Positions 1 to 64,000 of a stretch of 64,000 nucleotides of DNA are shown one piece after another. The notes beneath the pieces were generated by a model. The model made no database searches. It was not told where the DNA came from and was given only the letters and a program-made list of their open reading frames with translations. Position 1 is the stretch's first letter; each line of letters starts with the position of its first letter. Made by a program: the position numbers and the translations under genes. The DNA is from Streptococcus oralis (lineage in GTDB: Bacteria; Bacillota; Bacilli; Lactobacillales; Streptococcaceae): the NCBI RefSeq assembly GCF_022749195.1, contig NZ_CP094226.1, positions 1,204,001 to 1,268,000 of the forward strand, written 5' to 3'.

Positions 1-51
1 CTATAGCACAAAGCACCCTTAAAATCAAGCAAAAACTTTTTCAGAGTCCCC

Positions 52-681
52 TTAAACATTGCTAAAATCATATAATTGGGGATAGTGGTCACATTCTGGA
101 TTTTTGGGATGGCAGATAGCTCGTCCAAAGTAAATCATGGCCTGGTGAGCTGCTAACCACTCTTCTGGTGGCAGAACATCCATAACACGTTTTTCTACTT
201 CAAGTGGCGTAGCCGATTTTTTAACGATATTGTGATGCTTGCAGATCCGCTCCACATGAGTATCGACTGCGAAGGCTGGGATTCCAAAGCCCACACTCAT
301 GACAACATTGGCTGTCTTACGACCAACACCTGCTAGACTTTCTAATTCTTTACGTGTCTGAGGGACTTGACCATCAAAATCATCTAGTAACTGTTGAGCA
401 CATTTTTTAAGAAATTTAGCCTTATTTCGATACAGTCCCAGGCGAGAAATGTGTGAAGCAATTTCACTTTCAGTCGCTACAGACATGGCTTGTGGTGTCG
501 GAAAGGCAGCAAAGAGCCCTGGTGTGGCCTTATTTACCGCTGCATCTGTGGTCTGAGCTGACAACATCACCGCAACCAGTAGTTCAAAATGATTGGTAAA
601 ATCAAGACTAGGCTTAGCATCTGGAAAGAGGGCAATAATTTCCTCTATGACATGACGGGCACGTTTCTTAGATAAAACCAT
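52..681 (-). CDS. nth: Endonuclease III (DNA glycosylase/AP lyase)
   Basis: This 209-residue protein is a base-excision-repair glycosylase/AP lyase that removes oxidised pyrimidines. The helix-hairpin-helix LAGVGRKTANVV (about 116-127) carries the catalytic Lys122, and Asp140 lies in AFAVDTHVERI. The C-terminal iron-sulfur loop is degenerate: Cys190 and Cys197 are present (C-x6-C), but the third and fourth cysteine positions are Tyr200 and Phe206, so a normal 4Fe-4S cluster is unlikely. The gene directly follows the YceD-family gene with no spacing, which suggests co-transcription. The first 51 bases of the window, downstream of its stop, show no gene I can identify. Confidence 0.93.
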   Translation of the reverse strand: MVLSKKRARHVIEEIIALFPDAKPSLDFTNHFELLVAVMLSAQTTDAAVNKATPGLFAAFPTPQAMSVATESEIASHISRLGLYRNKAKFLKKCAQQLLDDFDGQVPQTRKELESLAGVGRKTANVVMSVGFGIPAFAVDTHVERICKHHNIVKKSATPLEVEKRVMDVLPPEEWLAAHQAMIYFGRAICHPKNPECDHYPQLYDFSNV

Positions 682-1224
682 CTACTCGTCTCCATCAAAC
701 AGTCCTTGCAAGCCAGCAAATGGACTGTTTTCTTCTTTCTTGACTGCTTGTTGGGCTTGGTATTCATCTTCAGTCATGATTTGCCAGTCATTTCCTGACA
801 CAAAACCTTGGCCCGCCTCTTCTTCTGCCGTCAAGACCTTGATTGGGATATTGAGCAGGATATTATCTGCTACGCTCTCAGCAAGGTCGATTTCCCCATT
901 TTCGATAGGCAAGACTAAGTCATCGTCTAGAACTTCCTGGTCTAGTTGATTGGTCGCTCCTTCCATGAAGACTTCTGTGACTGGATAAGACTCAGCCAAC
1001 TCAACTGGCTCCATACTGCGGCTGGAAGCAAGGACAATAGTATATGACAACTGATAGTCTAAGAAATACAGACGGTCTTCGTACTGGGCCTTTCCCACTG
1101 CTAGGATATCTTTGACATCTAAAATTTCTTGATTCCGTTTACGCAAGTCTGCGACAAGGTCTAAAGTTTGTTCAAAGTGTAGGCCTTCAGGCTGCTTACG
1201 AATTTCTTGAATATTTAACTTCAT
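682..1224 (-). CDS. YceD / DUF177 family protein
   Basis: This acidic 180-residue protein belongs to the YceD (DUF177) family, linked in other bacteria to 23S rRNA accumulation and usually encoded beside rpmF. The family features are the N-terminal KLNIQEIRKQPEGLHFEQTLD, the central 'YDYQLSYTIVLASSRSMEPV'-like strand region with ASSRSMEPV, and an acidic C-terminal half (LDDDLVLPIENGEIDLAE). There is no rpmF here; nth follows immediately. The start ATG has a GGAGGAAAT ribosome site. The family call rests on overall pattern rather than on a catalytic motif. Confidence 0.75.
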   Translation of the reverse strand: MKLNIQEIRKQPEGLHFEQTLDLVADLRKRNQEILDVKDILAVGKAQYEDRLYFLDYQLSYTIVLASSRSMEPVELAESYPVTEVFMEGATNQLDQEVLDDDLVLPIENGEIDLAESVADNILLNIPIKVLTAEEEAGQGFVSGNDWQIMTEDEYQAQQAVKKEENSPFAGLQGLFDGDE

Positions 1225-1325
1225 ATTTCCTCCATAAAGATGTATTCACTTGATTATACCATGAAAAGGTTATAAGTCAGCTTTCCAAACTTTGATATTA
1301 AAATCTCATTTTTAACATATTTACT

Positions 1326-1354
1326 ATGACAAACTTTCCTATTAGTGCTATACT
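1326..1354 (+). promoter_or_regulatory. Promoter of the 109-residue gene
   Basis: A -35-like ATGACA (1326-1331), a 17-base spacer and an extended -10 TGC-TATACT (1349-1354) precede the gene at 1392. The gene has a strong AGGAGG ribosome site at 1378-1383. Confidence 0.6.
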
Positions 1355-1391
1355 ATAGGAAAGAATACATCAGAGCAAGGAGGATGCTCAT

Positions 1392-1721
1392 ATGGAAGAC
1401 AAAGCACTCATCACTGAAGCTTACCAACTCCTTTCCGAGTTAAATAAAAGCTACCAAAGCTGCAACCAAGGAACAGCCGATGATTTCCGTCTACAAGAAC
1501 TACTGAACACCACTCTCAAGGAACTTAAAAAAGCGGAAAAGATTGACAACAGTATCTTAATCGACCTCGAGAAATTTTACCAACGTACCAGTCTTCTGAT
1601 TGGACTGGGTAGCCTAAAACTGAATGATCAAGCTCGTGCTGCTTGGCGCAACTATGACAAGTTCCACTACGAACATGTCAAACACGTACTGACTCTCTAT
1701 GGACCTGTTTTTGGATTTTAG
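1392..1721 (+). CDS. Small hypothetical protein, possibly bacteriocin-immunity-like
   Basis: This 109-residue protein is predicted to be all-helical and soluble (MEDKALITEAYQLLSELNKSY start; YGPVFGF end), with no signal peptide. Size, helix pattern and aromatic C-terminus recall enterocin-A-type bacteriocin immunity proteins (four-helix bundles), but I see no decisive motif and treat the function as unknown. It has its own promoter and a strong ribosome site. It is followed by the leader of an ABC-F gene on the same strand, so the two could form a small resistance or tolerance locus; that is inference. Confidence 0.6.
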   Translation: MEDKALITEAYQLLSELNKSYQSCNQGTADDFRLQELLNTTLKELKKAEKIDNSILIDLEKFYQRTSLLIGLGSLKLNDQARAAWRNYDKFHYEHVKHVLTLYGPVFGF

Positions 1722-1744
1722 AGTTTAGAATTTTGGATTTTCTA

Positions 1745-1773
1745 TTGACAAAATTTCCTGAAAGGTATAGGAT
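1745..1773 (+). promoter_or_regulatory. Promoter of the ABC-F leader transcript
   Basis: A consensus -35 TTGACA (1745-1750), an exact 17-base spacer and -10 TAGGAT (1768-1773) start a roughly 300-base leader that ends just before the ABC-F gene. Confidence 0.65.
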
Positions 1774-1804
1774 AGAGGTACTAATACTCGGAGGTAAGGG
1801 AGAC

Positions 1805-1816
1805 ATGAACAACTAA
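1805..1816 (+). other. Three-codon leader ORF (Met-Asn-Asn-stop)
   Basis: ATG AAC AAC TAA follows a strong GGAGG (1790-1794) at a 10-base spacing, close to the predicted transcript start. Short translated ORFs ahead of ABC-F antibiotic-resistance genes are known to sense stalled ribosomes. Whether this one is translated is inference. Confidence 0.45.
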
Positions 1817-1903
1817 ATCTATCAAATAAAGAACTTTATTTAGTAGATCTTGTTTTTGTCTCTTTTTGCATGCTCTTTTTGTACTAGATTTTCTAGTATC
1901 TTG

Positions 1904-1996
1904 TCCTCATTGAAAATCAAAAAACTGGAAAGCTAATCATCTGCCCCTCTTGGGTTAGGAAGCTCCAAGCTAGTTTGACGACCTTTTCAACGAGGA
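1904..1996. repeat. Short element with terminal inverted repeats (RUP/BOX-like)
   Basis: The ends tcctcattgaaaa (1904-1916) and ttttcaacgagga (1984-1996) are inverted repeats with one mismatch, enclosing about 67 bases. Short elements with end sequences of this kind (BOX, RUP) are frequent between streptococcal genes, but I cannot assign this copy to a named family. It lies inside the ABC-F leader. Confidence 0.45.
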
Positions 1997-2022
1997 TAAT
2001 AGAGTTTTGACAGTGACTTTGG

Positions 2023-2050
2023 GCTCTACTAGATAAAGTAGAGCTTTTTG
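2023..2050 (+). terminator. Leader terminator ahead of the ABC-F gene
   Basis: A perfect 8-bp stem (GCTCTACT / AGTAGAGC) with a 6-base loop and a T5 run ends 36 bases before the start codon at 2086. Confidence 0.7.
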
Positions 2051-2085
2051 TTATGCACTATGGACATTCTAGAAAGGGCAACAAT

Positions 2086-3612
2086 ATGATAAAAATCAAC
2101 CATCTGACCATCACACAAAACAAAGATCTACGAGATTTTGTATCTGATTTAAGCATGACTATCCAAGACGGGGAAAAGGTTGCAATTATTGGTGAAGAAG
2201 GAAATGGCAAATCAACTTTGCTGCGAGCTTTAATGGGGGAAGCATTACCTGATTTTAGTATCAAGGGCGACATCCAGTCTGATCTTCAATCACTGGCCTA
2301 CATTCCTCAAAAGTTACCTGAGGAGCTAAAAAATAGGACTCTACACGATTACTTCTTTTTGGATTCTGCTGATTTAGACTACAGCATTCTTTATCGTTTG
2401 GCGGAGGAATTGCACTTTGATAGCGACCGTTTTGCTAGCGACCAAGAAATTGGCAGTCTATCAGGGGGCGAAGCTTTGAAAATTCAGCTCATTCACGAGT
2501 TAGCCAAACCTTTTGAGATTCTATTTTTAGATGAACCTTCAAATGACCTAGACCTTGAGACGGTTGATTGGCTAAAAAGGCAGATTCGAAAGATTAGGCA
2601 AACTGTTATTTTCATTTCCCATGATGAAGACTTTCTTTCTCAAACGGCTGATACTATTGTCCACTTGAGACTGGTCAAGCACCGAAAAGAAGCGGAAACG
2701 CTAGTCGAGCATTTAGACTATGATGGCTATAGTGAGCAGAGAAAGGCTAATTTTGCCAGACAAAGTCAGCAAGCTGCTAACGACCAGAGAGCCTATGATA
2801 AAACCATGGAAAAACATCGCCGAGTTAAGCAGAATGTAGAAAATGCTTTGCGAAATACTAAAAATGATGTTGCCGGGCGCCTATTGGCTAAAAAGATGAA
2901 AAATGTACTCTCTCAAGAAAAACGCTTTGAAAAGGAAGCCCAGTCCATGACCCAAAAGCCACTTGACGAGGAACAAATCCAACTTTTCTTTTCAGATATC
3001 CAACCATTACCGGCTTCTAAAGTCTTAATCCAACTGGAAAAGGAAAATTTATCCATTGGCGAACGCATTTTAGCTCAGAAATTACAACTAACGGTCCGTG
3101 GTCAAGATAAAATTGGTATTATCGGGCCTAATGGTGTTGGAAAATCGACTCTGTTATGCAAGTTACAACAACTCCTAAGCAACAAAAGAGAGATTTCGCT
3201 TGGTTTTATGCCACAAGATTACCACAAAAAACTGCAATTGAATTTATCTCCAGTAGCCTATCTCAGCCAAACAGGGCAAAAAGAGGAATTACAGAAAGTC
3301 CAATCTCACTTAGCCAGTCTCAATTTCAGTTATCCAGAGATGCACCACCAAATTCATTCTTTATCTGGTGGTCAACAAGGCAAACTGCTTCTGTTGGATT
3401 TAGTGTTGCGCAAACCAAACTTTCTCATTCTCGATGAGCCGACACGAAACTTTTCTCCCACTTCTCAACCCGAAATCAGAAAACTCTTTGCCTCTTATCC
3501 CGGCGGTCTGATCACTGTTTCGCATGACAGACGCTTCTTAAAAGAGGTCTGTACGAGTATCTATCGTTTGACAGAAAATGGTTTGGAAGTTTTTGATTTA
3601 CAAGATTTATAA
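2086..3612 (+). CDS. ABC-F family ATPase (ribosome-associated type)
   Basis: This 508-residue protein has two fused nucleotide-binding domains and no membrane segments, as in ABC-F proteins, which act on the ribosome, including antibiotic ribosome-protection factors. Domain 1 has Walker A GEEGNGKST (36-44), signature LSGGE and Walker B FLDEPSNDLD. A charged linker follows (HRRVKQNVENALRNTKNDV region). Domain 2 has Walker A GPNGVGKST and signature LSGGQ, but its Walker B continues LDEPTRNFSP instead of the usual LDEPTNHLD. I choose the ATG at 2086, which has AAAGGG 7 bases upstream, over an in-frame ATG at 2053 that abuts the leader terminator and has no ribosome site. The substrate or drug is unknown. 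Confidence 0.85.
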   Translation: MIKINHLTITQNKDLRDFVSDLSMTIQDGEKVAIIGEEGNGKSTLLRALMGEALPDFSIKGDIQSDLQSLAYIPQKLPEELKNRTLHDYFFLDSADLDYSILYRLAEELHFDSDRFASDQEIGSLSGGEALKIQLIHELAKPFEILFLDEPSNDLDLETVDWLKRQIRKIRQTVIFISHDEDFLSQTADTIVHLRLVKHRKEAETLVEHLDYDGYSEQRKANFARQSQQAANDQRAYDKTMEKHRRVKQNVENALRNTKNDVAGRLLAKKMKNVLSQEKRFEKEAQSMTQKPLDEEQIQLFFSDIQPLPASKVLIQLEKENLSIGERILAQKLQLTVRGQDKIGIIGPNGVGKSTLLCKLQQLLSNKREISLGFMPQDYHKKLQLNLSPVAYLSQTGQKEELQKVQSHLASLNFSYPEMHHQIHSLSGGQQGKLLLLDLVLRKPNFLILDEPTRNFSPTSQPEIRKLFASYPGGLITVSHDRRFLKEVCTSIYRLTENGLEVFDLQDL

Positions 3613-3625
3613 ATGTTGAACACAG

Positions 3626-3656
3626 CAAAAATCCAGAGAAGTTTCTCTGGATTTTG
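3626..3656. terminator. Bidirectional terminator, part of a direct repeat
   Basis: AAATCCAGAGAA pairs with TTCTCTGGATTT. It serves the ABC-F gene on the plus strand and the CPBP gene on the minus strand. A diverged copy lies at 4469-4499 downstream of htpX. Confidence 0.75.
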
Positions 3657-3657
3657 T

Positions 3658-3779
3658 TTACATCTGTTTCAAACGCTCAATTCGTTCTGAGATAGGTGGG
3701 TGGGTGTAAAATAGTTTTTGGAGTCCGCCACCTTTCTTGGGATCATTGATATAAAGTGGGCTGCTAGCATCGTCAACAT
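3658..3779 (-). pseudogene. htpX 3' fragment (duplicate)
   Basis: Read on the minus strand, this stretch encodes the last 40 or so HtpX residues, ending [19 protein letters not shown] and a stop, close to the true htpX end (ERLKHM) at 4499. It has no start and is cut at about 3780, just before the end of the CPBP gene. It is the residue of a duplication or recombination event that placed the CPBP gene beside htpX. Confidence 0.85.
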
Positions 3780-3791
3780 TCTAATGCAGTA

Positions 3792-4391
3792 TTATCTCAT
3801 ATACAAAAAGCAAAACGCAACCAGATTATTGAGGACATGCAAAAGAATGGAATTCCATAGGTTATCAGAAGTCTTATACCTTATCCCAAATGCAAATCCC
3901 ATACCTAAATAGGTGATAAAGCTAGGAATAGTATAGGGACCATGCAGATAAGCAAAAAGAAGCGATGTGGAAAACAAGCCAAAATATGTATTCTTAAATA
4001 CTATCCCCTGTAACATACCTCGCATAAAAATTTCTTCCGTGACAGGTGCCAAAACACAGAGATCCACAAAAAGTACAGACCATGAAAGTGATAAACTTTG
4101 CACAGCTTGAGTTGTGTCTGATTGGGTAGGGCCTAAAAAATTGACCAAAATATAAAATAGGAAAAGCAAGGCGTATGAAAGAAAACATTTTAAAATATCT
4201 TTTAGGCAGATTTTCCGAATGTGAAACAAGTCATACTTTTTTCCTACATATAAAAATAATGCAAGTTCAACAAGTGTAAAAAGGATTGATAGCGTTAATG
4301 AATTTATTCGCATGATTTTCTCTGCTATACTCAAATGAATTGGCATAAAAATCAAAATCAAGAAAAACGTCATCCAGCGCTTATACATCAT
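3792..4391 (-). CDS. CPBP family intramembrane glutamic endopeptidase
   Basis: This 199-residue, very hydrophobic protein of the CPBP (CAAX protease/bacteriocin-processing) family has the three family motifs: APVTEEIFMRG (Glu119, Glu120, Arg124), LLFAYLHG (Phe146, His150) and LLHVLNN (His185, Asn189). In streptococci and lactobacilli such genes often accompany bacteriocin loci (Abi proteins) or act in self-immunity; the role here is unknown. Two ATGs are adjacent, and the second (4388) sits better behind GAGGTG. The gene lies between two copies of the htpX 3' end and looks more AT-rich than htpX, so it was probably acquired. Confidence 0.85.
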   Translation of the reverse strand: MMYKRWMTFFLILIFMPIHLSIAEKIMRINSLTLSILFTLVELALFLYVGKKYDLFHIRKICLKDILKCFLSYALLFLFYILVNFLGPTQSDTTQAVQSLSLSWSVLFVDLCVLAPVTEEIFMRGMLQGIVFKNTYFGLFSTSLLFAYLHGPYTIPSFITYLGMGFAFGIRYKTSDNLWNSILLHVLNNLVAFCFLYMR

Positions 4392-4466
4392 TCACCTCAA
4401 TTATATAGAATTACATATATTATACTATTTTTTGGAGAGATAACAAGTTAAAAGCGAGATACTAAA

Positions 4467-4629
4467 AGCAAAAATCCAGAGACGACCTCTGGATTTTTTT
4501 ACATGTGTTTCAAGCGTTCGATTCGTTCTGAGATAGGTGGGTGGGTATAAAAGAGTTTTTGAAGCCCGCCACCTTTCTTAGGATTATTGATATAAAGAGC
4601 GCTGCTGGCATCGTCAACATGGTGATGCA
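4467..4629. repeat. Direct repeat, copy B (native htpX 3' end)
   Basis: This is the partner of 3623-3788 and contains the htpX terminator and the last codons of htpX. Recombination between the two copies would delete the CPBP gene. Confidence 0.85.
4469..4499 (-). terminator. htpX terminator
   Basis: AATCCAGAG pairs with CTCTGGATT and, on the minus strand, runs into T residues directly after the htpX stop codon. Confidence 0.75.
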
Positions 4630-5398
4630 TCGGCTCGCTATTCTCCAACTTACGCAAGGCATTGATCATCCCTTGAGGATTGCGAGTCAGCTCCACACTG
4701 GATGCATCCGCCAAAAATTCCCTCTGACGGGAAATGGCTAGTTGCACCAAGGTTGCTGCGAGAGGTGCTAGAACAATGGCTAAGAGAGAGATAACAAGCA
4801 TGATAATCTCCAAACCATTTCCATCGCGATCATTATCACTCCGTCTGCGACCTGCGCCACCCCACCACATCATCCGTCCTGCCATACTAGACAGAAGGGT
4901 AATGGCACTGGCAAGGGCAACAGCAATGGTCGAAATACGGATATCGTAGTTTCGGATATGACTGACCTCATGCCCCATAACAGCTTCCAGTTCCTCGCGA
5001 TTCATGATAGCCAGAAGGCCCGAAGTGGCTGCGACAGCTGCATTCTGCGGGTTTGAACCTGTTGCAAAGGCATTTAAAGAAGAATCCTCAATGATGAAAA
5101 CACGTGGCATGGGGATCTGAGCGACCATAGCCATATCTTCCACAACATGGTAGAGGTCTGGTGCTGTTTGCTCATCAACCTCACGCGCCCCATTCATAGA
5201 CATGACAATCTCTGTCGATTGAAAGATCATGGTCAGAGCGTAGATAAGACCAATAATCAAGGCAATAATCATGCCACCAAGACCTGAGCGCATGAAGAGA
5301 TAGCCAACCGCATAACCAACCAAGGCCAAGAGTAGGAAGAAAACCAGCAACAAAATCCAGGTTTTTCGTTTATTGCTCGCAATTTGATCAAACAACAT
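4499..5398 (-). CDS. htpX: HtpX membrane zinc metalloprotease
   Basis: This 299-residue M48-family protease takes part in membrane-protein quality control. The zinc motif is HEVSH (His143, Glu144, His147), with a further acidic stretch downstream ([10 protein letters not shown]). Two N-terminal membrane segments span about 13-35 and 42-62, and two more about 155-225. The ATG at 5398 gives [10 protein letters not shown], the usual streptococcal start, with GGTGA from the lemA end as ribosome site; an upstream in-frame GTG at 5407 would overlap lemA. One base separates it from lemA, so the two are co-translated. A duplicate of its 3' end lies at 3658-3779. Confidence 0.93.
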
Positions 5399-5399
5399 C

Positions 5400-5960
5400 T
5401 TAGTCACCTAAACCGCTAAAGTCAACTTTAGGAACTGCCTTTTCCTCTTCAGGTGTTTGAAGGAAGTCTGCAGCTTTAAAGCCAAATAGTCCTGCGATGA
5501 TGTTGCTTGGGAAACTTTCAAGTTTTACATTGTAGTTGCTGACAACACTGTTGTAGAGTTGGCGTGAGTAAGAAATTTTATTTTCTGTATTGGTCAACTC
5601 TTCTTGCAATTTGATAAAGTTAGCACTAGCTTTCAAGTCTGGGTAATTCTCTGCTACTGCAAAGATACCAGAAATCTGGCGGGTAAGGGCATCACTGGCC
5701 TTCATAGCTTCTGCCGGTGAAGTTGCTGCGGCTACTTGTCTACGAAGTTCTGTTACTTTTTCCAAGGTAGAACCTTCATATTTCGCATAGCCTTTGACTG
5801 TTTCAATCAAGTTTGGGAGGAGATCATTACGACGCTTCAACTGAACATCGATCTGGCTCCAAGCCTCCTTGGTCTGCATACGATTTTTAACCAAACCGTT
5901 ATAGCTAACAATCACAAAAATAACAATCAGAGCCAAAACTCCAAGAATAATCCAAGTCAT
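5400..5960 (-). CDS. lemA: LemA family protein
   Basis: This 186-residue LemA protein has one N-terminal membrane helix (about 3-20), then [33 protein letters not shown], the hallmark of the family, and a helical body thought to sit outside the membrane. LemA and HtpX are commonly encoded together in Firmicutes; the biochemical role of LemA is not established. It is first in the lemA-htpX operon and divergent from rsmG, with both promoters in 5961-6053. Confidence 0.9.
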
Positions 5961-6053
5961 AATCTTATTCCTTTCTGCTTTTAGATTACTACCAGTATAT
6001 CAAAATTTTAACGAATATGGTAAAATAAGATGATACTAGAGAAGGAAACTACT

Positions 6054-6767
6054 ATGAAACCAGAAACATTTTACAGCCTACTAGCTGAGCAAAATATTCC
6101 ACTTTCTGACCAGCAAAAGAACCAATTTGAACGGTATTTTGAACTCTTAGTCGAGTGGAATGAAAAGATTAACCTGACCGCTATTACAGATAAAGAAGAA
6201 GTTTATCTCAAACATTTTTATGATTCGATTGCCCCCATCCTGCAAGGCTTGATTTCAAATGAAACTATCAAACTTCTTGATATCGGGGCTGGGGCAGGAT
6301 TTCCTAGTCTGCCTATGAAAATTCTCTATCCACAGCTGGATGTGACCATCATTGATTCGCTCAATAAGCGCATCAACTTCCTCCAACTATTGGCTCAGGA
6401 GCTGGAGCTGGATAGTGTTCACTTCTACCATGGACGGGCAGAAGACTTTGCTCAAGACAAGAACTTCCGTGCCCAGTTTGATGTTGTAACTGCTCGTGCG
6501 GTTGCCCGCATGCAGGTCTTATCTGAATTGACTATCCCTTACCTTAAAGTTGGTGGCAAACTATTAGCACTCAAGGCCAGCAATGCTCCTGAGGAATTGC
6601 TAGAAGCCAAGAACGCTCTCAACCTCCTCTTTAGCAAAGTAGAGGAAAACCTCAGCTATGCCCTGCCAAATGGAGATCCGCGCTACATCACTGTAGTCGA
6701 AAAGAAAAAGGAAACACCTAACAAGTACCCAAGAAAGGCTGGCATGCCCAACAAACGCCCACTTTAA
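6054..6767 (+). CDS. rsmG: 16S rRNA (guanine-527-N7) methyltransferase RsmG
   Basis: This 237-residue SAM-dependent enzyme (GidB) methylates G527 of 16S rRNA; its loss gives low-level streptomycin resistance in other bacteria. The SAM-binding motif is [17 protein letters not shown] (about 71-87), followed by [10 protein letters not shown] and [11 protein letters not shown]. The ATG at 6054 ([18 protein letters not shown] upstream) is preferred over an in-frame ATG at 6030. The basic C-terminus ([21 protein letters not shown]) is typical of the family. An 11-bp hairpin without a T-run (6761-6792) follows the stop. Confidence 0.93.
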
Positions 6768-6802
6768 ACAATAGTGCACCCTTGTTTAAAGTTCAGAAAA
6801 CA

Positions 6803-7062
6803 ATTTACAAAATCAGCCTCGCTTTATTATTTCTAGGATCGGGAAAAATTCGTTTACAAAACGAACCTCGCTCTCGCATTTCCGGGCTCGGGAAAAAATG
6901 ATTTACAAAATCAACCTCGCTCTCGTATTTCTGGGCTCGGGAAAAATTCGTTTACAAAACGAACCTCGCTCTCGCATTTCCGGGCTCGGGAAAAAATGAT
7001 TTACAAAATCAACCTCGCTTTTTTGTTTCTCGGCTCGGGAAAAATTCGTTTACAAAACGAAT
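6803..7062. repeat. Tandem array of 49-bp units, alternating in two stem types
   Basis: The core tTTACAAAA recurs at 6803, 6852, 6901, 6950, 6999 and 7048, exactly 49 bases apart. Each core is a small palindrome, and the flanking stems alternate between two compensatory versions: TTCGTTT/AAACGAA and TGATTT/AAATCA. The true period is thus 98 bases. Between cores lies a conserved linker, acctcgctctcgcatttc followed by gggctcggg. The first unit is diverged and the last is partial. The array fills the rsmG-pyrP gap, and the last TTTACA is the -35 box of pyrP. Confidence 0.9.
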
Positions 7063-7077
7063 TTTTTCTGCTATACT
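7049..7077 (+). promoter_or_regulatory. pyrP promoter
   Basis: -35 TTTACA (7049-7054), supplied by the last copy of the 49-bp repeat, a 17-base spacer and extended -10 TGC-TATACT (7072-7077). Confidence 0.7.
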
Positions 7078-7083
7078 ATCACA

Positions 7084-7215
7084 AGCAAAGGTTTTTAATG
7101 TCATCCTGTGAGGTGACGAAGGCGCAGATTTATATAAATTTTTAAAAGATAGCTATTTTTTAAAAAGTCTTACTCTGAGGGCCTATTGCTGCAAAATAAT
7201 GGGCTCTTTTTTGGT
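7084..7215 (+). promoter_or_regulatory. PyrR-type attenuation leader of pyrP
   Basis: The leader contains a PyrR-binding-loop-like element, GTCATCCTGTGAGGTGACGA (about 7099-7118), and an intrinsic terminator with stem AGGGCCTATT (7178-7187) / AATGGGCTCT (7198-7207) and a T-run. In the known mechanism UMP-bound PyrR binds the loop and favours termination, so uracil uptake falls when pyrimidines are plentiful. Confidence 0.75.
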
Positions 7216-7234
7216 GCCCAAAAGTGAGGTTTTT

Positions 7235-8518
7235 ATGAAACAGGAATCAACTGTTGACTTGTTACTAGACGTTGATCAACGTCCTTCTGCTGGTAAAGGC
7301 ATTCTTCTAAGCTTCCAGCACGTGTTTGCTATGTTTGGTGCAACCATTCTCGTTCCCTTAATTTTGGGAATGCCCGTATCGGTTGCTCTCTTCGCTTCCG
7401 GTATTGGAACACTTATCTACATGATTTCTACTGGTTTTAAGGTTCCAGTTTATCTAGGTTCTTCATTCGCCTTTATCACGGCTATGTCTCTAGCCATGAA
7501 AGAAATGGGGGGCGATGTTTCTGCTGCTCAAACTGGAGTTATCTTGACTGGTTTGGTCTATGTCCTTGTAGCAGCAAGTGTTCGTTTTGCAGGTACGAAA
7601 TGGATTGACAAACTCTTGCCTCCAATCATTATCGGACCTATGATTATCGTTATCGGTCTTGGTCTTGCTGGTTCTGCTGTAACGAATGCTGGACTCGTAG
7701 CAGACGGAAACTGGAAAAGCGCCCTTGTAGCCGTTGTTACATTCTTGATTGCCGCCTTTATCAATACAAAAGGAAAAGGTTTCCTTCGTATCATTCCTTT
7801 CCTCTTTGCCATCATCGGTGGGTACATCTTCGCTATGATGCTTGGTTTGGTTGACTTTACCCCAGTCCTTCAAGCCAATTGGTTTGAAATTCCTGGTTTC
7901 TACTTGCCATTTAGTACAGGTGGAGCCTTTAAAGAGTACAACTTGTACTTCGGTCCTGAAACAATCGCCATCTTGCCAATCGCTATTGTAACCATTTCAG
8001 AACACATCGGTGACCACACAGTTTTAAGCCAAATCTGTGGCCGTCAATTCCTAAAAGAACCAGGACTTCACCGTACGCTTCTCGGTGACGGTATCGCGAC
8101 ATCTGTATCTGCCTTCCTCGGTGGACCAGCTAATACGACTTACGGCGAAAATACAGGAGTTATCGGGATGACTCGTATCGCTTCTGTCTCTGTTATCCGT
8201 AACGCGGCCTTCATCGCGATTGCTCTTAGCTTCCTAGGCAAGTTCACTGCCTTGATTTCAACCATTCCAAATGCTGTGCTTGGTGGAATGTCCATCCTTC
8301 TCTACGGAGTTATCGCCAGCAACGGTCTAAAAGTTTTGATTAAAGAGCGCGTTGACTTCAGTCAAATGCGTAACCTCATTATTGCTAGTGCCATGTTAGT
8401 ACTTGGACTTGGTGGAGCCATCCTCAAACTTGGGCCAGTTACACTTTCAGGTACTGCTCTATCAGCCTTGACAGGAATCATCTTGAACTTGATTTTGCCA
8501 CACGAAAATAAAGACTAA
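7235..8518 (+). CDS. pyrP: Uracil permease (NCS2 family)
   Basis: This 427-residue NCS2/UraA-type nucleobase symporter imports uracil. It has about 12-14 membrane segments, an N-terminal cytoplasmic LLDVDQRPSAGKGILLSFQHVFAMFGATILVP (the QH motif is typical), and the conserved ETIAILPIAIVTISEHIGDH and GGPANTTYGENTG segments that form the substrate site. The ATG at 7235 with GTGAGG upstream is the start; an in-frame ATG at 7199 lies inside the attenuator stem. It is monocistronic with a terminator directly downstream and is regulated by a PyrR-type leader. Confidence 0.92.
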   Translation: MKQESTVDLLLDVDQRPSAGKGILLSFQHVFAMFGATILVPLILGMPVSVALFASGIGTLIYMISTGFKVPVYLGSSFAFITAMSLAMKEMGGDVSAAQTGVILTGLVYVLVAASVRFAGTKWIDKLLPPIIIGPMIIVIGLGLAGSAVTNAGLVADGNWKSALVAVVTFLIAAFINTKGKGFLRIIPFLFAIIGGYIFAMMLGLVDFTPVLQANWFEIPGFYLPFSTGGAFKEYNLYFGPETIAILPIAIVTISEHIGDHTVLSQICGRQFLKEPGLHRTLLGDGIATSVSAFLGGPANTTYGENTGVIGMTRIASVSVIRNAAFIAIALSFLGKFTALISTIPNAVLGGMSILLYGVIASNGLKVLIKERVDFSQMRNLIIASAMLVLGLGGAILKLGPVTLSGTALSALTGIILNLILPHENKD

Positions 8519-8529
8519 TCATCTATACA

Positions 8530-8560
8530 CAAAAAATCCACTCGATTGAGTGGATTTTTT
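8530..8560. terminator. Bidirectional terminator pyrP / EamA gene
   Basis: AAAAAATCCACTC pairs with GAGTGGATTTTTT around a 4-base loop and serves both convergent genes. Confidence 0.85.
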
Positions 8561-8562
8561 AA

Positions 8563-9468
8563 TTACTTACTCTTTATTTCCAACAGTAAATCTTTCAATG
8601 AAATAATGGTCACGGCTAGTAAAATCATGGCCATACCGACAAAATCAATCGCATAAAACTGTTCCTTCATAATCAGAAAGGCAAAGAAAACGGCAGAAAT
8701 TGGTTCTATGGAAGCTAATAAACTAGACTTAACAGGGCCTATCAGACTGGCTCCTTTTAGGAAAGCTGTATAGGCAAAAACCGTTCCGATGATGATAATC
8801 CCAGCAAATGCAAAGAGAAAATCTAAGCTGGTTGGTATGCTGACTTGCAAAACTCCTGTGAAGGGAATAGCCACTACACCAGAAATAACCATACCGACAC
8901 CAATCACCAAAATACTGCCCCACTTCTTAATCAAAGTAATAGGAAGGATGATATAGAGGGCATAGGTCAAGGCCGAAAAGAGGCCCCAGAACAGACCTAG
9001 GGGTGTGACAGACAACTGGTCAACTTTACCGTGCGTCGCAATCAGAAAGGTGCCTCCTATAGCCAATCCAATCGAAAAAATCTCAGCCAGAGTAGGCGCC
9101 ACCTTGTCCTTCATACAAGTATAAACTAAAATCCCAACGGGGCATACATACTGGAGAACTGTCGCCGTTCCAGCATTGGTTTCCTGAATGGCAGAAAGAT
9201 AGGCAAACTGGTTTAAGAAAAGCCCGAACAAGGCAAATAACAGCAGAGATAAAAGGCTTTTTCTGTCCTTTAAAAAAGAAAGGAGTTTATCCTTTGAAGT
9301 CGCATAGGATAAGACTACCAGTGCCAGACCTGCAATGATAAGTCGTAAATTGATCAAGACTAAAGCAGAAATCCCGTGTGCCATCAGGTATTGACCACTG
9401 GTTCCAGACAAGCCCCAAGCAATCCCTGCCACTACTGTATACAGAGTTCCTTTTACAGTTTTTGACAT
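8563..9468 (-). CDS. EamA/DMT-family transporter
   Basis: This 301-residue membrane protein has about ten hydrophobic segments arranged as two EamA repeats (roughly 5-140 and 150-290), as in drug/metabolite transporters. Motifs include GIAWGLSGTSGQYLM near the start and LLASIEPISAVFFAFLIMKEQ near the end, the usual C-terminal EamA signature. The substrate cannot be told from sequence. It follows the serine hydrolase gene by 8 bases and is the last gene of the cppA operon, which ends at the shared terminator. Confidence 0.85.
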   Translation of the reverse strand: MSKTVKGTLYTVVAGIAWGLSGTSGQYLMAHGISALVLINLRLIIAGLALVVLSYATSKDKLLSFLKDRKSLLSLLLFALFGLFLNQFAYLSAIQETNAGTATVLQYVCPVGILVYTCMKDKVAPTLAEIFSIGLAIGGTFLIATHGKVDQLSVTPLGLFWGLFSALTYALYIILPITLIKKWGSILVIGVGMVISGVVAIPFTGVLQVSIPTSLDFLFAFAGIIIIGTVFAYTAFLKGASLIGPVKSSLLASIEPISAVFFAFLIMKEQFYAIDFVGMAMILLAVTIISLKDLLLEIKSK

Positions 9469-9476
9469 GCTTCCCC

Positions 9477-10412
9477 CTACTCTTCTTGACGAATCATTTC
9501 CATGACTTGGTTTCGGTCAACTATCCACTGGGCACGCTCATCCTTTTCATACGTTCTATTGGATAAAAAGATAGCAGCTTCTTGCTTCTCCCGATTCCAC
9601 ATAATGAAGGTACCTGTATAACCCGTATGGTCGAGCCAAGCTCCCTCCAGGTTCCATGATAGAGACCGCTCCTTATCATCTAAGGGAGAAAAATTTCGGC
9701 TCAATTCTGCAGCAAAATCATCTTTCAAGTAATGTTCCAGGAAGATCTGCAGATCCTTAACAGTCGAAAACAAACCAGCACTTCCTGCGTGTTTCCCTAA
9801 TAGACGGGCTTTGGGATCGTGAATGTTTCCAGCCTCCATTCCTCTCACTGTTGGGACAGCTTGCTCAACGGGGCCAAACTTGGTTTCCTTCATCCCCCAT
9901 GCTTCCAAAACTTGTTTTTTTATAATCTGATCCAAGTCTTGGTTAAAGATTTTTTCCAAAAGAAAGCCCAAGAGTAAAAAGTGAACGTCCGAGTATAGGA
10001 AGGCCGGCTGATTTCGTCTATTGAGGTGAAACATAGCTTCTTTTAATTCAGGGGCAGTCAAGAGGTCCCGATTGAGAATAAAGGGGTCTAAATCTGTAGC
10101 ATGGGTCAAAAGTTGCCGTATAGTGATATCAAGATAATCACACTCCGGTAAAAAATCCGTCACCGGTCGATCAATATCTAATTTGCCCTGCTGCCACAAG
10201 AAGATAAGAACCGTCCCCACTCCAACGACCTTACTCACACTAGCCAGATCATAAACCAAACCGCTATCCGTCTTTAAGCCCAGTTCTGGATCACTCAATC
10301 CCAGATAAGACTCTTTCCATTCTCCATCCTTATAATACGCAAAAGAGGCCCCGGGATAGACCCCTGCCTCGATTTGATTTTCTATTTTTCTTAGAATTTT
10401 TTCCCACTTCAT
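9477..10412 (-). CDS. Serine hydrolase of the beta-lactamase/PBP fold
   Basis: This 311-residue protein has class-C beta-lactamase-like motifs: SVSK (Ser58, Lys61), a YSD in place of the usual YxN, and HTGYTG near the end in place of KTG. There is no signal peptide or membrane anchor, so it is probably cytoplasmic and more likely an esterase or peptidase of the family than a true penicillin-binding protein. The start overlaps the cppA stop (ATGA), so translation is coupled. The substrate is unknown. Confidence 0.8.
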   Translation of the reverse strand: MKWEKILRKIENQIEAGVYPGASFAYYKDGEWKESYLGLSDPELGLKTDSGLVYDLASVSKVVGVGTVLIFLWQQGKLDIDRPVTDFLPECDYLDITIRQLLTHATDLDPFILNRDLLTAPELKEAMFHLNRRNQPAFLYSDVHFLLLGFLLEKIFNQDLDQIIKKQVLEAWGMKETKFGPVEQAVPTVRGMEAGNIHDPKARLLGKHAGSAGLFSTVKDLQIFLEHYLKDDFAAELSRNFSPLDDKERSLSWNLEGAWLDHTGYTGTFIMWNREKQEAAIFLSNRTYEKDERAQWIVDRNQVMEMIRQEE

Positions 10413-11134
10413 GCTTCTTCAAACCACAATTCAATGTTATTGGTATCTTTACCAAGGAAGAATTTTTCAGACTTAGGGACAAAGTAGCCTGTCTTTTCAA
10501 ATTTCTGACGAAGACTGGTTAGATCAAAATTCTTGACTAAAAATTTTAACATCGTCAGGTCCCAAGTGACATTGTTTTCAACAGCCAAATCTGCTCCTTG
10601 ACCTTTAGTAAAGATAATTGCTGGCGCTACTCCTTCAGGATCAAGTAAACTCTCTGCCCCTTCAGGTAAACGTAACTCCATAGAAACCTCAAATTGGCTC
10701 AAGTATTTTATACTTGTATTTGAATAAAATTCAGGAACAGTTTCCAGTGGAACCAGATCTCTTACATCATTTTCCGCATGAACAAGAATCACATCCTCTT
10801 CAGGTGAAACAATCTCAAAAGCATAGCCACGGTTACCTTTAAATAAGCGAGGAAGAGACTTCATCTGAGAAAGAAGGCTCTCAATTTCCGAAGGATTCTC
10901 AACTTTTACATTGAGTCTAGCTAACTTCTTAAGTCCTTCAACTCTGCGTGTTCGCATGCTCGGAGCCTCTTCTAAAATCAATCTCTCCGTAGCTGTCTGA
11001 TCACCTAGAGAAATAAAGGCAGACTCTTCCAGCAAAGGTTTCATCCCCAAGGTTTCAATGTAAAATCTTTCATTTAATTTTCGATTATTAACTTTCAAAG
11101 TCGGAACGATCCGAACAATCTCATTCACATTCAT
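10409..11134 (-). CDS. cppA: CppA family protein (C3-degrading proteinase family)
   Basis: This 241-residue protein matches streptococcal CppA: MNVNEIVRIVPTLKVNNRKLNERFYIETLGMK, SMRTRRVEGLKKLARL, YAFEIVSPEEDVILVHAE. CppA has been reported to degrade complement C3, but the sequence looks like a VOC/glyoxalase-type fold (N-terminal domain plus a C-terminal half) and has no signal peptide or evident protease motif, so I keep the family name without endorsing the activity. The ATG at 11134 follows GGAGG; an in-frame TTG at 11146 is less likely. First gene of the cppA-serine hydrolase-EamA operon. Confidence 0.85.
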   Translation of the reverse strand: MNVNEIVRIVPTLKVNNRKLNERFYIETLGMKPLLEESAFISLGDQTATERLILEEAPSMRTRRVEGLKKLARLNVKVENPSEIESLLSQMKSLPRLFKGNRGYAFEIVSPEEDVILVHAENDVRDLVPLETVPEFYSNTSIKYLSQFEVSMELRLPEGAESLLDPEGVAPAIIFTKGQGADLAVENNVTWDLTMLKFLVKNFDLTSLRQKFEKTGYFVPKSEKFFLGKDTNNIELWFEEA

Positions 11135-11213
11135 AAATTCCTCCAACTCTTTTATTTTAAAGGATTTTCGAATATTTTACAAGCCATATCTATTTTATTT
11201 AGAAATTTTATAA

Positions 11214-11240
11214 CAAAAAAACTGGGATTCCCCAGTTTCA
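11214..11240 (-). terminator. Terminator of the aquaglyceroporin gene
   Basis: AAACTGGG pairs with CCCAGTTT; on the minus strand it is followed by TTTTTTT. Confidence 0.8.
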
Positions 11241-11244
11241 TTTC

Positions 11245-12150
11245 TTATAGGTAAAGTAGTTTGAATAGTGCTACTGCCGCAATACCCGCTGCAATTGGAG
11301 CTACAACCGGAACCCATGCATACCACCATTTTGAATCACCCTTGTGTTGACCAAGAACTGATTTTGGAAGGAGTTCGTGAAGAAGACGTGGTCCAAAGTC
11401 ACGAGCTGGGTTCAAACCAGGTCCAGTAGGTCCACCAAGTGAAGTTACCAAGGCCATCACTAGGAAACCAAGTGCCAAGTGCGCAATTCCAAGACCTGGT
11501 GCCAAAAATGGAGCGGCTTGGTTTTTTGCTTGCTCAAGCGCTGCTGTTACTTGTTCTTGAGGGATGGTTGTTCCTTGCGCTGCTGCTTGAGCTACTTGGT
11601 CATTAATTGTCGCCTGAGCTTTCGCTACTAATTCAGCACCAAAGAAGTTTTTAGTCAAACCAAGTGCTGCAAAGAAAAGAACAAATGAACCTACAAACTC
11701 ATTGAGGAAACCGTTAACAGTAGCTGCAAAACGTGATTCTTTTGTACCGTGGTCGATGCTTGAAATCGTTGAGAAGGTACCCAAGATATTGTTTGGATTT
11801 TCTGTCTTCAAGTAGTAAGGACGGTGAGTCGCTACAACCAAAGCTTGACCAAAGATTGCTCCCAAAACTTGTGCTAGGATGTAATATGGTACTTGCTCCC
11901 AAGAGAAAAGTCCACTAACAGCAAGTCCAAGAGTGAAAGCTGGGTTGATGTGGTTACCAGATACATTACCAAACATCAAAGCTGGGATCATAACCCCCAT
12001 ACCATAACCAACCGCGATAACGAGCCAGCCACTTTGGTGACCTTTCGTACCTTTAAGTTCAACGTTAGCAACTGCACCATTACCAAGAATGATCAAAATA
12101 GCAGTTCCCAAGAATTCTGTGGCATATTTAATAGCCCATGTAAAATCCAT
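11245..12150 (-). CDS. Aquaglyceroporin (MIP family, Gla-like)
   Basis: This 301-residue MIP channel for water, glycerol or small solutes has the two pore motifs GNHINPAFTLG (about residue 67) and GLNPARDFGPR (about 248), and six membrane segments. It is longer than GlpF (about 235 residues) because of an Ala/Gln-rich insert (AKAQATINDQVAQAAAQGTT...EQAKNQ, about 178-215), a feature shared with the lactococcal Gla-type channel. It is a single gene with its own terminator. A weak cre-like sequence (12239-12252) lies upstream and may reflect catabolite control, but it is imperfect. Confidence 0.88.
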   Translation of the reverse strand: MDFTWAIKYATEFLGTAILIILGNGAVANVELKGTKGHQSGWLVIAVGYGMGVMIPALMFGNVSGNHINPAFTLGLAVSGLFSWEQVPYYILAQVLGAIFGQALVVATHRPYYLKTENPNNILGTFSTISSIDHGTKESRFAATVNGFLNEFVGSFVLFFAALGLTKNFFGAELVAKAQATINDQVAQAAAQGTTIPQEQVTAALEQAKNQAAPFLAPGLGIAHLALGFLVMALVTSLGGPTGPGLNPARDFGPRLLHELLPKSVLGQHKGDSKWWYAWVPVVAPIAAGIAAVALFKLLYL

Positions 12151-12277
12151 TTGATAGATTCTCCTTAAATTTTTTTAGACAATCCTTATTCTATCAATTT
12201 TTAAACCTTTTAGCAATATCTTTTCTAAAAGAATCTATGGAAAACGCTTTATTTAACTTATCTTTAAGAAAAGGACA

Positions 12278-12297
12278 AAAGGAGTCAAACTCCTTTC
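12278..12297 (-). terminator. Terminator of the ATP-grasp/esterase operon
   Basis: AAAGGAG pairs with CTCCTTT and is followed by a T-rich stretch on the minus strand. Confidence 0.6.
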
Positions 12298-12307
12298 ATC
12301 CTAATCG

Positions 12308-13474
12308 TTATTCTTGACGTTGACCAAAGTCTACAATCATCTGCTCCATCTCTTGGCGACTTGGAGTGGTCAACATATAAAGGTAATCCCCTTGTAGCTC
12401 TGCAAAGGCTGCTGGCATGATTTTTTTGATCTTGAATTGCTGACTGTATTTAGCAAGAAGGTCTTCTTCTGAATAGACATAGTTGGCATTTGCACGACGC
12501 GATGTAGCTAGACAGTATTGAGGTTCAAATTCTGATTCTGGGAACTCTTCTCCTGCGACAATCGCCGCATAGCCTCGGTAGAGGTCCAAGGAATGGGCAA
12601 AGTTATAAACATCAATGGTAAAGCCACCTGCAGGACGGTTATTGTACTCAATGGCAATGTAGTCGTCCCCGTCACGGAAAAACTCGATATGGAAAAAGCG
12701 CTCTTTCATACCAAATTCCTTGACTATGGCCTCACCATACTTGCGCAGTTTGGGATCCATATCCTTAAGCACATAGTAGGAATTGTCCATCTTATAAATC
12801 ATGAGATCAAGTGGTGTATGGGCATAATCGAAAGTCGTTGAAAAGACGATGTTGCCATCCTTGTCCACAAGTCCGTCAAAGGTACAAATTTCGCTAGAAG
12901 TGACAAATTTTTCAAAGAAATAAACGGTTGAATGGTCCCATTCTTGCTTGAAGTGATGGATATCGTCTTCTGTCTCAAGCTTAAAGGTTGCTGCCGCTCC
13001 CACTCCATTATCAGGTTTGGCAATCATTGGTAGACCGATTTCTTTCACTACTTTATCCACATCTGCTTCCGTCTGGATAACAGCACCAGGAACCACAGGG
13101 ACGCCTGCTTTTTTGAAAAGTTTCTTCATCTCAGACTTAAACTTGGTCTTTTTGAGATCCTCTAGTTTGGCTCCAAAGACATTGAATTGCTCTCTGAGTG
13201 TTGCGTCCAGCTCAAGCCAGTATTCATTGTGGGACTCGATGCGGTCGATTGGGCCATGCTTGTAGAAAAGAAAAGCTACTGCACGTTTGACTTCGTCTAT
13301 GTTCTCAAGATTGTCCACACGGAAATACTCGGTCAGGCTATTGCGCAAAGGTTCATCTAGTTGTTCGTAAGGTTCTTGACCAATCCCCAAAACGGTGATG
13401 CCTTTATTGGCTAACTCGATGGTAAACTGTTGGAAGTTTTGCGGATAGTAGGGAGAAATAACAAGGTAATTCAT
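12308..13474 (-). CDS. ATP-grasp domain ligase, unknown substrate
   Basis: This 388-residue protein has an ATP-grasp fold: the N-terminal region MNYLVISPYYPQNFQQFTIELANKG is Rossmann-like, followed by KTKFKSEMKKLFKKAGVPVVPGAVI, GLPMIAKPDNGVGAAATFKL (ATP-binding lysine and glycine-rich loop), FFEKFVTSSEICTFDGLVD, and metal-binding FFHIEFF and YIAIEYNNRPAGGFTID. ATP-grasp enzymes join a carboxylate to an amine or thiol through an acyl-phosphate. The ATG at 13474 with GGAG upstream is preferred to the TTG at 13480. It is downstream of two esterase genes in the same operon, suggesting that a ligase and hydrolases act on one compound; the product is unknown. Confidence 0.8.
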   Translation of the reverse strand: MNYLVISPYYPQNFQQFTIELANKGITVLGIGQEPYEQLDEPLRNSLTEYFRVDNLENIDEVKRAVAFLFYKHGPIDRIESHNEYWLELDATLREQFNVFGAKLEDLKKTKFKSEMKKLFKKAGVPVVPGAVIQTEADVDKVVKEIGLPMIAKPDNGVGAAATFKLETEDDIHHFKQEWDHSTVYFFEKFVTSSEICTFDGLVDKDGNIVFSTTFDYAHTPLDLMIYKMDNSYYVLKDMDPKLRKYGEAIVKEFGMKERFFHIEFFRDGDDYIAIEYNNRPAGGFTIDVYNFAHSLDLYRGYAAIVAGEEFPESEFEPQYCLATSRRANANYVYSEEDLLAKYSQQFKIKKIMPAAFAELQGDYLYMLTTPSRQEMEQMIVDFGQRQE

Positions 13475-13486
13475 AGGCAACTCCTT

Positions 13487-14227
13487 TTATAGATACAGGT
13501 GTCCAAGAAAATAGGGCATTTGTTTGCGCCACCATTCCCAGTCGTGGGCGACATCGTGTCCCCATTCAGCAAACCAGGCTGGAATTTGTTTCTGGTCAAA
13601 GGCTTCTTTGAGCTTGTAGAAGGATGGCAGACCGTCTTGTTCCCAGGCACCAAGGCCCGTACAAACGACAATCTCCGCCTGACGGTAACGATCAATAAAC
13701 CAGCCATCGTTTTGATTCCAGATATAATCTACAGGCGAGTTTTGGTAAATAGCATCGTCATTGTAGTAATCGCCAACAAAGAAACGTGCGTCATAAACAC
13801 CACTGAGGGCAATCACCTTGGTAAAGACATCTGGATGCTGAAGAAAGAAATTAAGTGCATGATAGGCCCCCATCGAGCAACCTGTCGTCATCATGCCATC
13901 AAACCAACCTGTTTTATGCTTGATAAAAGGAATGGCCTCCTCAATCACATAGCGTTCGTAGGCACGATGCATCTCCGCCTGATCATGACCATTTTTCCAA
14001 GTGGCCAACCAACTCTCACTGTCCACACTGGATAGCGTAAAGAACTGGACGCGGCCCTCCTCGATAAAGGAAGCACAGGCATCAATCATGCCAAAATCAT
14101 AGTATTCATTGTGACTGCCACCAGATGAAGCAAAAACAACAACTGGAATCCCAGCATGTCCATAACGATTGAGGTACATTTCACGGTTGAGATTGCCACT
14201 CCAGTGGCTGAGGTTTTCAATATGCAT
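13487..14227 (-). CDS. Esterase, alpha/beta hydrolase (esterase D type)
   Basis: This 246-residue cytoplasmic protein of the putative esterase (esterase D) family has the nucleophile elbow GCSMGA (GxSxG, about residue 116-121) and a likely catalytic His in WGHDVAHDW near the C-terminus. N-terminal strands PVVVFASSGGSHNEYYDFGM carry the oxyanion region. It lies between the second esterase and the ATP-grasp gene, in one transcription unit with short gaps. Substrate not known. Confidence 0.8.
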   Translation of the reverse strand: MHIENLSHWSGNLNREMYLNRYGHAGIPVVVFASSGGSHNEYYDFGMIDACASFIEEGRVQFFTLSSVDSESWLATWKNGHDQAEMHRAYERYVIEEAIPFIKHKTGWFDGMMTTGCSMGAYHALNFFLQHPDVFTKVIALSGVYDARFFVGDYYNDDAIYQNSPVDYIWNQNDGWFIDRYRQAEIVVCTGLGAWEQDGLPSFYKLKEAFDQKQIPAWFAEWGHDVAHDWEWWRKQMPYFLGHLYL

Positions 14228-14247
14228 TGGCTTTCTCCTTTCCTAAC

Positions 14248-15072
14248 TTACCATTTCTCTGCAAAAAATCGAAGACAGTCTGGTAAATTTTCCGACCATG
14301 GAATCTCACTATGGATGGCTCCAGACTGAACTTTCAAGACCAGATTATCCAAGCCTACTCCACCTGCAATCAAATCACGGTAATAGCGAAGCGACGAATC
14401 GATATAGGCTTGCTTGATATTGCCAGCCATTAGGGTCTTGTCCGTATCGTCTGCTTCTTCTGTTCCTACATAGATGAAAATGCGCTGTTCAGGCGACAAT
14501 TTCTTACGCTCGATATAGCGGTTAAAGGCTTCTTGGTGAAGCCAGTTGGCAGATGAGAAGACACCTAGACAACCAATTCGGTCTTGGTACTCTAGTCCGA
14601 TAAACTGGGTAATATTGCCTCCTAGTGACGAACCAATCATAGCCGTATGCTGGCGATCAGCTTTGGTACGATAGGTTTCATCGATAAAAGGCTTGACCAC
14701 CTCCATGACAAACTCGGCATACTCCACACCCTTACCGCCAAACTGCTGGCCTGGGATAGGAGATTCTTGAAACTTCCAAGCCGCATACTCATTCATCCTC
14801 CCCATACCATCATTATCTATGGCAACGACAATCATGCGACTGATATCAGGATTCCGCTTAATGGCTGGAATAATCTTCCAAGAGTGTCCGATATAAGACT
14901 CCTTGCTGTAAAAGACATTTTGCCCATCATGAAAGTATACAACTGGATAAAAACGGTCTGTGTCTTTCTCGTAGTCCTTAGGCAGAAGAACACGCACACG
15001 ACGCTCTTTCCCCGTATAAGGAACCTTGAGTTTGTGTTCTTTCATTTTTAAATAAAAGTAGGAATGATTCAT
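14248..15072 (-). CDS. Esterase, alpha/beta hydrolase (esterase D type)
   Basis: This 274-residue protein is a second member of the putative esterase family, more like enterochelin-esterase-type hydrolases: VRVLLPKDYEKDTDRFYPVVYFHDGQNVF, nucleophile GSSLGG, and a C-terminal His in QSGAIHSEIPWSENL. It has no signal peptide. The ATG at 15072 (MNHSYFYLKMKEHK) is preferred over an in-frame TTG at 15096. First gene of the three-gene operon with the other esterase and the ATP-grasp ligase. Confidence 0.78.
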   Translation of the reverse strand: MNHSYFYLKMKEHKLKVPYTGKERRVRVLLPKDYEKDTDRFYPVVYFHDGQNVFYSKESYIGHSWKIIPAIKRNPDISRMIVVAIDNDGMGRMNEYAAWKFQESPIPGQQFGGKGVEYAEFVMEVVKPFIDETYRTKADRQHTAMIGSSLGGNITQFIGLEYQDRIGCLGVFSSANWLHQEAFNRYIERKKLSPEQRIFIYVGTEEADDTDKTLMAGNIKQAYIDSSLRYYRDLIAGGVGLDNLVLKVQSGAIHSEIPWSENLPDCLRFFAEKW

Positions 15073-15130
15073 TGTCAGAAAACTCTCTATATTCAAAATT
15101 TTATCTTATTATACCATAAAAATAGAAAAA

Positions 15131-15178
15131 AAGTCAGTTAATGTCCATTTTAAGGATAAATAACTAACTTTTTTCATT
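15131..15178 (-). terminator. Terminator downstream of thiI
   Basis: An imperfect stem (AGTTAGTTA with TTAACTGACT) is followed by T residues on the minus strand, between thiI and the esterase operon. Confidence 0.6.
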
Positions 15179-15208
15179 TGTTTTTCTGAATTCTTCTGGA
15201 TTTTCTGA

Positions 15209-16423
15209 TTAGAGGAGATTGTCAATTAACTCATCGACAGTATCTTTTTCAACCTGGGGAGTGATTTCAGTAATCATAATCCCAGCCACTGCTCGCTCAA
15301 CCAAGCCTTCAACATCCATGCGTTTTTCATACTGCTCTGCATTCTCTATCTTAGGATTGGTCTTAGGACGGTCAGGCGCAAAAATAGTACAGCAGTCTTC
15401 AAACGGCTGGATAGAAATGTCAAAGGTATCGATTTCCTGCGCGATGTCAATGATTTCCAACTTGTCCATCGTAACCACGGGACGAATGACTGGAGTGCTA
15501 GTCACAGCGTTAATAGTCTGCATGCTTTCCAAGGTCTGGCTCGCTACTTGACCAAGACTTTCCCCATTAATGATAACTAAACCATTTCGTACCTCACGGA
15601 TACGGTCGGTAATCCGCATCATAAAACGGCGGGTCAAGGTCATGAGGTAGGCTTCTGGCGCTTTAGCCTTGATTTCTTCTTGAATCTCTGTGAAAGGCAC
15701 CTCGATAAACTGGATATTCCCACCAAACTTGGTCAATTTTCGAGTCAAATCGTGTGCTTTCTTGAGGGCACCAGGACTAGTATATGGCGGGCTGGCAAAG
15801 TGAACCGCCTCAATATCTACCCCACGTTTAAGAGCTAGATAACCTGCTACAGGTGAGTCAATCCCTCCTGACAACATGAGCATACCTTTACCAGAACTTC
15901 CCACAGGTAATCCTCCTGCTCCACGAAAGGTTTCATAGGAAAGATAGGCAGCCTCTTCACGAATCTCAACCTGAAGATTAATATCTGGATTTTTCATCTG
16001 AGCTTGCACGTTTGGAATGGCCTCGAAAACAGCTCCACCAAGAGTTTGATTCAGTTCACGACTATCCAATTCAAAGTTGTGGTCACTTCGCTTACTAGTG
16101 ATTTTAAAGGTCATGCCCTCCTTGTAAATAGCTTTCATAATCTCTTGGACAGCAGACTTCAGAACGTCCACTGACTTTTCAACCTTATACACAGGAGAAA
16201 AATTTTGAATTCCAAAGACTTGTTTGAGCGATTCTGCAACTGCTGTGTAATCTGCTCCATTGAGGTAAGCGTGGGCACGGTCGCGATCGGCGGTTACCTT
16301 AACTTGAGGATAGATAGACAAAACGTCTGAAATATTATTACGAAGTTTATTGATGAAACGCATACGATTTTTGTGCTTGGTTGACAATTCTCCGTAACGA
16401 ATCATAATTTCTGAATACTGCAT
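15209..16423 (-). CDS. thiI: tRNA 4-thiouridine synthetase ThiI
   Basis: This 404-residue protein thiolates U8 of tRNA, using sulfur from a partner cysteine desulfurase. It has an N-terminal ferredoxin-like region ([17 protein letters not shown]), a THUMP domain (about 60-165), and a PP-loop ATP pyrophosphatase with [17 protein letters not shown] (about 184-200). The C-terminal rhodanese domain of the E. coli enzyme is absent, as usual in Gram-positives. It follows the desulfurase gene by 8 bases, in the same operon. Confidence 0.93.
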
Positions 16424-16431
16424 AAATGCTC

Positions 16432-17574
16432 CTATCTTACTTTTCTAGTTTGATTGTAAATTAATTTTAGCTTGGTCAAAAACTGCTCGACTTGACTCAT
16501 ATCATTTTCCAAGTCTAGGCTTAGGCGAACAGCTGACTGGGTCTTATCCTTGTCCACTCCCATGGCAATCAAGGTCCCTGCGGGTTTTCCTGCCTTGGAC
16601 GAACAAGCAGAGGTTGTCGAAATGAAAATGTCATAGTCTTCAAAAGCGTGAACAATGACTTCACCACGAACACCTTTAATCCCAAAAGTCAGGATATGAG
16701 GGGCAAAGTCTGCCTCATCTGAAAAGACAAAAATATCTGGATAATCCAGAAGTGCTTGACGAATGACTGCCTTCATTTGCCCTGTCTTACTAGCAAAGAT
16801 AGCTAACTTTTCCATAGATAAACGGAGAGCTTTGGCTGTCGCTGCAATCCCTGCCACATTTTCAGTTGTCGAACGATAATCACGTTCTTGGGCACCACCT
16901 GTTAAAAGAGGCGTAATCTTCTTGCCAGACTTGATATAGACAAAACCAACACCACGAACTCCGTGGAACTTGTGACTAGAGAAGGTCGCGAAATCCACTC
17001 GTTCTGTCAGATACTTTTCGGTCGGAATCTTGGCAAGCGCCTGAACCGCATCAACGTGGAAGGAAATGGTCGGCTTGTCTGCTAACAGTTCCGAAATAGC
17101 TTGAATAGGTTGAATAGAGCCAATTTCATTGTTCACAGCCATGACGGAGACGAGGGTCGTATCAGGACGTATCAAACCTGCTAACGCCTCAACATCCACA
17201 AACCCTTTCTCATCAACTGGAGCAAAATCTATCTCAAAACCTTGACTTTTCAGCCAGAGGGCTGACTCTTTGACTGCTGGATGTTCAATGGCTGATACAA
17301 TGATGTGCTTGCCAAACTGGGCTTTTTCAAATGCCACACCCTTGATGACCCAGTTATCTCCTTCTGTACCACCAGAAGTAAAGAAGATTTCATCACTTTT
17401 CTTCCCAATCAAATCTGCAATTTGCTGCCGGGAAGCATCTAAAATTCGTGTTGCCTGATCTCCCAAACGATGGAGACTGGATGGATTTCCTACAATTTTT
17501 GAAGCGACCTGCATATAAGTTTCAAGTGCTTCAGGATAAGGCTTGGTTGTCGCCGAATTATCAAAGTAGATCAT
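16432..17574 (-). CDS. Cysteine desulfurase (NifS/IscS type, ThiI partner)
   Basis: This 380-residue PLP enzyme releases sulfur from cysteine. Motifs: [15 protein letters not shown] at the N-terminus, [26 protein letters not shown], and [14 protein letters not shown] with the PLP lysine; the active cysteine lies in [17 protein letters not shown]. In Bacillus the thiI-linked desulfurase (NifZ) is dedicated to tRNA thiolation, and the gene order here (desulfurase-thiI) is the same. Confidence 0.92.
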
Positions 17575-17681
17575 GTTTTCTCACGCTTTCTAAAATCACT
17601 CCTTCTATTGTATCACGAAAAGAGACCTGCGACAAGAAAGGGAGGTTTCTCTTTTTTTAAGATTTTTTTAAAGAAATGAGG

Positions 17682-17687
17682 TATAAT
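17682..17687 (+). promoter_or_regulatory. -10 box of the small membrane protein gene
   Basis: TATAAT 25 bases upstream of the ATG, with AAAGGAG as ribosome site. No convincing -35. Confidence 0.5.
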
Positions 17688-17711
17688 AAATCATAATTAA
17701 AGGAGAGTATC

Positions 17712-18137
17712 ATGTCTAACTATCGTAGAACTTCAAAACCAAAAACAGAACACATCAAAAAGGGATTTACTGTCTTTCAAAAAACGATTGCTACAATCGG
17801 TAGTATCCTTGGCCTCATCACCGCTACTATTACCATCATGAACGCTATGGATAATAACAAAAACAACAAGAAAGAACCGACGACAACTCAAACAACTGTT
17901 GTCAAGGAAATTCAAAAAGAAGCCCCTCAGGAAAATACTACTCCTAATAGGGACAACACTTCTACTAAAGAAAATACCACGCAAGAAGAAACTTCTCAAT
18001 CCAATAAAAAAGAGGAGAAAAAAGAAGATCAGAAAACAACAACTCAGGACTCTTCTACACCAGCTACAAATAAAGAAACAAGCGATAATGGAACACAGTC
18101 AAATACGACGAGTTCTGAAACTAAAACGAACCAGTAA
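17712..18137 (+). CDS. Small membrane protein with Thr/Asn/Lys-rich tail (DUF6556-like)
   Basis: This 141-residue protein has a basic N-terminus (SNYRRTSKPKTEHIKKG), one hydrophobic helix (about 25-46, TIATIGSILGLITATITIMNA) and a low-complexity tail of about 95 residues rich in Thr, Asn, Lys, Glu and Ser. It has no lipobox. The topology suggests a single-pass protein with an extended outer or wall-spanning tail. The function is unknown. It is convergent with the DNA translocase gene. Confidence 0.75.
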   Translation: MSNYRRTSKPKTEHIKKGFTVFQKTIATIGSILGLITATITIMNAMDNNKNNKKEPTTTQTTVVKEIQKEAPQENTTPNRDNTSTKENTTQEETSQSNKKEEKKEDQKTTTQDSSTPATNKETSDNGTQSNTTSSETKTNQ

Positions 18138-18138
18138 T

Positions 18139-18185
18139 CAAAAAAATAACTTCTTTCCAAACTTGGAAAGAAGCTATTTTTTTAT
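18139..18185. terminator. Bidirectional terminator
   Basis: A stem around cttctttccaa / ggaaagaag flanked by A and T runs. It overlaps the last codon of the ftsK/spoIIIE gene. Confidence 0.75.
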
Positions 18186-20488
18186 TGTTGCAATACTTTT
18201 CGTGGTTTGGTTCCTTCAGCTGGACCGATAACACCTGCCATTTCGAGTTCTTCCATCAGGCGGGTCGCACGGTTAAATCCAACCGACAAACGACGCTGAA
18301 TCATCGAAGCGCTAGCTTTCTGGGTTTCGATAACCAAAGCCTTAGCTTCTTCAAAAAGCGGATCGCCACCAGCTTCACCATCAGAAAAATCTCCTTCATT
18401 TTCAGGAACATCTCCTGGGTCAAAGCTGTCATCGTAGTCCGCATCTGCCTGAGCCTTGATGAAGTTTACGATGCGTTCAACATCATCATCTGAGATAAAG
18501 GATCCTTGTAGACGGACTGGGTGATTTTCATCAATTGGTTTAAAGAGCATATCTCCTCGACCGAGCAGTTTTTCAGCTCCATTTTCATCCAAGATGGTGC
18601 GTGAATCTGTTCCCGATGAAACTGCAAAAGCCACACGAGATGGGACATTGGCCTTGATAAGACCAGAGATGACATCAACCGATGGGCGCTGTGTTGCGAG
18701 AATCATGTGAATCCCTGCGGCACGCGCCTTCTGTCCAAGACGAATGATGGCATCTTCCACTTCCTTGCTAGCCACCATCATGAGGTCTGCCAACTCATCT
18801 ACAATGACAACAATCAAAGGCAGGGGTACTTGTTTGTACTCAGATTGGCTATTATATTCCTCGACCTTGGCATTGTAACCAGCGATATTTCGCACACCAA
18901 CCTTAGCGAAGAGTTCATAACGGTTTTCCATCTCATCCACAACCTTTTGCAGGGCCTTGCTGGCCTTGCGTGGATTTGTCACAACTGGAATCAAAAGGTG
19001 AGGAATGTCATTGTAAACAGATAACTCAACCATCTTTGGATCGACCATCATAAACTTGACCTGGTCGGGGCTTGCTTTCATCAGAATGCTCGCGATAATA
19101 CCGTTAACTGCGACTGACTTCCCTGATCCCGTCGAACCTGCAACCAGTAGGTGGGGCATCTTGGAAAGGTCAAAGGTGCGAGCCGTTCCATTGACCGCCT
19201 TCCCTAGAGGAATTTCGAGGAGATTTTCTGGTTTAGTCTGAGACTGTTCCCAGAGTTCACGGAAGGAAACAGTCGCAATCTCAGAGTTAGGAACCTCAAT
19301 TCCGACTAAGGATTTACCAGGGATTGGAGCCTCTATCCGAACATCCTTAGCTGCTAGAGCTAGCGCTAAGTCGTCTGCTAGATTGGAAATGCGGTTAACC
19401 CGTACCCCAACGGCTGGCTTGACTTCATACTTGGTAACTGATGGTCCAATTTCAGCCCGTTCTACCGTCACCTTGATTCCAAAGCTGGCAAAGGTTTCTT
19501 CTAGGATTTTGATATTTTCCCGAACAATCTTCTTTTCCTTGGATTGGTCTTTGGGTTTATCTGGCGCAAAGAGTTGCAAGCTTGGCAGTTTGTATTCGAG
19601 AGCTTCTTTGGTAGAAAAATCAACCTGCACCTCTTCATCCTCAAAGTCTTCTTCCACATCTGGAACGTCAAAATCAGTTTGAGGGAGGATAATCTCCGGT
19701 TCGATCCATTCTTCCTCAGGAATTGGGTGGAAATCGTAGTCTGGTACCTCTGATAAGATTTCTCCTGTTTCAGGATCTACAGGAGGAAGCGGCAGCGCAT
19801 CCTGCTCTTCTAGTTCTCTCTGAATTCTTTCGGCTTCTTCAGCTTCTTGACGAGCCTTCTCTTCTTCTCTCTTGATAAAGCGTTCCTGTTTTCTCTGTTC
19901 CTGTTTTTCCATGAAGGATCTGAACTGAGCTCCAATAAAGGCTGCGACATCATAAATAGACCAAGGACTAACCAAGAGTGCCCCAACTAGAATCAAGAGA
20001 ACTCCAATAAAGTACGATCCGATATTGGAGAAAAGAAAGGATATGGGGATATAGAGTCCAACACCAAGCAGGCCTCCACCAGCAAAGCTAGTCACCCGCA
20101 TACCAGTCAGGTCCGTCATAACTTGAGACAAGGTCCCTTTTAGAACTGACTGCTCCAAGCCAAATTTCCATACCAAGTAGGCCTCAAAAATCAAGAGTAA
20201 GCCAGCAAAGATACAGAGAAATCCTGACAGAAGCCCTTCCTGCTTGCGGATCCATTTAAAAAGAAAAAGATAGATGAGGAGGCCGCCTATGGCCACATAG
20301 GCCAAACTTCCGACCACCAGTCGAATGAGATTGTAAAGCGTGACACCTGCTGCACCGAGTTTAAGGGCTGCAATAATCAACAATAAGGCAATTCCTAAGG
20401 AAATCAACATCCTCTGAATAGCCTGTTTTCTTTCAAGTTCTGCTTTAGACGGTCTCCGTCTTGTTTTTGTAGTATTCTTGTTTGCCAT
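18182..20488 (-). CDS. ftsK: DNA translocase FtsK/SpoIIIE
   Basis: This 768-residue septal DNA pump clears chromosome ends during division. Four or five N-terminal membrane segments (about 27-185) are followed by an acidic, Glu/Pro-rich linker (about 200-320), the motor domain with Walker [15 protein letters not shown] and Walker [14 protein letters not shown], and a C-terminal winged-helix gamma domain ([41 protein letters not shown]) that reads KOPS-like DNA. The ATG at 20488 ([15 protein letters not shown]) is the family start; an in-frame upstream ATG at 20554 has no ribosome site. Confidence 0.95.
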
Positions 20489-20574
20489 TCTTTTATTATA
20501 CCATATTTCACAGCCATTTCGAATAGAGAAAAAGATTGCACCAAATGGTAACAATCTTTCTATTCTAATCCATT

Positions 20575-22527
20575 TTATGCTTGTGGCTTGCGTAGGTAAC
20601 CATAAACCACACCACTTACGATTGCACCAACCAAGACAAAGGCAAGGTAGAGAAGGGCATTTGAAGTAAGAGCGATGACGAAGATTCCTCCGTGTGGCGC
20701 CATGAGTTTGATTCCTGCAAGACCAACGAGTCCGCCCGCTACTGCTGAACCAAGGATGAAGCTTGGAATCGCACGAGCTGGGTCAGCGGCACCAAATGGA
20801 ATCGCTCCCTCAGTGATAAATGACAAGCCCATGATGATGTTTGTCAAACCAGAGTTGCGTTCTTCTTTGGTAAATTTATTTTTGAAAAGAAGGGTTGCGA
20901 CAAAGATAGCAAGTGGTGGAACCATTCCGCCAGCCATAACTGCTGCCATTGCTACAGAACCACCTGAGGAAACAGTCGCTGCAAGCGTACCTGTTCCAAA
21001 GACATAAGCTGCTTTATTGACAGGTCCACCCATGTCGACAGCCATCATACCACCAAGAACGATACCGAGAAGGACAGCTGAACCTCCTCCAAGACCGCCA
21101 AGGAAGTCATTCATAGCAGTGTTGATTGCTGCCATTGGGATGTTAACAGCTAGCATAACAAATCCAGTCAAGATTGTTCCAAAAAGTGGCAAGAGAAGGA
21201 TTGATTTAGCACCTTCAAGTGAACGAGGAACTTTAACGTATTTCTTGATAGCAAGAACCAAGGCTCCTGCGATAAATCCACCAACAAGGGCACCTAGGAA
21301 ACCAGATGAAACACCTGCAAGAGTTGAAGTTGCTTCACCACCTGCAGCATAAGGAATTTTACCAAAGGCAAAACCTTCTTTGGCAATAGCACCAGCCACA
21401 AAACCAGCTACCAAACCAGGTTTTTCAGCGATAGAGTAGGCTACGTATCCTGCAAAAACTGGAAGCATCAAGCCAAAGGCTGCTCCACCAATTTTCATGA
21501 ACATAGAAGCTAGTTCATGGTAGGATCCGAGATTGCCAAGACTATCTTGTGGCACACCAAAAGCTCCGTCGATTAAGAAGGCGAGGGCAATCATGATACC
21601 ACCACCGATAACGAATGGCAACATTTGAGATACACCACTCATCAAGTGTTTGTAGAAAGCACCACCGATACTTTGTTTTTCATTAGATGCTGTTGCAGCT
21701 TTTGCTCCATTAGCAGCACGATAAACTTCAGCATCTCCTGAAAGAGCTAAGTTAATCAATTCTTCTGTCTTACGGATACCGTCTGCAACTGGACGGTTAA
21801 CCAAAGGTTTACCATCAAAACGATCCATTTCTACTGCCTTATCCGCTGCGATGATAACAGCTTTAGCCTTACGGATATCCTCTGCAGTCAATTGGTTCCC
21901 AACACCGCTAGCTCCGTTTGTTTCAACCTTGATCCCAACACCCATTTCAGCAGCCACTTTTTGAAGGGCTTCTTGGGCCATGTAAGTGTGGGCAATACCT
22001 GTCGTACAAGCTGTAACAGCTACGATAAAGTCTCCAGAGTCATTAGCAGGTACTTGAACAGGCTCCTCAACTTTTTCTGAAGCTTGGTCAAAGAGTTCGA
22101 TAACTTGATCAGCTGATGTTACTTGACGAAGTTTGTCAGCAAAACCGTCTTTCATCAAGTATTGAGATAATTCTGCCAAGGCTGCCAAGTGAGTATCATT
22201 GGCACCTTCTGGAGCTGCAATCATGAAGAAGAGGTCTGTTGGTTGCCCATCCAAGCTTTCGTAGTCAACACCCTTGTTTGACTTAGCAAAGAGAACCGTT
22301 GCTTCTTTGACAGCAGAGTTCTTGCTGTGAGGCATAGCAATTCCGTCACCCAAACCAGTGGAAGTTAGAGCTTCACGCGCTAAGATTCCTTCTTTAAAGG
22401 TTTCAAAATCCGTCACATAACCGTGATCTACCAAACTTTTAATCATCTCTTCGATGACAGCTGTCTTTTCTGTTGCCTGTAAATCCAGCAACATGACATC
22501 TTTTCTCAATAGGTCTTGAATTTTCAT
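20575..22527 (-). CDS. fruA: PTS fructose transporter EIIABC
   Basis: This 650-residue fusion imports fructose and phosphorylates it to fructose-1-phosphate. The EIIA domain (1-150) has the phosphohistidine in GIAMPHSKN (His67). The EIIB domain (about 165-265) has the phosphocysteine in [17 protein letters not shown] (Cys174). The EIIC domain (about 285-650) has multiple membrane helices with [11 protein letters not shown] and [11 protein letters not shown]. Its start overlaps the fruK stop by 4 bases, so the two are coupled. Third gene of the fru operon. Confidence 0.95.
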
Positions 22528-23435
22528 CGTTTTTCTACCTCAACTTTTTCATATGTTTCTTTAATAAATTCCGCTGTTGCCAAGTCATCCGAGAAGGTAG
22601 TTGCTGTTCCACAAGCTACTCCCCATTTGAAGGCTTCTACTGCATCTTTAGATTTGACAAATTCACCTGTAAATCCAGCAACCATAGAGTCACCAGCTCC
22701 CACTGAATTTTTCACTGTTCCCTTGATTGGTTTAGCGAAGTAAGCTCCCTCAGATGCGACAAGAAGGGCACCGTCTCCAGCCATAGAGATGATGACGTTT
22801 TGTGCACCTTTAGCTAGTAACTGACGAGCATAGTTCTCGATTTCATCTAAATTTTCGAGTTTCACTCCAAAGATAGCTCCAAGTTCGTGATTGTTTGGTT
22901 TAATCAAAAGTGGCTGGTAGTCTAAACTATCAATCAAGGTCTGTCCTTCAAAATCACAAACGACTTGCGCACCAGTCTGACGTGTTAATGCAATCAAATC
23001 CTTATAGATAACATTGCCTAGGTTCTTAGCACTCGAACCCGCAAACACCACCGTATCTTCTGCTGTCAAACTAGACAAAATAGCTTTCAATTCTTCTAGC
23101 TGAGCCGGTTCCACATTTGGACCCGTTCCATTGATTTCTGTTTCTTGGTCTGCTTTAATCTTGACATTGATACGAGTATCTTCAGCTACTTGGACAAAAC
23201 GCGTTTCGATTTCCTCTTCTGCCAAAGTATCTGTGATAAATTTACCAGTAAAACCTCCGATAAATCCAGTCGCTGTATTTGGAATACCCAAGCGTTTCAA
23301 AACTCGACTGACATTGATTCCTTTCCCACCAGCAAACTTATCATCACTGTCCATACGATTGACACTGCCGACTTGAACTTGGTCCAAGCGCACGATATAG
23401 TCTATGGATGGATTAAGTGTGACTGTATAAATCAT
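22524..23435 (-). CDS. fruK: 1-phosphofructokinase
   Basis: This 303-residue PfkB-family kinase makes fructose-1,6-bisphosphate from the fructose-1-phosphate delivered by FruA. Motifs: MIYTVTLNPSIDYIV, GGKGINVSRVLKRLG (PfkB signature 1) and VGAGDSMVAGFTGEF (signature 2 with the catalytic Asp). It overlaps both neighbours by 4 bases (ATGA), indicating translational coupling throughout fruRKA. Confidence 0.95.
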   Translation of the reverse strand: MIYTVTLNPSIDYIVRLDQVQVGSVNRMDSDDKFAGGKGINVSRVLKRLGIPNTATGFIGGFTGKFITDTLAEEEIETRFVQVAEDTRINVKIKADQETEINGTGPNVEPAQLEELKAILSSLTAEDTVVFAGSSAKNLGNVIYKDLIALTRQTGAQVVCDFEGQTLIDSLDYQPLLIKPNNHELGAIFGVKLENLDEIENYARQLLAKGAQNVIISMAGDGALLVASEGAYFAKPIKGTVKNSVGAGDSMVAGFTGEFVKSKDAVEAFKWGVACGTATTFSDDLATAEFIKETYEKVEVEKR

Positions 23436-24172
23436 ACTTCTATTACCTCCGTTTTCTTCTTAATAGCCTGCAAGAGCTCATGCCCTTGACTTGTGATGAC
23501 AATAGCGCGTTTAAGTGGTGCTACCTTGGCAAAGCAAGTTTGACCAATCTTTGACGAATCAACCAAGACATAGGTTTGTTTGGCATTCTCTAAAATAGCA
23601 CGCTTAACGGCTCCCTCCTCCATATCTGGAGTCGTATAATAACCATCGTCGATACCATTCATCCCGATAAAGGCACGGTCAAAGTGCAATTGATTGATTT
23701 GGTTAAGAGCAACGCCCCCGATACATGCATCTGTTGCCATCTTGACACTTCCTCCAACCATGACAGTTGGAATTTGTTTTTCAACCAACTGAACCGCATG
23801 GTGAATGGAGTTGGTAACAACTGTGATATTCTTATTAACCAATTCCTTGATTAAAAAAGCAGTTGTCGTTCCAGCATCAATAAAGATAACATCTTGTTCC
23901 TTAATAAGAGAGGCTGCTTTTTGAGCCAGTAGCTTCTTCTCTTGAAGGTTTTTGACAGATTTTTCTTGGATGGTTTCTTCTTCCTGCAAGGAGTGGGGTA
24001 ATTCTGCTCCACCATGCACACGGCGAAGCTTGTTTTCTGCCTCCAACTCATCCAAATCTCTTCGTACCGTTGATTCTGATGTTTCTAATAGACTAACCAA
24101 TTTTTCTAGGGAAACTACATGATGTTTATTTAACTCCTCTAAAATCAGTTGCTTCCGCTCAGTTTTTAACAC
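23432..24172 (-). CDS. fruR: DeoR-family regulator of the fructose operon
   Basis: This 246-residue regulator has an N-terminal DeoR helix-turn-helix (LKTERKQLILEELNKHHVVSLEKLVSLLETSESTVRRDLDELEAENKLRRVHGGAEL) and a C-terminal sugar-phosphate-sensing domain (VIFIDAGTTTAFLIKEL...). It probably represses the operon until fructose-1-phosphate accumulates. Start: GTG at 24172 behind a perfect AGGAGG at 7-base spacing; a TTG one codon upstream is less likely. A set of 10-bp-phased repeats and a cre site lie just upstream. Confidence 0.92.
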   Translation of the reverse strand: MLKTERKQLILEELNKHHVVSLEKLVSLLETSESTVRRDLDELEAENKLRRVHGGAELPHSLQEEETIQEKSVKNLQEKKLLAQKAASLIKEQDVIFIDAGTTTAFLIKELVNKNITVVTNSIHHAVQLVEKQIPTVMVGGSVKMATDACIGGVALNQINQLHFDRAFIGMNGIDDGYYTTPDMEEGAVKRAILENAKQTYVLVDSSKIGQTCFAKVAPLKRAIVITSQGHELLQAIKKKTEVIEV

Positions 24173-24184
24173 CAAATCACCTCC

Positions 24185-24198
24185 TGTTATCGTTTACA
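24185..24198 (-). promoter_or_regulatory. cre site (CcpA) ahead of fruR
   Basis: On the minus strand this reads TGTAAACGATAACA, matching the cre pattern TGNNANCGNNNNCA. It lies at the predicted transcription start, a position where CcpA binding represses. Confidence 0.65.
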
Positions 24199-24204
24199 CT
24201 ATTC

Positions 24205-24232
24205 ATTCTAACACATTTTCTATCAAAGTCAA
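24205..24232 (-). promoter_or_regulatory. fruRKA promoter
   Basis: Minus strand: -35 TTGACT (24227-24232), 16-base spacer and extended -10 TGTGT-TAGAAT (24205-24210). Confidence 0.65.
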
Positions 24233-24265
24233 GCAAATTTTGTCATTTTCTGTCAAATTCTATCA
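24219..24265 (-). promoter_or_regulatory. Phased direct-repeat operator, probably FruR
   Basis: On the minus strand TGATAGAA, TGACAGAA, TGACAAAA, a degenerate TGCTTGAC and TGATAGAA follow one another at exactly 10-base steps, overlapping and upstream of the -35 box. Direct repeats spaced one helical turn apart are typical of DeoR-family operators. Confidence 0.6.
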
Positions 24266-24289
24266 TTTTTCTTATTTCCAAAATTTTTA

Positions 24290-24318
24290 TTGCAAGATAA
24301 GTAGCTTTATGGTAGACT
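24290..24318 (+). promoter_or_regulatory. Promoter of tRNA-Ser(GGA)
   Basis: -35 TTGCAA (24290-24295), 17-base spacer, -10 TAGACT (24313-24318); the tRNA starts 16 bases later. Confidence 0.6.
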
Positions 24319-24333
24319 ATTTGAGTAAGTATT

Positions 24334-24421
24334 GGAAGATTACTCAAGAGGCTTAAGAGGCCGTGTTGGAAACGCGGTAGGCGTGTAACAGCGTGCGTGG
24401 GTTCGAATCCCATGTCTTCCG
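24334..24421 (+). tRNA. tRNA-Ser (anticodon GGA)
   Basis: This 88-base class II tRNA has acceptor GGAAGAT/GTCTTCC, anticodon stem CCGTG/CGCGG with loop TTGGAAA (anticodon GGA), a long variable arm and a GGTTCGAATCC T-arm. CCA is not encoded. Confidence 0.93.
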
Positions 24422-24432
24422 TAGAATAAAGA

Positions 24433-24462
24433 AAAACTGCACCTTAATGCAGTTTTTTTATC
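24433..24462 (+). terminator. Terminator after tRNA-Ser(GGA)
   Basis: AAAACTGCA pairs with TGCAGTTTT and is followed by a T-run. Confidence 0.85.
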
Positions 24463-24538
24463 GTTCTAAGAACAATATCTAGAAATGAAAAGCTGAGTTA
24501 CTCTAACTATCACACCACATTTTTGTATCCTAATTCAT

Positions 24539-24578
24539 AAAAAAACAAGTAGTTTATTAAGACTACTTGTTTTTCTTC
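24539..24578 (-). terminator. Terminator of the lipoprotein gene
   Basis: AAACAAGTAGT pairs with ACTACTTGTTT; A/T runs on both sides allow termination in either direction. Confidence 0.8.
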
Positions 24579-24590
24579 TAAATCTTGTGA

Positions 24591-25550
24591 TTAGATATTA
24601 CTTTTATCTTTTTTATCTGAAGATTTGTCTGTTGATTTATCAGTGGATTTGTCTGAAGATTTATCAGAAGACTTGTCTGTAGATTTGCTCTTAGACTTTG
24701 TAGAGTTCTTACGATCAATCTTATCATATCCCTCAGTAGTATCCATTAACTCAGTTGATAAAGTACGATAATCTTCTTGAGAAATAAGCCAATTTCCATC
24801 CTTATCCTTGGTTAGTTTGATTTCTGTATCAAAATCTCCAGTAGTAAGAGGTGTAAGAGCAGCTTCAGCATCTACATCACTGTAAGTAGCAAAATCTTTT
24901 CTGAAGAGGTGTTCGTAAATCCAATATGTCACCAAAGTTTGGTAACGCTTAATATCAACATTTGATCCAGCTTGATTGTATTTACCTAGGTTATCGATAC
25001 CCCCAATGAGAATCGTTAGAACTTCTCTGACTGATGAAGTCAACCCTTTAGAATGCAATTTTTTAGAGTTAAAAGTTACAGTTGCAGTATTGCCAGATTC
25101 ATCAACCTTCACATCCTTAACAGTGTAAGAACCGATATCTTGGATTAACTTGCGTTTCATCTTCAAGAAACCTGAAATGGTTTCTTCTGGTGTTTCTACA
25201 GGAAAATCTTTATGCCATTGTACTGAGTAGGTAGACGCAGGTGAAAGACCTTCTTCTTTGATTTTTTCACTTGTTTGAACTGCAAATATGGCTTCAGTCC
25301 ATTTTTCATAAGTGTCGCCATAAATTTTCTTAAATCGACTAGAGTCGCTAGTAAGAACTGAGTCTAAGAGAATTTCAGCATCTTTTGTAACTTTTTCTTT
25401 AACTTCTGCTGCTTCATCTTTCTTCTCAACTTGTTCCGTATTCTCCTTGTTATCAGAAGAAGCTTCAGATGACTGATTAGAAAATACAGAACATGCACCC
25501 AAGACAACTGTTGAAAGTGCTAAGATACTTAGTAACTTGATCTTTTTCAT
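24591..25550 (-). CDS. Lipoprotein of unknown function with Ser/Asp/Lys repeat tail
   Basis: This 319-residue protein has a lipoprotein signal: KKIKLLSILALSTVVLGAC, with lipidated Cys20. A low-complexity spacer (SNQSSEASSDNKENTEQVEKKDE) follows, then a folded domain (about 55-285) resembling the DUF5105-like surface lipoproteins of streptococci (YSVQWHKDFPVETPEETISGFLKMKRK). The tail is a run of STDKSSDK-type repeats ending KKDKSNI. It is anchored at the outer membrane face; the function is unknown. The gene sits alone between two tRNA-Ser genes. Confidence 0.8.
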   Translation of the reverse strand: MKKIKLLSILALSTVVLGACSVFSNQSSEASSDNKENTEQVEKKDEAAEVKEKVTKDAEILLDSVLTSDSSRFKKIYGDTYEKWTEAIFAVQTSEKIKEEGLSPASTYSVQWHKDFPVETPEETISGFLKMKRKLIQDIGSYTVKDVKVDESGNTATVTFNSKKLHSKGLTSSVREVLTILIGGIDNLGKYNQAGSNVDIKRYQTLVTYWIYEHLFRKDFATYSDVDAEAALTPLTTGDFDTEIKLTKDKDGNWLISQEDYRTLSTELMDTTEGYDKIDRKNSTKSKSKSTDKSSDKSSDKSTDKSTDKSSDKKDKSNI

Positions 25551-25629
25551 GTTTCACCTCTTTATGAAAATTTACTCTTGGAGACCACCTCCAAGTTGAT
25601 TGGTTTAGAAAAACACTGGGTTTATCTAA

Positions 25630-25717
25630 CGGAGAATGGGGGATTCGAACCCCCGCGCCAGTTACCCGACCTAACGATTTAGCAAACCGTCCTCTTCAGC
25701 CTCTTGAGTAATTCTCC
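25630..25717 (-). tRNA. tRNA-Ser (anticodon GCT)
   Basis: On the minus strand: acceptor GGAGAAT/ATTCTCC, discriminator G, anticodon loop TTGCTAA (GCT), long variable arm and a GGTTCGAATCC T-arm. Length is 88 bases. Confidence 0.93.
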
Positions 25718-25791
25718 ACTAACATACTAGAATAAATAGGATACAACGAAGGATACAATTTGGAAAAAATCTACTGTATACCTGTTCATAA

Positions 25792-26136
25792 TGGAGCCGG
25801 TGGGAGTCGAACCCACGTCCAAACACCTGCCAACATATTTGTCTACAACCATAGGTTATGTATTGTTTTAACAGTCCCTCGACACATAACTCAAGTCTAG
25901 GAATTGCGAGTCTATTAATCTCTTATCAAACCACTAGACAAGGCTTGATCGTATCTCGCTAATCATAAGACCTGTCATTGAACACGAGTAATCCAAATTA
26001 GGTCACGCCTGCTGGTTTTTAAGCAGCTAGAGCGTAAGAAGTGTTATTTTTTGCAGTTATATTTAACTGAGCGTTTACGTCGCCACACGGGTTGCAAAAT
26101 ATGCCTCATAATGCCTGTCGAATCCGTAACGACCCC
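25792..26136 (-). ncRNA. ssrA: tmRNA (ssrA)
   Basis: On the minus strand the RNA starts GGGGTCGTTACGGATTCGAC and ends with a tRNA-like GGGTTCGACTCCCACCGGCTCCA. The 5' and 3' ends pair as an acceptor stem. The tag reading frame encodes AKNNTSYALAA and a stop (codons at about 26021-26056). tmRNA with SmpB rescues stalled ribosomes and tags the products for Clp proteolysis. It is followed on the same strand by tRNA-Ser(GCT). Confidence 0.95.
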
Positions 26137-26194
26137 AGGATGTTAGAACTATTATAACCTATCTTCAAAAAAAATGCAAAATCAAGCCGTTTCT

Positions 26195-26830
26195 TTAGAA
26201 AAGACACCCTTTTAAGGCTTCTGATAAGGCTTGATAACCGGATACACTTAGATGGAGGCCATCCGTTGTATAGGCTGATTGAAGTTGCCCTTCTGTATCT
26301 GTCAAACTATCATAAATCGGCACAAAATCTACCTGCATATAGGCAGATGCTAGAGCCTCATAGGCTTGATTCCATTCTCTGATCTTTTCATTGGTTCGGA
26401 TATAAACTGTCTGCTTGTGCTCTTCGCCTTCATTGACTGGCAAAATGGAAAGGAGCTTTATTTGTGACAGCGGATATTCTCGGGCAATTGATTGGATCAC
26501 ACGCTCAAGATTATCCAAGGCTTCATTCATGGGAATATTTTTTCCAATATCATTTGTCCCAATTAAGAGAACAATTTGATCGACAGCATCACCATAAAGA
26601 TGGGCATCCAAATTCTCTAATAACAATCTCGTCTGATAGCCTCGTATGCCACGATTAACAATCGTCTTGGCAACCCCAAACAACTCTTGAAGAGGGTAAT
26701 ATTCCACTATCGAATCACCAATAAAGATGATATCTGGCTCTAGAACAGATACTTGATTCAATTCACGATACTTGGTTTGAATTTTTTCCTGCTCCTTTAA
26801 GAGCCAATTCTCTAATAACTGTACTGCCAC
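26195..26830 (-). CDS. SGNH/GDSL hydrolase (PAF-acetylhydrolase-like)
   Basis: This 211-residue enzyme has all SGNH blocks: FIGDSIVEYYP (Ser40), NRGIRGYQT (Gly), LIGTNDIGK (Asn in GTND, 91-94) and TTDGLHLSVSGYQAL (Asp190, His193). It has no signal peptide. Close relatives in pneumococcus are annotated as platelet-activating-factor acetylhydrolases/esterases. It is one base from the HAD gene upstream and is the last gene of the capA-HAD-SGNH operon. Confidence 0.88.
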   Translation of the reverse strand: MAVQLLENWLLKEQEKIQTKYRELNQVSVLEPDIIFIGDSIVEYYPLQELFGVAKTIVNRGIRGYQTRLLLENLDAHLYGDAVDQIVLLIGTNDIGKNIPMNEALDNLERVIQSIAREYPLSQIKLLSILPVNEGEEHKQTVYIRTNEKIREWNQAYEALASAYMQVDFVPIYDSLTDTEGQLQSAYTTDGLHLSVSGYQALSEALKGCLF

Positions 26831-26831
26831 C

Positions 26832-27659
26832 CTATCCCTCTTTCTCTAACCAATTCTCTAGAACTTGATACACACCCGCCTGGCTGTTTGCTGGTGCCAG
26901 GGCAGTCGCAACTGCCTTGACATTATCATCTGCATTTTCCATAGCATAGGCAATTCCAGCCAGCTCTAACATTTCGACATCATTTTCACTATCACCAAAA
27001 GCCATGATTTGTTCAGATTTCAAATTCCAGCGCTTGAGTAATTCTTCCAATCCCCAAGCCTTGTGAACACCAGCTTGCAGGATATCAATACAGCCATAAC
27101 CGCTAGAAACAGCCCTTACATGACCATCAAAGAGATTATTGATTTCCTGCAAAACTGAACTAGAACGTTCTTCACCAACAACCATGCTCATCTTTAACAC
27201 TCCACCGAAGAGGTCAGCTTGCAAGTCTTCCACAAAATTCATTCGTTGATAGAATTTTTCAATCATCTCTGGTGTCATAAATTTTTCTAGGTCTGTAAAC
27301 ACAGTCCCTTTCTTGACAAAACCACCCTTCATACCTGTTACAACAAACTGATCTCGGCACTCTCTCCCTTTAAAATGAAGGAGAGCCTTGTCAACCGTAG
27401 CATCATCCCAAATCTGCGCTTGAATCAGTTCATTGTTTTCAAAAATACGCGCCCCATTGGCAACTACTAGAACTACTCTACTCGCCAAGTGCTCCAGTAA
27501 TTGCCTCATACGGTGAACTTCATTCCCTGTCGCAATGACAAAACGGATACCTCGTTCATCTAATTGGTCTAAAATCTTTTCTAAACGTGGCAAGTCCAGT
27601 TGCCCTCTTGGATCCAGCAAAGTTCCATCCATATCCGTTGCAATCAATTTAATCGTCAT
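26832..27659 (-). CDS. Cof-type HAD-IIB phosphatase
   Basis: This 275-residue cytoplasmic phosphatase has HAD motif I LIATDMDGTLLDP, motif II FVIATGNE, a type C2 cap (about 85-185), and motif IV IMAFGDSENDVEML. Substrates of this class are usually sugar phosphates or nucleotide phosphates. The ATG at 27659 behind AGGAG is the start; an in-frame upstream start at 27689 would overlap capA. Confidence 0.9.
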   Translation of the reverse strand: MTIKLIATDMDGTLLDPRGQLDLPRLEKILDQLDERGIRFVIATGNEVHRMRQLLEHLASRVVLVVANGARIFENNELIQAQIWDDATVDKALLHFKGRECRDQFVVTGMKGGFVKKGTVFTDLEKFMTPEMIEKFYQRMNFVEDLQADLFGGVLKMSMVVGEERSSSVLQEINNLFDGHVRAVSSGYGCIDILQAGVHKAWGLEELLKRWNLKSEQIMAFGDSENDVEMLELAGIAYAMENADDNVKAVATALAPANSQAGVYQVLENWLEKEG

Positions 27660-27682
27660 CTCATCTCCTTTAGGGCGAGTAC

Positions 27683-29002
27683 CTACCACTTCAACCCTAC
27701 ATGTTCATTCATTTCTTTATAGGCCGTGTCAATTCGTTCCTTAGTCGCCTCGTCCAACTTGTCACGGTGACTGCCTCCCTCGATGAAGTCCTCTAGGATA
27801 TAGGTCTGATAGAGGAAAAGCGGATAGCCTTCTGGAGAGTAAGTCCCTTTGGGTGTTCGATTGACCCAAGTAGGATGCGCTTTGGCAGCTTCAATCCTTG
27901 TCTTTCCATCTTTTTTCTTAATGGTCACATCCATGAGAACACCGCGCTCCGTCCACTTGGCATTTTCCTCATCTTGCATGGTTTCAATGCGTTGATTTGA
28001 GAGGAAATTCCCCATGGAGTAGATGATCAGTTTTTTGTCCCCATCTTTTTCAACTGTTTCAGCAGGTTCAACGACGTGAGGGTGCCCTCCAAAGATAATA
28101 TCGGCTCCCCAGTCAATCATCTTGTGGTACAGTGTTTTCTGTTCTTCCGTTGGTTCTAGCTGGTACTCAATTCCCATCTGAGGCATGATGACAGTAATAT
28201 CCGCCTCCTTCTCTGCACACTCGATTTCTGCCTTCATCTTATCTTCATTCAAATCAGAAAGATAGCGATTATAGTCCTCTTGAGAGATATACTGCTCAAT
28301 GCCATTAAAACCGTAAGAATAGGCCAGGAGAGCTACCTTGATACCATTGACTTCCTTGATGACTATAGGTGCTTGGTCTCGGGATTCATGTGTGTAGACT
28401 CCGATGGGTGTCATTCCAGCCTTTTCAATAGCTTGAGCCGTTGAAACAACTCCCTCTATCTGTGAATCCAAGATGTGATTATGAGCCAAGTCTAGAACTT
28501 GGTAGCCTGCATCCTTGATCGCATCCATGACTTCCCCTGGTGCATTAAAGAGAGGATAACCTGCCAAGTAGTGGTCCTTGTTCACCGTTCCTTCAAAGTC
28601 ACCAATCACCAAATCCGCTTGTTTGAGCCAGGGTTTTACATACTCAAAATTTTCATGGAAATCATAGGTCCCATCTTCTTTAAGAGCTGTTCGGTAGATA
28701 GGGATATGATAAAGAAGGTCACCATTTGCCATGATACGTGCCGTTGTTTCACCAGACTGATCTTCCTTGGATTGACCAGATGTACTAGCAGAATCAAGAC
28801 TTTGGCTACCAGGGCTTGTTCCCTTACTACCTTGTACTGCTCGAACTAATAAGTTTCCCCCCATGGATAAGGCAACTGCAAGCAATAACACAATAATAAA
28901 CTGGGCATTGGTCCAGGATTTATAATTCCGAAAGAAACCAATACTTCTCTCTAACAATCCATCAATAGGTCCATGAGACCGTCTATCTTGTCGCTTTTCC
29001 AT
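27683..29002 (-). CDS. CapA/PgsA-family membrane-anchored metallophosphoesterase
   Basis: This 439-residue protein has a short cytoplasmic N-terminus (MEKRQDRRSHGPIDGLLERS), one membrane helix (about 35-55), a Ser/Gly-rich linker, and an extracellular CapA domain: IMANGDLLYHIPIYRT, LVIGDFEGTVN, VLDLAHNHILD, VIMPQMGIEY, GADIIFGGHPHVVEP, LIIYSMGNFLSNQ. CapA homologues take part in poly-gamma-glutamate capsule synthesis in Bacillus. No pgsBC genes are nearby, so the role here is open. First gene of a three-gene operon. Confidence 0.87.
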   Translation of the reverse strand: MEKRQDRRSHGPIDGLLERSIGFFRNYKSWTNAQFIIVLLLAVALSMGGNLLVRAVQGSKGTSPGSQSLDSASTSGQSKEDQSGETTARIMANGDLLYHIPIYRTALKEDGTYDFHENFEYVKPWLKQADLVIGDFEGTVNKDHYLAGYPLFNAPGEVMDAIKDAGYQVLDLAHNHILDSQIEGVVSTAQAIEKAGMTPIGVYTHESRDQAPIVIKEVNGIKVALLAYSYGFNGIEQYISQEDYNRYLSDLNEDKMKAEIECAEKEADITVIMPQMGIEYQLEPTEEQKTLYHKMIDWGADIIFGGHPHVVEPAETVEKDGDKKLIIYSMGNFLSNQRIETMQDEENAKWTERGVLMDVTIKKKDGKTRIEAAKAHPTWVNRTPKGTYSPEGYPLFLYQTYILEDFIEGGSHRDKLDEATKERIDTAYKEMNEHVGLKW

Positions 29003-29158
29003 CTTTATTCCCCCCTTGCTTTTTGGTGCAAGTCTTTTCTTTTATTATACCACAGACAAAAGGGTATTACAGTTTGTTATATTATTTTTTAGCAACTTCT
29101 GCGACTTTCTTTCTGACCTATTTTGTGTTATCATGTAGAGGTAATGAAAGGAGAGAAA

Positions 29159-29770
29159 ATGTCTGCAATAGAACGTATTACAAAAGCTGCTCACTTAATT
29201 GATATGAACGATATTATCCGCGAGGGGAATCCAACTCTTCGCGCAGTTGCTGAGGAAGTCACTTTCCCACTGTCTGACCAGGAAATCATCCTTGGCGAAA
29301 AGATGATGCAATTCCTCAAACATTCCCAAGATCCTGTTATGGCTGAGAAAATGGGGCTCCGCGGTGGTGTTGGGCTGGCTGCTCCCCAACTCGATATTTC
29401 AAAACGCATTATTGCCGTCTTGGTCCCAAATATTGTGGAAGAAGGTGAAACTCCACAGGAAGCCTACGACTTGCAAGCTATTATGTACAATCCAAAAATC
29501 GTCTCCCACTCTGTTCAGGACGCTGCTCTTGGCGAAGGAGAAGGTTGCCTGTCTGTTGACCGAAACGTACCTGGCTATGTAGTCCGCCATGCTCGAGTTA
29601 CTGTTGACTACTTTGACAAAGATGGCGAAAAACACCGTATCAAGCTCAAAGGATACAACTCTATCGTTGTCCAACATGAAATTGATCACCTAAACGGAAT
29701 CATGTTTTACGATCGTATCAATGAGAAAGATCCATTTGCTGTTAAAGATGGTTTACTGATTCTGGAATAA
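29159..29770 (+). CDS. def: Peptide deformylase
   Basis: This 203-residue metalloenzyme removes the formyl group from nascent proteins. Motifs: GVGLAAPQ (71-78), EGCLSV with metal ligand Cys130, and QHEIDH with His173, Glu174 and His177. It is the longer type 2 deformylase of Gram-positives, with the insert [15 protein letters not shown]. The ATG at 29159 behind AAGGAGAG is the start; an in-frame ATG at 29123 is less likely. Confidence 0.95.
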
Positions 29771-29802
29771 AGAAAATCCCGTTGCAAGACGGGGTTTTGT
29801 GT
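29771..29802 (+). terminator. def terminator, overlapped by the rlmB promoter
   Basis: AAAATCCCGT pairs with ACGGGGTTTT directly after the def stop; the next bases are the extended -10 of rlmB. Confidence 0.75.
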
Positions 29803-29808
29803 TATAAT
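29782..29808 (+). promoter_or_regulatory. rlmB promoter, apparently leaderless
   Basis: The extended -10 TGTG-T-TATAAT (TATAAT at 29803-29808) is perfect; a weak -35 TTGCAA is at 29782-29787. The expected start of transcription, 6-7 bases downstream, coincides with the A of the rlmB ATG at 29815. Confidence 0.6.
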
Positions 29809-29814
29809 AGAGGC

Positions 29815-30543
29815 ATGAAAACAAATGATATTATCTATGGCGTCCACGCCGTCACAGAAGCCCTCCTTGCAAACACTGGAAATAAACTCTACCTCCAAGA
29901 AGATCTAAGGGGTAAGAATGTTGAGAAAGTCAAGGAACTAGCTACAGAAAAGAGGGTATCCATTTCTTGGACTTCAAAAAAATCCCTCTCCGAAATGACC
30001 GAAGGCGCTGTCCATCAAGGATTTGTCCTTCGAGTTTCCGAATTTGCCTATAGTGAGCTAGATCACATTCTTGCCAAAACGCGTCAAGAAGAAAACCCTT
30101 TGCTATTGATTCTGGACGGGTTAACTGATCCTCATAATCTAGGTTCTATCTTAAGAACCGCTGACGCGACCAATGTTTCAGGTGTCATCATTCCCAAGCA
30201 CCGAGCTGTCGGTGTAACTCCAGTCGTTGCCAAAACGGCTACTGGTGCTATTGAGCATGTACCGATTGCCCGAGTGACCAACCTCAGTCAAACCCTAGAC
30301 AAACTCAAGGATGAAGGCTTCTGGACCTTTGGAACGGATATGAACGGTACCCCTTGCCACAAGTGGAATACAAAAGGGAAAATCGCCCTCATCATCGGAA
30401 ATGAAGGAAAAGGTATCTCCAGCAACATCAAAAAACAGGTCGATGAGATGATTACTATTCCCATGAATGGGCATGTTCAAAGTCTCAATGCCAGTGTTGC
30501 TGCAGCCATTCTAATGTACGAAGTTTTCCGAAACCGACTATAA
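29815..30543 (+). CDS. rlmB: 23S rRNA (guanosine-2'-O-)-methyltransferase RlmB (TrmH/SpoU family)
   Basis: This 242-residue SPOUT methyltransferase has an N-terminal substrate-binding domain (NDIIYGVHAVTEALL) and a knotted SAM domain with motif 1 LDGLTDPHNLGSILRTADA, motif 2 ALIIGNEGKGIS and motif 3 IPMNGHVQSLNASVAAAILMYE. It methylates a 23S rRNA guanosine. The ATG at 29815 starts MKTNDIIYG and lies only 7 bases after a perfect -10 box, with no room for a Shine-Dalgarno site. Confidence 0.93.
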   Translation: MKTNDIIYGVHAVTEALLANTGNKLYLQEDLRGKNVEKVKELATEKRVSISWTSKKSLSEMTEGAVHQGFVLRVSEFAYSELDHILAKTRQEENPLLLILDGLTDPHNLGSILRTADATNVSGVIIPKHRAVGVTPVVAKTATGAIEHVPIARVTNLSQTLDKLKDEGFWTFGTDMNGTPCHKWNTKGKIALIIGNEGKGISSNIKKQVDEMITIPMNGHVQSLNASVAAAILMYEVFRNRL

Positions 30544-30577
30544 AAAAGTTTCCAATCAAGTGATTGGAAACTTTTTT
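30542..30577. terminator. Bidirectional terminator rlmB / trxB
   Basis: AAAAAAGTTTCCAATCA pairs perfectly with its complement around an AG loop. Confidence 0.9.
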
Positions 30578-30578
30578 C

Positions 30579-31490
30579 TTAACTATGTTCTGTAATAAAT
30601 TTGTAAGCTTCTTGACCAGCGATAGCCCCATCTCCAACTGCTGTTGTCACTTGGCGAAGGTCTTTCTGGCGAACATCTCCAACTGCAAAGATACCGTCAA
30701 CGGCAGTTTTCATGTGATTATCTGTCACAATCCAGCCTGCCTGGTCTTGAATATTCAATTCTTTAACAAAATCGCTAACAGGATCCAAACCGACATAGAT
30801 AAAAACACCACCGAAGGCTTGCTCTGTCACTTGACCCGTTTTTACATTTTCCAATACGACAGATTCTACTCGGTTTTCACCTTTGATTTCCTTGACAACA
30901 GAATCCCAGATAAAGTTTACTTTCTCATTTGCAAAAGCACGGTCTTGCAAAACCTTTTGGGCACGAAGTTCATCTCGACGGTGAACAATAGTGACGGACT
31001 TGGCAAAGCGAGTCAAGAAGAGAGCTTCTTCTACCGCTGAATCTCCACCACCAACTACGAGCAAGTCTTGATCACGGAAGAAAGCTCCATCACAGACCGC
31101 ACAGTAAGAAACACCTCGACTGTTCAGTTCTTCTTCTCCGGGAACTCCCAAAAGACGGTGTTTTGACCCAGTTGCTACAATGACAGTACGGGTTTCGTAA
31201 ACTTGATCATCAGTGATTACCTTTTTATAGTCACCCTTGTCTTCAATATTTTCAACATAGCCATAAAGATGCTCCACTCCAAGTTTTTCAAGTGGTTCAA
31301 ACATCTTTTCAGCCAATTCAGGTCCACTAATGTTGGCATAACCTGGATAGTTTTCAATATCAGATGTGTTATTCATTTGCCCGCCTGGCAGACCACCTTC
31401 TATCAAAGCCACTTTCAGATTGCTTCGAGCAGCATATAAGGCAGCGGTCATTCCCGCAGGTCCAGCACCGATAATAATCGTATCGTACAT
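30579..31490 (-). CDS. trxB: Thioredoxin reductase
   Basis: This 303-residue NADPH- and FAD-dependent flavoenzyme recycles thioredoxin. It has FAD-binding IIIGAGPAGMTAALYAAR, active-site CAVC (Cys130, Cys133), NADPH-binding VVGGGDSAVEEALFL and a C-terminal FAD motif GIFAVGDVR. It is followed upstream by a small DUF4059 membrane protein gene in the same orientation. Confidence 0.95.
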   Translation of the reverse strand: MYDTIIIGAGPAGMTAALYAARSNLKVALIEGGLPGGQMNNTSDIENYPGYANISGPELAEKMFEPLEKLGVEHLYGYVENIEDKGDYKKVITDDQVYETRTVIVATGSKHRLLGVPGEEELNSRGVSYCAVCDGAFFRDQDLLVVGGGDSAVEEALFLTRFAKSVTIVHRRDELRAQKVLQDRAFANEKVNFIWDSVVKEIKGENRVESVVLENVKTGQVTEQAFGGVFIYVGLDPVSDFVKELNIQDQAGWIVTDNHMKTAVDGIFAVGDVRQKDLRQVTTAVGDGAIAGQEAYKFITEHS

Positions 31491-31555
31491 TTTGATTCCT
31501 TCTTTCTTGTTGTAACTATCTTTATTCTAACTCATTCTTGCTAGTCACGCAAGAA

Positions 31556-31780
31556 TTATGCCTTGAAAACCAAGAGCAAACTCATGACGGCAAAGGATAA
31601 CACCGGAACGACCAAAACTCCAATCATAATCATATCATAGAGATGAGCTTGGCGAGCTTTGGCTGTCTTGTCCACACCAGACATGGCTCTCAATCCAATC
31701 CAAATCCCCAGAAAAATCACGACAAGGATGGTCGTTAAGATCAAACTCTCGAAATATAAAGAAAACAGTTGCAGCAGCAT
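31556..31780 (-). CDS. DUF4059-type small membrane protein
   Basis: This 74-residue protein has two hydrophobic helices (about 10-32 and 48-72) joined by a polar loop (RAMSGVDKTAKARQAHLYD). It is commonly found between trxB and an amino-acid ABC transporter in streptococci. The function is unknown. Confidence 0.75.
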   Translation of the reverse strand: MLLQLFSLYFESLILTTILVVIFLGIWIGLRAMSGVDKTAKARQAHLYDMIMIGVLVVPVLSFAVMSLLLVFKA

Positions 31781-31857
31781 GATCTCTCTCGTTTCTATCT
31801 TTTTTAAAGAGTAAACTCAGCTAGTCCAACTAACTGAGTTTTCCTTTTTCTATTATA

Positions 31858-32601
31858 TCAAATATAAGTCCGTTTGTAACTAGCAAAGAATTCTTTTGTC
31901 CGTTCTTCTTTCGGATGATTGATGATTTCATCCGGTGTGCCGGACTCGATGATTTTCCCTTTATCTAGGAACAAAATCTTATCTGCCACTTGGGCTACAA
32001 AAGACATATCGTGACTAACCAAGATCATGGTCTGACCAGACTTAGCGGCATCTGCAATAGACTTTTCCACTTCACCGACCAATTCTGGGTCAAGAGCTGA
32101 TGTTGGTTCGTCCAAGAGCAAGACATCTGGTTTCATAGCAAGCGCACGCGCGAGGGCAACCCGTTGCTTTTGTCCACCTGATAAGTGGCGAGGATAATGG
32201 TTTTCACGGTCAGAAAGACCAACCTTGGCCAACTCCTCCTTGGCGATTTTTGTTGCTTCATCGTCGGATAATTTTTTAACAACAACCAAACCTTCCTTGA
32301 CATTGTCAAGAGCTGTTCGGCGTTCAAACAAATTAAACTGTTGGAAAACCATAGATAACTTGCGACGAAGGGTTAGGATCTCTTCTTGGCTAATCTGAGA
32401 AAAATCAACTTTAAAATTGTCAATCTGAATCGTTCCACTATCTGGAGTTTCAAGGTAATTCAAACTACGAAGAAAGGTTGATTTCCCAGCTCCAGATGAA
32501 CCAATCAAAGCCACTACCTCACCTTTTTGGATATCCAAGTTCAGATGATTCAAGACTGTCTGTCCTGAAAAGGATTTGCTTAAATTCGAAATCTTAATCA
32601 T
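31858..32601 (-). CDS. Amino-acid ABC transporter, ATP-binding protein
   Basis: This 247-residue ATPase of the polar amino acid uptake family has Walker A GSSGAGKST, Q-loop FQQFNLF, signature HLSGGQKQR, Walker B VLLLDEPTSALD and the H-loop VSHDMSF. Its ATG touches the last base of the permease gene. No substrate-binding protein gene is adjacent, so the binding component must be elsewhere or absent. Confidence 0.92.
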   Translation of the reverse strand: MIKISNLSKSFSGQTVLNHLNLDIQKGEVVALIGSSGAGKSTFLRSLNYLETPDSGTIQIDNFKVDFSQISQEEILTLRRKLSMVFQQFNLFERRTALDNVKEGLVVVKKLSDDEATKIAKEELAKVGLSDRENHYPRHLSGGQKQRVALARALAMKPDVLLLDEPTSALDPELVGEVEKSIADAAKSGQTMILVSHDMSFVAQVADKILFLDKGKIIESGTPDEIINHPKEERTKEFFASYKRTYI

Positions 32602-33401
32602 TAACGAAGGTCTCCTTTCACATCTGTTTGTACTGTATCCGGCGCTGAAATAGCCATTTTTCTCTCGATGAAACGGCCGAGGCTTTCAATTCCGATATTG
32701 ACTACCCAATAAACAAGGGCTACAGAGATGAAACGTTCAAAATAGCGATAATCAGCTCCACCTAAAATCTGAGCTTGGGCAAAGACCTCCACAACACCTG
32801 CGCTAAAGGCTAGAGAAGTTCCCTTGGTCAAACCGATAAGGGAGTTAATCAAAGTCGGTGTCGCAACTACCGCCGCATTTGGAATAATCACGCGACGATA
32901 AACTTGCGCTCGCGTCATACCCAAACTGCGTGCCGCCTCAATTTCACCTGGATTAACAGAAAGGATGGCCGCACGAATCGTTTCACTTGCATAAGCCGCC
33001 TCATTAAAAGCAAAGGCCACAATCGCAAAAAGCGCTGCTGGAATCGCATTGATATTGAGACCAGTTCCCCATTGTTGGTTGATAGCTTTCAGTGCCAAAG
33101 GAATTCCGTAGTAGGTCAACATAAGTTGGACTAGGATTGGGGTACCTTTTAAGAAGCTGACGAAAAAGGCCTGCAAAGGATATAAAATCTTAACACGATT
33201 GATCTTAACAATGGCAAAAATCAGGGCAAGCAGCAAACCAAAGAGTGCACCTCCAAGCGTCAACATCAAGGTTGTAGGCAATTGTTGGACAATCCTTGGA
33301 ATTCCATCAAAGACCGAACGCAAACTAAAGAGCTTACCATCCGGAATGAGTTGCATCAAACTTTGGTACCAATCTGATGCTAAAAATGTTGTAACAGTCA
33401 T
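32601..33401 (-). CDS. Amino-acid ABC transporter, permease
   Basis: This 266-residue His/Glu/Gln/Arg-type permease has an N-terminal segment, five membrane helices and the EAA loop EIEAARSLGMTRAQVYRRVIIPNA that contacts the ATPase. It partners the adjacent ATPase. The specificity (perhaps cystine or glutamine, by family analogy) cannot be fixed from sequence. The 155-base gap upstream holds a short palindrome AGCAAATTATTTGCT (33451-33465) of unknown meaning. Confidence 0.9.
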   Translation of the reverse strand: MTVTTFLASDWYQSLMQLIPDGKLFSLRSVFDGIPRIVQQLPTTLMLTLGGALFGLLLALIFAIVKINRVKILYPLQAFFVSFLKGTPILVQLMLTYYGIPLALKAINQQWGTGLNINAIPAALFAIVAFAFNEAAYASETIRAAILSVNPGEIEAARSLGMTRAQVYRRVIIPNAAVVATPTLINSLIGLTKGTSLAFSAGVVEVFAQAQILGGADYRYFERFISVALVYWVVNIGIESLGRFIERKMAISAPDTVQTDVKGDLR

Positions 33402-33557
33402 AAAAACATCCTCTCCTGATAATGATTCATTCTATCATACTTCTGCTCGCAAGCAAATTATTTGCTACGGGCTGCTCAGACTTTGTCTATCTTCTAGTTT
33501 ATCACACTTTAAAACAGGGAGGCTATATATTTTACCTATCAAGGAGATAAATAAAAA

Positions 33558-33914
33558 CTATCTCAAACCTAAGTCCTCATAGGTTTTTCTATAGCCGATT
33601 TGTTTAACAGCACCATTCTCCACCAAAATTGGACGTTTCAATAACATACCATCACTCGCTAGAAGCTTGGCTGCTTCTTGTTTTGACAAACTTCCCACCT
33701 TATCTTTCAAGCCCAGTTCACGATATTTGATCCCGCTGGTATTGAAAAATTGTTTCACTTCAAAACCGGAAGTTTCCAACCAGTTTAAAATCACGTCTTC
33801 ACTTGGTGTTTCTTCTACGATGTGGACATCTTGGTATTCCAGTCCAAGTTGATCTAATTCATTTTTTGCCTTCTTACAAGTTGAACACTTTGGGTATTCG
33901 ATAAATTCTAACAT
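33558..33914 (-). CDS. ArsC/Spx/MgsR-family protein (arsenate-reductase-like)
   Basis: This 118-residue thioredoxin-fold protein of the ArsC family has C-S-T-C (Cys10, Cys13) in EYPKCSTCKKAKNEL, then LLKRPILVENGAVKQIGYRKTYEDL. The CxxC and the RPI motif fit both Spx-like regulators and the YffB/ArsC-like reductases. It lacks the longer Spx C-terminus, so I favour a redox enzyme-like member. Twelve bases separate it from ogt. Confidence 0.8.
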   Translation of the reverse strand: MLEFIEYPKCSTCKKAKNELDQLGLEYQDVHIVEETPSEDVILNWLETSGFEVKQFFNTSGIKYRELGLKDKVGSLSKQEAAKLLASDGMLLKRPILVENGAVKQIGYRKTYEDLGLR

Positions 33915-33926
33915 CTTCTTTTCTTT

Positions 33927-34442
33927 CTATTTTTTATTTTCTTGAAATGCTACACCTTCATGTTGCAAGAGCCAGGCTTTCTTTTCGACTCCAGATGCAT
34001 AGCCTGTCAAACGATTGCCTGACCCCAGCACACGATGACAGGGTACGAGGATGGACCAAGGATTACGTCCCACTGCTCCGCCAATCGCTTGGGCAGAAGC
34101 TACTTGCAAGTCTTTCGCTATTTGTCCATAAGTCACTGTTTGACCATAAGGAATGGCCTGTAAGTAAGTCCAGACTCGCTTTTCAAAATCTGTTCCAATA
34201 GGAGCCAAAGGTAAGTCAGATAGATCCTGAACACTGCCTTCGAAATAGGTATCTAAATAGGAAATTACTTGCTCTAATACAGGATGGCTAGCAACTTCTT
34301 CTATCGTTTCATCCCCTAGTCCCCTCTCAAAATGAGTTTGGTCCTGTACCCAAATTCCATACAGATATTGCTTGTCAGCAACTAAGGATAAGGTTCCAAT
34401 TGGCGACGGATAGAGCATTTTTGCGTACTTATTCTGCTTCAT
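33927..34442 (-). CDS. ogt: Methylated-DNA--protein-cysteine methyltransferase
   Basis: This 171-residue suicide enzyme transfers alkyl groups from O6-alkylguanine to Cys135 in the PCHRV motif (GRNPWSILVPCHRVLGSG). The DNA-binding helix QTVTYGQIAKDLQ and the N-terminal ribonuclease-like domain are present. The start overlaps the GNAT gene by 4 bases. Confidence 0.93.
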   Translation of the reverse strand: MKQNKYAKMLYPSPIGTLSLVADKQYLYGIWVQDQTHFERGLGDETIEEVASHPVLEQVISYLDTYFEGSVQDLSDLPLAPIGTDFEKRVWTYLQAIPYGQTVTYGQIAKDLQVASAQAIGGAVGRNPWSILVPCHRVLGSGNRLTGYASGVEKKAWLLQHEGVAFQENKK

Positions 34443-34933
34443 TTTTTTAATTTCTGATAGGCCAAACGTTCCCCATCAACTGGAACCTTACCGACCCGTT
34501 GGAAGCCTAGCTTTTCAAAAATATGCTGCATGGTCTTGTTTTGTGCATGCGTATCTGAACGAAAATCTAGATAATCAAAACCTTCAATCAAGCCTTCTAG
34601 GAAAGTCTGAGCAACTCCCTGCCCTTGGACATCTGCTGCCACAGCGATACGGTGAAAGATCAGATATTCTGATTCTCCCCCCTGCCAACTTCCTTCATAA
34701 ATGGCTTCATAGGCTTTCTCTGGGCTCTTGGTCACAGCAGCATAGGCTAACAGTTCTCCCTCTTCCAATGCCACATAAGCTTGACCAGAGATGATATCAT
34801 CAATAATGATGTCGGCATTTGGATAGCCATTTTGCCACTGGTCACTACCAGACTCAGCTAAGCACTTTTTAGCATCCTCCATCACCTGCATAATCGCATC
34901 TACTTCGTTTGGAAAAGCTAAACGAATCTCCAT
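34439..34933 (-). CDS. GNAT family N-acetyltransferase
   Basis: This 164-residue GNAT protein has the acetyl-CoA loop IAVAADVQGQGVAQTFLEGLI (V-x-x-x-x-Q-G-x-G) and a C-terminal FEKLGFQRVGKV. The N-terminal EIRLAFPNEVDAIMQVMEDAK is typical. The acceptor is unknown. First gene of the GNAT-ogt-ArsC-like unit and divergent from the DUF1836 gene. Confidence 0.87.
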   Translation of the reverse strand: MEIRLAFPNEVDAIMQVMEDAKKCLAESGSDQWQNGYPNADIIIDDIISGQAYVALEEGELLAYAAVTKSPEKAYEAIYEGSWQGGESEYLIFHRIAVAADVQGQGVAQTFLEGLIEGFDYLDFRSDTHAQNKTMQHIFEKLGFQRVGKVPVDGERLAYQKLKK

Positions 34934-35004
34934 CTTTTCCCCTCATTTCTAACTATTTTCTCTCATCATAGCATAATTTAAAGCTTTCTACAAGCAGTTG
35001 AAAC

Positions 35005-35050
35005 TTGACTTTTGTTTTTTATTATTTTATAATCTAGTTATAAAAACTAG
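35005..35050 (+). promoter_or_regulatory. Promoter with adjoining inverted repeat, DUF1836 operon
   Basis: -35 TTGACT (35005-35010), 17-base spacer, -10 TATAAT (35028-35033). Directly after it, CTAGTT (35034-35039) and AACTAG (35045-35050) form a palindrome covering the transcription start, a likely repressor site. Confidence 0.6.
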
Positions 35051-35067
35051 ATAAAAAGGAGTTGGAA

Positions 35068-35514
35068 ATGAATTCTAACTTTTCCTACCCAAAATGGGAA
35101 GACATTCCAAACATTGACCTCTATCTGGACCAAGTTTTACTTTATGTCAATCAAGTCTGTGCCCCTATCTCTCCAGATAAGGACAAGGGACTAACAGCAT
35201 CCATGGTCAATAACTATGTCAAACATGGTTACCTGACAAAGCCAGACAAGAAAAAATACCAACGCAAACAGATTGCACGTTTGATTGCCATCACCACTCT
35301 CAAGTCTGTCTTTTCAATCCAAGAAATCGCTCAGACACTGAATACCCTACAAAGTCAAGCCAGTTCAGACCAGCTCTACGATGCTTTTGTGGACTACATG
35401 AACCATGGGATTGATCCAGATAATCCTATTATCCAAACCAGCTGTCAAACGGTTAAACTCTATCATCAAACTCTAGACTTAATCCTTGTCAAAGAAGAGG
35501 AGGAAATCCAATGA
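35068..35514 (+). CDS. DUF1836 family protein (putative regulator)
   Basis: This 148-residue DUF1836 protein has a MerR-like N-terminal half (LTASMVNNYVKHGYLTKPDKKKYQRKQIARLIAITTLKSVFSIQEIAQTL) that looks DNA-binding, and a helical C-terminal half. ATG at 35068, 6 bases after AAGGAG; an in-frame TTG at 35062 is less likely. It overlaps the hemolysin III gene by 4 bases. The palindrome at its promoter would suit autoregulation; that is inference. Confidence 0.82.
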   Translation: MNSNFSYPKWEDIPNIDLYLDQVLLYVNQVCAPISPDKDKGLTASMVNNYVKHGYLTKPDKKKYQRKQIARLIAITTLKSVFSIQEIAQTLNTLQSQASSDQLYDAFVDYMNHGIDPDNPIIQTSCQTVKLYHQTLDLILVKEEEEIQ

Positions 35515-36158
35515 ATACCAGTCTAAAACTCAGTAAAAAGCTCAGTTTTGGAGAGGAAATTGCTAATAGCGTGACCCATGCTGTGGGTGCCATTATCATG
35601 CTCATCCTACTCCCTATTTCATCCACCTATAGTTATGAAGCACACGGATTTTTATCATCTTTTGGCGTTTCTATCTTTGTTATCAGTCTCTTTCTCATGT
35701 TCCTCTCGTCAACCATTTACCACTCTATGGCCTATGGTTCGACCCACAAATACGTCTTGCGAATCATCGACCATTCTATGATTTATGTGGCTATCGCAGG
35801 CTCTTATACGCCGGTCGTATTGACTTTGATGAATAATTGGTTTGGCTATCTGATCATTGCCATTCAGTGGGGAACGACCATCTTTGGCATCCTTTATAAA
35901 ATCTTTGCTAAAAAGGTCAATGAGAAATTCAGCCTTGCCCTTTACCTGATCATGGGCTGGTTGGTTCTGGCTATCATTCCTGCCATTATCAGTCAAACAA
36001 CACCAATTTTCTGGAGTCTCATGGTAACTGGCGGACTCTGTTATACAGTTGGAGCTGGATTTTACGCTAAGAAAAAACCTTATTTCCACATGATTTGGCA
36101 TCTTTTTATCCTAGCGGCATCTGCACTTCAGTACATCGCCATTGTTTATTACATGTAA
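35511..36158 (+). CDS. Hemolysin III / PAQR-family membrane protein
   Basis: This 215-residue protein has seven membrane segments. Family motifs: EEIANSVTHAVGAI (N-terminal His), LSSTIYHSM, IDHSMIYVAIAGSYTPV and HMIWHLFILAASALQYIAIV (C-terminal His pair). These histidines and aspartate form the metal site of PAQR hydrolases. The 'hemolysin' name comes from a Bacillus cereus homologue; the true role in streptococci is unclear. Confidence 0.88.
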   Translation: MNTSLKLSKKLSFGEEIANSVTHAVGAIIMLILLPISSTYSYEAHGFLSSFGVSIFVISLFLMFLSSTIYHSMAYGSTHKYVLRIIDHSMIYVAIAGSYTPVVLTLMNNWFGYLIIAIQWGTTIFGILYKIFAKKVNEKFSLALYLIMGWLVLAIIPAIISQTTPIFWSLMVTGGLCYTVGAGFYAKKKPYFHMIWHLFILAASALQYIAIVYYM

Positions 36159-36189
36159 AAAAGTTGAGAATTTTTTCTCAACTTTTTTC
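36157..36189. terminator. Bidirectional terminator hemolysin III / pdxT
   Basis: AAAAAAGTTGAGAA pairs with CTCAACTTTTTT. The pdxT stop codon lies inside the stem. Confidence 0.85.
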
Positions 36190-36759
36190 TTTACACATAT
36201 TGATAAAATACTGGTGCAAGCCAACATCATCTGTTAACTCTGGATGAAAAGAAGTTACCAGCATATTTTTTTCTTGCGCAGCAACGATTTGATCATCAAC
36301 TGCTGCTAGAATTTCTACACCCTCTCCAACTCTGCTGATAATCGGTCCACGGATAAAAGTCATGGGAATCTGACCGACTCCCTTACATTCTGCCTCTGTA
36401 TAGAAGCTTCCTAGTTGACGCCCATAGGCGTTGCGCTCAACCACTATATCCATGATTCCAAGATGACTTTCTTCCTGAGAAGTGATTTCCTTAGCCAGCA
36501 AAATCAAGCCCGCACAGGTTCCAAAGACTGGTAATCCAGAGAGAATGGCTTCTCGGATGGGAAGCAGCATGTTCTGGTCGCACAAGAGCTTGCCCATGGT
36601 TGTAGACTCACCGCCAGGTAATATCAAACCCACCAAGTCACTCTGATGTTGTTGAAAATCATCCAAATTTCTGATTTCAACACTCTCGACTCCTAATTTA
36701 TCTAGCACTTTTGCATGTTCTGCAAAGGCTCCCTGCAAGGCTAATATTCCGATTTTCAT
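36178..36759 (-). CDS. pdxT: Pyridoxal 5'-phosphate synthase glutaminase subunit
   Basis: This 193-residue class I glutaminase supplies ammonia to PdxS. GVLALQG-type start ([14 protein letters not shown]), LPGGESTT, the nucleophile in [11 protein letters not shown] (Cys82), and the His-Glu pair in SFHPELTDD. It is one base from pdxS in the same operon. Confidence 0.95.
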
Positions 36760-37635
36760 CTATTTTCCTCGCTCAGCCATGAGAATTTGGATTTCATTCT
36801 CATTGATACCAACCATGGCTTCACCTAGGTCTTCAGAGATTTGAGCCAGAATTTGAGGATTATGATAGTTGGTTACGGCCTTAACAATAGCACTTGCTCG
36901 TTTAACTGGGTCGCCTGACTTGAAAATACCTGAACCGACAAAGACGCCCTCTGCCCCCAATTGCATCATCAGCGCAGCATCTGCTGGTGTTGCAACACCT
37001 CCAGCTGCGAAGTTTACAACTGGCAATTTTCCATGTTCATGAACGTATTGGACCAATTCTACAGGGACTTGCAAGTCCTTGGCAGCCACATAAAGTTCAT
37101 CTTCGCGAAGATTTTGAATACGGCGTATTTCTTGATTCATCATGCGCATATGGCGAACGGCTTGAACGATGTCACCTGTCCCCGGTTCTCCTTTTGTCCG
37201 AATCATGGAAGCTCCCTCAGCGATACGACGCAAGGCTTCACCCAAGTCCTTAGCTCCACAGACAAAAGGAACTTGGAATTCCTTCTTATCCACATGGAAA
37301 CGGTCGTCTGCTGGAGACAGCACTTCACTCTCATCGATATAGTCAATCTCAATAGCCTCTAAAATCTGAGCTTCAACAAAATGCCCGATTCTAACCTTGG
37401 CCATCACTGGAATACTGACCGCTTCTTGGATTTCCTTAATCATCTTTGGATCACTCATACGGGAAACCCCACCAGCTGCACGAATATCAGCTGGAATCCG
37501 CTCCAAGGCCATAACAGCTGCCGCACCAGCTGCCTCTGCGATACGAGCCTGCTCAGGGTTCTGAACGTCCATGATAACCCCACCTTTGAGCATCTGTGCC
37601 AAGTTTTTATTTAGTTCATAACGATTTTCAGTCAT
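36760..37635 (-). CDS. pdxS: Pyridoxal 5'-phosphate synthase subunit PdxS
   Basis: This 291-residue (beta-alpha)8 enzyme makes PLP from ribose-5-phosphate, glyceraldehyde-3-phosphate and ammonia. [17 protein letters not shown], the catalytic lysine in [11 protein letters not shown] (Lys80), [16 protein letters not shown] with the second lysine, and the C-terminal phosphate loop [30 protein letters not shown] are all present. Confidence 0.96.
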
Positions 37636-37745
37636 TTCTTAATCCTCATCATTTGTATTGGTAGCTACCATTTCATTTTAAGCCAGATTAGAATGAAGTA
37701 CAAGATAAAAAATCAATAATTGTATGGGTACAAATGGATTGAAAA

Positions 37746-37784
37746 AAACTATCTGACCTTAACTTAAGGCCAGATAGTTCATTC
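37746..37784 (-). terminator. nox terminator
   Basis: ACTATCTG...CCTTAA pairs with CTTAAGG...CAGATAGT; a T-run follows on the minus strand. Confidence 0.85.
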
Positions 37785-37788
37785 ATTT

Positions 37789-39168
37789 CTATTTTTCAGC
37801 TGTAAGTGCAGCCATTGTAATGTAGTTGTATGGTTTGTTGAAATGTGGCAAGAAGAATAGGTCTGTCAAAGCCAATTTATCAATGGTTACATGCTCTTGG
37901 ATAGCAAGTGAGAACATGTGGATTCCCATACTGATTGAAATATCATGTGAAACCATTTGTGCACCAAGGATTTCACGGCTGTCTTTGTCAAAGACAATCT
38001 TGATGGCAACTTCGTGATTGTCATGTTTGATAAATTCTGGTTTTTGAAGATCGTTAAAGCCAGTTTCAGTTGCATTATAGCCTGCAGCTTTGGCTTTTTC
38101 AAGAGTCAAACCAGTCGAAACCATGTGAAGACCGTAGATAGAGATACCGTTTGATCCTTGAACTCCGATTCCTTCCAATTCATGACCACAAGCGTTATAA
38201 GCACCAACGATACCAGTACGAACAGCATTAGATGCAAGAGCGATGTAACTTGTATCTTTACGAGCATTGTCATAAACAGTTGCACAGTCACCAACAGCGT
38301 ATACACCTGGGATAGATGTTTCTTGTTTCTTATCTACAAGGAAGGCACCGTTACGGAAGAGTTCAATCTTTCCGTCAGCAAGAGCTGTGTTTGGACGGAA
38401 ACCAACAGCAAGAACTACCATATCTACATCAAATGTTTCTTTGTCTGTTACCAAGCGTTCAACTTTTCCATCACCTTGGATGGCTTTAACTGTTTGACCA
38501 AGAGCCAAGCGGATGTTGTGGTCTTCCAAGTTCTTCGCCATCATTTGAGTAAAGTCTTTGTCATAGTAGCCGTTCAAGACAGTGTCTACAATATCTACAA
38601 GCACTACTTCTTTTCCAAGACGCTCGAAAGCTTCGGCAAGTTCTACACCGATGTAACCACCACCAACAACGGCAATGCGCTCAAGGTGCTTGCTCTTATC
38701 TTCAAGTTTTTCAATAACTTCTTCAGCATTTTGGTACAATTTAACAAATTGTACATTTTCAAGAGTTGCTTTGAATTCGCGGTTGCCCTTAACGATTTCA
38801 ACACCTTCGATTGGAGGCAAGATTGGAGTTGAACCAGTTGCAAAGATCAATTTATCATAAGACTCTTTGTGCTCTTTTCCTTCAACTTCTGCAGTCACAA
38901 CTTTGTTATCGTAGTCAATTGAAAGAACTGGTGAGTTCATGTAAACTTTAGCACCTTTTGCTTCCAATTTTTCTTTATCAGAGTAGAAGAGACCTTCTGG
39001 GCCATCAATTTGTTCCCCGATCCAAAGCGCCATTCCACAACCAAGGAATGAAATATTTGAGTTTTGGTCAAATACTACGATTTCGTTCTCATGTCCGAAG
39101 TTGTCCAACATGGTATTAATACAAGCTGTACCAGCGTGGTTAGCACCAACTACAACGATTTTACTCAT
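37789..39168 (-). CDS. nox: NADH oxidase, water-forming
   Basis: This 459-residue flavoprotein reduces O2 to water with NADH and maintains NAD+ and oxygen tolerance. It has FAD-binding [18 protein letters not shown], the redox Cys44 in [12 protein letters not shown] (sulfenic acid site), NADH-binding [33 protein letters not shown], and a C-terminal dimerisation domain. It is transcribed away from apbE; its promoter overlaps a perfect cre. Confidence 0.95.
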
Positions 39169-39206
39169 AGAAAAATTCCTACCTTTAATTTTTGATTTAC
39201 CTTTCT

Positions 39207-39235
39207 AGTATATCATTTACTGTTAGCGTTTACAA
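39207..39235 (-). promoter_or_regulatory. nox promoter overlapped by a cre site
   Basis: Minus strand: -35 TTGTAA (39230-39235), 17-base spacer, -10 TATACT (39207-39212). The cre TGTTAGCGTTTACA (39221-39234, plus-strand reading) covers the -35 and spacer, so CcpA should affect nox. Confidence 0.7.
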
Positions 39236-39356
39236 GGCATTTGCTCAGAATTCTCTTTTTTTCAGAAAAAAATACACTTAACATTGATAAATCTAATTTT
39301 TCTATCGCTTTCATATTAGTTTTGAGCATATTTCTTGACTTTTTGTCAAAATTCAT

Positions 39357-39385
39357 TTGTGAAAACGCTGACTTTATGATATGCT
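39357..39385 (+). promoter_or_regulatory. apbE operon promoter with cre-like site
   Basis: -35 TTGTGA (39357-39362), 17-base spacer, -10 TATGCT (39380-39385). TGAAAACGCTGACT (39360-39373) is a near-consensus cre in the same relative position as in the divergent nox promoter. Confidence 0.6.
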
Positions 39386-39391
39386 AGATAC

Positions 39392-39442
39392 ATGGAAAGA
39401 AAATGTAAGGGGTTTAATTTTTCTTTAACGACCTTATATTGA
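39392..39442 (+). other. Possible 16-codon leader ORF of the apbE operon
   Basis: ATG at 39392 lies 6 bases after the -10 box, at the predicted transcript start, and opens a frame [16 protein letters not shown] that stops at 39440-39442, in frame with apbE. It could be a leaderless upstream ORF or chance; no ribosome site is present. Confidence 0.25.
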
Positions 39443-39475
39443 ATGATTTCCTATAAAGAGAAAGGAGCTGGTAGC

Positions 39476-40405
39476 TTGCCTCTTCATTCACGTTCTGAAC
39501 GGCTAATGGGAACAACTATCACGATTTCATTAGTAGATGAACAGGCTGATTGCCTACTTCAAGGAGCCTTTGATTTGCTCAAGGAGCTCGAATACCGCTT
39601 CAACGCCAATAGTCAAGAATCCGAACTGATGGAAATCAACTACCAGGCTGGAATCGCACCTGTTAAGGTTCATCCTGACCTGTTTGAACTGATTGCTCTT
39701 GGACTGGAGCATAGCCTAGCTCCGTCTAGCCATCTAAATATCAGTATTGGTCCCTTGATTCAAACCTGGCGAATCGGATTTGCAGATGCACGGCTTCCAG
39801 AGTTAGACGAAATCGAAGCTGTCTTGCCACTAGTTGACCCGCATTTTATCAAGTTAGATCCGACTAGCTCTACTGTCTATTTAGAGAAGAAAGGAATGAA
39901 GCTTGATTTAGGTTGCTTAGCCAAGGGCTATAGTGCAGATAAGGTTGCCCAGTATTTAAAAGCACACGGTGTCACCTCTGCCCTGATCAATCTCGGAGGA
40001 AATATCCTCACCATCGGAAACAATCAAGCCAAAGAAGGGAAAGCCTGGCAGATTGGGATTCAAGATCCGAGAAATCCTCGTGGCAATCATCTCCTAACCA
40101 TTCCTGCTTCTAACAAATCCGTTGTCACTTCAGGTATCTATGAACGCCACCTGACAGTAGATGGAAAAGACTATCACCATATCTTTGATAGTGAGACAGG
40201 ATTTCCTGTCGAAACCGATCTTGCTAGCCTGACGATTATCTCTGATAAATCCGTTGATGGTGAGATATGGACAACACGCCTTTTCGGAGAACGAAGCGCT
40301 TCTATCCTCTGGCAAGTCGAAAGTATAGATGGGATTGAAGCCATCCTCATCGACAAAGAGGGACGCCTTGCATGTTCTTCAGGCCTTCAAAATTGTATTA
40401 TGTAA
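39476..40405 (+). CDS. apbE: FAD:protein FMN transferase (ApbE family)
   Basis: This roughly 309-residue flavin transferase cleaves FAD and attaches FMN covalently to Ser/Thr in target proteins. Features: RLMGTTITISL at the N-terminus, LDLGCLAKGYSADKVAQYLKAHG, INLGGNILTIG, IQDPRNPRG, VTSGIYERHLTVDGKDYHHIFDSETGFPVETD and the Mg-binding region DKSVDGEIWTTRLFG. There is no signal peptide or lipobox, so it should work in the cytoplasm. I favour the TTG at 39476, which has AAAGGAG 8 bases upstream, over the in-frame ATG at 39443, which has no ribosome site. The FMN reductase that carries two ApbE target motifs lies two genes downstream in the same operon. Confidence 0.9.
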   Translation: MPLHSRSERLMGTTITISLVDEQADCLLQGAFDLLKELEYRFNANSQESELMEINYQAGIAPVKVHPDLFELIALGLEHSLAPSSHLNISIGPLIQTWRIGFADARLPELDEIEAVLPLVDPHFIKLDPTSSTVYLEKKGMKLDLGCLAKGYSADKVAQYLKAHGVTSALINLGGNILTIGNNQAKEGKAWQIGIQDPRNPRGNHLLTIPASNKSVVTSGIYERHLTVDGKDYHHIFDSETGFPVETDLASLTIISDKSVDGEIWTTRLFGERSASILWQVESIDGIEAILIDKEGRLACSSGLQNCIM

Positions 40406-40423
40406 AAAGAGAAAGGAAATCTC

Positions 40424-41029
40424 ATGCTAAAACTTATTGCCATTGTTGGAACGAACTCTAAACGTTCTACAAACCGCCAATTGCTCCAATACATGCAAAA
40501 ACACTTTGCGGATAAAGCTGAAATTGAACTCGTTGAAATCAAGGATATCCCTGTTTTCAACAAACCAGCAGATAAGCAACTTCCAGCTGAAATTCTTGAG
40601 ATTGCAGCTAAAATTGAAGAGGCTGATGGTGTGATTATCGGTACTCCTGAGTACGACCACTCTATCCCTGCGGTTTTGATGAGCGCTCTTGCTTGGCTAT
40701 CTTACGGTATCTACCCACTTTTGAACAAACCAATCATGATCACTGGTGCTTCCTATGGTACACTTGGTTCCTCTCGTGCCCAATTGCAGCTTCGTCAAAT
40801 CTTGAACGCTCCTGAAATTAAGGCAAATGTTCTACCAGATGAATTCTTGCTTTCTCACTCTCTTCAAGCATTTAACCCAAGTGGCGACTTGGTTGACCTT
40901 GATGTCATCAAGAAATTGGATGCCATCTTTGATGACTTCCGTATCTTTGTGAAGATTACTGAGAAATTGCGCAATGCACAAGAATTACTTCGCAAAGATG
41001 CAGAAGAATTTGACTGGGAAAATTTGTAA
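40424..41029 (+). CDS. NADPH-dependent FMN reductase family protein
   Basis: This 201-residue flavodoxin-like protein has KLIAIVGTNSKRSTNRQLLQYM (phosphate-binding loop), GVIIGTPEYDHSIPAVLMSALAWL (flavin-binding) and MITGASYGTLGSSRAQLQLR. It is a clear paralogue of the N-terminal part of the next gene, with which it is probably co-transcribed (17-base gap). It has no flavinylation tail. Likely substrates are flavins, quinones or nitro/azo compounds; the physiological one is unknown. Confidence 0.87.
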   Translation: MLKLIAIVGTNSKRSTNRQLLQYMQKHFADKAEIELVEIKDIPVFNKPADKQLPAEILEIAAKIEEADGVIIGTPEYDHSIPAVLMSALAWLSYGIYPLLNKPIMITGASYGTLGSSRAQLQLRQILNAPEIKANVLPDEFLLSHSLQAFNPSGDLVDLDVIKKLDAIFDDFRIFVKITEKLRNAQELLRKDAEEFDWENL

Positions 41030-41046
41030 GATAGGAGACCGAAAGA

Positions 41047-42291
41047 ATGAAATTTGTTGGACTTGTTGGATCAAACTACGATCAATCATATAACCGCAAA
41101 CTCTTGGAATTTATTCGTCGCAATTTCAAATTCAAATTTGAATTAGAAGTCCTTGAAATCGACGAAGTTCCAATGTTTAACCAAGACGAAAAATGGGACG
41201 AAAGCTTCCAATTGCGTTTCTTGTATAACAAGATTACACGTGCTGATGGTGTTATTATCGCTACTCCTGAGCACAACCACACTATCTCAGCTTCACTCAA
41301 ATCTGTACTCGAATGGCTTTCATACGAAGTTCATCCATTTGAAAACAAGCCTGTTATGATTGTGGGTGCATCATACTATGACCAAGGAACATCACGTGCC
41401 CAAGTTCACCTTCGTAAAATCCTTGATGCTCCAGGTGTTAATGCCTACACGCTTCCAGGTAACGAATTCCTTCTTGGTAAAGCCAAAGAAGCTTTTGATA
41501 ACAATGGAAACATCACCAACGAAGGAACTGTTAAATTCCTTGAAACTTGCTTAGATAACTTTGTAAAATACGTAGGAGTCGTTTCGAAATTGAAAAAACC
41601 AAAACCAATCGAACCAGAAGACTTGGATTGTGGAAAACCAATTGCTACAACCATTACAGAAGTTGATCCTGACGATCCAGAATGGGTAGAAAAAGTTGCA
41701 GCAATCACTGGAGCTGTTTCTGGTGATACCTATGTCAAATTGGACCACGGTATCTTGACAGTTAACCAAATTGATATGTTTTTGAAAGCTATGCCGTTTG
41801 AATTGACATACGCTGACGATAACAACCAATTCCTATACTACAACAACGCTCACCAAGATCCAGACACCATGTTTGCTAAACGTGTACCACCTCAATCAGG
41901 TAGCCGTATGTCGACTGTTCATGGTTCTCTCCCACCAGCACGTATGAAGAACGTAGAGTGGGTTATCGGAACACTTCGCAACGGAAACCAAGAATACGTT
42001 CGTACGATCGTTCCAGGTTCTCCTGCAGGTGTCATCAACACCCACAACTACCAAGCAATGTACTATCCTGATGGATCATACGCTGGTATCAATGAAATCG
42101 TCTTTAACTTCCAACCATGGCTTGACTGGTACCTAAAAGAGACTGGTCAACGTTTGGTGGGTGGTAGCGGACCATTTGCTCCTGCAGCTGGAGGTCATGG
42201 AGACGCCGATGCTACTTCTGGCGCTTCTGATTCAGGTGATGCTGGAGGCCACGGTGGTGACGCAGACGCTACATCTGGCGCAAGCAACTAA
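41047..42291 (+). CDS. FMN reductase-PAS fusion with two ApbE-type flavinylation motifs
   Basis: This 414-residue protein has three parts. Residues 1-185 are an NADPH-dependent FMN reductase domain (FVGLVGSNYDQSYNRKLLEFI, IIATPEHNHTISASLKSVLEWLSYE, GASYYDQGTSRAQVHLRKIL). Residues about 235-370 resemble the PAS domain of DUF438 proteins (LDHGILTVNQIDMFLKAMPFELTYADD...FLYYN, ending INEIVFNFQPWLDWYL). Residues 382-414 are a Gly/Ala/Asp/Ser tail with two exact copies of DADATSGAS. Within them D-A-T-S-G-A-S (388-394 and 407-413) fits the ApbE acceptor pattern D-x-x-S/T-G-A-S/T, so Ser394 and Ser413 may each carry covalent FMN. There is no signal peptide. Third gene of the apbE operon. Confidence 0.85.
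   Translation: MKFVGLVGSNYDQSYNRKLLEFIRRNFKFKFELEVLEIDEVPMFNQDEKWDESFQLRFLYNKITRADGVIIATPEHNHTISASLKSVLEWLSYEVHPFENKPVMIVGASYYDQGTSRAQVHLRKILDAPGVNAYTLPGNEFLLGKAKEAFDNNGNITNEGTVKFLETCLDNFVKYVGVVSKLKKPKPIEPEDLDCGKPIATTITEVDPDDPEWVEKVAAITGAVSGDTYVKLDHGILTVNQIDMFLKAMPFELTYADDNNQFLYYNNAHQDPDTMFAKRVPPQSGSRMSTVHGSLPPARMKNVEWVIGTLRNGNQEYVRTIVPGSPAGVINTHNYQAMYYPDGSYAGINEIVFNFQPWLDWYLKETGQRLVGGSGPFAPAAGGHGDADATSGASDSGDAGGHGGDADATSGASN
42208..42285 (+). other. Tandem flavinylation motifs in the reductase tail
   Basis: Codons 388-394 (42208-42228) and 407-413 (42265-42285) both encode DATSGAS. They sit in an otherwise disordered-looking tail 19 residues apart. Covalent flavinylation by the co-encoded ApbE is inferred from the motif. 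Confidence 0.6.
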
Positions 42292-42332
42292 GAAACCAAA
42301 AGGAGCCATTTGCTCCTTTCAGATCGAATACA

Positions 42333-42372
42333 AAGTCCTTAGAAGACACTTTTCTAAGGGCTTTTCTTTTTG
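42333..42372 (+). terminator. apbE operon terminator
   Basis: CCTTAGAA pairs with TTCTAAGG, followed by gcTTTTcTTTTT. A shorter hairpin AAAGGAG/CTCCTTT (42298-42318) precedes it. Confidence 0.65.
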
Positions 42373-42416
42373 TAAAGTTGTATCATAGAGGTAAGAAAAG
42401 TTGTGAGGTGCTAACT

Positions 42417-43811
42417 ATGTTTCACAAAGAAAAACCAGATTATCATCGCTGCCAATATGGCTTCTATACGATAGACGAATTGGTCCCAAGAGATCACTTT
42501 CTTCGCCAAGTGGAATCAGAGGTTGATTTTGACTTTATCTATGACTTAGTTGAAGATACCTATAGTCCAGATAATGGTCGTCCTAGTCTCGATCCCGTCA
42601 TGTTAGTCAAAATTCCTTTGATTCAATGCTTTTATGGCATTCGCTCCATGCGCCAAACCATTAAAGACATTGAAGTAAACGTAGCCTATCGTTGGTTTCT
42701 TGGACTAAGCTTGGATGACAAGGTGCCTCATTTTACCACATATGGAAAGAATTACAGTCGTCGCTTTCAAGATAAAGAACTGATTACCGAGATATTTTTA
42801 CAAGTACTCCATCAAGCTTTATTTGCTGGTTTAATGGATCCTTCGGAAATATTTGTGGATGGTACCCATATCAAAGCTGCAGCTAACAGTCACAAGTATC
42901 ATAAGGAAATGGTTGCCCAACAAGCTAAATTTATGAGTGAGCAATTGGAAGTTGAGATTGATGTAGATAGGAGAAAACACGAAAAAAGTCCTTAAAGCCC
43001 GCAAAAGAAAGCGAGGCTAAGGAAAAGAAAATCTCAAGGACAGATCCTGAGAGTGGTTGGTTCCACAAGGGGGAACACAAGGAAGTATTTGCCTATTCTG
43101 CCCAAGTAGCGTGTGATAAGCATGGTTGGGCCTTGGCTTATAGTGTTGAAGCAGGAAATGTACACGACAGTCAGGCTTTCCCTGCCCTTTTTTCAAAGTT
43201 AGAAGCTTTCTCCCCACGCTACATTATTGCGGAATCAGGCTATAAGACCCCAGCTATTGCCCATTATTTATTACAGCGAAACATTATCCCTGTCTTCCCC
43301 TATACCCGCCCCAAGGGAGTAAGGGGGAACTTAAGACCCGGTGATTTTGTTTATGATGCCTTCTATGACTGTTACCTCTGTCCAGAGAACCAAGTATTAG
43401 CCTATCGCACGACGACCCGAGCAGGCTATCGTGAGTATAAGAGTGATCCAAAAGTATGTATCGCCTGTCCCCTATTATCCGTTTGTACGCAGAGCCAGAA
43501 TCAGCAGAAAGTCATCACAAGACATGTATGGAAAGACGAACTTGAATATTGTGAAGAGATTCGACACCAAAGAGGGATGAAGGAGCTTTATAAGAAGCGC
43601 AAAGAAACAATTGAGCGACTCTTTGGGACTTGCCAAAGAATACCACAACCTTCGTTATACAAGAGAGAAAGGCAAGTCCAAGATGGAAGATAAGATTGGG
43701 CTTACTTTAGCGTGTTTGAATCTCAAAAAACTAGTAAAAATGAGGGTGGACAAGCCTTTTTATTTTGTTCAAATGACCATTATTCTATCAAAAGATGGAA
43801 TTTTAGCCTGA
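42417..43811 (+). pseudogene. IS1182-family transposase, double frameshift
   Basis: The full frame would encode about 464 residues. The N-terminal DUF772 part (YHRCQYGFYTIDELVPRDHFLRQV, RPSLDPVMLVKIPLIQCFYGIRSMRQT, FVDGTHIKAAAN) is intact up to 42995. Then one A is missing from an A-run near 42988, and the frame continues as KKSLKPAKES...WFHKGEHKEVFAYSAQV...IIAESGYKTPAI. An extra A near 43631, after IERLFG, returns it to the first frame (LAKEYHNLRYTREKGKSKMEDKIGLTLACLNLKKL). The DDE core is therefore split, and the element should be immobile on its own. I could not fix its terminal inverted repeats. Confidence 0.85.
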
Positions 43812-43821
43812 CAAACAGAAA

Positions 43822-43885
43822 AAGACAAACACCATTTGGAATGTTTGTCTTCAATCTAAGACGGAAGACCCTTCTTCCGTCTTAT
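43822..43885. terminator. Two consecutive hairpins after the transposase
   Basis: AAGACAAAC/GTTTGTCTT (43822-43851) and AAGACGGAAG/CTTCCGTCTT (about 43858-43883). The second looks like a terminator and separates the IS remnant from the AI-2E fragment. Confidence 0.55.
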
Positions 43886-43907
43886 TTCTGGTATCAAGAC
43901 TCTGGAA

Positions 43908-44102
43908 TCAATCGATTCCAAGCTCTTCCTTCTTCTTCTGCTTGGTTTCCTTGTGATTATCATAGCGATCTACCAAGAACTTGGCGATTTCTTTGAGGAT
44001 AAAATGAGTCGGGATTGCCACAATCATCCCCAGCATGCCATGGATATTGCTGGATAAGAGCAAGAGCACCCTGATGGTAATAGGATGGACCTCATCTAAC
44101 AC
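43908..44102 (-). pseudogene. C-terminal fragment of an AI-2E/PerM family transporter
   Basis: About 64 residues (DEVHPITIRVLLLLSSNIHGMLGMIVAIPTHFILKEIAKFLVDRYDNH) match the last membrane helices and tail of AI-2E family permeases, which are normally 350-400 residues. The front of the gene is missing; the sequence upstream (44103-44233) holds no continuation. It is a gene remnant next to the IS pseudogene. Confidence 0.75.
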
Positions 44103-44233
44103 CAGATAAAGAAGATAATCATTAGCAAAAGGACCTACATCAGCTTACTTTTATAAAACATCTGCCTCCTCTTATCGGTTATTTTTTCCTAAATTTTGTT
44201 ATAATAAAGGAGATTTAACGAAAGAGAGTAAAA

Positions 44234-45028
44234 ATGGAAAAGATTATCAAACTAGAAAATGTAAGCTTGGCTAAACAAGGCCGAACCATCTTAAAGGATC
44301 TCAACTGGCAGGTGAAAAAGGGGGAGCATTGGGCCATTCTCGGTCTCAACGGTTCTGGAAAGACTACTCTCCTGCGCCTGCTTATGGCTGAACATTGGAA
44401 GACCAAGGGCAAGGTGACGGTTCTGGGTACGGAATTTGGCGCTGGCGATATTCCTCAGCTGCGAACTAAGATTGGAGTAGTTGGCTCCTTCATTGCTGAA
44501 CGCCTGCCTAGCCATCTCATTGCCGAAGAAATCGTCCTGACAGGTAAGTATAAAAGCAGTATTCTCTATGCTCCTTACGGGCAAGCAGAGCTGGATCAAG
44601 CTAGGGAAATGCTGGTCTCCCTTGGCGGACAAGATTTGATTGGCCGGAGCTACATCAGTCTCTCTCAAGGGGAAAAGCAGCTCTTGCTGATTGCGCGCAG
44701 TCTCATGGAAAAGCCAGAACTGCTTATCTTAGATGAAGCGACCAGCGGTCTGGATCTCTTTGCTCGCGAGCGCCTGCTGGATCAGATTGGTAAGATTACA
44801 CAGATGGAGAACGCTCCAACTATCCTCTATGTCACCCACCATGTTGAGGAAATCACTGCTGCTATGGATCATGTCCTACTCCTAAAAGAAGCTGAAATTA
44901 TTGCCCAAGGTCCTAAAGGAGACATACTTCAAAAAGAGGTCATGGATCGCTTCTATCCTCAGCCAGTCGAGCTGATTGAGCTGGGAGAAGACCGTTATTT
45001 CATCAAGATGGAGAACAGGTCCTCATGA
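44234..45028 (+). CDS. ABC transporter ATP-binding protein
   Basis: This 264-residue single-domain ATPase has Walker A GLNGSGKTT, Q-loop region VVGSFIAERLP, signature SLSQGEKQ, Walker B LLILDEATSGLD and H-loop VTHHVEE. It resembles ModF/YlmA-type cytoplasmic ABC ATPases. Its stop overlaps the start of a membrane-protein gene that carries an early stop codon, so its membrane partner may be lost. The gene is visibly richer in G and C than the TetR-ABC genes that follow, which suggests a different donor. Confidence 0.85.
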   Translation: MEKIIKLENVSLAKQGRTILKDLNWQVKKGEHWAILGLNGSGKTTLLRLLMAEHWKTKGKVTVLGTEFGAGDIPQLRTKIGVVGSFIAERLPSHLIAEEIVLTGKYKSSILYAPYGQAELDQAREMLVSLGGQDLIGRSYISLSQGEKQLLLIARSLMEKPELLILDEATSGLDLFARERLLDQIGKITQMENAPTILYVTHHVEEITAAMDHVLLLKEAEIIAQGPKGDILQKEVMDRFYPQPVELIELGEDRYFIKMENRSS

Positions 45029-45291
45029 AGCAATTTTCTAACACTATCTTCAACCTGGGCTAGTTTCTAATTCTGACCATGACTGCGATTGTCTTGCCTT
45101 TCCTATCTGGACAGAGTCTGCTATCCCACACTTACATCCCTTTGAGGATTGCTGAAGGGGTCCAATTCGTCAGTAATCCTTGGTATTTCTATCCTATCCT
45201 CCCGCTCTTTCTCCTCAGCCTCTTTTTAATCCGGCCCCTGCTAGAAAAAGTTCAGACCAAGCATCTTTTTTGGATTTTGTCCTTCACTTGA
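45025..45291 (+). pseudogene. Membrane protein gene with premature stop
   Basis: The frame starts ATG at 45025 (ATGA overlap with the ATPase), reads MKQFSNTIFNLG and meets TAG at about 45061. It then continues in the same frame as FLILTMTAIVLPFLSGQ...FYPILPLFLLSLFLIRPLL to 45291, with at least two hydrophobic segments. Replacing the TAG with TGG would restore one frame of 88 residues. The full-length family is not recognised. Confidence 0.55.
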
Positions 45292-45352
45292 CTGATGCCC
45301 GTAACGAGATTTTACCTTGTTCTAAAACTACCATCTGAGAACGGTTTAACAC

Positions 45353-45475
45353 TTAACTTATCAAAGACAAGGTCATTTTTTCCCAATCGCCTATATATTT
45401 AGAAACTATCTTTTCATTTAGGCCAACGGGACTTATATGATACCCTCTCGTCCAAAACTTTCGATTGTCATAATG
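45353..45475 (-). pseudogene. IS200/IS605 TnpA C-terminal remnant
   Basis: On the minus strand HYDNRKFWTRGYHISPVGLNEKIVSKYI followed by GDWEKMTLSLIS and a stop resembles the C-terminal region of IS200-type Y1 transposases (the 'FW-x-RGYYVSTVG-N' stretch). Only about 40 residues remain and the catalytic HUH and Tyr segments are absent. The rest of 45292-45570 holds no gene; a long-loop hairpin (CCCCCTC...GAGGGGG, 45478-45512) adjoins the fragment. Confidence 0.65.
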
Positions 45476-45572
45476 TACCCCCTCTTTTTTTTCAATCTGA
45501 ACAGGAGGGGGTGTTTTGAATGGAAATGAATAAGACTTAGTTTTGTGTTATTAGCATTTTCATCACTTCATT

Positions 45573-46349
45573 TTAATCGTAATCAGCATACCTCCACCAA
45601 GCTATTGTTGCGATAAGACCTAGAATACTTACCCCAAATAAACTGACAATGCTTCCAAAATTCAATAGTGCTTTTCCTGCAATACCACTTGCGAGTGCAG
45701 GAATCGCCCATGGGATGTATTTCCCAAAGTTAAGAGCAGAACCAAGTTGAGAAAAAATAATTGTAAAAATGATAAATGCCAATGGAGACAAATATCCCCG
45801 GCCTAAACAAGCAAAAAAAGCCACTGGAGTAGAGAGTACAATCGTAAGAGTGGTACAAAAAACAAAAGTAAGTATACCTTTGAAAATCACCATTAAGCTC
45901 CCACCCTCAAGTCCAATCAGATTGCCAGCTAATAATCCTAATAAAAGAGCAAAAATTGATAGAATATAGCTCCATAGAGCGATAACGATAAACTTGGATA
46001 ATACGATTGTATCTCTTCTTATCGGGAGTGCTAATAAGTCTATCATCGTTTTATCAGAATATTCTCTACCAAAAATCCAAGATGCTGTAAATCCAAAAAT
46101 GAGCAATCCCCCAACAGAAATGACTTGTGATACGGTCATTAAGTACGACGACCAGTCTGTTATCCTCATCATTTCCATTTTTGCAGAAATCAATCCAAGA
46201 TTTTTGAAATTCTCTGGATATTTCATCATAGTTGCAAACAACCCAACAATAAAAGGAACTAAACAGATAGAACAAGCAGTTACGATGGAAAGCTTTGATT
46301 TTATTAACTTTTTCCATTCAATTAAAATACAGGAACTAAGCTTTTTCAT
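45573..46349 (-). CDS. ABC-2 type exporter permease
   Basis: This 258-residue protein has six predicted membrane helices and the ABC-2 pattern (FTASWIFGREYSDKTMIDLLALPIRRDTIVLSKF after helix 2). The related BcrB/lantibiotic-immunity and antibiotic exporters have this size. ATG at 46349 with GGAGGTG 6 bases upstream is preferred over in-frame upstream starts. The start lies inside the end of the ATPase gene, so they are coupled. AT-rich composition suggests acquisition. Confidence 0.85.
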   Translation of the reverse strand: MKKLSSCILIEWKKLIKSKLSIVTACSICLVPFIVGLFATMMKYPENFKNLGLISAKMEMMRITDWSSYLMTVSQVISVGGLLIFGFTASWIFGREYSDKTMIDLLALPIRRDTIVLSKFIVIALWSYILSIFALLLGLLAGNLIGLEGGSLMVIFKGILTFVFCTTLTIVLSTPVAFFACLGRGYLSPLAFIIFTIIFSQLGSALNFGKYIPWAIPALASGIAGKALLNFGSIVSLFGVSILGLIATIAWWRYADYD

Positions 46350-47289
46350 TCGAAACACCTCCATTATGGTCATTCAGTATTCTTAAGAAATAATGCTCTA
46401 AATCTTCTTTCTCAACAGTCAGTGATTTAGGTGGATAACCTGCATTAACTAGCAATGTAGCAATTTTTTCCGGATATTCCACAGCTTTTGTATCAGTTAA
46501 TTCTAAGAAATCGATATTATTTTCTGTGTCTGATTGAATGTTTACATGATAGCCCTGGTTAGATAATACTTCTTTCATAGCCTTATTATTAGAGCCTCTT
46601 ACTAGTAACTTCTTTTCTAAGTACTGCTCTAATTCATTGCTTTCAACTTCTCTTATAAGTCTGCCCTCATGTACAATAACTATCCTAGTAGCAATTTTAG
46701 ATATTTCTTCCAGATTATGACTTGAAATAAGAACAGTTGTGCCTAGATTATTCGCCAATTCCTTTAATAGTTCTCTCACTTCAATAACTCCAAAAGGATC
46801 TAATCCATTTGTTGGCTCATCAAGAATTAGAATTTTAGGTTTATGAATAATCGCTTTTGCAATTCCTAAACGCGCAACATTTCCTAAAGAAAGATGCTTC
46901 TCCTGTTTATGTTCATATTTCTTTAGTTTTAATTTCTCAATTACCCAGTCAATATTATCTTTATTAACCCCTCTTAATTTACTAACTATTTCTAAATTTT
47001 CTCTCACAGTTAAGTCTGGATAAGAATAAGGCGTCTCAATAATATAACCTATTTCGTTTCGAAGTTCTAAATTACTTAGATCTAACTTTCTTCCTTGGAT
47101 ATAACATTCTCCTGATGTAGATTTTATCAATCCTAGCATCATTCTCATCGTCGTTGTTTTCCCTGCACCATTTAGTCCTAAAAAACCTACTATTTCACCA
47201 GGTTTTATTGAAAGATTCAAGTTGTCGACAACATTTTTTGTTCCATATCTTTTAGAAAGCTTTGCGGTTCTAATTGCTTCTTTCACCAT
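46336..47289 (-). CDS. ABC exporter ATPase (BcrA/CcmA type)
   Basis: This 317-residue ATPase has Walker A GLNGAGKTT, signature HLSLGNVARLGIAKA (an LSLGN variant of LSGGQ), Walker B KILILDEPTNGLD and the His in ISSHNLEEI. A C-terminal extension of about 90 residues follows, as in drug and peptide exporters of the BcrA type. It forms an exporter with the downstream permease and is controlled by the TetR gene upstream (overlap TAATG). Confidence 0.9.
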   Translation of the reverse strand: MVKEAIRTAKLSKRYGTKNVVDNLNLSIKPGEIVGFLGLNGAGKTTTMRMMLGLIKSTSGECYIQGRKLDLSNLELRNEIGYIIETPYSYPDLTVRENLEIVSKLRGVNKDNIDWVIEKLKLKKYEHKQEKHLSLGNVARLGIAKAIIHKPKILILDEPTNGLDPFGVIEVRELLKELANNLGTTVLISSHNLEEISKIATRIVIVHEGRLIREVESNELEQYLEKKLLVRGSNNKAMKEVLSNQGYHVNIQSDTENNIDFLELTDTKAVEYPEKIATLLVNAGYPPKSLTVEKEDLEHYFLRILNDHNGGVSNEKA

Positions 47290-47885
47290 TACCTGTCCTC
47301 CTTAGTAATTTGTTCCACAACTCCTTGTATGACTAACTTCAATGTAGTATCAAATTGTTTTTCGCCGATTTCCTCGATGTGTAATATAGTCATAGCAATC
47401 GTTCTAAATAAAGCAGAGACGATTTCTACCGATACATTTTCTTTAATGTTGATTCGAGACACAATTTTTTTAACCATCCTATCGTCTATCAGATGATGAT
47501 TTGTTATCGCCTCTTTCGGCAATTTTCTTATGAGTAATTCCATTTCATTATTTTTAAATATGGTATACATAAATGAGTATCGAAAATCTTGATAAAAATC
47601 ATAAAGTAACTGTACCAGACGATTTGTATCTATCTTGGCTTCCATATCTAATTGTTCTGTCAAGCGATTCATAACATCTATTTGATATTCTTCTAAGACC
47701 GCAAAAAATAACATTTCTTTTGAGGAATAAAAATTATAAAAAGAACCTTTGGAAATATCTACCATTGCCGCCATCTGATCAACTGTGGTTTTCTTAACCC
47801 CATATCTTTGAAGGCATTCCTTTGCAACTTTATGTAATTTCTTTCTAATTACTTCTTTTTCTTCAGTAGTAAAAGCAGTAGCCAT
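47289..47885 (-). CDS. TetR/AcrR-family regulator
   Basis: This 198-residue regulator has an N-terminal TetR helix-turn-helix: LHKVAKECLQRYGVKKTTVDQMAAMVDISKGSFYNFYSSKEMLFFAVLEEY. The remainder is a ligand-binding helical domain. It is the first gene of the exporter operon and probably represses it until a toxic substrate appears. Its upstream region is AT-rich. Confidence 0.88.
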   Translation of the reverse strand: MATAFTTEEKEVIRKKLHKVAKECLQRYGVKKTTVDQMAAMVDISKGSFYNFYSSKEMLFFAVLEEYQIDVMNRLTEQLDMEAKIDTNRLVQLLYDFYQDFRYSFMYTIFKNNEMELLIRKLPKEAITNHHLIDDRMVKKIVSRINIKENVSVEIVSALFRTIAMTILHIEEIGEKQFDTTLKLVIQGVVEQITKEDR

Positions 47886-48124
47886 AACTTCCTCCTAAAA
47901 ACTCTGTGACGTTTTTTGATTTTACAGTCATAGAATATCATATAAATTGAAAAATGTCAAAAGTCTTATATCTTCTATGTAAGAAAATATAAGATTTTAA
48001 ATTTACACACACCTCAATTCTCTTCATTTAGACCTAATTATTCGATTTTCACGATTTAAAAAATAAGGATACAGTACTGAAAGCTCCTATTATCTGGCTT
48101 TTCTCTCTGTAACCTTATTGTATC
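47886..48124. other. AT-rich intergenic region
   Basis: It contains the presumed promoter of the TetR operon (minus strand). Nothing else is recognisable. The rest of the gap up to 48517 holds a gene scrap and an inverted-repeat element listed separately. Confidence 0.4.
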
Positions 48125-48288
48125 TCAAGTTCCTTCTCTCAATTTCTCAATCGTGACCAAGAAAGATGGATTGTTAATCTGATTGATGGTCTTGTAGAGG
48201 GCAACAGTGAAGTCCCGCTGAGGCAGGTAACTAAGATTAGCTGAGCATTGTTCAAGCAAGCTTCTGCCAAACCGCTGGCGGTTTACTA
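48125..48288 (-). pseudogene. Unidentified gene fragment (C-terminal end)
   Basis: On the minus strand a frame of about 53 codons reads NRQRFGRSLLEQCSANLSYL...RDFTVALYKTINQINNPSFLVTIEKLREGT before a TGA. Codon use and amino-acid make-up look like real protein, but there is no start or ribosome site. I do not recognise the family. Confidence 0.4.
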
Positions 48289-48301
48289 CTTCATTTAAAA
48301 C

Positions 48302-48467
48302 AAAGAGTCTGAGACAAAAAGATTTTGATTTTAGGAATTCCTTATTATAAATTTTTAAAATCGATAGATTAGAGCAAAAAAGCGAACAAGACAGAATTCT
48401 GAGTGTCAGATAACTCGTTTTGTTCGCTTTTTATATTGAAGATTAGACTTTTGTCCCAGACTCTTTT
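48302..48467. repeat. Inverted-repeat element with internal terminator-like hairpin
   Basis: Terminal inverted repeats of about 21 bases (aaagagtctgagacaaaaag at 48302-48321 and its near-complement at 48445-48467) enclose a second stem, AAAAAGCGAACA (about 48376-48387) / TGTTCGCTTTTT (48421-48432). No coding frame. It resembles streptococcal terminator-like repeats (SPRITE-type) but cannot be assigned with certainty. It may terminate the glyS operon. Confidence 0.6.
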
Positions 48468-48517
48468 TTATTACAACAGAAAAGGGGCTAGTAAATCATC
48501 TACAACCCCCTTTCATT

Positions 48518-48775
48518 TTATGAGTTAGGATCATCTAAACTACGACCATGCAAACCTTTTTCACGTTGTACTTGGCGTAGTTTTTCTGGTGTGACATCAT
48601 TTCCTTCCTCGTCCACAATTTTAATTCCTTCAATGTGGTGACGAACAGAACGACGATAACCTTCGATATACTCCTCACGAAGTTTAGCTTGTTCCACTTT
48701 TTCAGCAGAAGTTAAGCCTTCTGTTTTTTTCTTTTTGGCAAGCTCGTTGATACGAGCGATTTTTTTCGGATCCAT
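48518..48775 (-). CDS. DUF896 family protein (YnzC-like)
   Basis: This 85-residue helical protein starts [41 protein letters not shown], the N-terminal helical hairpin of the DUF896/YnzC family. Family members are small cytoplasmic proteins of unclear function, some under SOS control in Bacillus. It is the last gene after glyS, 41 bases away, with a GGAG ribosome site. Confidence 0.88.
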
Positions 48776-48816
48776 TTCTTCTCCTTTGTGATAAGATACA
48801 GTCCGTTTGACTGAGT

Positions 48817-50853
48817 TTATTTAGTATTAATTTGGTTGAAACGTGCAAGTTTAGCTGCTTTTTTGGTTAATTGCGACAAGATAGCCAAGCGATTTTGTCG
48901 GACAGTCTGATCTTCAGCCATCACCATGGTATTTTCAAAGAAAGCATCAATAACTGGGCTAAGCGCAAAGAGTTGTTCTAATTGCTGACTTGCAGTTCCT
49001 GACAAGACGAGTGATTCTACGGCTTCTGCCAAGGCTTTCTCTTCTTCATTCTCAAAGAGAGCAGGATCAACAGTATCAGTTCCTTCGGCTTTTTCAGCCA
49101 AGTTAAAGGCACGTGAGAGGGATTCGACAGACGATTTGAAATCTTCTTTCTTGCTTGCTTCGACAAGAGCACTTGCTGCTTCTAACATATCTGCCACAAC
49201 AAAGTTTGAACTTGCAAGGACTGCTTCCTTAATGTCTTTTGGAGTAGAACCCATCATCTTATCAACACGAGCCTTGATAAAGTCCATAACCTCTGCTTTA
49301 TTTTCATAAGTCAAGCTGTCGAATTTCAAAGCATAAAGGCTATCAATCAACTCATCCATAGCAATGTGCCAACCAAAAGCATCCAAGATACGAACCACAC
49401 CTTGGGTCGCACGACGAAGGGCATAAGGGTCGTTAGAACCTGATGGAATCAAGCCTACTGAGAAGAAACTCAAAATCGTATCCAATTTGTCTGCAATGGC
49501 TAGAATGGCTCCAACCTTGCTCTCTGGAAGTTCTCCTTCAGCAGCTGTCGGCATGTAGTGTTCACGAATAGCAGCTGCCACCGCTGGAGTTTCACCAGCA
49601 AGAAGGGCATATTTTTCACCCATAATACCTTGGAGCTCATCAAACTCACCAACCATACCCGTCAACAAGTCAAACTTGTAAATAGCTGCTGCACGAGCTA
49701 GGTCAACTGTTTCATCCACTGACAAACCAGCTTTTTCTGCCAAGAGAATGGCAATCTGCCCCGTACGAATCATGTGTTCACGAAGAGAACCAATCTTTTC
49801 GTGGAAGGTCACATGGTTCAATTTTTCGACTAGGTCAGAAATGACCAATTTTTGGTCTTCACGCCAGAAGAATTCACCGTCTTCCAAACGAGCTACCAAA
49901 ACTTTTTCATTTCCTTTGATGACATTTTCCAAATGCTCTGCGTTTCCGTTACGAACAGAAATAAAGTTTGGTAAGAGTTTTCCATCTTGATCTCGGACAA
50001 CGAAGTAGCGTTGGTGTTCCTTCATCGAAGTCACCAAAACTTCTTCTGGAACTTCAAGGTATTTGGCATCAAAACTTCCCATAAAGGCAGTTGGGTATTC
50101 AACCAAGTTCAAGACTTCATTGAGCAAATCAGCATCAATTTCGATACGTACACCATGCTCAGCTTCGATTGCTTTTATTTGGTCAACAATCATTTGCTCA
50201 CGTTCACGAGGATCCGCGATTACAAACTGCTTACGAAGATCTTCTTCGTAGCTCAATGCTGACTGAATCTTGGTTTCTTGTCCCAAGAAACGATGACCGC
50301 GACTCACACGATCGCCCTTGATATCAAGGAAATCCAGATCAAATTCTTGCTCGTCCAAGAGAACTGTCAAAGTGTGTACAGGGCGGATATATTCAAAAGT
50401 GTTGTTAGCCCAGTGCATGCTGACAGGGAAAGTTAGTGACTTCAAGACGTCTACTACACCTGGAACAATGGCTTCAACTGGTTGCCCCACTTCTTCCTTG
50501 GTAACATAGACATATTCTTCACCTTTGATTTCACGGAATTCAATATCTTCAACTGTCAACCCTTTTCCACGGACAAATCCTTGAGCTGCTTTGGTGAAGT
50601 TTCCATCACTATCCAAGGCGATTTTCTTTGCTGGACCCTTGAAATCTTCTGTCAAATCAGACTGTTTGTCTGCAAGACCAGTCACACGAACAGCCAAACG
50701 GCGTGGTGTTGAGAAGGTTTGAATGGCTTCAAAGGAAAGACGATTTTCTTTGAGGAAGGCTGCCATTTTTTCACCTAGTTGTTTTTCGCTTGGAGTTACT
50801 ACGTAGGCTGGTAACTCTTCAAGACCGAGTTCTACTAATAAGTTTTTTGTCAT
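48817..50853 (-). CDS. glyS: Glycyl-tRNA synthetase beta subunit
   Basis: This 678-residue beta subunit of the bacterial alpha2-beta2 glycyl-tRNA synthetase starts [19 protein letters not shown], followed by PTSM-like [23 protein letters not shown] and an HD-like domain ([14 protein letters not shown]..., [15 protein letters not shown]), with the C-terminal anticodon-binding region (FDAFF-like [26 protein letters not shown]). It is separated from glyQ by a structured 263-base gap. Confidence 0.95.
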
Positions 50854-51116
50854 GTTTTTTCCTTTACATCTTCTTCAATCTTTTCTTTTGATATGCAACT
50901 TAGGTACTGGGGACGTCGCTAACTAACTTTTGTGAGTCTGTAAGGAAATCTTATACCAAATAAACTAAGATTTCCAACAGTCTCATCAAAGTGGATTTAG
51001 CTGACTGATTTTTGAACCCAAGGTTTCAAAAATCCCCACATAACAGTACGGCGGTGCATATCCCTCTAGCAAGTCTTCGACTTGTCTTTAACGATTTTAG
51101 AGCACAGTATTACTTA
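50854..51116 (-). other. Structured glyQ-glyS intercistronic region
   Basis: There is no coding frame. Three clear hairpins: GGAAATCTTA/TAAGATTTCC extended by outer pairs (50934-50984), GATTTTTGAACC with GGTTTCAAAAATC (51007-51034, one bulge), and CAAGTC/GACTTG (51070-51084). None is followed by a T-run on the minus strand, so they look like RNA processing or translational structures and not a simple terminator. Confidence 0.55.
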
Positions 51117-52034
51117 CTATTCTGCGTCTTCTGCTAGGAGTTTAGCTCGTGTTGCTTCATCCAAAAGTGGGTAGCCTAGGCGTTTGCGTTCTGCAACAAA
51201 GGTTTTGGCTACTACACGGGCCAAGTTACGGATACGGGCGATATAGCCTGCACGCTCCGTTACGGAAACGGCACCACGCGCATCAAGCAGATTAAAGGTG
51301 TGTGAACATTTAAGAACATAGTCATAGGCAGGGTGAACCAAGCCTTCTTCTAATGCACGACCAGCTTCCTTTTCAAACTTATCAAAGTTTTCCAGCAACA
51401 TTTCTTGGTCCGAAATTTCAAATGAATATTTTGAATGCTCATACTCAGGCTGGATAAAGATTTCTCCGTATTTTACGCCATCAGCCCACTCGATATCATA
51501 GACAGAGTCAACTTCTTGAATGTAAGAAGCCAAACGTTCCAAACCATAGGTAACTTCCGCAGTCACAGGTCCAGTTGCCAATCCACCAACTTGTTGGAAA
51601 TAAGTGAACTGAGTGATTTCCATCCCATCAAGCCAAACTTCCCAACCAAGACCAGCTGAACCAGTCGATGGATTTTCCCAGTTATCTTCAACGAAGCGGA
51701 TATCGTGTTCCAATGGATTGATACCCAATTTTTCCAAAGACTCAAGGTAAAGTTCCTGGATATTTGATGGAGATGGCTTCATAACCACTTGGAATTGGTG
51801 GTGTTGGTAGAGACGGTTAGGATTTTCCCCGTAACGACCGTCAGCAGGACGACGTGATGGCTCTACATAAGCCGCATTCCATGGCTCAGGTCCGATAGCA
51901 CGAAGGAAAGTGTAAGGACTCATTGTCCCCGCACCTTTTTCATTATCATAAGCCTGCATGAGCATACAACCTTGGTCATTCCAAAATTGTTGTAAAGTAA
52001 GGATGATTTCCTGGAAAGTCAATTTTTTAGACAT
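51117..52034 (-). CDS. glyQ: Glycyl-tRNA synthetase alpha subunit
   Basis: This 305-residue class II catalytic subunit starts [40 protein letters not shown]. Motif 2-like [38 protein letters not shown] and [15 protein letters not shown] (motif 3) are present. It attaches glycine to tRNA-Gly together with GlyS. Its ribosome site and first codons are duplicated 173 bases upstream. Confidence 0.96.
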
Positions 52035-52220
52035 TATTTACTCCTTTTTCTATAAAATACTTGCGACACGAGTCTGCCTCGTCGATTATACGAGGCAAGA
52101 CAAGTTAGTACTGCGTCTAGCTCAGCACTCTAGTGCTGAGCGTGGGGCAATCCGACTGTAAGGAGGTCTCTGCCACTGACGCAGTGAAATGTTAATTTCT
52201 TAGACATTGTTTACTCCTTT
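52021..52220 (-). repeat. Duplicated glyQ start region around a structured 146-base insert
   Basis: A 27-base direct repeat (52021-52047 and 52194-52220, two mismatches) contains the glyQ ribosome site, ATG and the codons MSKK. The 146 bases between are dense in inverted repeats: GCCTCGT/ACGAGGC (52077-52094), CTCAGCACT/AGTGCTGAG (52121-52140), and an outer ACTGCGTC/GACGCAGT pair (about 52109-52185). The upstream copy opens a 25-codon frame MSKKLTFHCVSGRDLLTVG... ending at 52130. Confidence 0.7.
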
Positions 52221-52242
52221 AATTTATATTATCTTTTTAGCT

Positions 52243-52614
52243 TTATTCATCAAGCAACCAAGAAAAAGCTGGGTTCTGAAAAATATGACGTTTGGGAACA
52301 GTTTGTAAATTCTGATCGCATTCATCTATTGTACCTAATTTTAAAGCACAGACTTCTGGTATATTTTCTTGAGCAGTGAAAATTTGACTATGACAGTTCT
52401 GACAGTAATAGCGTTGTTTTCCTGGAGATGAACTATAGGTAACCAACTGTTCTTTTCCATGCAACACTAGATTTTTACTGCTAACTTTGGCATTCACTGT
52501 ATAGGCAGACGCAGTTGCTTTCCGACAGAATGAGCAGTGGCAAAAAACTAATTCCGACAATTCCTCATCTAAAGTGTAGGTCACTGCTTTGCATAAACAA
52601 GATCCTTTAAGCAT
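52243..52614 (-). CDS. GFA/CENP-V family zinc protein
   Basis: This 123-residue protein has the zinc cysteines of the glutathione-dependent formaldehyde-activating enzyme fold: C-L-C (KGSCLCKAVTY), C-H-C-x2-C (FCHCSFCRKA) and C-x2-C (YYCQNCHSQIF), and ends with a HIFQNPAFSW stretch typical of the family. Most such proteins have no proven formaldehyde role. It is placed between a glycine T-box and glyQ, so it should be expressed with the synthetase genes. Confidence 0.85.
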   Translation of the reverse strand: MLKGSCLCKAVTYTLDEELSELVFCHCSFCRKATASAYTVNAKVSSKNLVLHGKEQLVTYSSSPGKQRYYCQNCHSQIFTAQENIPEVCALKLGTIDECDQNLQTVPKRHIFQNPAFSWLLDE

Positions 52615-52649
52615 TATGCTCCTTTCTACTTAGGCATTAGAGGAAATTC

Positions 52650-52831
52650 AAAAAGAACCGAATTTCAACACCCAAGCCTTGCGACTAGGGGCGTCTGAAA
52701 CGCGGTTCCACCCTAATTTATTACTTCATTGTTTTTAAAAATACGACAGAAAGCGCCAGTTTCTTACCTTGTTCTACTTGGCTCCCACTACCCCAAGCTC
52801 GCTGAAGAACGCCATAAGACTTTCTTTCCTA
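52650..52831 (-). promoter_or_regulatory. T-box riboswitch, probably tRNA-Gly
   Basis: On the minus strand the T-box core AGGGTGGAACCGCG (52701-52714) is exact. The terminator pairs GAACCG of the T-box with CGGTTC (52655-52660), followed by TTTTT. Upstream, the Stem I base pairs AGAAAG with CTTTCT, and a GGC triplet (52755-52757) sits at the specifier position, fitting glycine. Uncharged tRNA-Gly would stabilise the antiterminator and switch on GFA-glyQ-glyS-DUF896. Confidence 0.85.
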
Positions 52832-52837
52832 GCTAGT

Positions 52838-52866
52838 ATTATAGCAGATTTTCTAGCCAGTGTAAA
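52838..52866 (-). promoter_or_regulatory. Promoter of the gly operon
   Basis: Minus strand: -35 TTTACA (52861-52866), 17-base spacer, consensus -10 TATAAT (52838-52843), 7 bases before the T-box leader. Confidence 0.75.
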
Positions 52867-52870
52867 CCAA

Positions 52871-52903
52871 AAATGAGTCTGAAAACAAAGTTCCAGACTC
52901 ATT
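52871..52903 (-). terminator. Terminator of the subtilase gene
   Basis: AAATGAGTCTG pairs with CAGACTCATTT, followed by T residues on the minus strand. It lies directly behind the gly promoter. Confidence 0.75.
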
Positions 52904-52930
52904 TAATAATAAAGCTTCAGAAAGTCCTGT

Positions 52931-55900
52931 TTAAGGATGTCTTTTCGCTTTTGGTTTTTTGCCATGTAAATTTCTCTTGGCTTGTTTCAATGCTGTAATG
53001 GCATCTTTGACATCTTCTTGGCTCGCTCCTGGATCTTTAAGGAGTTCCTGTGCCTCTTTAAAAGTTAAAAGATAAGCTGCTTTTTCTTTCTTGTCAGCAT
53101 AGATAAATCTCGCGTTTTTTTCTTGGAAAAGGCGTTCATCCTTGACCAGTTTCTTCAGACTAGAGAAGTCTGTAGCTTTGCCATTTAGTTTGCTTTTAGC
53201 TGTTGCCAGGGCAATGAGAGATTGGTCAATTTGATCCTGTTTGACTCTAGGATCCACAGCTAGTAAGGCGATTTCTTGGAAGGCACGATCATAAGCTCGA
53301 CGTACTTTTTCTTTGGCATTAGCATATCGTCCAGTTTTAGTCGTTGCATAGTAAGCTTTCATAGCTTCTTTCAAGGCTGTAACGTTCGAATCTTTTCCAT
53401 CCAAAGCTTTACCAGCAGCTTCAAGACTAGCGAGAACTCTATCAATCAATTCTTGCTTTAATTTGCTTGACAAGGCTGACTGTGCCACTTGGAAAGCTTG
53501 ATCATAAGCTTTTCTCTTATCTGCACTACTATTAAAGTAACGAGACGTTTCTACCAGTTCTTTTTGTTGATTTACCGCAGCAATCAAGGCCAACTTAGAC
53601 ACAACAGATAGACGCAAAGCATTATTTCGACCTGGCTGAACGAGCAAGGAAACGAGATCTTCAAGGAGTTCATATCCAGTTGGCAAGGTGACTTGTACAG
53701 TATAACGACCTGTAGCAACTTTCTTACCAAAGGCGTATTGACCGTATTTTTCAGCAGGAAGAGTGATCCTTGTCCCATCTTCTCCTTTCAGAATCACAGT
53801 AGTCGTCTTTGGAACTGCTTGATTGAAGGAAACAGACACTGGTGCATATTCTAGGAGATTTGCTAGGAAGGTAATGGTTTGGAAACTATTTTCTTCCGTC
53901 AAGTCAAACTCTTGGGATAAGGCACTGATAAACTTCAATTCTGTTCGGTCATAACTGAAAATTTCTGCTGTATAATGACCAAACTGTAAGAAATGAATCG
54001 CTTTTGTCTTGTCAACATCAACATATTGCCCCTCGCTATTTTTGATTCGATAGACATAGAGGGTATCAATATCTTGGTTTGTTTTCGCATCCTTCAAGGC
54101 AATTTTCACTCGACCACTATTTTGATCGCGTACAAGTTCAGCAAGTGAGATATAGTCTACATTTCCTGCATAGTCCTCTACAAGATAGTAAATATTAGCC
54201 TTGTCAACATCCTTTGGAAGTGTATAACTACCGTCAGCATTGACCTTAATCAGATGGGTGTTCTCAAGCGCACGAGTTCCAGACTGGTCTTTCTCAGATA
54301 GAACCATGGTCCCTTTCTGGTCAAATGGTGTGAGGTAGAAGACTTTTTCTGAAAGGATACCGCCTTGACCCACATCTTTTGGTTTACGAGCTACGAATTC
54401 TTGGTTTCCATCTTTAAAGCGAATATAACCACTTGTGATGACAGGTTTTTGAGTATCAATTTGAATTTTAAAGGTCGTGTATTGTTCTTTAGCTCCTGGA
54501 ACGTCTGGTGTGTAACTAATAACATAGTCATATAAACCATCTGCAACGGTATTCCCATCAAAATCCTGACCTCTCCAAGCGGTATTATCTAGAATATAAC
54601 TCTTCAGATTTCTACTGTCTCCATCAAAGTAATTTTTACGAAGATCCTTTGCATCGCCCTCCCAAATAGGATGTTCATGCTTGGTATCTGTAGCAGAATA
54701 AACTGTAGCCCGAAGATTTACAAGATTTCTCAAAGCAACCGTTTTGTATTCAACTAGGTCTTTGTTTCCATCATCATTTGGAGAAATGGCAATACGGACA
54801 TTCCCTTTTTCGTCCAACTGAAGAACATGCTTACCTTCAGCATTTTGTTCAATCCCAAGAACAGTAATTCGGCGTCCTTGGCGTTGACCTTTAGACACTA
54901 GAAGGTCATTTTGCAAGGTAGCTAGATAGGTAGCATCATTAGAGTAGTTAACGGCAGGATTTTCCTTATCTACTTCCGTGTAAAATCCATTTTTCCCTTC
55001 TCGGACAAGATTGTAAATTGGTTTTTCGACAGCAGGGAGATTTTGGAATTCTCCTCGGAAGCCCATAAATGCAAGACTCACAACATCCCCATCATCTGCT
55101 GGATCTACAAATCGAACAAAACCTTCAAGGAAATAGCCATTTGGCATTTGTTTGCTGAGTTCAGCAGCAAATTTTCGAGCATCTACTTTAACAGTGACTG
55201 TTTGACTGCTGTGGGCTTTGACCGTCACTTCAGGCCAGACTGTCTCCGTTAGTTTTCGAGGTCGAAGGGTGAATTTTCCATCTTGGACTTCGTCTGTATT
55301 GGTATTCACCACCATCTTGAGAGTGCGGTCAGTATCTGAAATATTGTGTACAGTGACCTTGAAAGTAAATTGGTCTCCAACATTTCCTAAAGTCACACTC
55401 GGATAACCATTTTCACCCGTTACATAGAGGTCAGTTGACACTGCAGCAGCTGTGTCCACAATACCAGAACCTTGCTGACGAGGAGAGGTATAAGTGCCTG
55501 TGTCCTTATTAACATGTGGTTTTGCAGTTGACATGATCAAGGCCTTGACAGTCTCTGATACTTGCTCAGGAGTCAATTCTGGATGGTGTTTTTGAAGGTA
55601 TTCCTTAACCAGAACTGCAACACCCGTAACGTGAGGAGCCGCCATACTGGTTCCGCTGATACTACCATAGGTATTGTCATTAAAGGATGAGTAGATATTG
55701 CCGCCAGGAGCTGTCACGTCCGGTTTCAATTGTCCATCGGTAGTCACTCCCCAACTCGAAAAGTCAGATAGCTGATTGGCTACATCAGAAGGACGATTAT
55801 CCATCTTACCATTAAAAACAATCTTGTAGTTTCCTGATTTTAAGGCTTCACCATACTGTTTAGAAATAAATACAGAAGGAATTTTCTTTGCTTCATCATC

Positions 55901-57442
55901 AATAGACATATTTATGTTTGCACCTTCTACATTATTGTAGATTAAAGCACCAACTGCACCGTGTTTTCGTGCATTTTTGATCTTCTCTGAAAAGTTCATG
56001 GATCCACGCTGAATGAGGGCAAGTTTCCCAGTTAAATCCAACTTCGCAAAGTCTTCTTCACGACCTAACCCTGCTTCGACGTATTCATACTCTTTTCCTT
56101 TTTCAAAGTCCTTATCTGCTTCAGGTTGATTATAATCAAATTTTCCGTTATGAAGACCGGCATTTCCCTCTAGACCTTTGACTTCAAAAACCGCTGTCGT
56201 CAATGTTTTATTGTTAACAGAAGCAACTGAAATCGAATCCTCAACAGTGGATGGATTTCCAACCAAGCCATAGTCTGGGTTTTCAGCTAATGGTTTTGAA
56301 TAACCATTTCCGAATGTATTGCTATTTCCTGCTGAGATAAGAACAGAAACTCCCTTGGCACGAGCCCGTTTGATGGCATCCACAATATCAGAACCAGCAT
56401 CGACCATAGAACCAGTGCTAGATCCCAAACTCATATTAATAGCATCTGCTCCCAAGGCAACTGCATCATCAATCGCCTTTACATAAAGGGCAGAACTGGT
56501 CGTTTTTTGGCGATCTGAAAAGACACGCATAAACATGACTTGGGCTTCTGGCGCCACACCATAGACCTTTTCACCATTTGGTGCTTCTTTATCAGGGTTT
56601 CCAGCTGCAATCCCTGTTACGTGCATCCCATGAGAAGTTCTTTCTGCTTCTTTGATCTTATCTGTTCCGTCAAAGTAGTCATAGGCATAGACAACCTTAT
56701 CACTATACCATTTACCGTAGTCGATTCCAGCAGCCTTTTTAGCTGCTTCAATGGCTTCCTTGTTTTTAAATTTTGCTTTTGACGGATCCGAAATTCGAAG
56801 TACCTCATGATTCAAATCAAGTCCAGAGTCAATAATGGCAACAACGGTCCCTGTTCCCTTGTAACCAGCCTTCCAAGTTTTCGGTACTGTGATGATATCA
56901 TTACTTGAAAGACTATTGGGTTTTGCAGACTCAGCTTTTTCTTGTTCTTTTTCAGTAGTTGCTGTTTCTCTAGTAGTTTTAGGAGCTGTCGTTGCTTGAG
57001 CCTCTTTGTTCTCTATGTTAGAAGCCTTCTCAGTAGCAGGCGCTGGACTGGTAGCGACTGTTGTTTCTTTTTGAACGACACCTTGGTCTACTTCTTTTGC
57101 AACTGCGCTATCTTTTCCTGATTCTTGGGCTTCAGCAGTTTTATCAACCGAAGCTTCTACCTTAGCATCTTGTTTACTAGCATCCTCTTTAGAAGTTTCA
57201 GCTTCTTGTTTCTCTCCAACTACTGGAGCTATCACATTATTATTGGTTTGGTCAGTCGCAGAGTTTGAGTGTTTATCGTCTTTTAGCTCTGTCTTAATTT
57301 CCTGAGTTTGAGCTTGATTTTCACCTGTACTCTGCTCATTGGCACTGACTTGACTTGCTCCAAAAACCAAAGCAGTTCCCAATAAAACTGAAGCAAGACC
57401 AAATTTGTATTTCCGTAATGAAAAACGTTGTCGTCTATTCAT
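52931..57442 (-). CDS. Cell-wall-associated subtilisin-like serine protease (PrtA-like)
   Basis: This 1503-residue S8 protease has a YSIRK-type signal (FSLRKYKFGLASVLLGTALVFGASQVSA) with cleavage near residue 34, then a low-complexity region to about 175. The catalytic domain holds Asp205 (IIDSGLD), His271 (SHGMHVTG), Asn373 and Ser599 (GTSMAAPH). A PA domain (about 415-545) is inserted between Asn373 and Ser599, and Fn3/DUF1034-type domains follow (about 665-1200). Three helical FIVAR-like repeats lie at about 1290-1495. The C-terminus is basic (HGKKPKAKRHP) with no LPXTG motif, so wall attachment must be non-covalent or differ from sortase anchoring. Confidence 0.9.
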   Translation of the reverse strand: MNRRQRFSLRKYKFGLASVLLGTALVFGASQVSANEQSTGENQAQTQEIKTELKDDKHSNSATDQTNNNVIAPVVGEKQEAETSKEDASKQDAKVEASVDKTAEAQESGKDSAVAKEVDQGVVQKETTVATSPAPATEKASNIENKEAQATTAPKTTRETATTEKEQEKAESAKPNSLSSNDIITVPKTWKAGYKGTGTVVAIIDSGLDLNHEVLRISDPSKAKFKNKEAIEAAKKAAGIDYGKWYSDKVVYAYDYFDGTDKIKEAERTSHGMHVTGIAAGNPDKEAPNGEKVYGVAPEAQVMFMRVFSDRQKTTSSALYVKAIDDAVALGADAINMSLGSSTGSMVDAGSDIVDAIKRARAKGVSVLISAGNSNTFGNGYSKPLAENPDYGLVGNPSTVEDSISVASVNNKTLTTAVFEVKGLEGNAGLHNGKFDYNQPEADKDFEKGKEYEYVEAGLGREEDFAKLDLTGKLALIQRGSMNFSEKIKNARKHGAVGALIYNNVEGANINMSIDDEAKKIPSVFISKQYGEALKSGNYKIVFNGKMDNRPSDVANQLSDFSSWGVTTDGQLKPDVTAPGGNIYSSFNDNTYGSISGTSMAAPHVTGVAVLVKEYLQKHHPELTPEQVSETVKALIMSTAKPHVNKDTGTYTSPRQQGSGIVDTAAAVSTDLYVTGENGYPSVTLGNVGDQFTFKVTVHNISDTDRTLKMVVNTNTDEVQDGKFTLRPRKLTETVWPEVTVKAHSSQTVTVKVDARKFAAELSKQMPNGYFLEGFVRFVDPADDGDVVSLAFMGFRGEFQNLPAVEKPIYNLVREGKNGFYTEVDKENPAVNYSNDATYLATLQNDLLVSKGQRQGRRITVLGIEQNAEGKHVLQLDEKGNVRIAISPNDDGNKDLVEYKTVALRNLVNLRATVYSATDTKHEHPIWEGDAKDLRKNYFDGDSRNLKSYILDNTAWRGQDFDGNTVADGLYDYVISYTPDVPGAKEQYTTFKIQIDTQKPVITSGYIRFKDGNQEFVARKPKDVGQGGILSEKVFYLTPFDQKGTMVLSEKDQSGTRALENTHLIKVNADGSYTLPKDVDKANIYYLVEDYAGNVDYISLAELVRDQNSGRVKIALKDAKTNQDIDTLYVYRIKNSEGQYVDVDKTKAIHFLQFGHYTAEIFSYDRTELKFISALSQEFDLTEENSFQTITFLANLLEYAPVSVSFNQAVPKTTTVILKGEDGTRITLPAEKYGQYAFGKKVATGRYTVQVTLPTGYELLEDLVSLLVQPGRNNALRLSVVSKLALIAAVNQQKELVETSRYFNSSADKRKAYDQAFQVAQSALSSKLKQELIDRVLASLEAAGKALDGKDSNVTALKEAMKAYYATTKTGRYANAKEKVRRAYDRAFQEIALLAVDPRVKQDQIDQSLIALATAKSKLNGKATDFSSLKKLVKDERLFQEKNARFIYADKKEKAAYLLTFKEAQELLKDPGASQEDVKDAITALKQAKRNLHGKKPKAKRHP

Positions 57443-57466
57443 ACATAATCTCCTTTTTCTTTAAAG

Positions 57467-57494
57467 TATACCTATTATAGCGCAAATAGGTATA
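57467..57494. promoter_or_regulatory. Perfect palindrome over the subtilase promoter
   Basis: TATACCTATT (57467-57476) and AATAGGTATA (57485-57494) are perfect 10-base inverted arms with an 8-base spacer. The minus-strand -10 TATAAT (57474-57479) lies within it and no good -35 is present, so a dedicated regulator probably binds here. Confidence 0.6.
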
Positions 57495-57670
57495 AATTTT
57501 TACAAAAATCTGAATTGTCACAAAAATGTAATATTTACGTATATATCTTACTTATTTAATTTTATCATTCGTGTTATTTTCTCCATCAAACCAATATTTT
57601 CTAAATTCGTTCCTATATTTCAATCCATGAAATTATTTCATTATACAAACAATCTAGATTTTTTATACAC

Positions 57671-57705
57671 AAAAAGACTAGGATTTAAAATTCCTAGTCT
57701 TTTTT
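57671..57705 (-). terminator. Terminator of the aldo/keto reductase gene
   Basis: AAAAGACTAGGA pairs with TCCTAGTCTTTT around an 8-base loop. The remainder of 57443-57730 is AT-rich with no gene. Confidence 0.85.
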
Positions 57706-57731
57706 ATTTCGGTATAAACAGATTTCACAAA

Positions 57732-58574
57732 CTAAAAATCCATCTCATCAACACGAGGTGCGCCCGAAGTCACTGAAATTGTCTTTAAGACTTCTCGCTC
57801 GTCTTTACTGAGTTCAATTCCAAAACAGTCAAGATTGCTCTGGATGCGAGAGGCTGTCACTGACTTAGGTAGGGGTAAAAATCCTTCTGCCAAACTCCAA
57901 GCCAAGGCGATTTGAGCCACTGATTTCCCATGCTTAGCAGCAATTTCTTGGACTTCTTTCTGTTCAAACAACTCTCCTTGGCCAAAAGGTCCCCAAGCCT
58001 CTAAGAGAATTCCTTTCTCTCTACAGTAGTCAACCACTTCCTCTTGATAAACTCCTGGTGCCAAGCGCACCTGATTGACCGCTGGAATGATTCTTGCTGT
58101 TTCAAGCAAGGCATCCAAATGATGGGGGAGGAAGTTACTAACGCCGATGGCACGGATTTTGCCTTCTTGGTAAAGATCCTCCATCGCTCTCCAGACTTCA
58201 GCATTGCGAGTTTTCCATTCGCCATTTTCTCTTAAAGGTTTAGGATTTGGCCAATGGATAAGGTACAAATCTAGATAATCCAATCCCAGTTTTTCCATTG
58301 ATTCTTCAAATGCTTGGCGAGCTTCATCATAGCTGTGATTGGTATTCCAGAGTTTGGTCGTTACAAAGATTTCTTGTCTTGGAATACCGCTATCTCGAAT
58401 AGCACGTCCAACGCTCTCCTCATTTTTATAGATAGCTGCAGTATCGATATGACGATAGCCGGCCTTTAAGGCTTCTAAAACGGCTTGGTAGGCCACCTCT
58501 CCATTTTCAGCTTTCCATGTTCCAAATCCTAGTACAGGAATTGAAACTCCATTATTAAGGTTGTAAGATTTCAT
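57732..58574 (-). CDS. Aldo/keto reductase
   Basis: This 280-residue NADPH-dependent reductase has the AKR motifs GYRHIDTAAIYKNEESVGRAI (Asp and Tyr of the tetrad), FVTTKLW (Lys), LYLIHWP (His) and the C-terminal NADPH-binding LPKSVTASRIQSNLDCF. It is of the 2,5-diketo-gluconate-reductase/methylglyoxal-reductase type common in lactic bacteria. The substrate is not fixed by sequence. Single gene. Confidence 0.92.
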   Translation of the reverse strand: MKSYNLNNGVSIPVLGFGTWKAENGEVAYQAVLEALKAGYRHIDTAAIYKNEESVGRAIRDSGIPRQEIFVTTKLWNTNHSYDEARQAFEESMEKLGLDYLDLYLIHWPNPKPLRENGEWKTRNAEVWRAMEDLYQEGKIRAIGVSNFLPHHLDALLETARIIPAVNQVRLAPGVYQEEVVDYCREKGILLEAWGPFGQGELFEQKEVQEIAAKHGKSVAQIALAWSLAEGFLPLPKSVTASRIQSNLDCFGIELSKDEREVLKTISVTSGAPRVDEMDF

Positions 58575-58655
58575 CGTTTCTCCTTTCTATGTGAAGAAAA
58601 TCTAAAGAAACAAAATCCTGATTATCAGAACACTTGCCCCTTTAGATTTTAACAA

Positions 58656-60047
58656 TTATTGATCACGATCGTAATAGATCTCGTGAGCTTTTAAGCGAGA
58701 ATTGAGCAATTCAGGAACGGTCACAAATGTATACCCTTCACCCTTTAGATACTCAATGACACTTGGTAGAGAATTAACAGAAGGACCATGGATATCATGC
58801 ATGAGAATGATAGAACCATTGCGAACCTGACGTTGAATCTCTGTCAAAATGGCTGTCTCATTTTTACTCTTCCAGTCCAAACTATCCACGTCCCACATGA
58901 TGAAGCTTAAATCAAGGCCGTTTCGAATATCATCAGTGATGGCACCATAAGGTGGACGCATCAGTTTAGAGCTTGATCCTAAAACTTGAGTTAACAAATC
59001 TTCTGTATCAGTGATTTGCTTTTTAGCATCTTCGAGCGAAAGTTGTGAAAGAACGGGATGACTCCAGCTGTGGTTTCCTACAACATGACCTTCTGATTTC
59101 ATTCGTTTTAGAAGATTTTCATTACCTGCAATGTTTTTACCAAGTACAAAGAAGGTTGCTTTTACACCATATTTAGCTAAAGTATCCAAAGCTTGCGTGG
59201 TTGTAGTAGGATTTGGACCATCGTCAAAGGTCAAGGCTACAACTTTTTTATTTTTCTTAGCAAAGTATGCTTGGTAAAGTTCAGCATCCTTTTCTAATAG
59301 ATAAGAGGACTCCAATACATCAAAGAAACTGGATATTGGTAAGGCAATTTCCTCCAAAGTCTCCCCTGGATTAGCAGGATAAAGGATGATTTGACTATCC
59401 TTATAATCAAAGCTCCAAGATGTCAATTCTTGGTCTGTGAAGCTCTTTATAACTTGATCAATTTTTGCCTGGTCAAGTTTCTTATCTTCTAGAGTTGATT
59501 TGATTTGACTCAGTAAGAGTTCCTTAGCCTTACTTGCATCTTTGAAGAGTTTGCTGAGGTCAAAATCTTTCCCATCTTCAGTCAAGAAAATTTTCCCTAA
59601 AGAAGTCTTTTCTTTTTCTTCAACCTTTGATGCAGACAAATCGTAGACTTGCTTACTGATACTACGAGCAACAACTCCCTTTAAGACTGGGTCCAACTGC
59701 TCACTATAATAAAAAACCAAATCCTCTTTATCTTCCAACTTTTCTTTGATATCCTGGTTGATTTTTTCTCTAACAGACGCAATGACTTCCTCTCCTTGCA
59801 GAGGGTAGTAGGCAATCACCTCAGCTTGACCTTTTCGGAAATGGTCCTTCTGACTACCTGAGTTGAATTGCTGGTCCTTTTCGCTTTTTAGCGCTTCAAT
59901 TTTTTGTTCGTAAGATTGCTTTTGTAGTAGCTTATAACCAATAGCACTCCCTAATAGAATCGTAGCAACTCCTAAGATTCCAACAAGGGAAAGCAATAGC
60001 CTTCTCGTTTTATCGTGAGAAACACGTTTCGCTCTATTTTTTTTCAT
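58656..60047 (-). CDS. pgdA: Peptidoglycan N-acetylglucosamine deacetylase
   Basis: This 463-residue extracellular enzyme deacetylates GlcNAc in peptidoglycan and gives lysozyme resistance. It has a basic cytoplasmic N-terminus, one membrane helix (about 17-38), a helical/DUF3298-like middle domain, and a C-terminal NodB domain: [19 protein letters not shown] (metal histidines), [14 protein letters not shown] and LMHDIHGP. It matches pneumococcal PgdA in size and domain order. Confidence 0.94.
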
Positions 60048-60117
60048 ATTTCCATCATATCAAATCGAGGCTATTATTTCAATGATTAACAGGGATTCTG
60101 TCTTTTTTTAGAAAAAG

Positions 60118-60148
60118 AAAAAAGCTTAGAAATCCTCTAAGCTTCTAT
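60118..60148 (-). terminator. ezrA terminator
   Basis: AAGCTTAGA pairs with TCTAAGCTT, followed by T residues on the minus strand. Confidence 0.8.
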
Positions 60149-60150
60149 TT

Positions 60151-61878
60151 TTAAAAACGAATCGCTTCACGTGTTTTCTCATATGAAGTTACAAAACGGT
60201 TTGTAACCCCTGGTTCAGCAACTTCCAAGGCTTGTGAAATTTTTTCAAATGATGCCTTGTAGGCAAACTCTTTTTCAAAAATTTCAAGCGCTTCGTTGAA
60301 AGCCTCTTGGATACGCTCATCAAATGAACGGTAACGGTTTGAGTATTGGAGTAGTTGCTCCGTCAAGGTTGCATATTGAACGATATCATAGGTTTCTGTT
60401 TCAAGTGCTTCCATATCATTTGTTGCAATTTCAAGAACGCGTTTAACCGATTCAATATTCACTTGCGGTTGTTCTAACTCTGCCATCAGATCTTCTGTGT
60501 TATGACTTGCAGTAAAGAAAAGTTTCAAGAAACTTTGAGGAATACCTGGCAAGTTTCTCTTCTCCATGTAACGTTTGATGGTATGCAAACGGTTCACATA
60601 GACATTTGCTTTTTGGCGAGCATTGAGGTCGTCTTTTTCAATTTGGGCAAGTCGTTCGCTAACAGAGATTTGCTCATCCTCAATATCCTTGAGGTTGCTT
60701 TGAAGCATTTCCAACTGTTCTTCAAGAGCAGAGTAGGCTTGCGTTGACTCACCTTGATCCTCCGTCACTTCCATGATTGCCGTATCAAGTGCAGCCAATT
60801 CTGCTTGAAGACGACGAACATGATTTCCATCACTTTCAGGAAGAAGGTAGGTTTTAGTCAAGCGCTCAAGGTCTTGAACAAGCATCTGATTATTTTCTTT
60901 CAAGTGGTTGAGATAAGTTGGTAATGTAGCAAGAAGACTTTCAACTACTTTTCGAGCTGCAATTTCACGAGTGAAGATATTGTAAAGTGCATTGATTTCT
61001 TCTTGAATGCGATTATTTTCATACTCTGCATTGTCCAATTCCAACTGACGAATATTTTCTTGATTATTTTTCAGAGATTCGTGCAAAAGTTGGAAACGAG
61101 ACTCAATATCTGTTTCTGTAAAGTGATAGTTAGCATCCAACAGCTTGCGATATCCTTCTTCCAAATCTCCTAATTGGTCTGGCAGTTCTTTTGTCAAGGC
61201 CTCAACAAGAGCTGGAATTCGCTCAACGATGTGTGTCAAAGCAAGAATATGATTTTCGGTTGAATCAAGAATTGCTGCCGCTTCAACTGGGTCACCTGAT
61301 GAATTTAGGGTAACAAATTGAGAGAATTCAGATTGGATGTTTTCCAATTGTTTCTCAATCTCAGGAAGGGCCTTACCATATTTCTCTGAGTTTTCTGCAA
61401 CGGTATGTTGAAGGGATTCAAACAAGTCCAAGGCATGAAGGACACGACCACTATTCTTAGATTCTTGTTTTTCAAGTTCAGAAAGGGCATTGCGAATAGC
61501 TGCAATATCTTCTTCAATCAAGCCGATTTGGCTCTCAATTTGATCAAGTTTGTGTGTTGCCTTAAAGAAACGGAAAGAATTGTTGTAGCTTTCAGCTTCA
61601 AAGAGGTGATTTTCGATATCAGCAAATGAGTTCAGAGATAAATCAACCCATTTTTGGTTCCATTCACGGAAGGTCACCTGACTTTGACCAATCAAGTGCA
61701 TGTTTTTAACGGCTTCAACCTCATCATTTACAGGAAGGTTGTAGAGTTCTTCTTTTCTTTCTTCAAGGGCCGTTAATCTGCTTACATTACGCTTACGTAA
61801 AAAGATGGCTGTTACATAAGCTAAGATCAGAATGACTGCAATCGCAACCATTAGATAAATTAGTTGTCCATTAGACAT
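60151..61878 (-). CDS. ezrA: Septation ring regulator EzrA
   Basis: This 575-residue cell-division protein has an extracellular stub, one N-terminal membrane helix (about 5-27, LIYLMVAIAVILILAYVTAIFL) and a long cytoplasmic run of spectrin-like coiled coils that bind FtsZ. The C-terminal ATNDMEALETETYDIVQYATLTEQLLQYSNRYRSFD region is the conserved QNR-type patch of EzrA. It follows gyrB by 80 bases with its own ribosome site. Confidence 0.95.
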   Translation of the reverse strand: MSNGQLIYLMVAIAVILILAYVTAIFLRKRNVSRLTALEERKEELYNLPVNDEVEAVKNMHLIGQSQVTFREWNQKWVDLSLNSFADIENHLFEAESYNNSFRFFKATHKLDQIESQIGLIEEDIAAIRNALSELEKQESKNSGRVLHALDLFESLQHTVAENSEKYGKALPEIEKQLENIQSEFSQFVTLNSSGDPVEAAAILDSTENHILALTHIVERIPALVEALTKELPDQLGDLEEGYRKLLDANYHFTETDIESRFQLLHESLKNNQENIRQLELDNAEYENNRIQEEINALYNIFTREIAARKVVESLLATLPTYLNHLKENNQMLVQDLERLTKTYLLPESDGNHVRRLQAELAALDTAIMEVTEDQGESTQAYSALEEQLEMLQSNLKDIEDEQISVSERLAQIEKDDLNARQKANVYVNRLHTIKRYMEKRNLPGIPQSFLKLFFTASHNTEDLMAELEQPQVNIESVKRVLEIATNDMEALETETYDIVQYATLTEQLLQYSNRYRSFDERIQEAFNEALEIFEKEFAYKASFEKISQALEVAEPGVTNRFVTSYEKTREAIRF

Positions 61879-61958
61879 ATCAAACTCCTTTTATACTAGA
61901 AACAATCGTAATGATTATATCATATTTTTTAAACCAAGGGAACTATTTCCCACATTTT

Positions 61959-64000
<2,042 letters not shown>

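Follow-up and report, generated by a model that had tools for sequence, protein, structure and literature searches.

A three-gene operon of Streptococcus oralis encoding a predicted ApbE substrate with FMN reductase and PAS domains and a repeat tail

Introduction

Flavinylation by ApbE has mostly been discussed for proteins located outside the cytosol, where the ApbE of Escherichia coli itself acts. The acceptor motif of the enzyme, published as D-x-x-[S/T]-G-A-[S/T] (PMC12052999), is found in NqrC, RnfG and other FMN_bind proteins. FMN_red proteins with C-terminal copies of the motif, encoded beside apbE, have also been described, and two such proteins of Lactococcus were flavinylated, the modification being lost in alanine variants (Huang 2024, PMC11334425). 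As to the source of ApbE in those experiments, the Results describe co-expression of the cognate apbE while the Methods describe the addition of Listeria ApbE (PMC11334425).

A second group of described systems consists of paired FMN reductases. Neither FRedA nor FRedB of L. johnsonii binds FMN alone, and the heterodimer has two FMN sites with a Kd of 1.96 uM; it uses NADH as the donor, reduces FMN (Km 20 uM), forms H2O2 from O2 and did not reduce the quinones tried (Valladares 2015, PMC4500961). For gene deletion in this system the same paper cites Hertzberger 2014. The PAS partner of FRedA/FRedB, LjPAS, is fused to an FMN reductase in other lactic acid bacteria and was read as a regulator (PMC4500961). 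In L. plantarum, the hydroxycinnamate reductase HcrA/HcrB is likewise an FMN reductase-type pair, a proposed heterodimer dependent on NADH and FMN (PMC10295242).

Here we describe a locus of Streptococcus oralis that resembles these systems in different respects. The initial annotation of its largest gene allowed that the architecture might have been described before, and indeed most parts are in print: the flavinylation of FMN_red tails (PMC11334425), and the two-reductase heterodimer with its PAS partner and the fusions (PMC4500961). What we have not found in print is that the tail accompanies the PAS module and that a stand-alone gene of the LjPAS type encodes three ApbE motifs. Among the matches listed in open-licence PMC full text, no paper connects ApbE with LjPAS or with the PAS tail, and PMC4500961 contains none of the words ApbE, covalent and flavinyl.

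Organization of the operon

The window (the whole stretch of 64,000 nucleotides analysed, from contig NZ_CP094226.1) contains three closely spaced genes on the forward strand at 39443-42291. The first, apbE (39443..40405), encodes an FAD:protein FMN transferase of 320 amino acids (Pfam ApbE, E 5.5e-76), whose closest solved chain is the FAD:protein FMN transferase 7esa (E 6.6e-80) and which is the single ApbE of the source genome (1.88 Mb, one contig). The second (40424..41029) encodes a 201-aa FMN_red protein (Pfam E 4.3e-35) without a flavinylation motif, a probable partner subunit of the FRed type. The third gene (41047..42291) encodes a protein of 414 amino acids, 100% identical to proteins of three S. 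oralis genomes. According to the translation and Pfam, it comprises an FMN_red (PF03358) domain at residues 1-147 (41047..41487, E 1.9e-33), a PAS_10 domain at residues 242-355 (41770..42111, E 7.8e-21) and a tail; the PAS_10 region has a PDB relative in 2qkp (query residues 231-360, E 8.7e-10). The combination of a reductase with a PAS-like domain and the presence of apbE in the operon, both put forward in the initial annotation, are thereby borne out; the second FMN_red gene had been omitted from it.

As read at the outset, the tail of the 414-aa translation has two exact copies of DADATSGAS, at residues 386-394 (42202..42228) and 405-413 (42259..42285), again on the forward strand. Both fit the published ApbE motif in its strict form, and the last serine of each copy, Ser394 and Ser413 as assigned before, is the FMN acceptor predicted from the motif definition and from conservation. 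The acceptor motif is shared with NqrC, RnfG and other FMN_bind proteins, but a protein of the NqrC/RnfG kind was ruled out, FMN_bind (PF04205) being absent from the 414-aa chain; at E up to 10 it was found nowhere in the source genome. The 414-aa protein further differs from NqrC and RnfG in having no predicted export signal and in carrying its motifs on a repeat tail. Since none of the three operon proteins has a strongly hydrophobic N-terminal segment, all three are taken as cytosolic, as predicted from hydropathy.

The locus shares with FRedA/FRedB-LjPAS two consecutive FMN reductase genes and a PAS_10 protein (PMC4500961); in the window, however, one of the reductases carries the PAS part on its own chain and apbE lies within the operon. 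Similarly to the 414-aa protein, the Lactococcus proteins combine FMN_red with one to two motifs in a C-terminal extension, and apbE is nearby (PMC11334425). The phrase 'PAS domain' does not appear in the text of that paper, whose two tested proteins may nonetheless carry PAS, and no partner reductase is mentioned in the sections consulted. With HcrA/HcrB the locus has the pair of FMN reductase-type proteins in common (PMC10295242), but the 414-aa protein has PAS and tail where the presumed HcrB relatives have FMN_bind and FAD_binding_2, the FAD_binding_2 reductase domain being absent from it. Identity with FlaR, the studied pneumococcal 'flavin reductase', was ruled out by the size of the latter (17.2 kDa).

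The upstream neighbour of the operon is a divergent gene for an NADH oxidase-like flavoprotein. Downstream, on the operon strand, a transposase gene lies in two pieces at 42378-43693 (a DUF772 transposase domain, then a DDE domain) and is apparently a broken insertion sequence. A phage origin is not supported, as the gene of the 414-aa protein had no megablast match among phage records.

Conservation of the tail motif

Relatives of the 414-aa protein were the last 100 of the best 150 matches listed in Lactobacillales, taken with 5-kb flanks where contigs allowed. They are 49-88% identical to the window protein, which together with them forms a set of 101 proteins; one relative (L152) was read from a shorter open frame of 328 aa. 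The counts exclude 56 nearly identical loci of Streptococcus (L021-L076), each of which has two strict motifs. A relaxed motif was defined as D-x-x-[ST]-[GSA]-A-[ST] and a strict one by Gly at position 5.

At least two relaxed motifs are present in 96 of the 101 proteins (two in 43, three in 40, four in 13), and at least one strict motif in 75. The initial annotation had named motif-less tails in homologues that keep apbE as evidence against flavinylation; the remaining five proteins (L080, L103, L117, L164 and L176) retain one motif and/or degenerate copies. The spacers between the motifs vary while the motifs persist. Many copies are not fresh duplications, since the motif residues shared between copies within one gene have the same codon in only 519 of 1087 cases.

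Chance accounts poorly for these numbers. The 95 tails that could be anchored (six of the 101 proteins lack the anchor and were omitted) contain 243 relaxed motifs, compared with a mean of 1.9 and a maximum of 9 when each tail was shuffled 500 times, and 145 strict motifs, compared with a mean of 0.5 and a maximum of 4. Neither form occurs in the 34,212 residues of the protein bodies. On the DNA of the source genome the strict pattern was matched at 19 places, versus 8 for a reversed control pattern; within open frames of 100 codons or more, the motif itself is found twice in this tail, once in a 481-codon frame and nowhere else. Judged from these sequences, the tail is conserved and under selection.

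A repeat that is left unflavinylated and serves solubility, protein contacts or some other purpose would fit the shortness of the motif and the Gly-, Ala-, Ser- and Asp-rich composition of the tail, and flavinylation of the window protein is itself a prediction. Such a role is nevertheless very improbable given the 243 motifs against 1.9 in shuffled tails, the co-occurrence with ApbE described below and the fact that Lactococcus FMN_red tails are demonstrably flavinylated (PMC11334425). ApbE flavinylation of the 414-aa tail is instead considered very likely because of the motif, the operon and the co-occurrence, and the original proposal of an ApbE substrate with two sites very probably holds.

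Some features of the motif count against a simple picture. Ser occupies position 5 in 97 of the 243 motifs, which speaks against uniformity, and 231 of the 243 end in Ser, a poorer ApbE substrate than Thr (PMC12052999); both points weigh against a flavin carrier. The protein of Limosilactobacillus fermentum CP033372.1 has four DAxASAS copies with Ala at motif position 4, perhaps reflecting a shifted ApbE specificity.

Association with ApbE and genomic distribution

The initial annotation had raised the question of whether apbE is always adjacent to reductase-PAS proteins with this tail. The tail proved conserved, but constant adjacency did not: apbE lies within the fetched flanks of 80 of the 100 loci, at up to 1.2 kb and on the same strand in 75. 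The 20 loci without apbE in the fetched flanks belong to genomes each of which has at least one ApbE.

In Streptococcus, co-occurrence was assessed in the 211 of 247 genus-sample genomes examined for all three features; where gene matches were weak or interrupted, as in 24 genomes, the full gene was scored as lacking. The full gene is present in 171 of the 211, every one of which has ApbE, and in 114 of these 171 there is a single ApbE and FMN_bind has no match. Thirty of the 40 genomes without the full gene have FMN_bind together with ApbE. The ten that lack both the full gene and FMN_bind are divided equally into five without and five with ApbE; in one of the latter an interrupted gene copy with its tail is kept, and the other four (G045, G063, G169 and G215) have ApbE with neither the full gene nor FMN_bind, which counts against the flavin carrier proposed below.

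The genes are also found on plasmids, 108 of the 445 plasmid records with a match covering at least 80% of the 414-aa protein. Plasmids from three genera carry the complete set of three genes, among them L. paracasei plasmid pWX3 and, with a Crp/Fnr-type regulator gene upstream, L. lactis plasmid pGdh442. Another type of regulator gene, HTH_3 + TPR, lies upstream on the same strand in 47 of the 100 relative loci (e.g. L114, 7842-8714). It is also upstream (4114-4974) in the locus of Enterococcus faecium plasmid NZ_CP027502.1 (L240), which is typed as conjugative and in which the regulator and the three-gene operon are situated between two IS1216 transposase genes (3287-8959).

In S. agalactiae, three adjacent genes with matching annotations drop jointly with temperature (-2.09, -2.11 and -2.12), and the product of the third was detected in the proteome (PMC6224512); by annotation and gene order they would be orthologues of the operon. 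In 12 loci of one lactobacillus genus (g18, L347-L358) no motif protein is adjacent; on sequence reading, apbE adjoins a gene for a phosphatase-like protein in two of them (L347 and L355), and a motif-less FMN_red gene is nearby in five.

Probable partner reductase and electron donor

A homologue of the 201-aa reductase is encoded within 300 bp on the same strand in all 100 loci, and none of these has the motif. Residues aligned with the FMN contacts of FRed are conserved in the partner proteins (Glu76 and Ser110 in 101/101, Phe45 in 100/101) as well as in proteins of the 414-aa type (Phe44, Glu75 and Ser109, invariant in the 38 aligned). Because the FMN of the characterised relatives binds only to the two-reductase heterodimer (PMC4500961), the enzyme probably includes the 201-aa neighbour as well. 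Of the earlier proposal of one polypeptide holding a non-covalent and two covalent FMNs, the two tail sites very probably remain, and on the same analogy the single chain would give way to a heterodimer. NADPH, named there as the donor, is an annotation only; the characterised relatives use NADH (PMC4500961), which is the more likely donor here.

Architecture variants and the PAS module

The FMN_red-PAS-tail variant was detected in 175 of 395 order-sample genomes at E up to 1e-80, and the listed full-length matches from a class sample (299 genomes) all fall within the same order. An FMN_red protein with a motif tail and no PAS occurs in Lactococcus-like and a few related genomes; apbE lies next to it in most loci whose sequence extends far enough, and PAS is absent in the six scanned. 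Proteins of about 810 aa with the order FMN_red-FMN_bind-FAD_binding_2 (domains from one scanned) adjoin a reductase of the 201-aa type and may be HcrB relatives. Finally, in two genomes of one genus the PAS-tail part stands alone, as a protein of about 245 aa that has three motifs and lacks FMN_red (one scanned). In a tree of the PAS part, the stand-alone form is placed inside the clade of fused proteins with a support of 99/99, in an analysis with long branches and a bootstrap not fully settled; this nesting makes loss of the reductase, with retention of the tail, the most likely origin of the stand-alone form.

The primers published for LjPAS fit, with 0 and 1 mismatches, the separate PAS-tail gene of one of these genomes (G302), and that of the other (G309) with 2 mismatches at the reverse primer, which spans the last tail motif. 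In view of this match, LjPAS very probably carries the identical three-motif tail end. The tail thus stays with the PAS part where PAS is a separate protein. We tentatively propose, at a little under even odds, that the tail belongs to the PAS module and that PAS-tail is the covalent flavin carrier of a two-subunit NADH:FMN reductase, fused to one subunit in most of the lactic acid bacteria that possess it, split in the L. johnsonii group and misread as a regulator since it was made without ApbE. Free FMN in the FRedA/FRedB assays would then be a stand-in for tethered FMN, and the whole a widespread soluble system of multi-flavin electron delivery in the cytosol.

PAS domains often bind ligands, and the tail FMN could alternatively reside in or near the PAS domain as a redox or oxygen sensor controlling reductase assembly, the flavin being the missing ligand of LjPAS. 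LjPAS was made in E. coli with a strain list that includes no added apbE, and this unmodified protein slowed formation of the active heterodimer (PMC4500961). Its transcript varies with aeration, although the abstract speaks of anaerobic repression and the Results of a 3.07-fold drop on aeration (PMC4500961). A regulatory role would explain the effect on assembly, which counts against a carrier; so does the turnover of FRedA/FRedB with free FMN and no PAS protein (PMC4500961). A sensor is still quite unlikely: LjPAS had no effect on the ready-formed heterodimer (PMC4500961), two to four motifs per chain exceed what a single sensor needs, and the Lactococcus-like proteins retain motif tails in the absence of a PAS domain.

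Proposed mechanism

With a probability of roughly two in three, we regard the operon, by analogy to FRedA/FRedB, as encoding a cytosolic NADH:FMN oxidoreductase that feeds tethered FMN carriers. The 201-aa reductase would pair with the FMN_red domain of its 414-aa neighbour in a heterodimer with two exchangeable FMNs, as in L. johnsonii, and the co-encoded ApbE would move FMN from FAD onto Ser394 and Ser413 behind the PAS domain. The tethered FMNs would take electrons, as free FMN does with FRedA/FRedB in vitro, and pass them on; the PAS domain may dock or gate the arm. The relay role of the tail flavins is inferred. That the tethered FMNs are the natural acceptors is argued by the larger number of tail sites than of pockets per chain, by the tail of the stand-alone PAS protein, which has no reductase domain, and by the lack of a motif tail on the partner reductase.

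For the Lactococcus FMN_red proteins a different view has been held, namely that the tail FMN is the cofactor of the reductase itself, covalently leashed in its normal pocket (Huang 2024, PMC11334425). AlphaFold models place the tail near the flavin site (PMC11334425), and a leash would be useful to an enzyme that binds FMN as weakly as FRedA/FRedB (PMC4500961). Applied to the operon described here, this is unlikely: nearly all chains have at least two motifs for their one FMN_red domain, and on the stand-alone PAS-tail protein, whose three motifs are accompanied by no FMN_red, a leash would have to act in trans.

In the carrier mechanism, electrons may finally reach either O2, the acceptor in L. 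johnsonii, or some partner enzyme. Fumarate reduction as the general purpose is not supported, a fumarase match being present in the flanks of only 3 of the 100 loci; FAD_binding_2 matches in the flanks number two, both weak (25% identity). In L. fermentum CP033372.1 (L360, 676-5834), fumarase and a 464-aa FAD_binding_2 protein are encoded divergently from the reductase pair, and this fumarate reductase-like gene is a hint at an acceptor to be taken as a lead only.

Implications

In many streptococci and lactobacilli, the cytosolic ApbE seems to work chiefly on a single soluble protein, whose arm offers two to four sites for flavin. If this is true, a widespread and hardly studied operon gains a job, and a natural multi-flavin swinging arm would be at hand. 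It would also cast the H2O2-forming NADH:FMN reductase known from probiotic lactobacilli, with its PAS 'regulator', in a new light, the analysis suggesting that the lactobacillus protein taken for a regulator is a flavin carrier.
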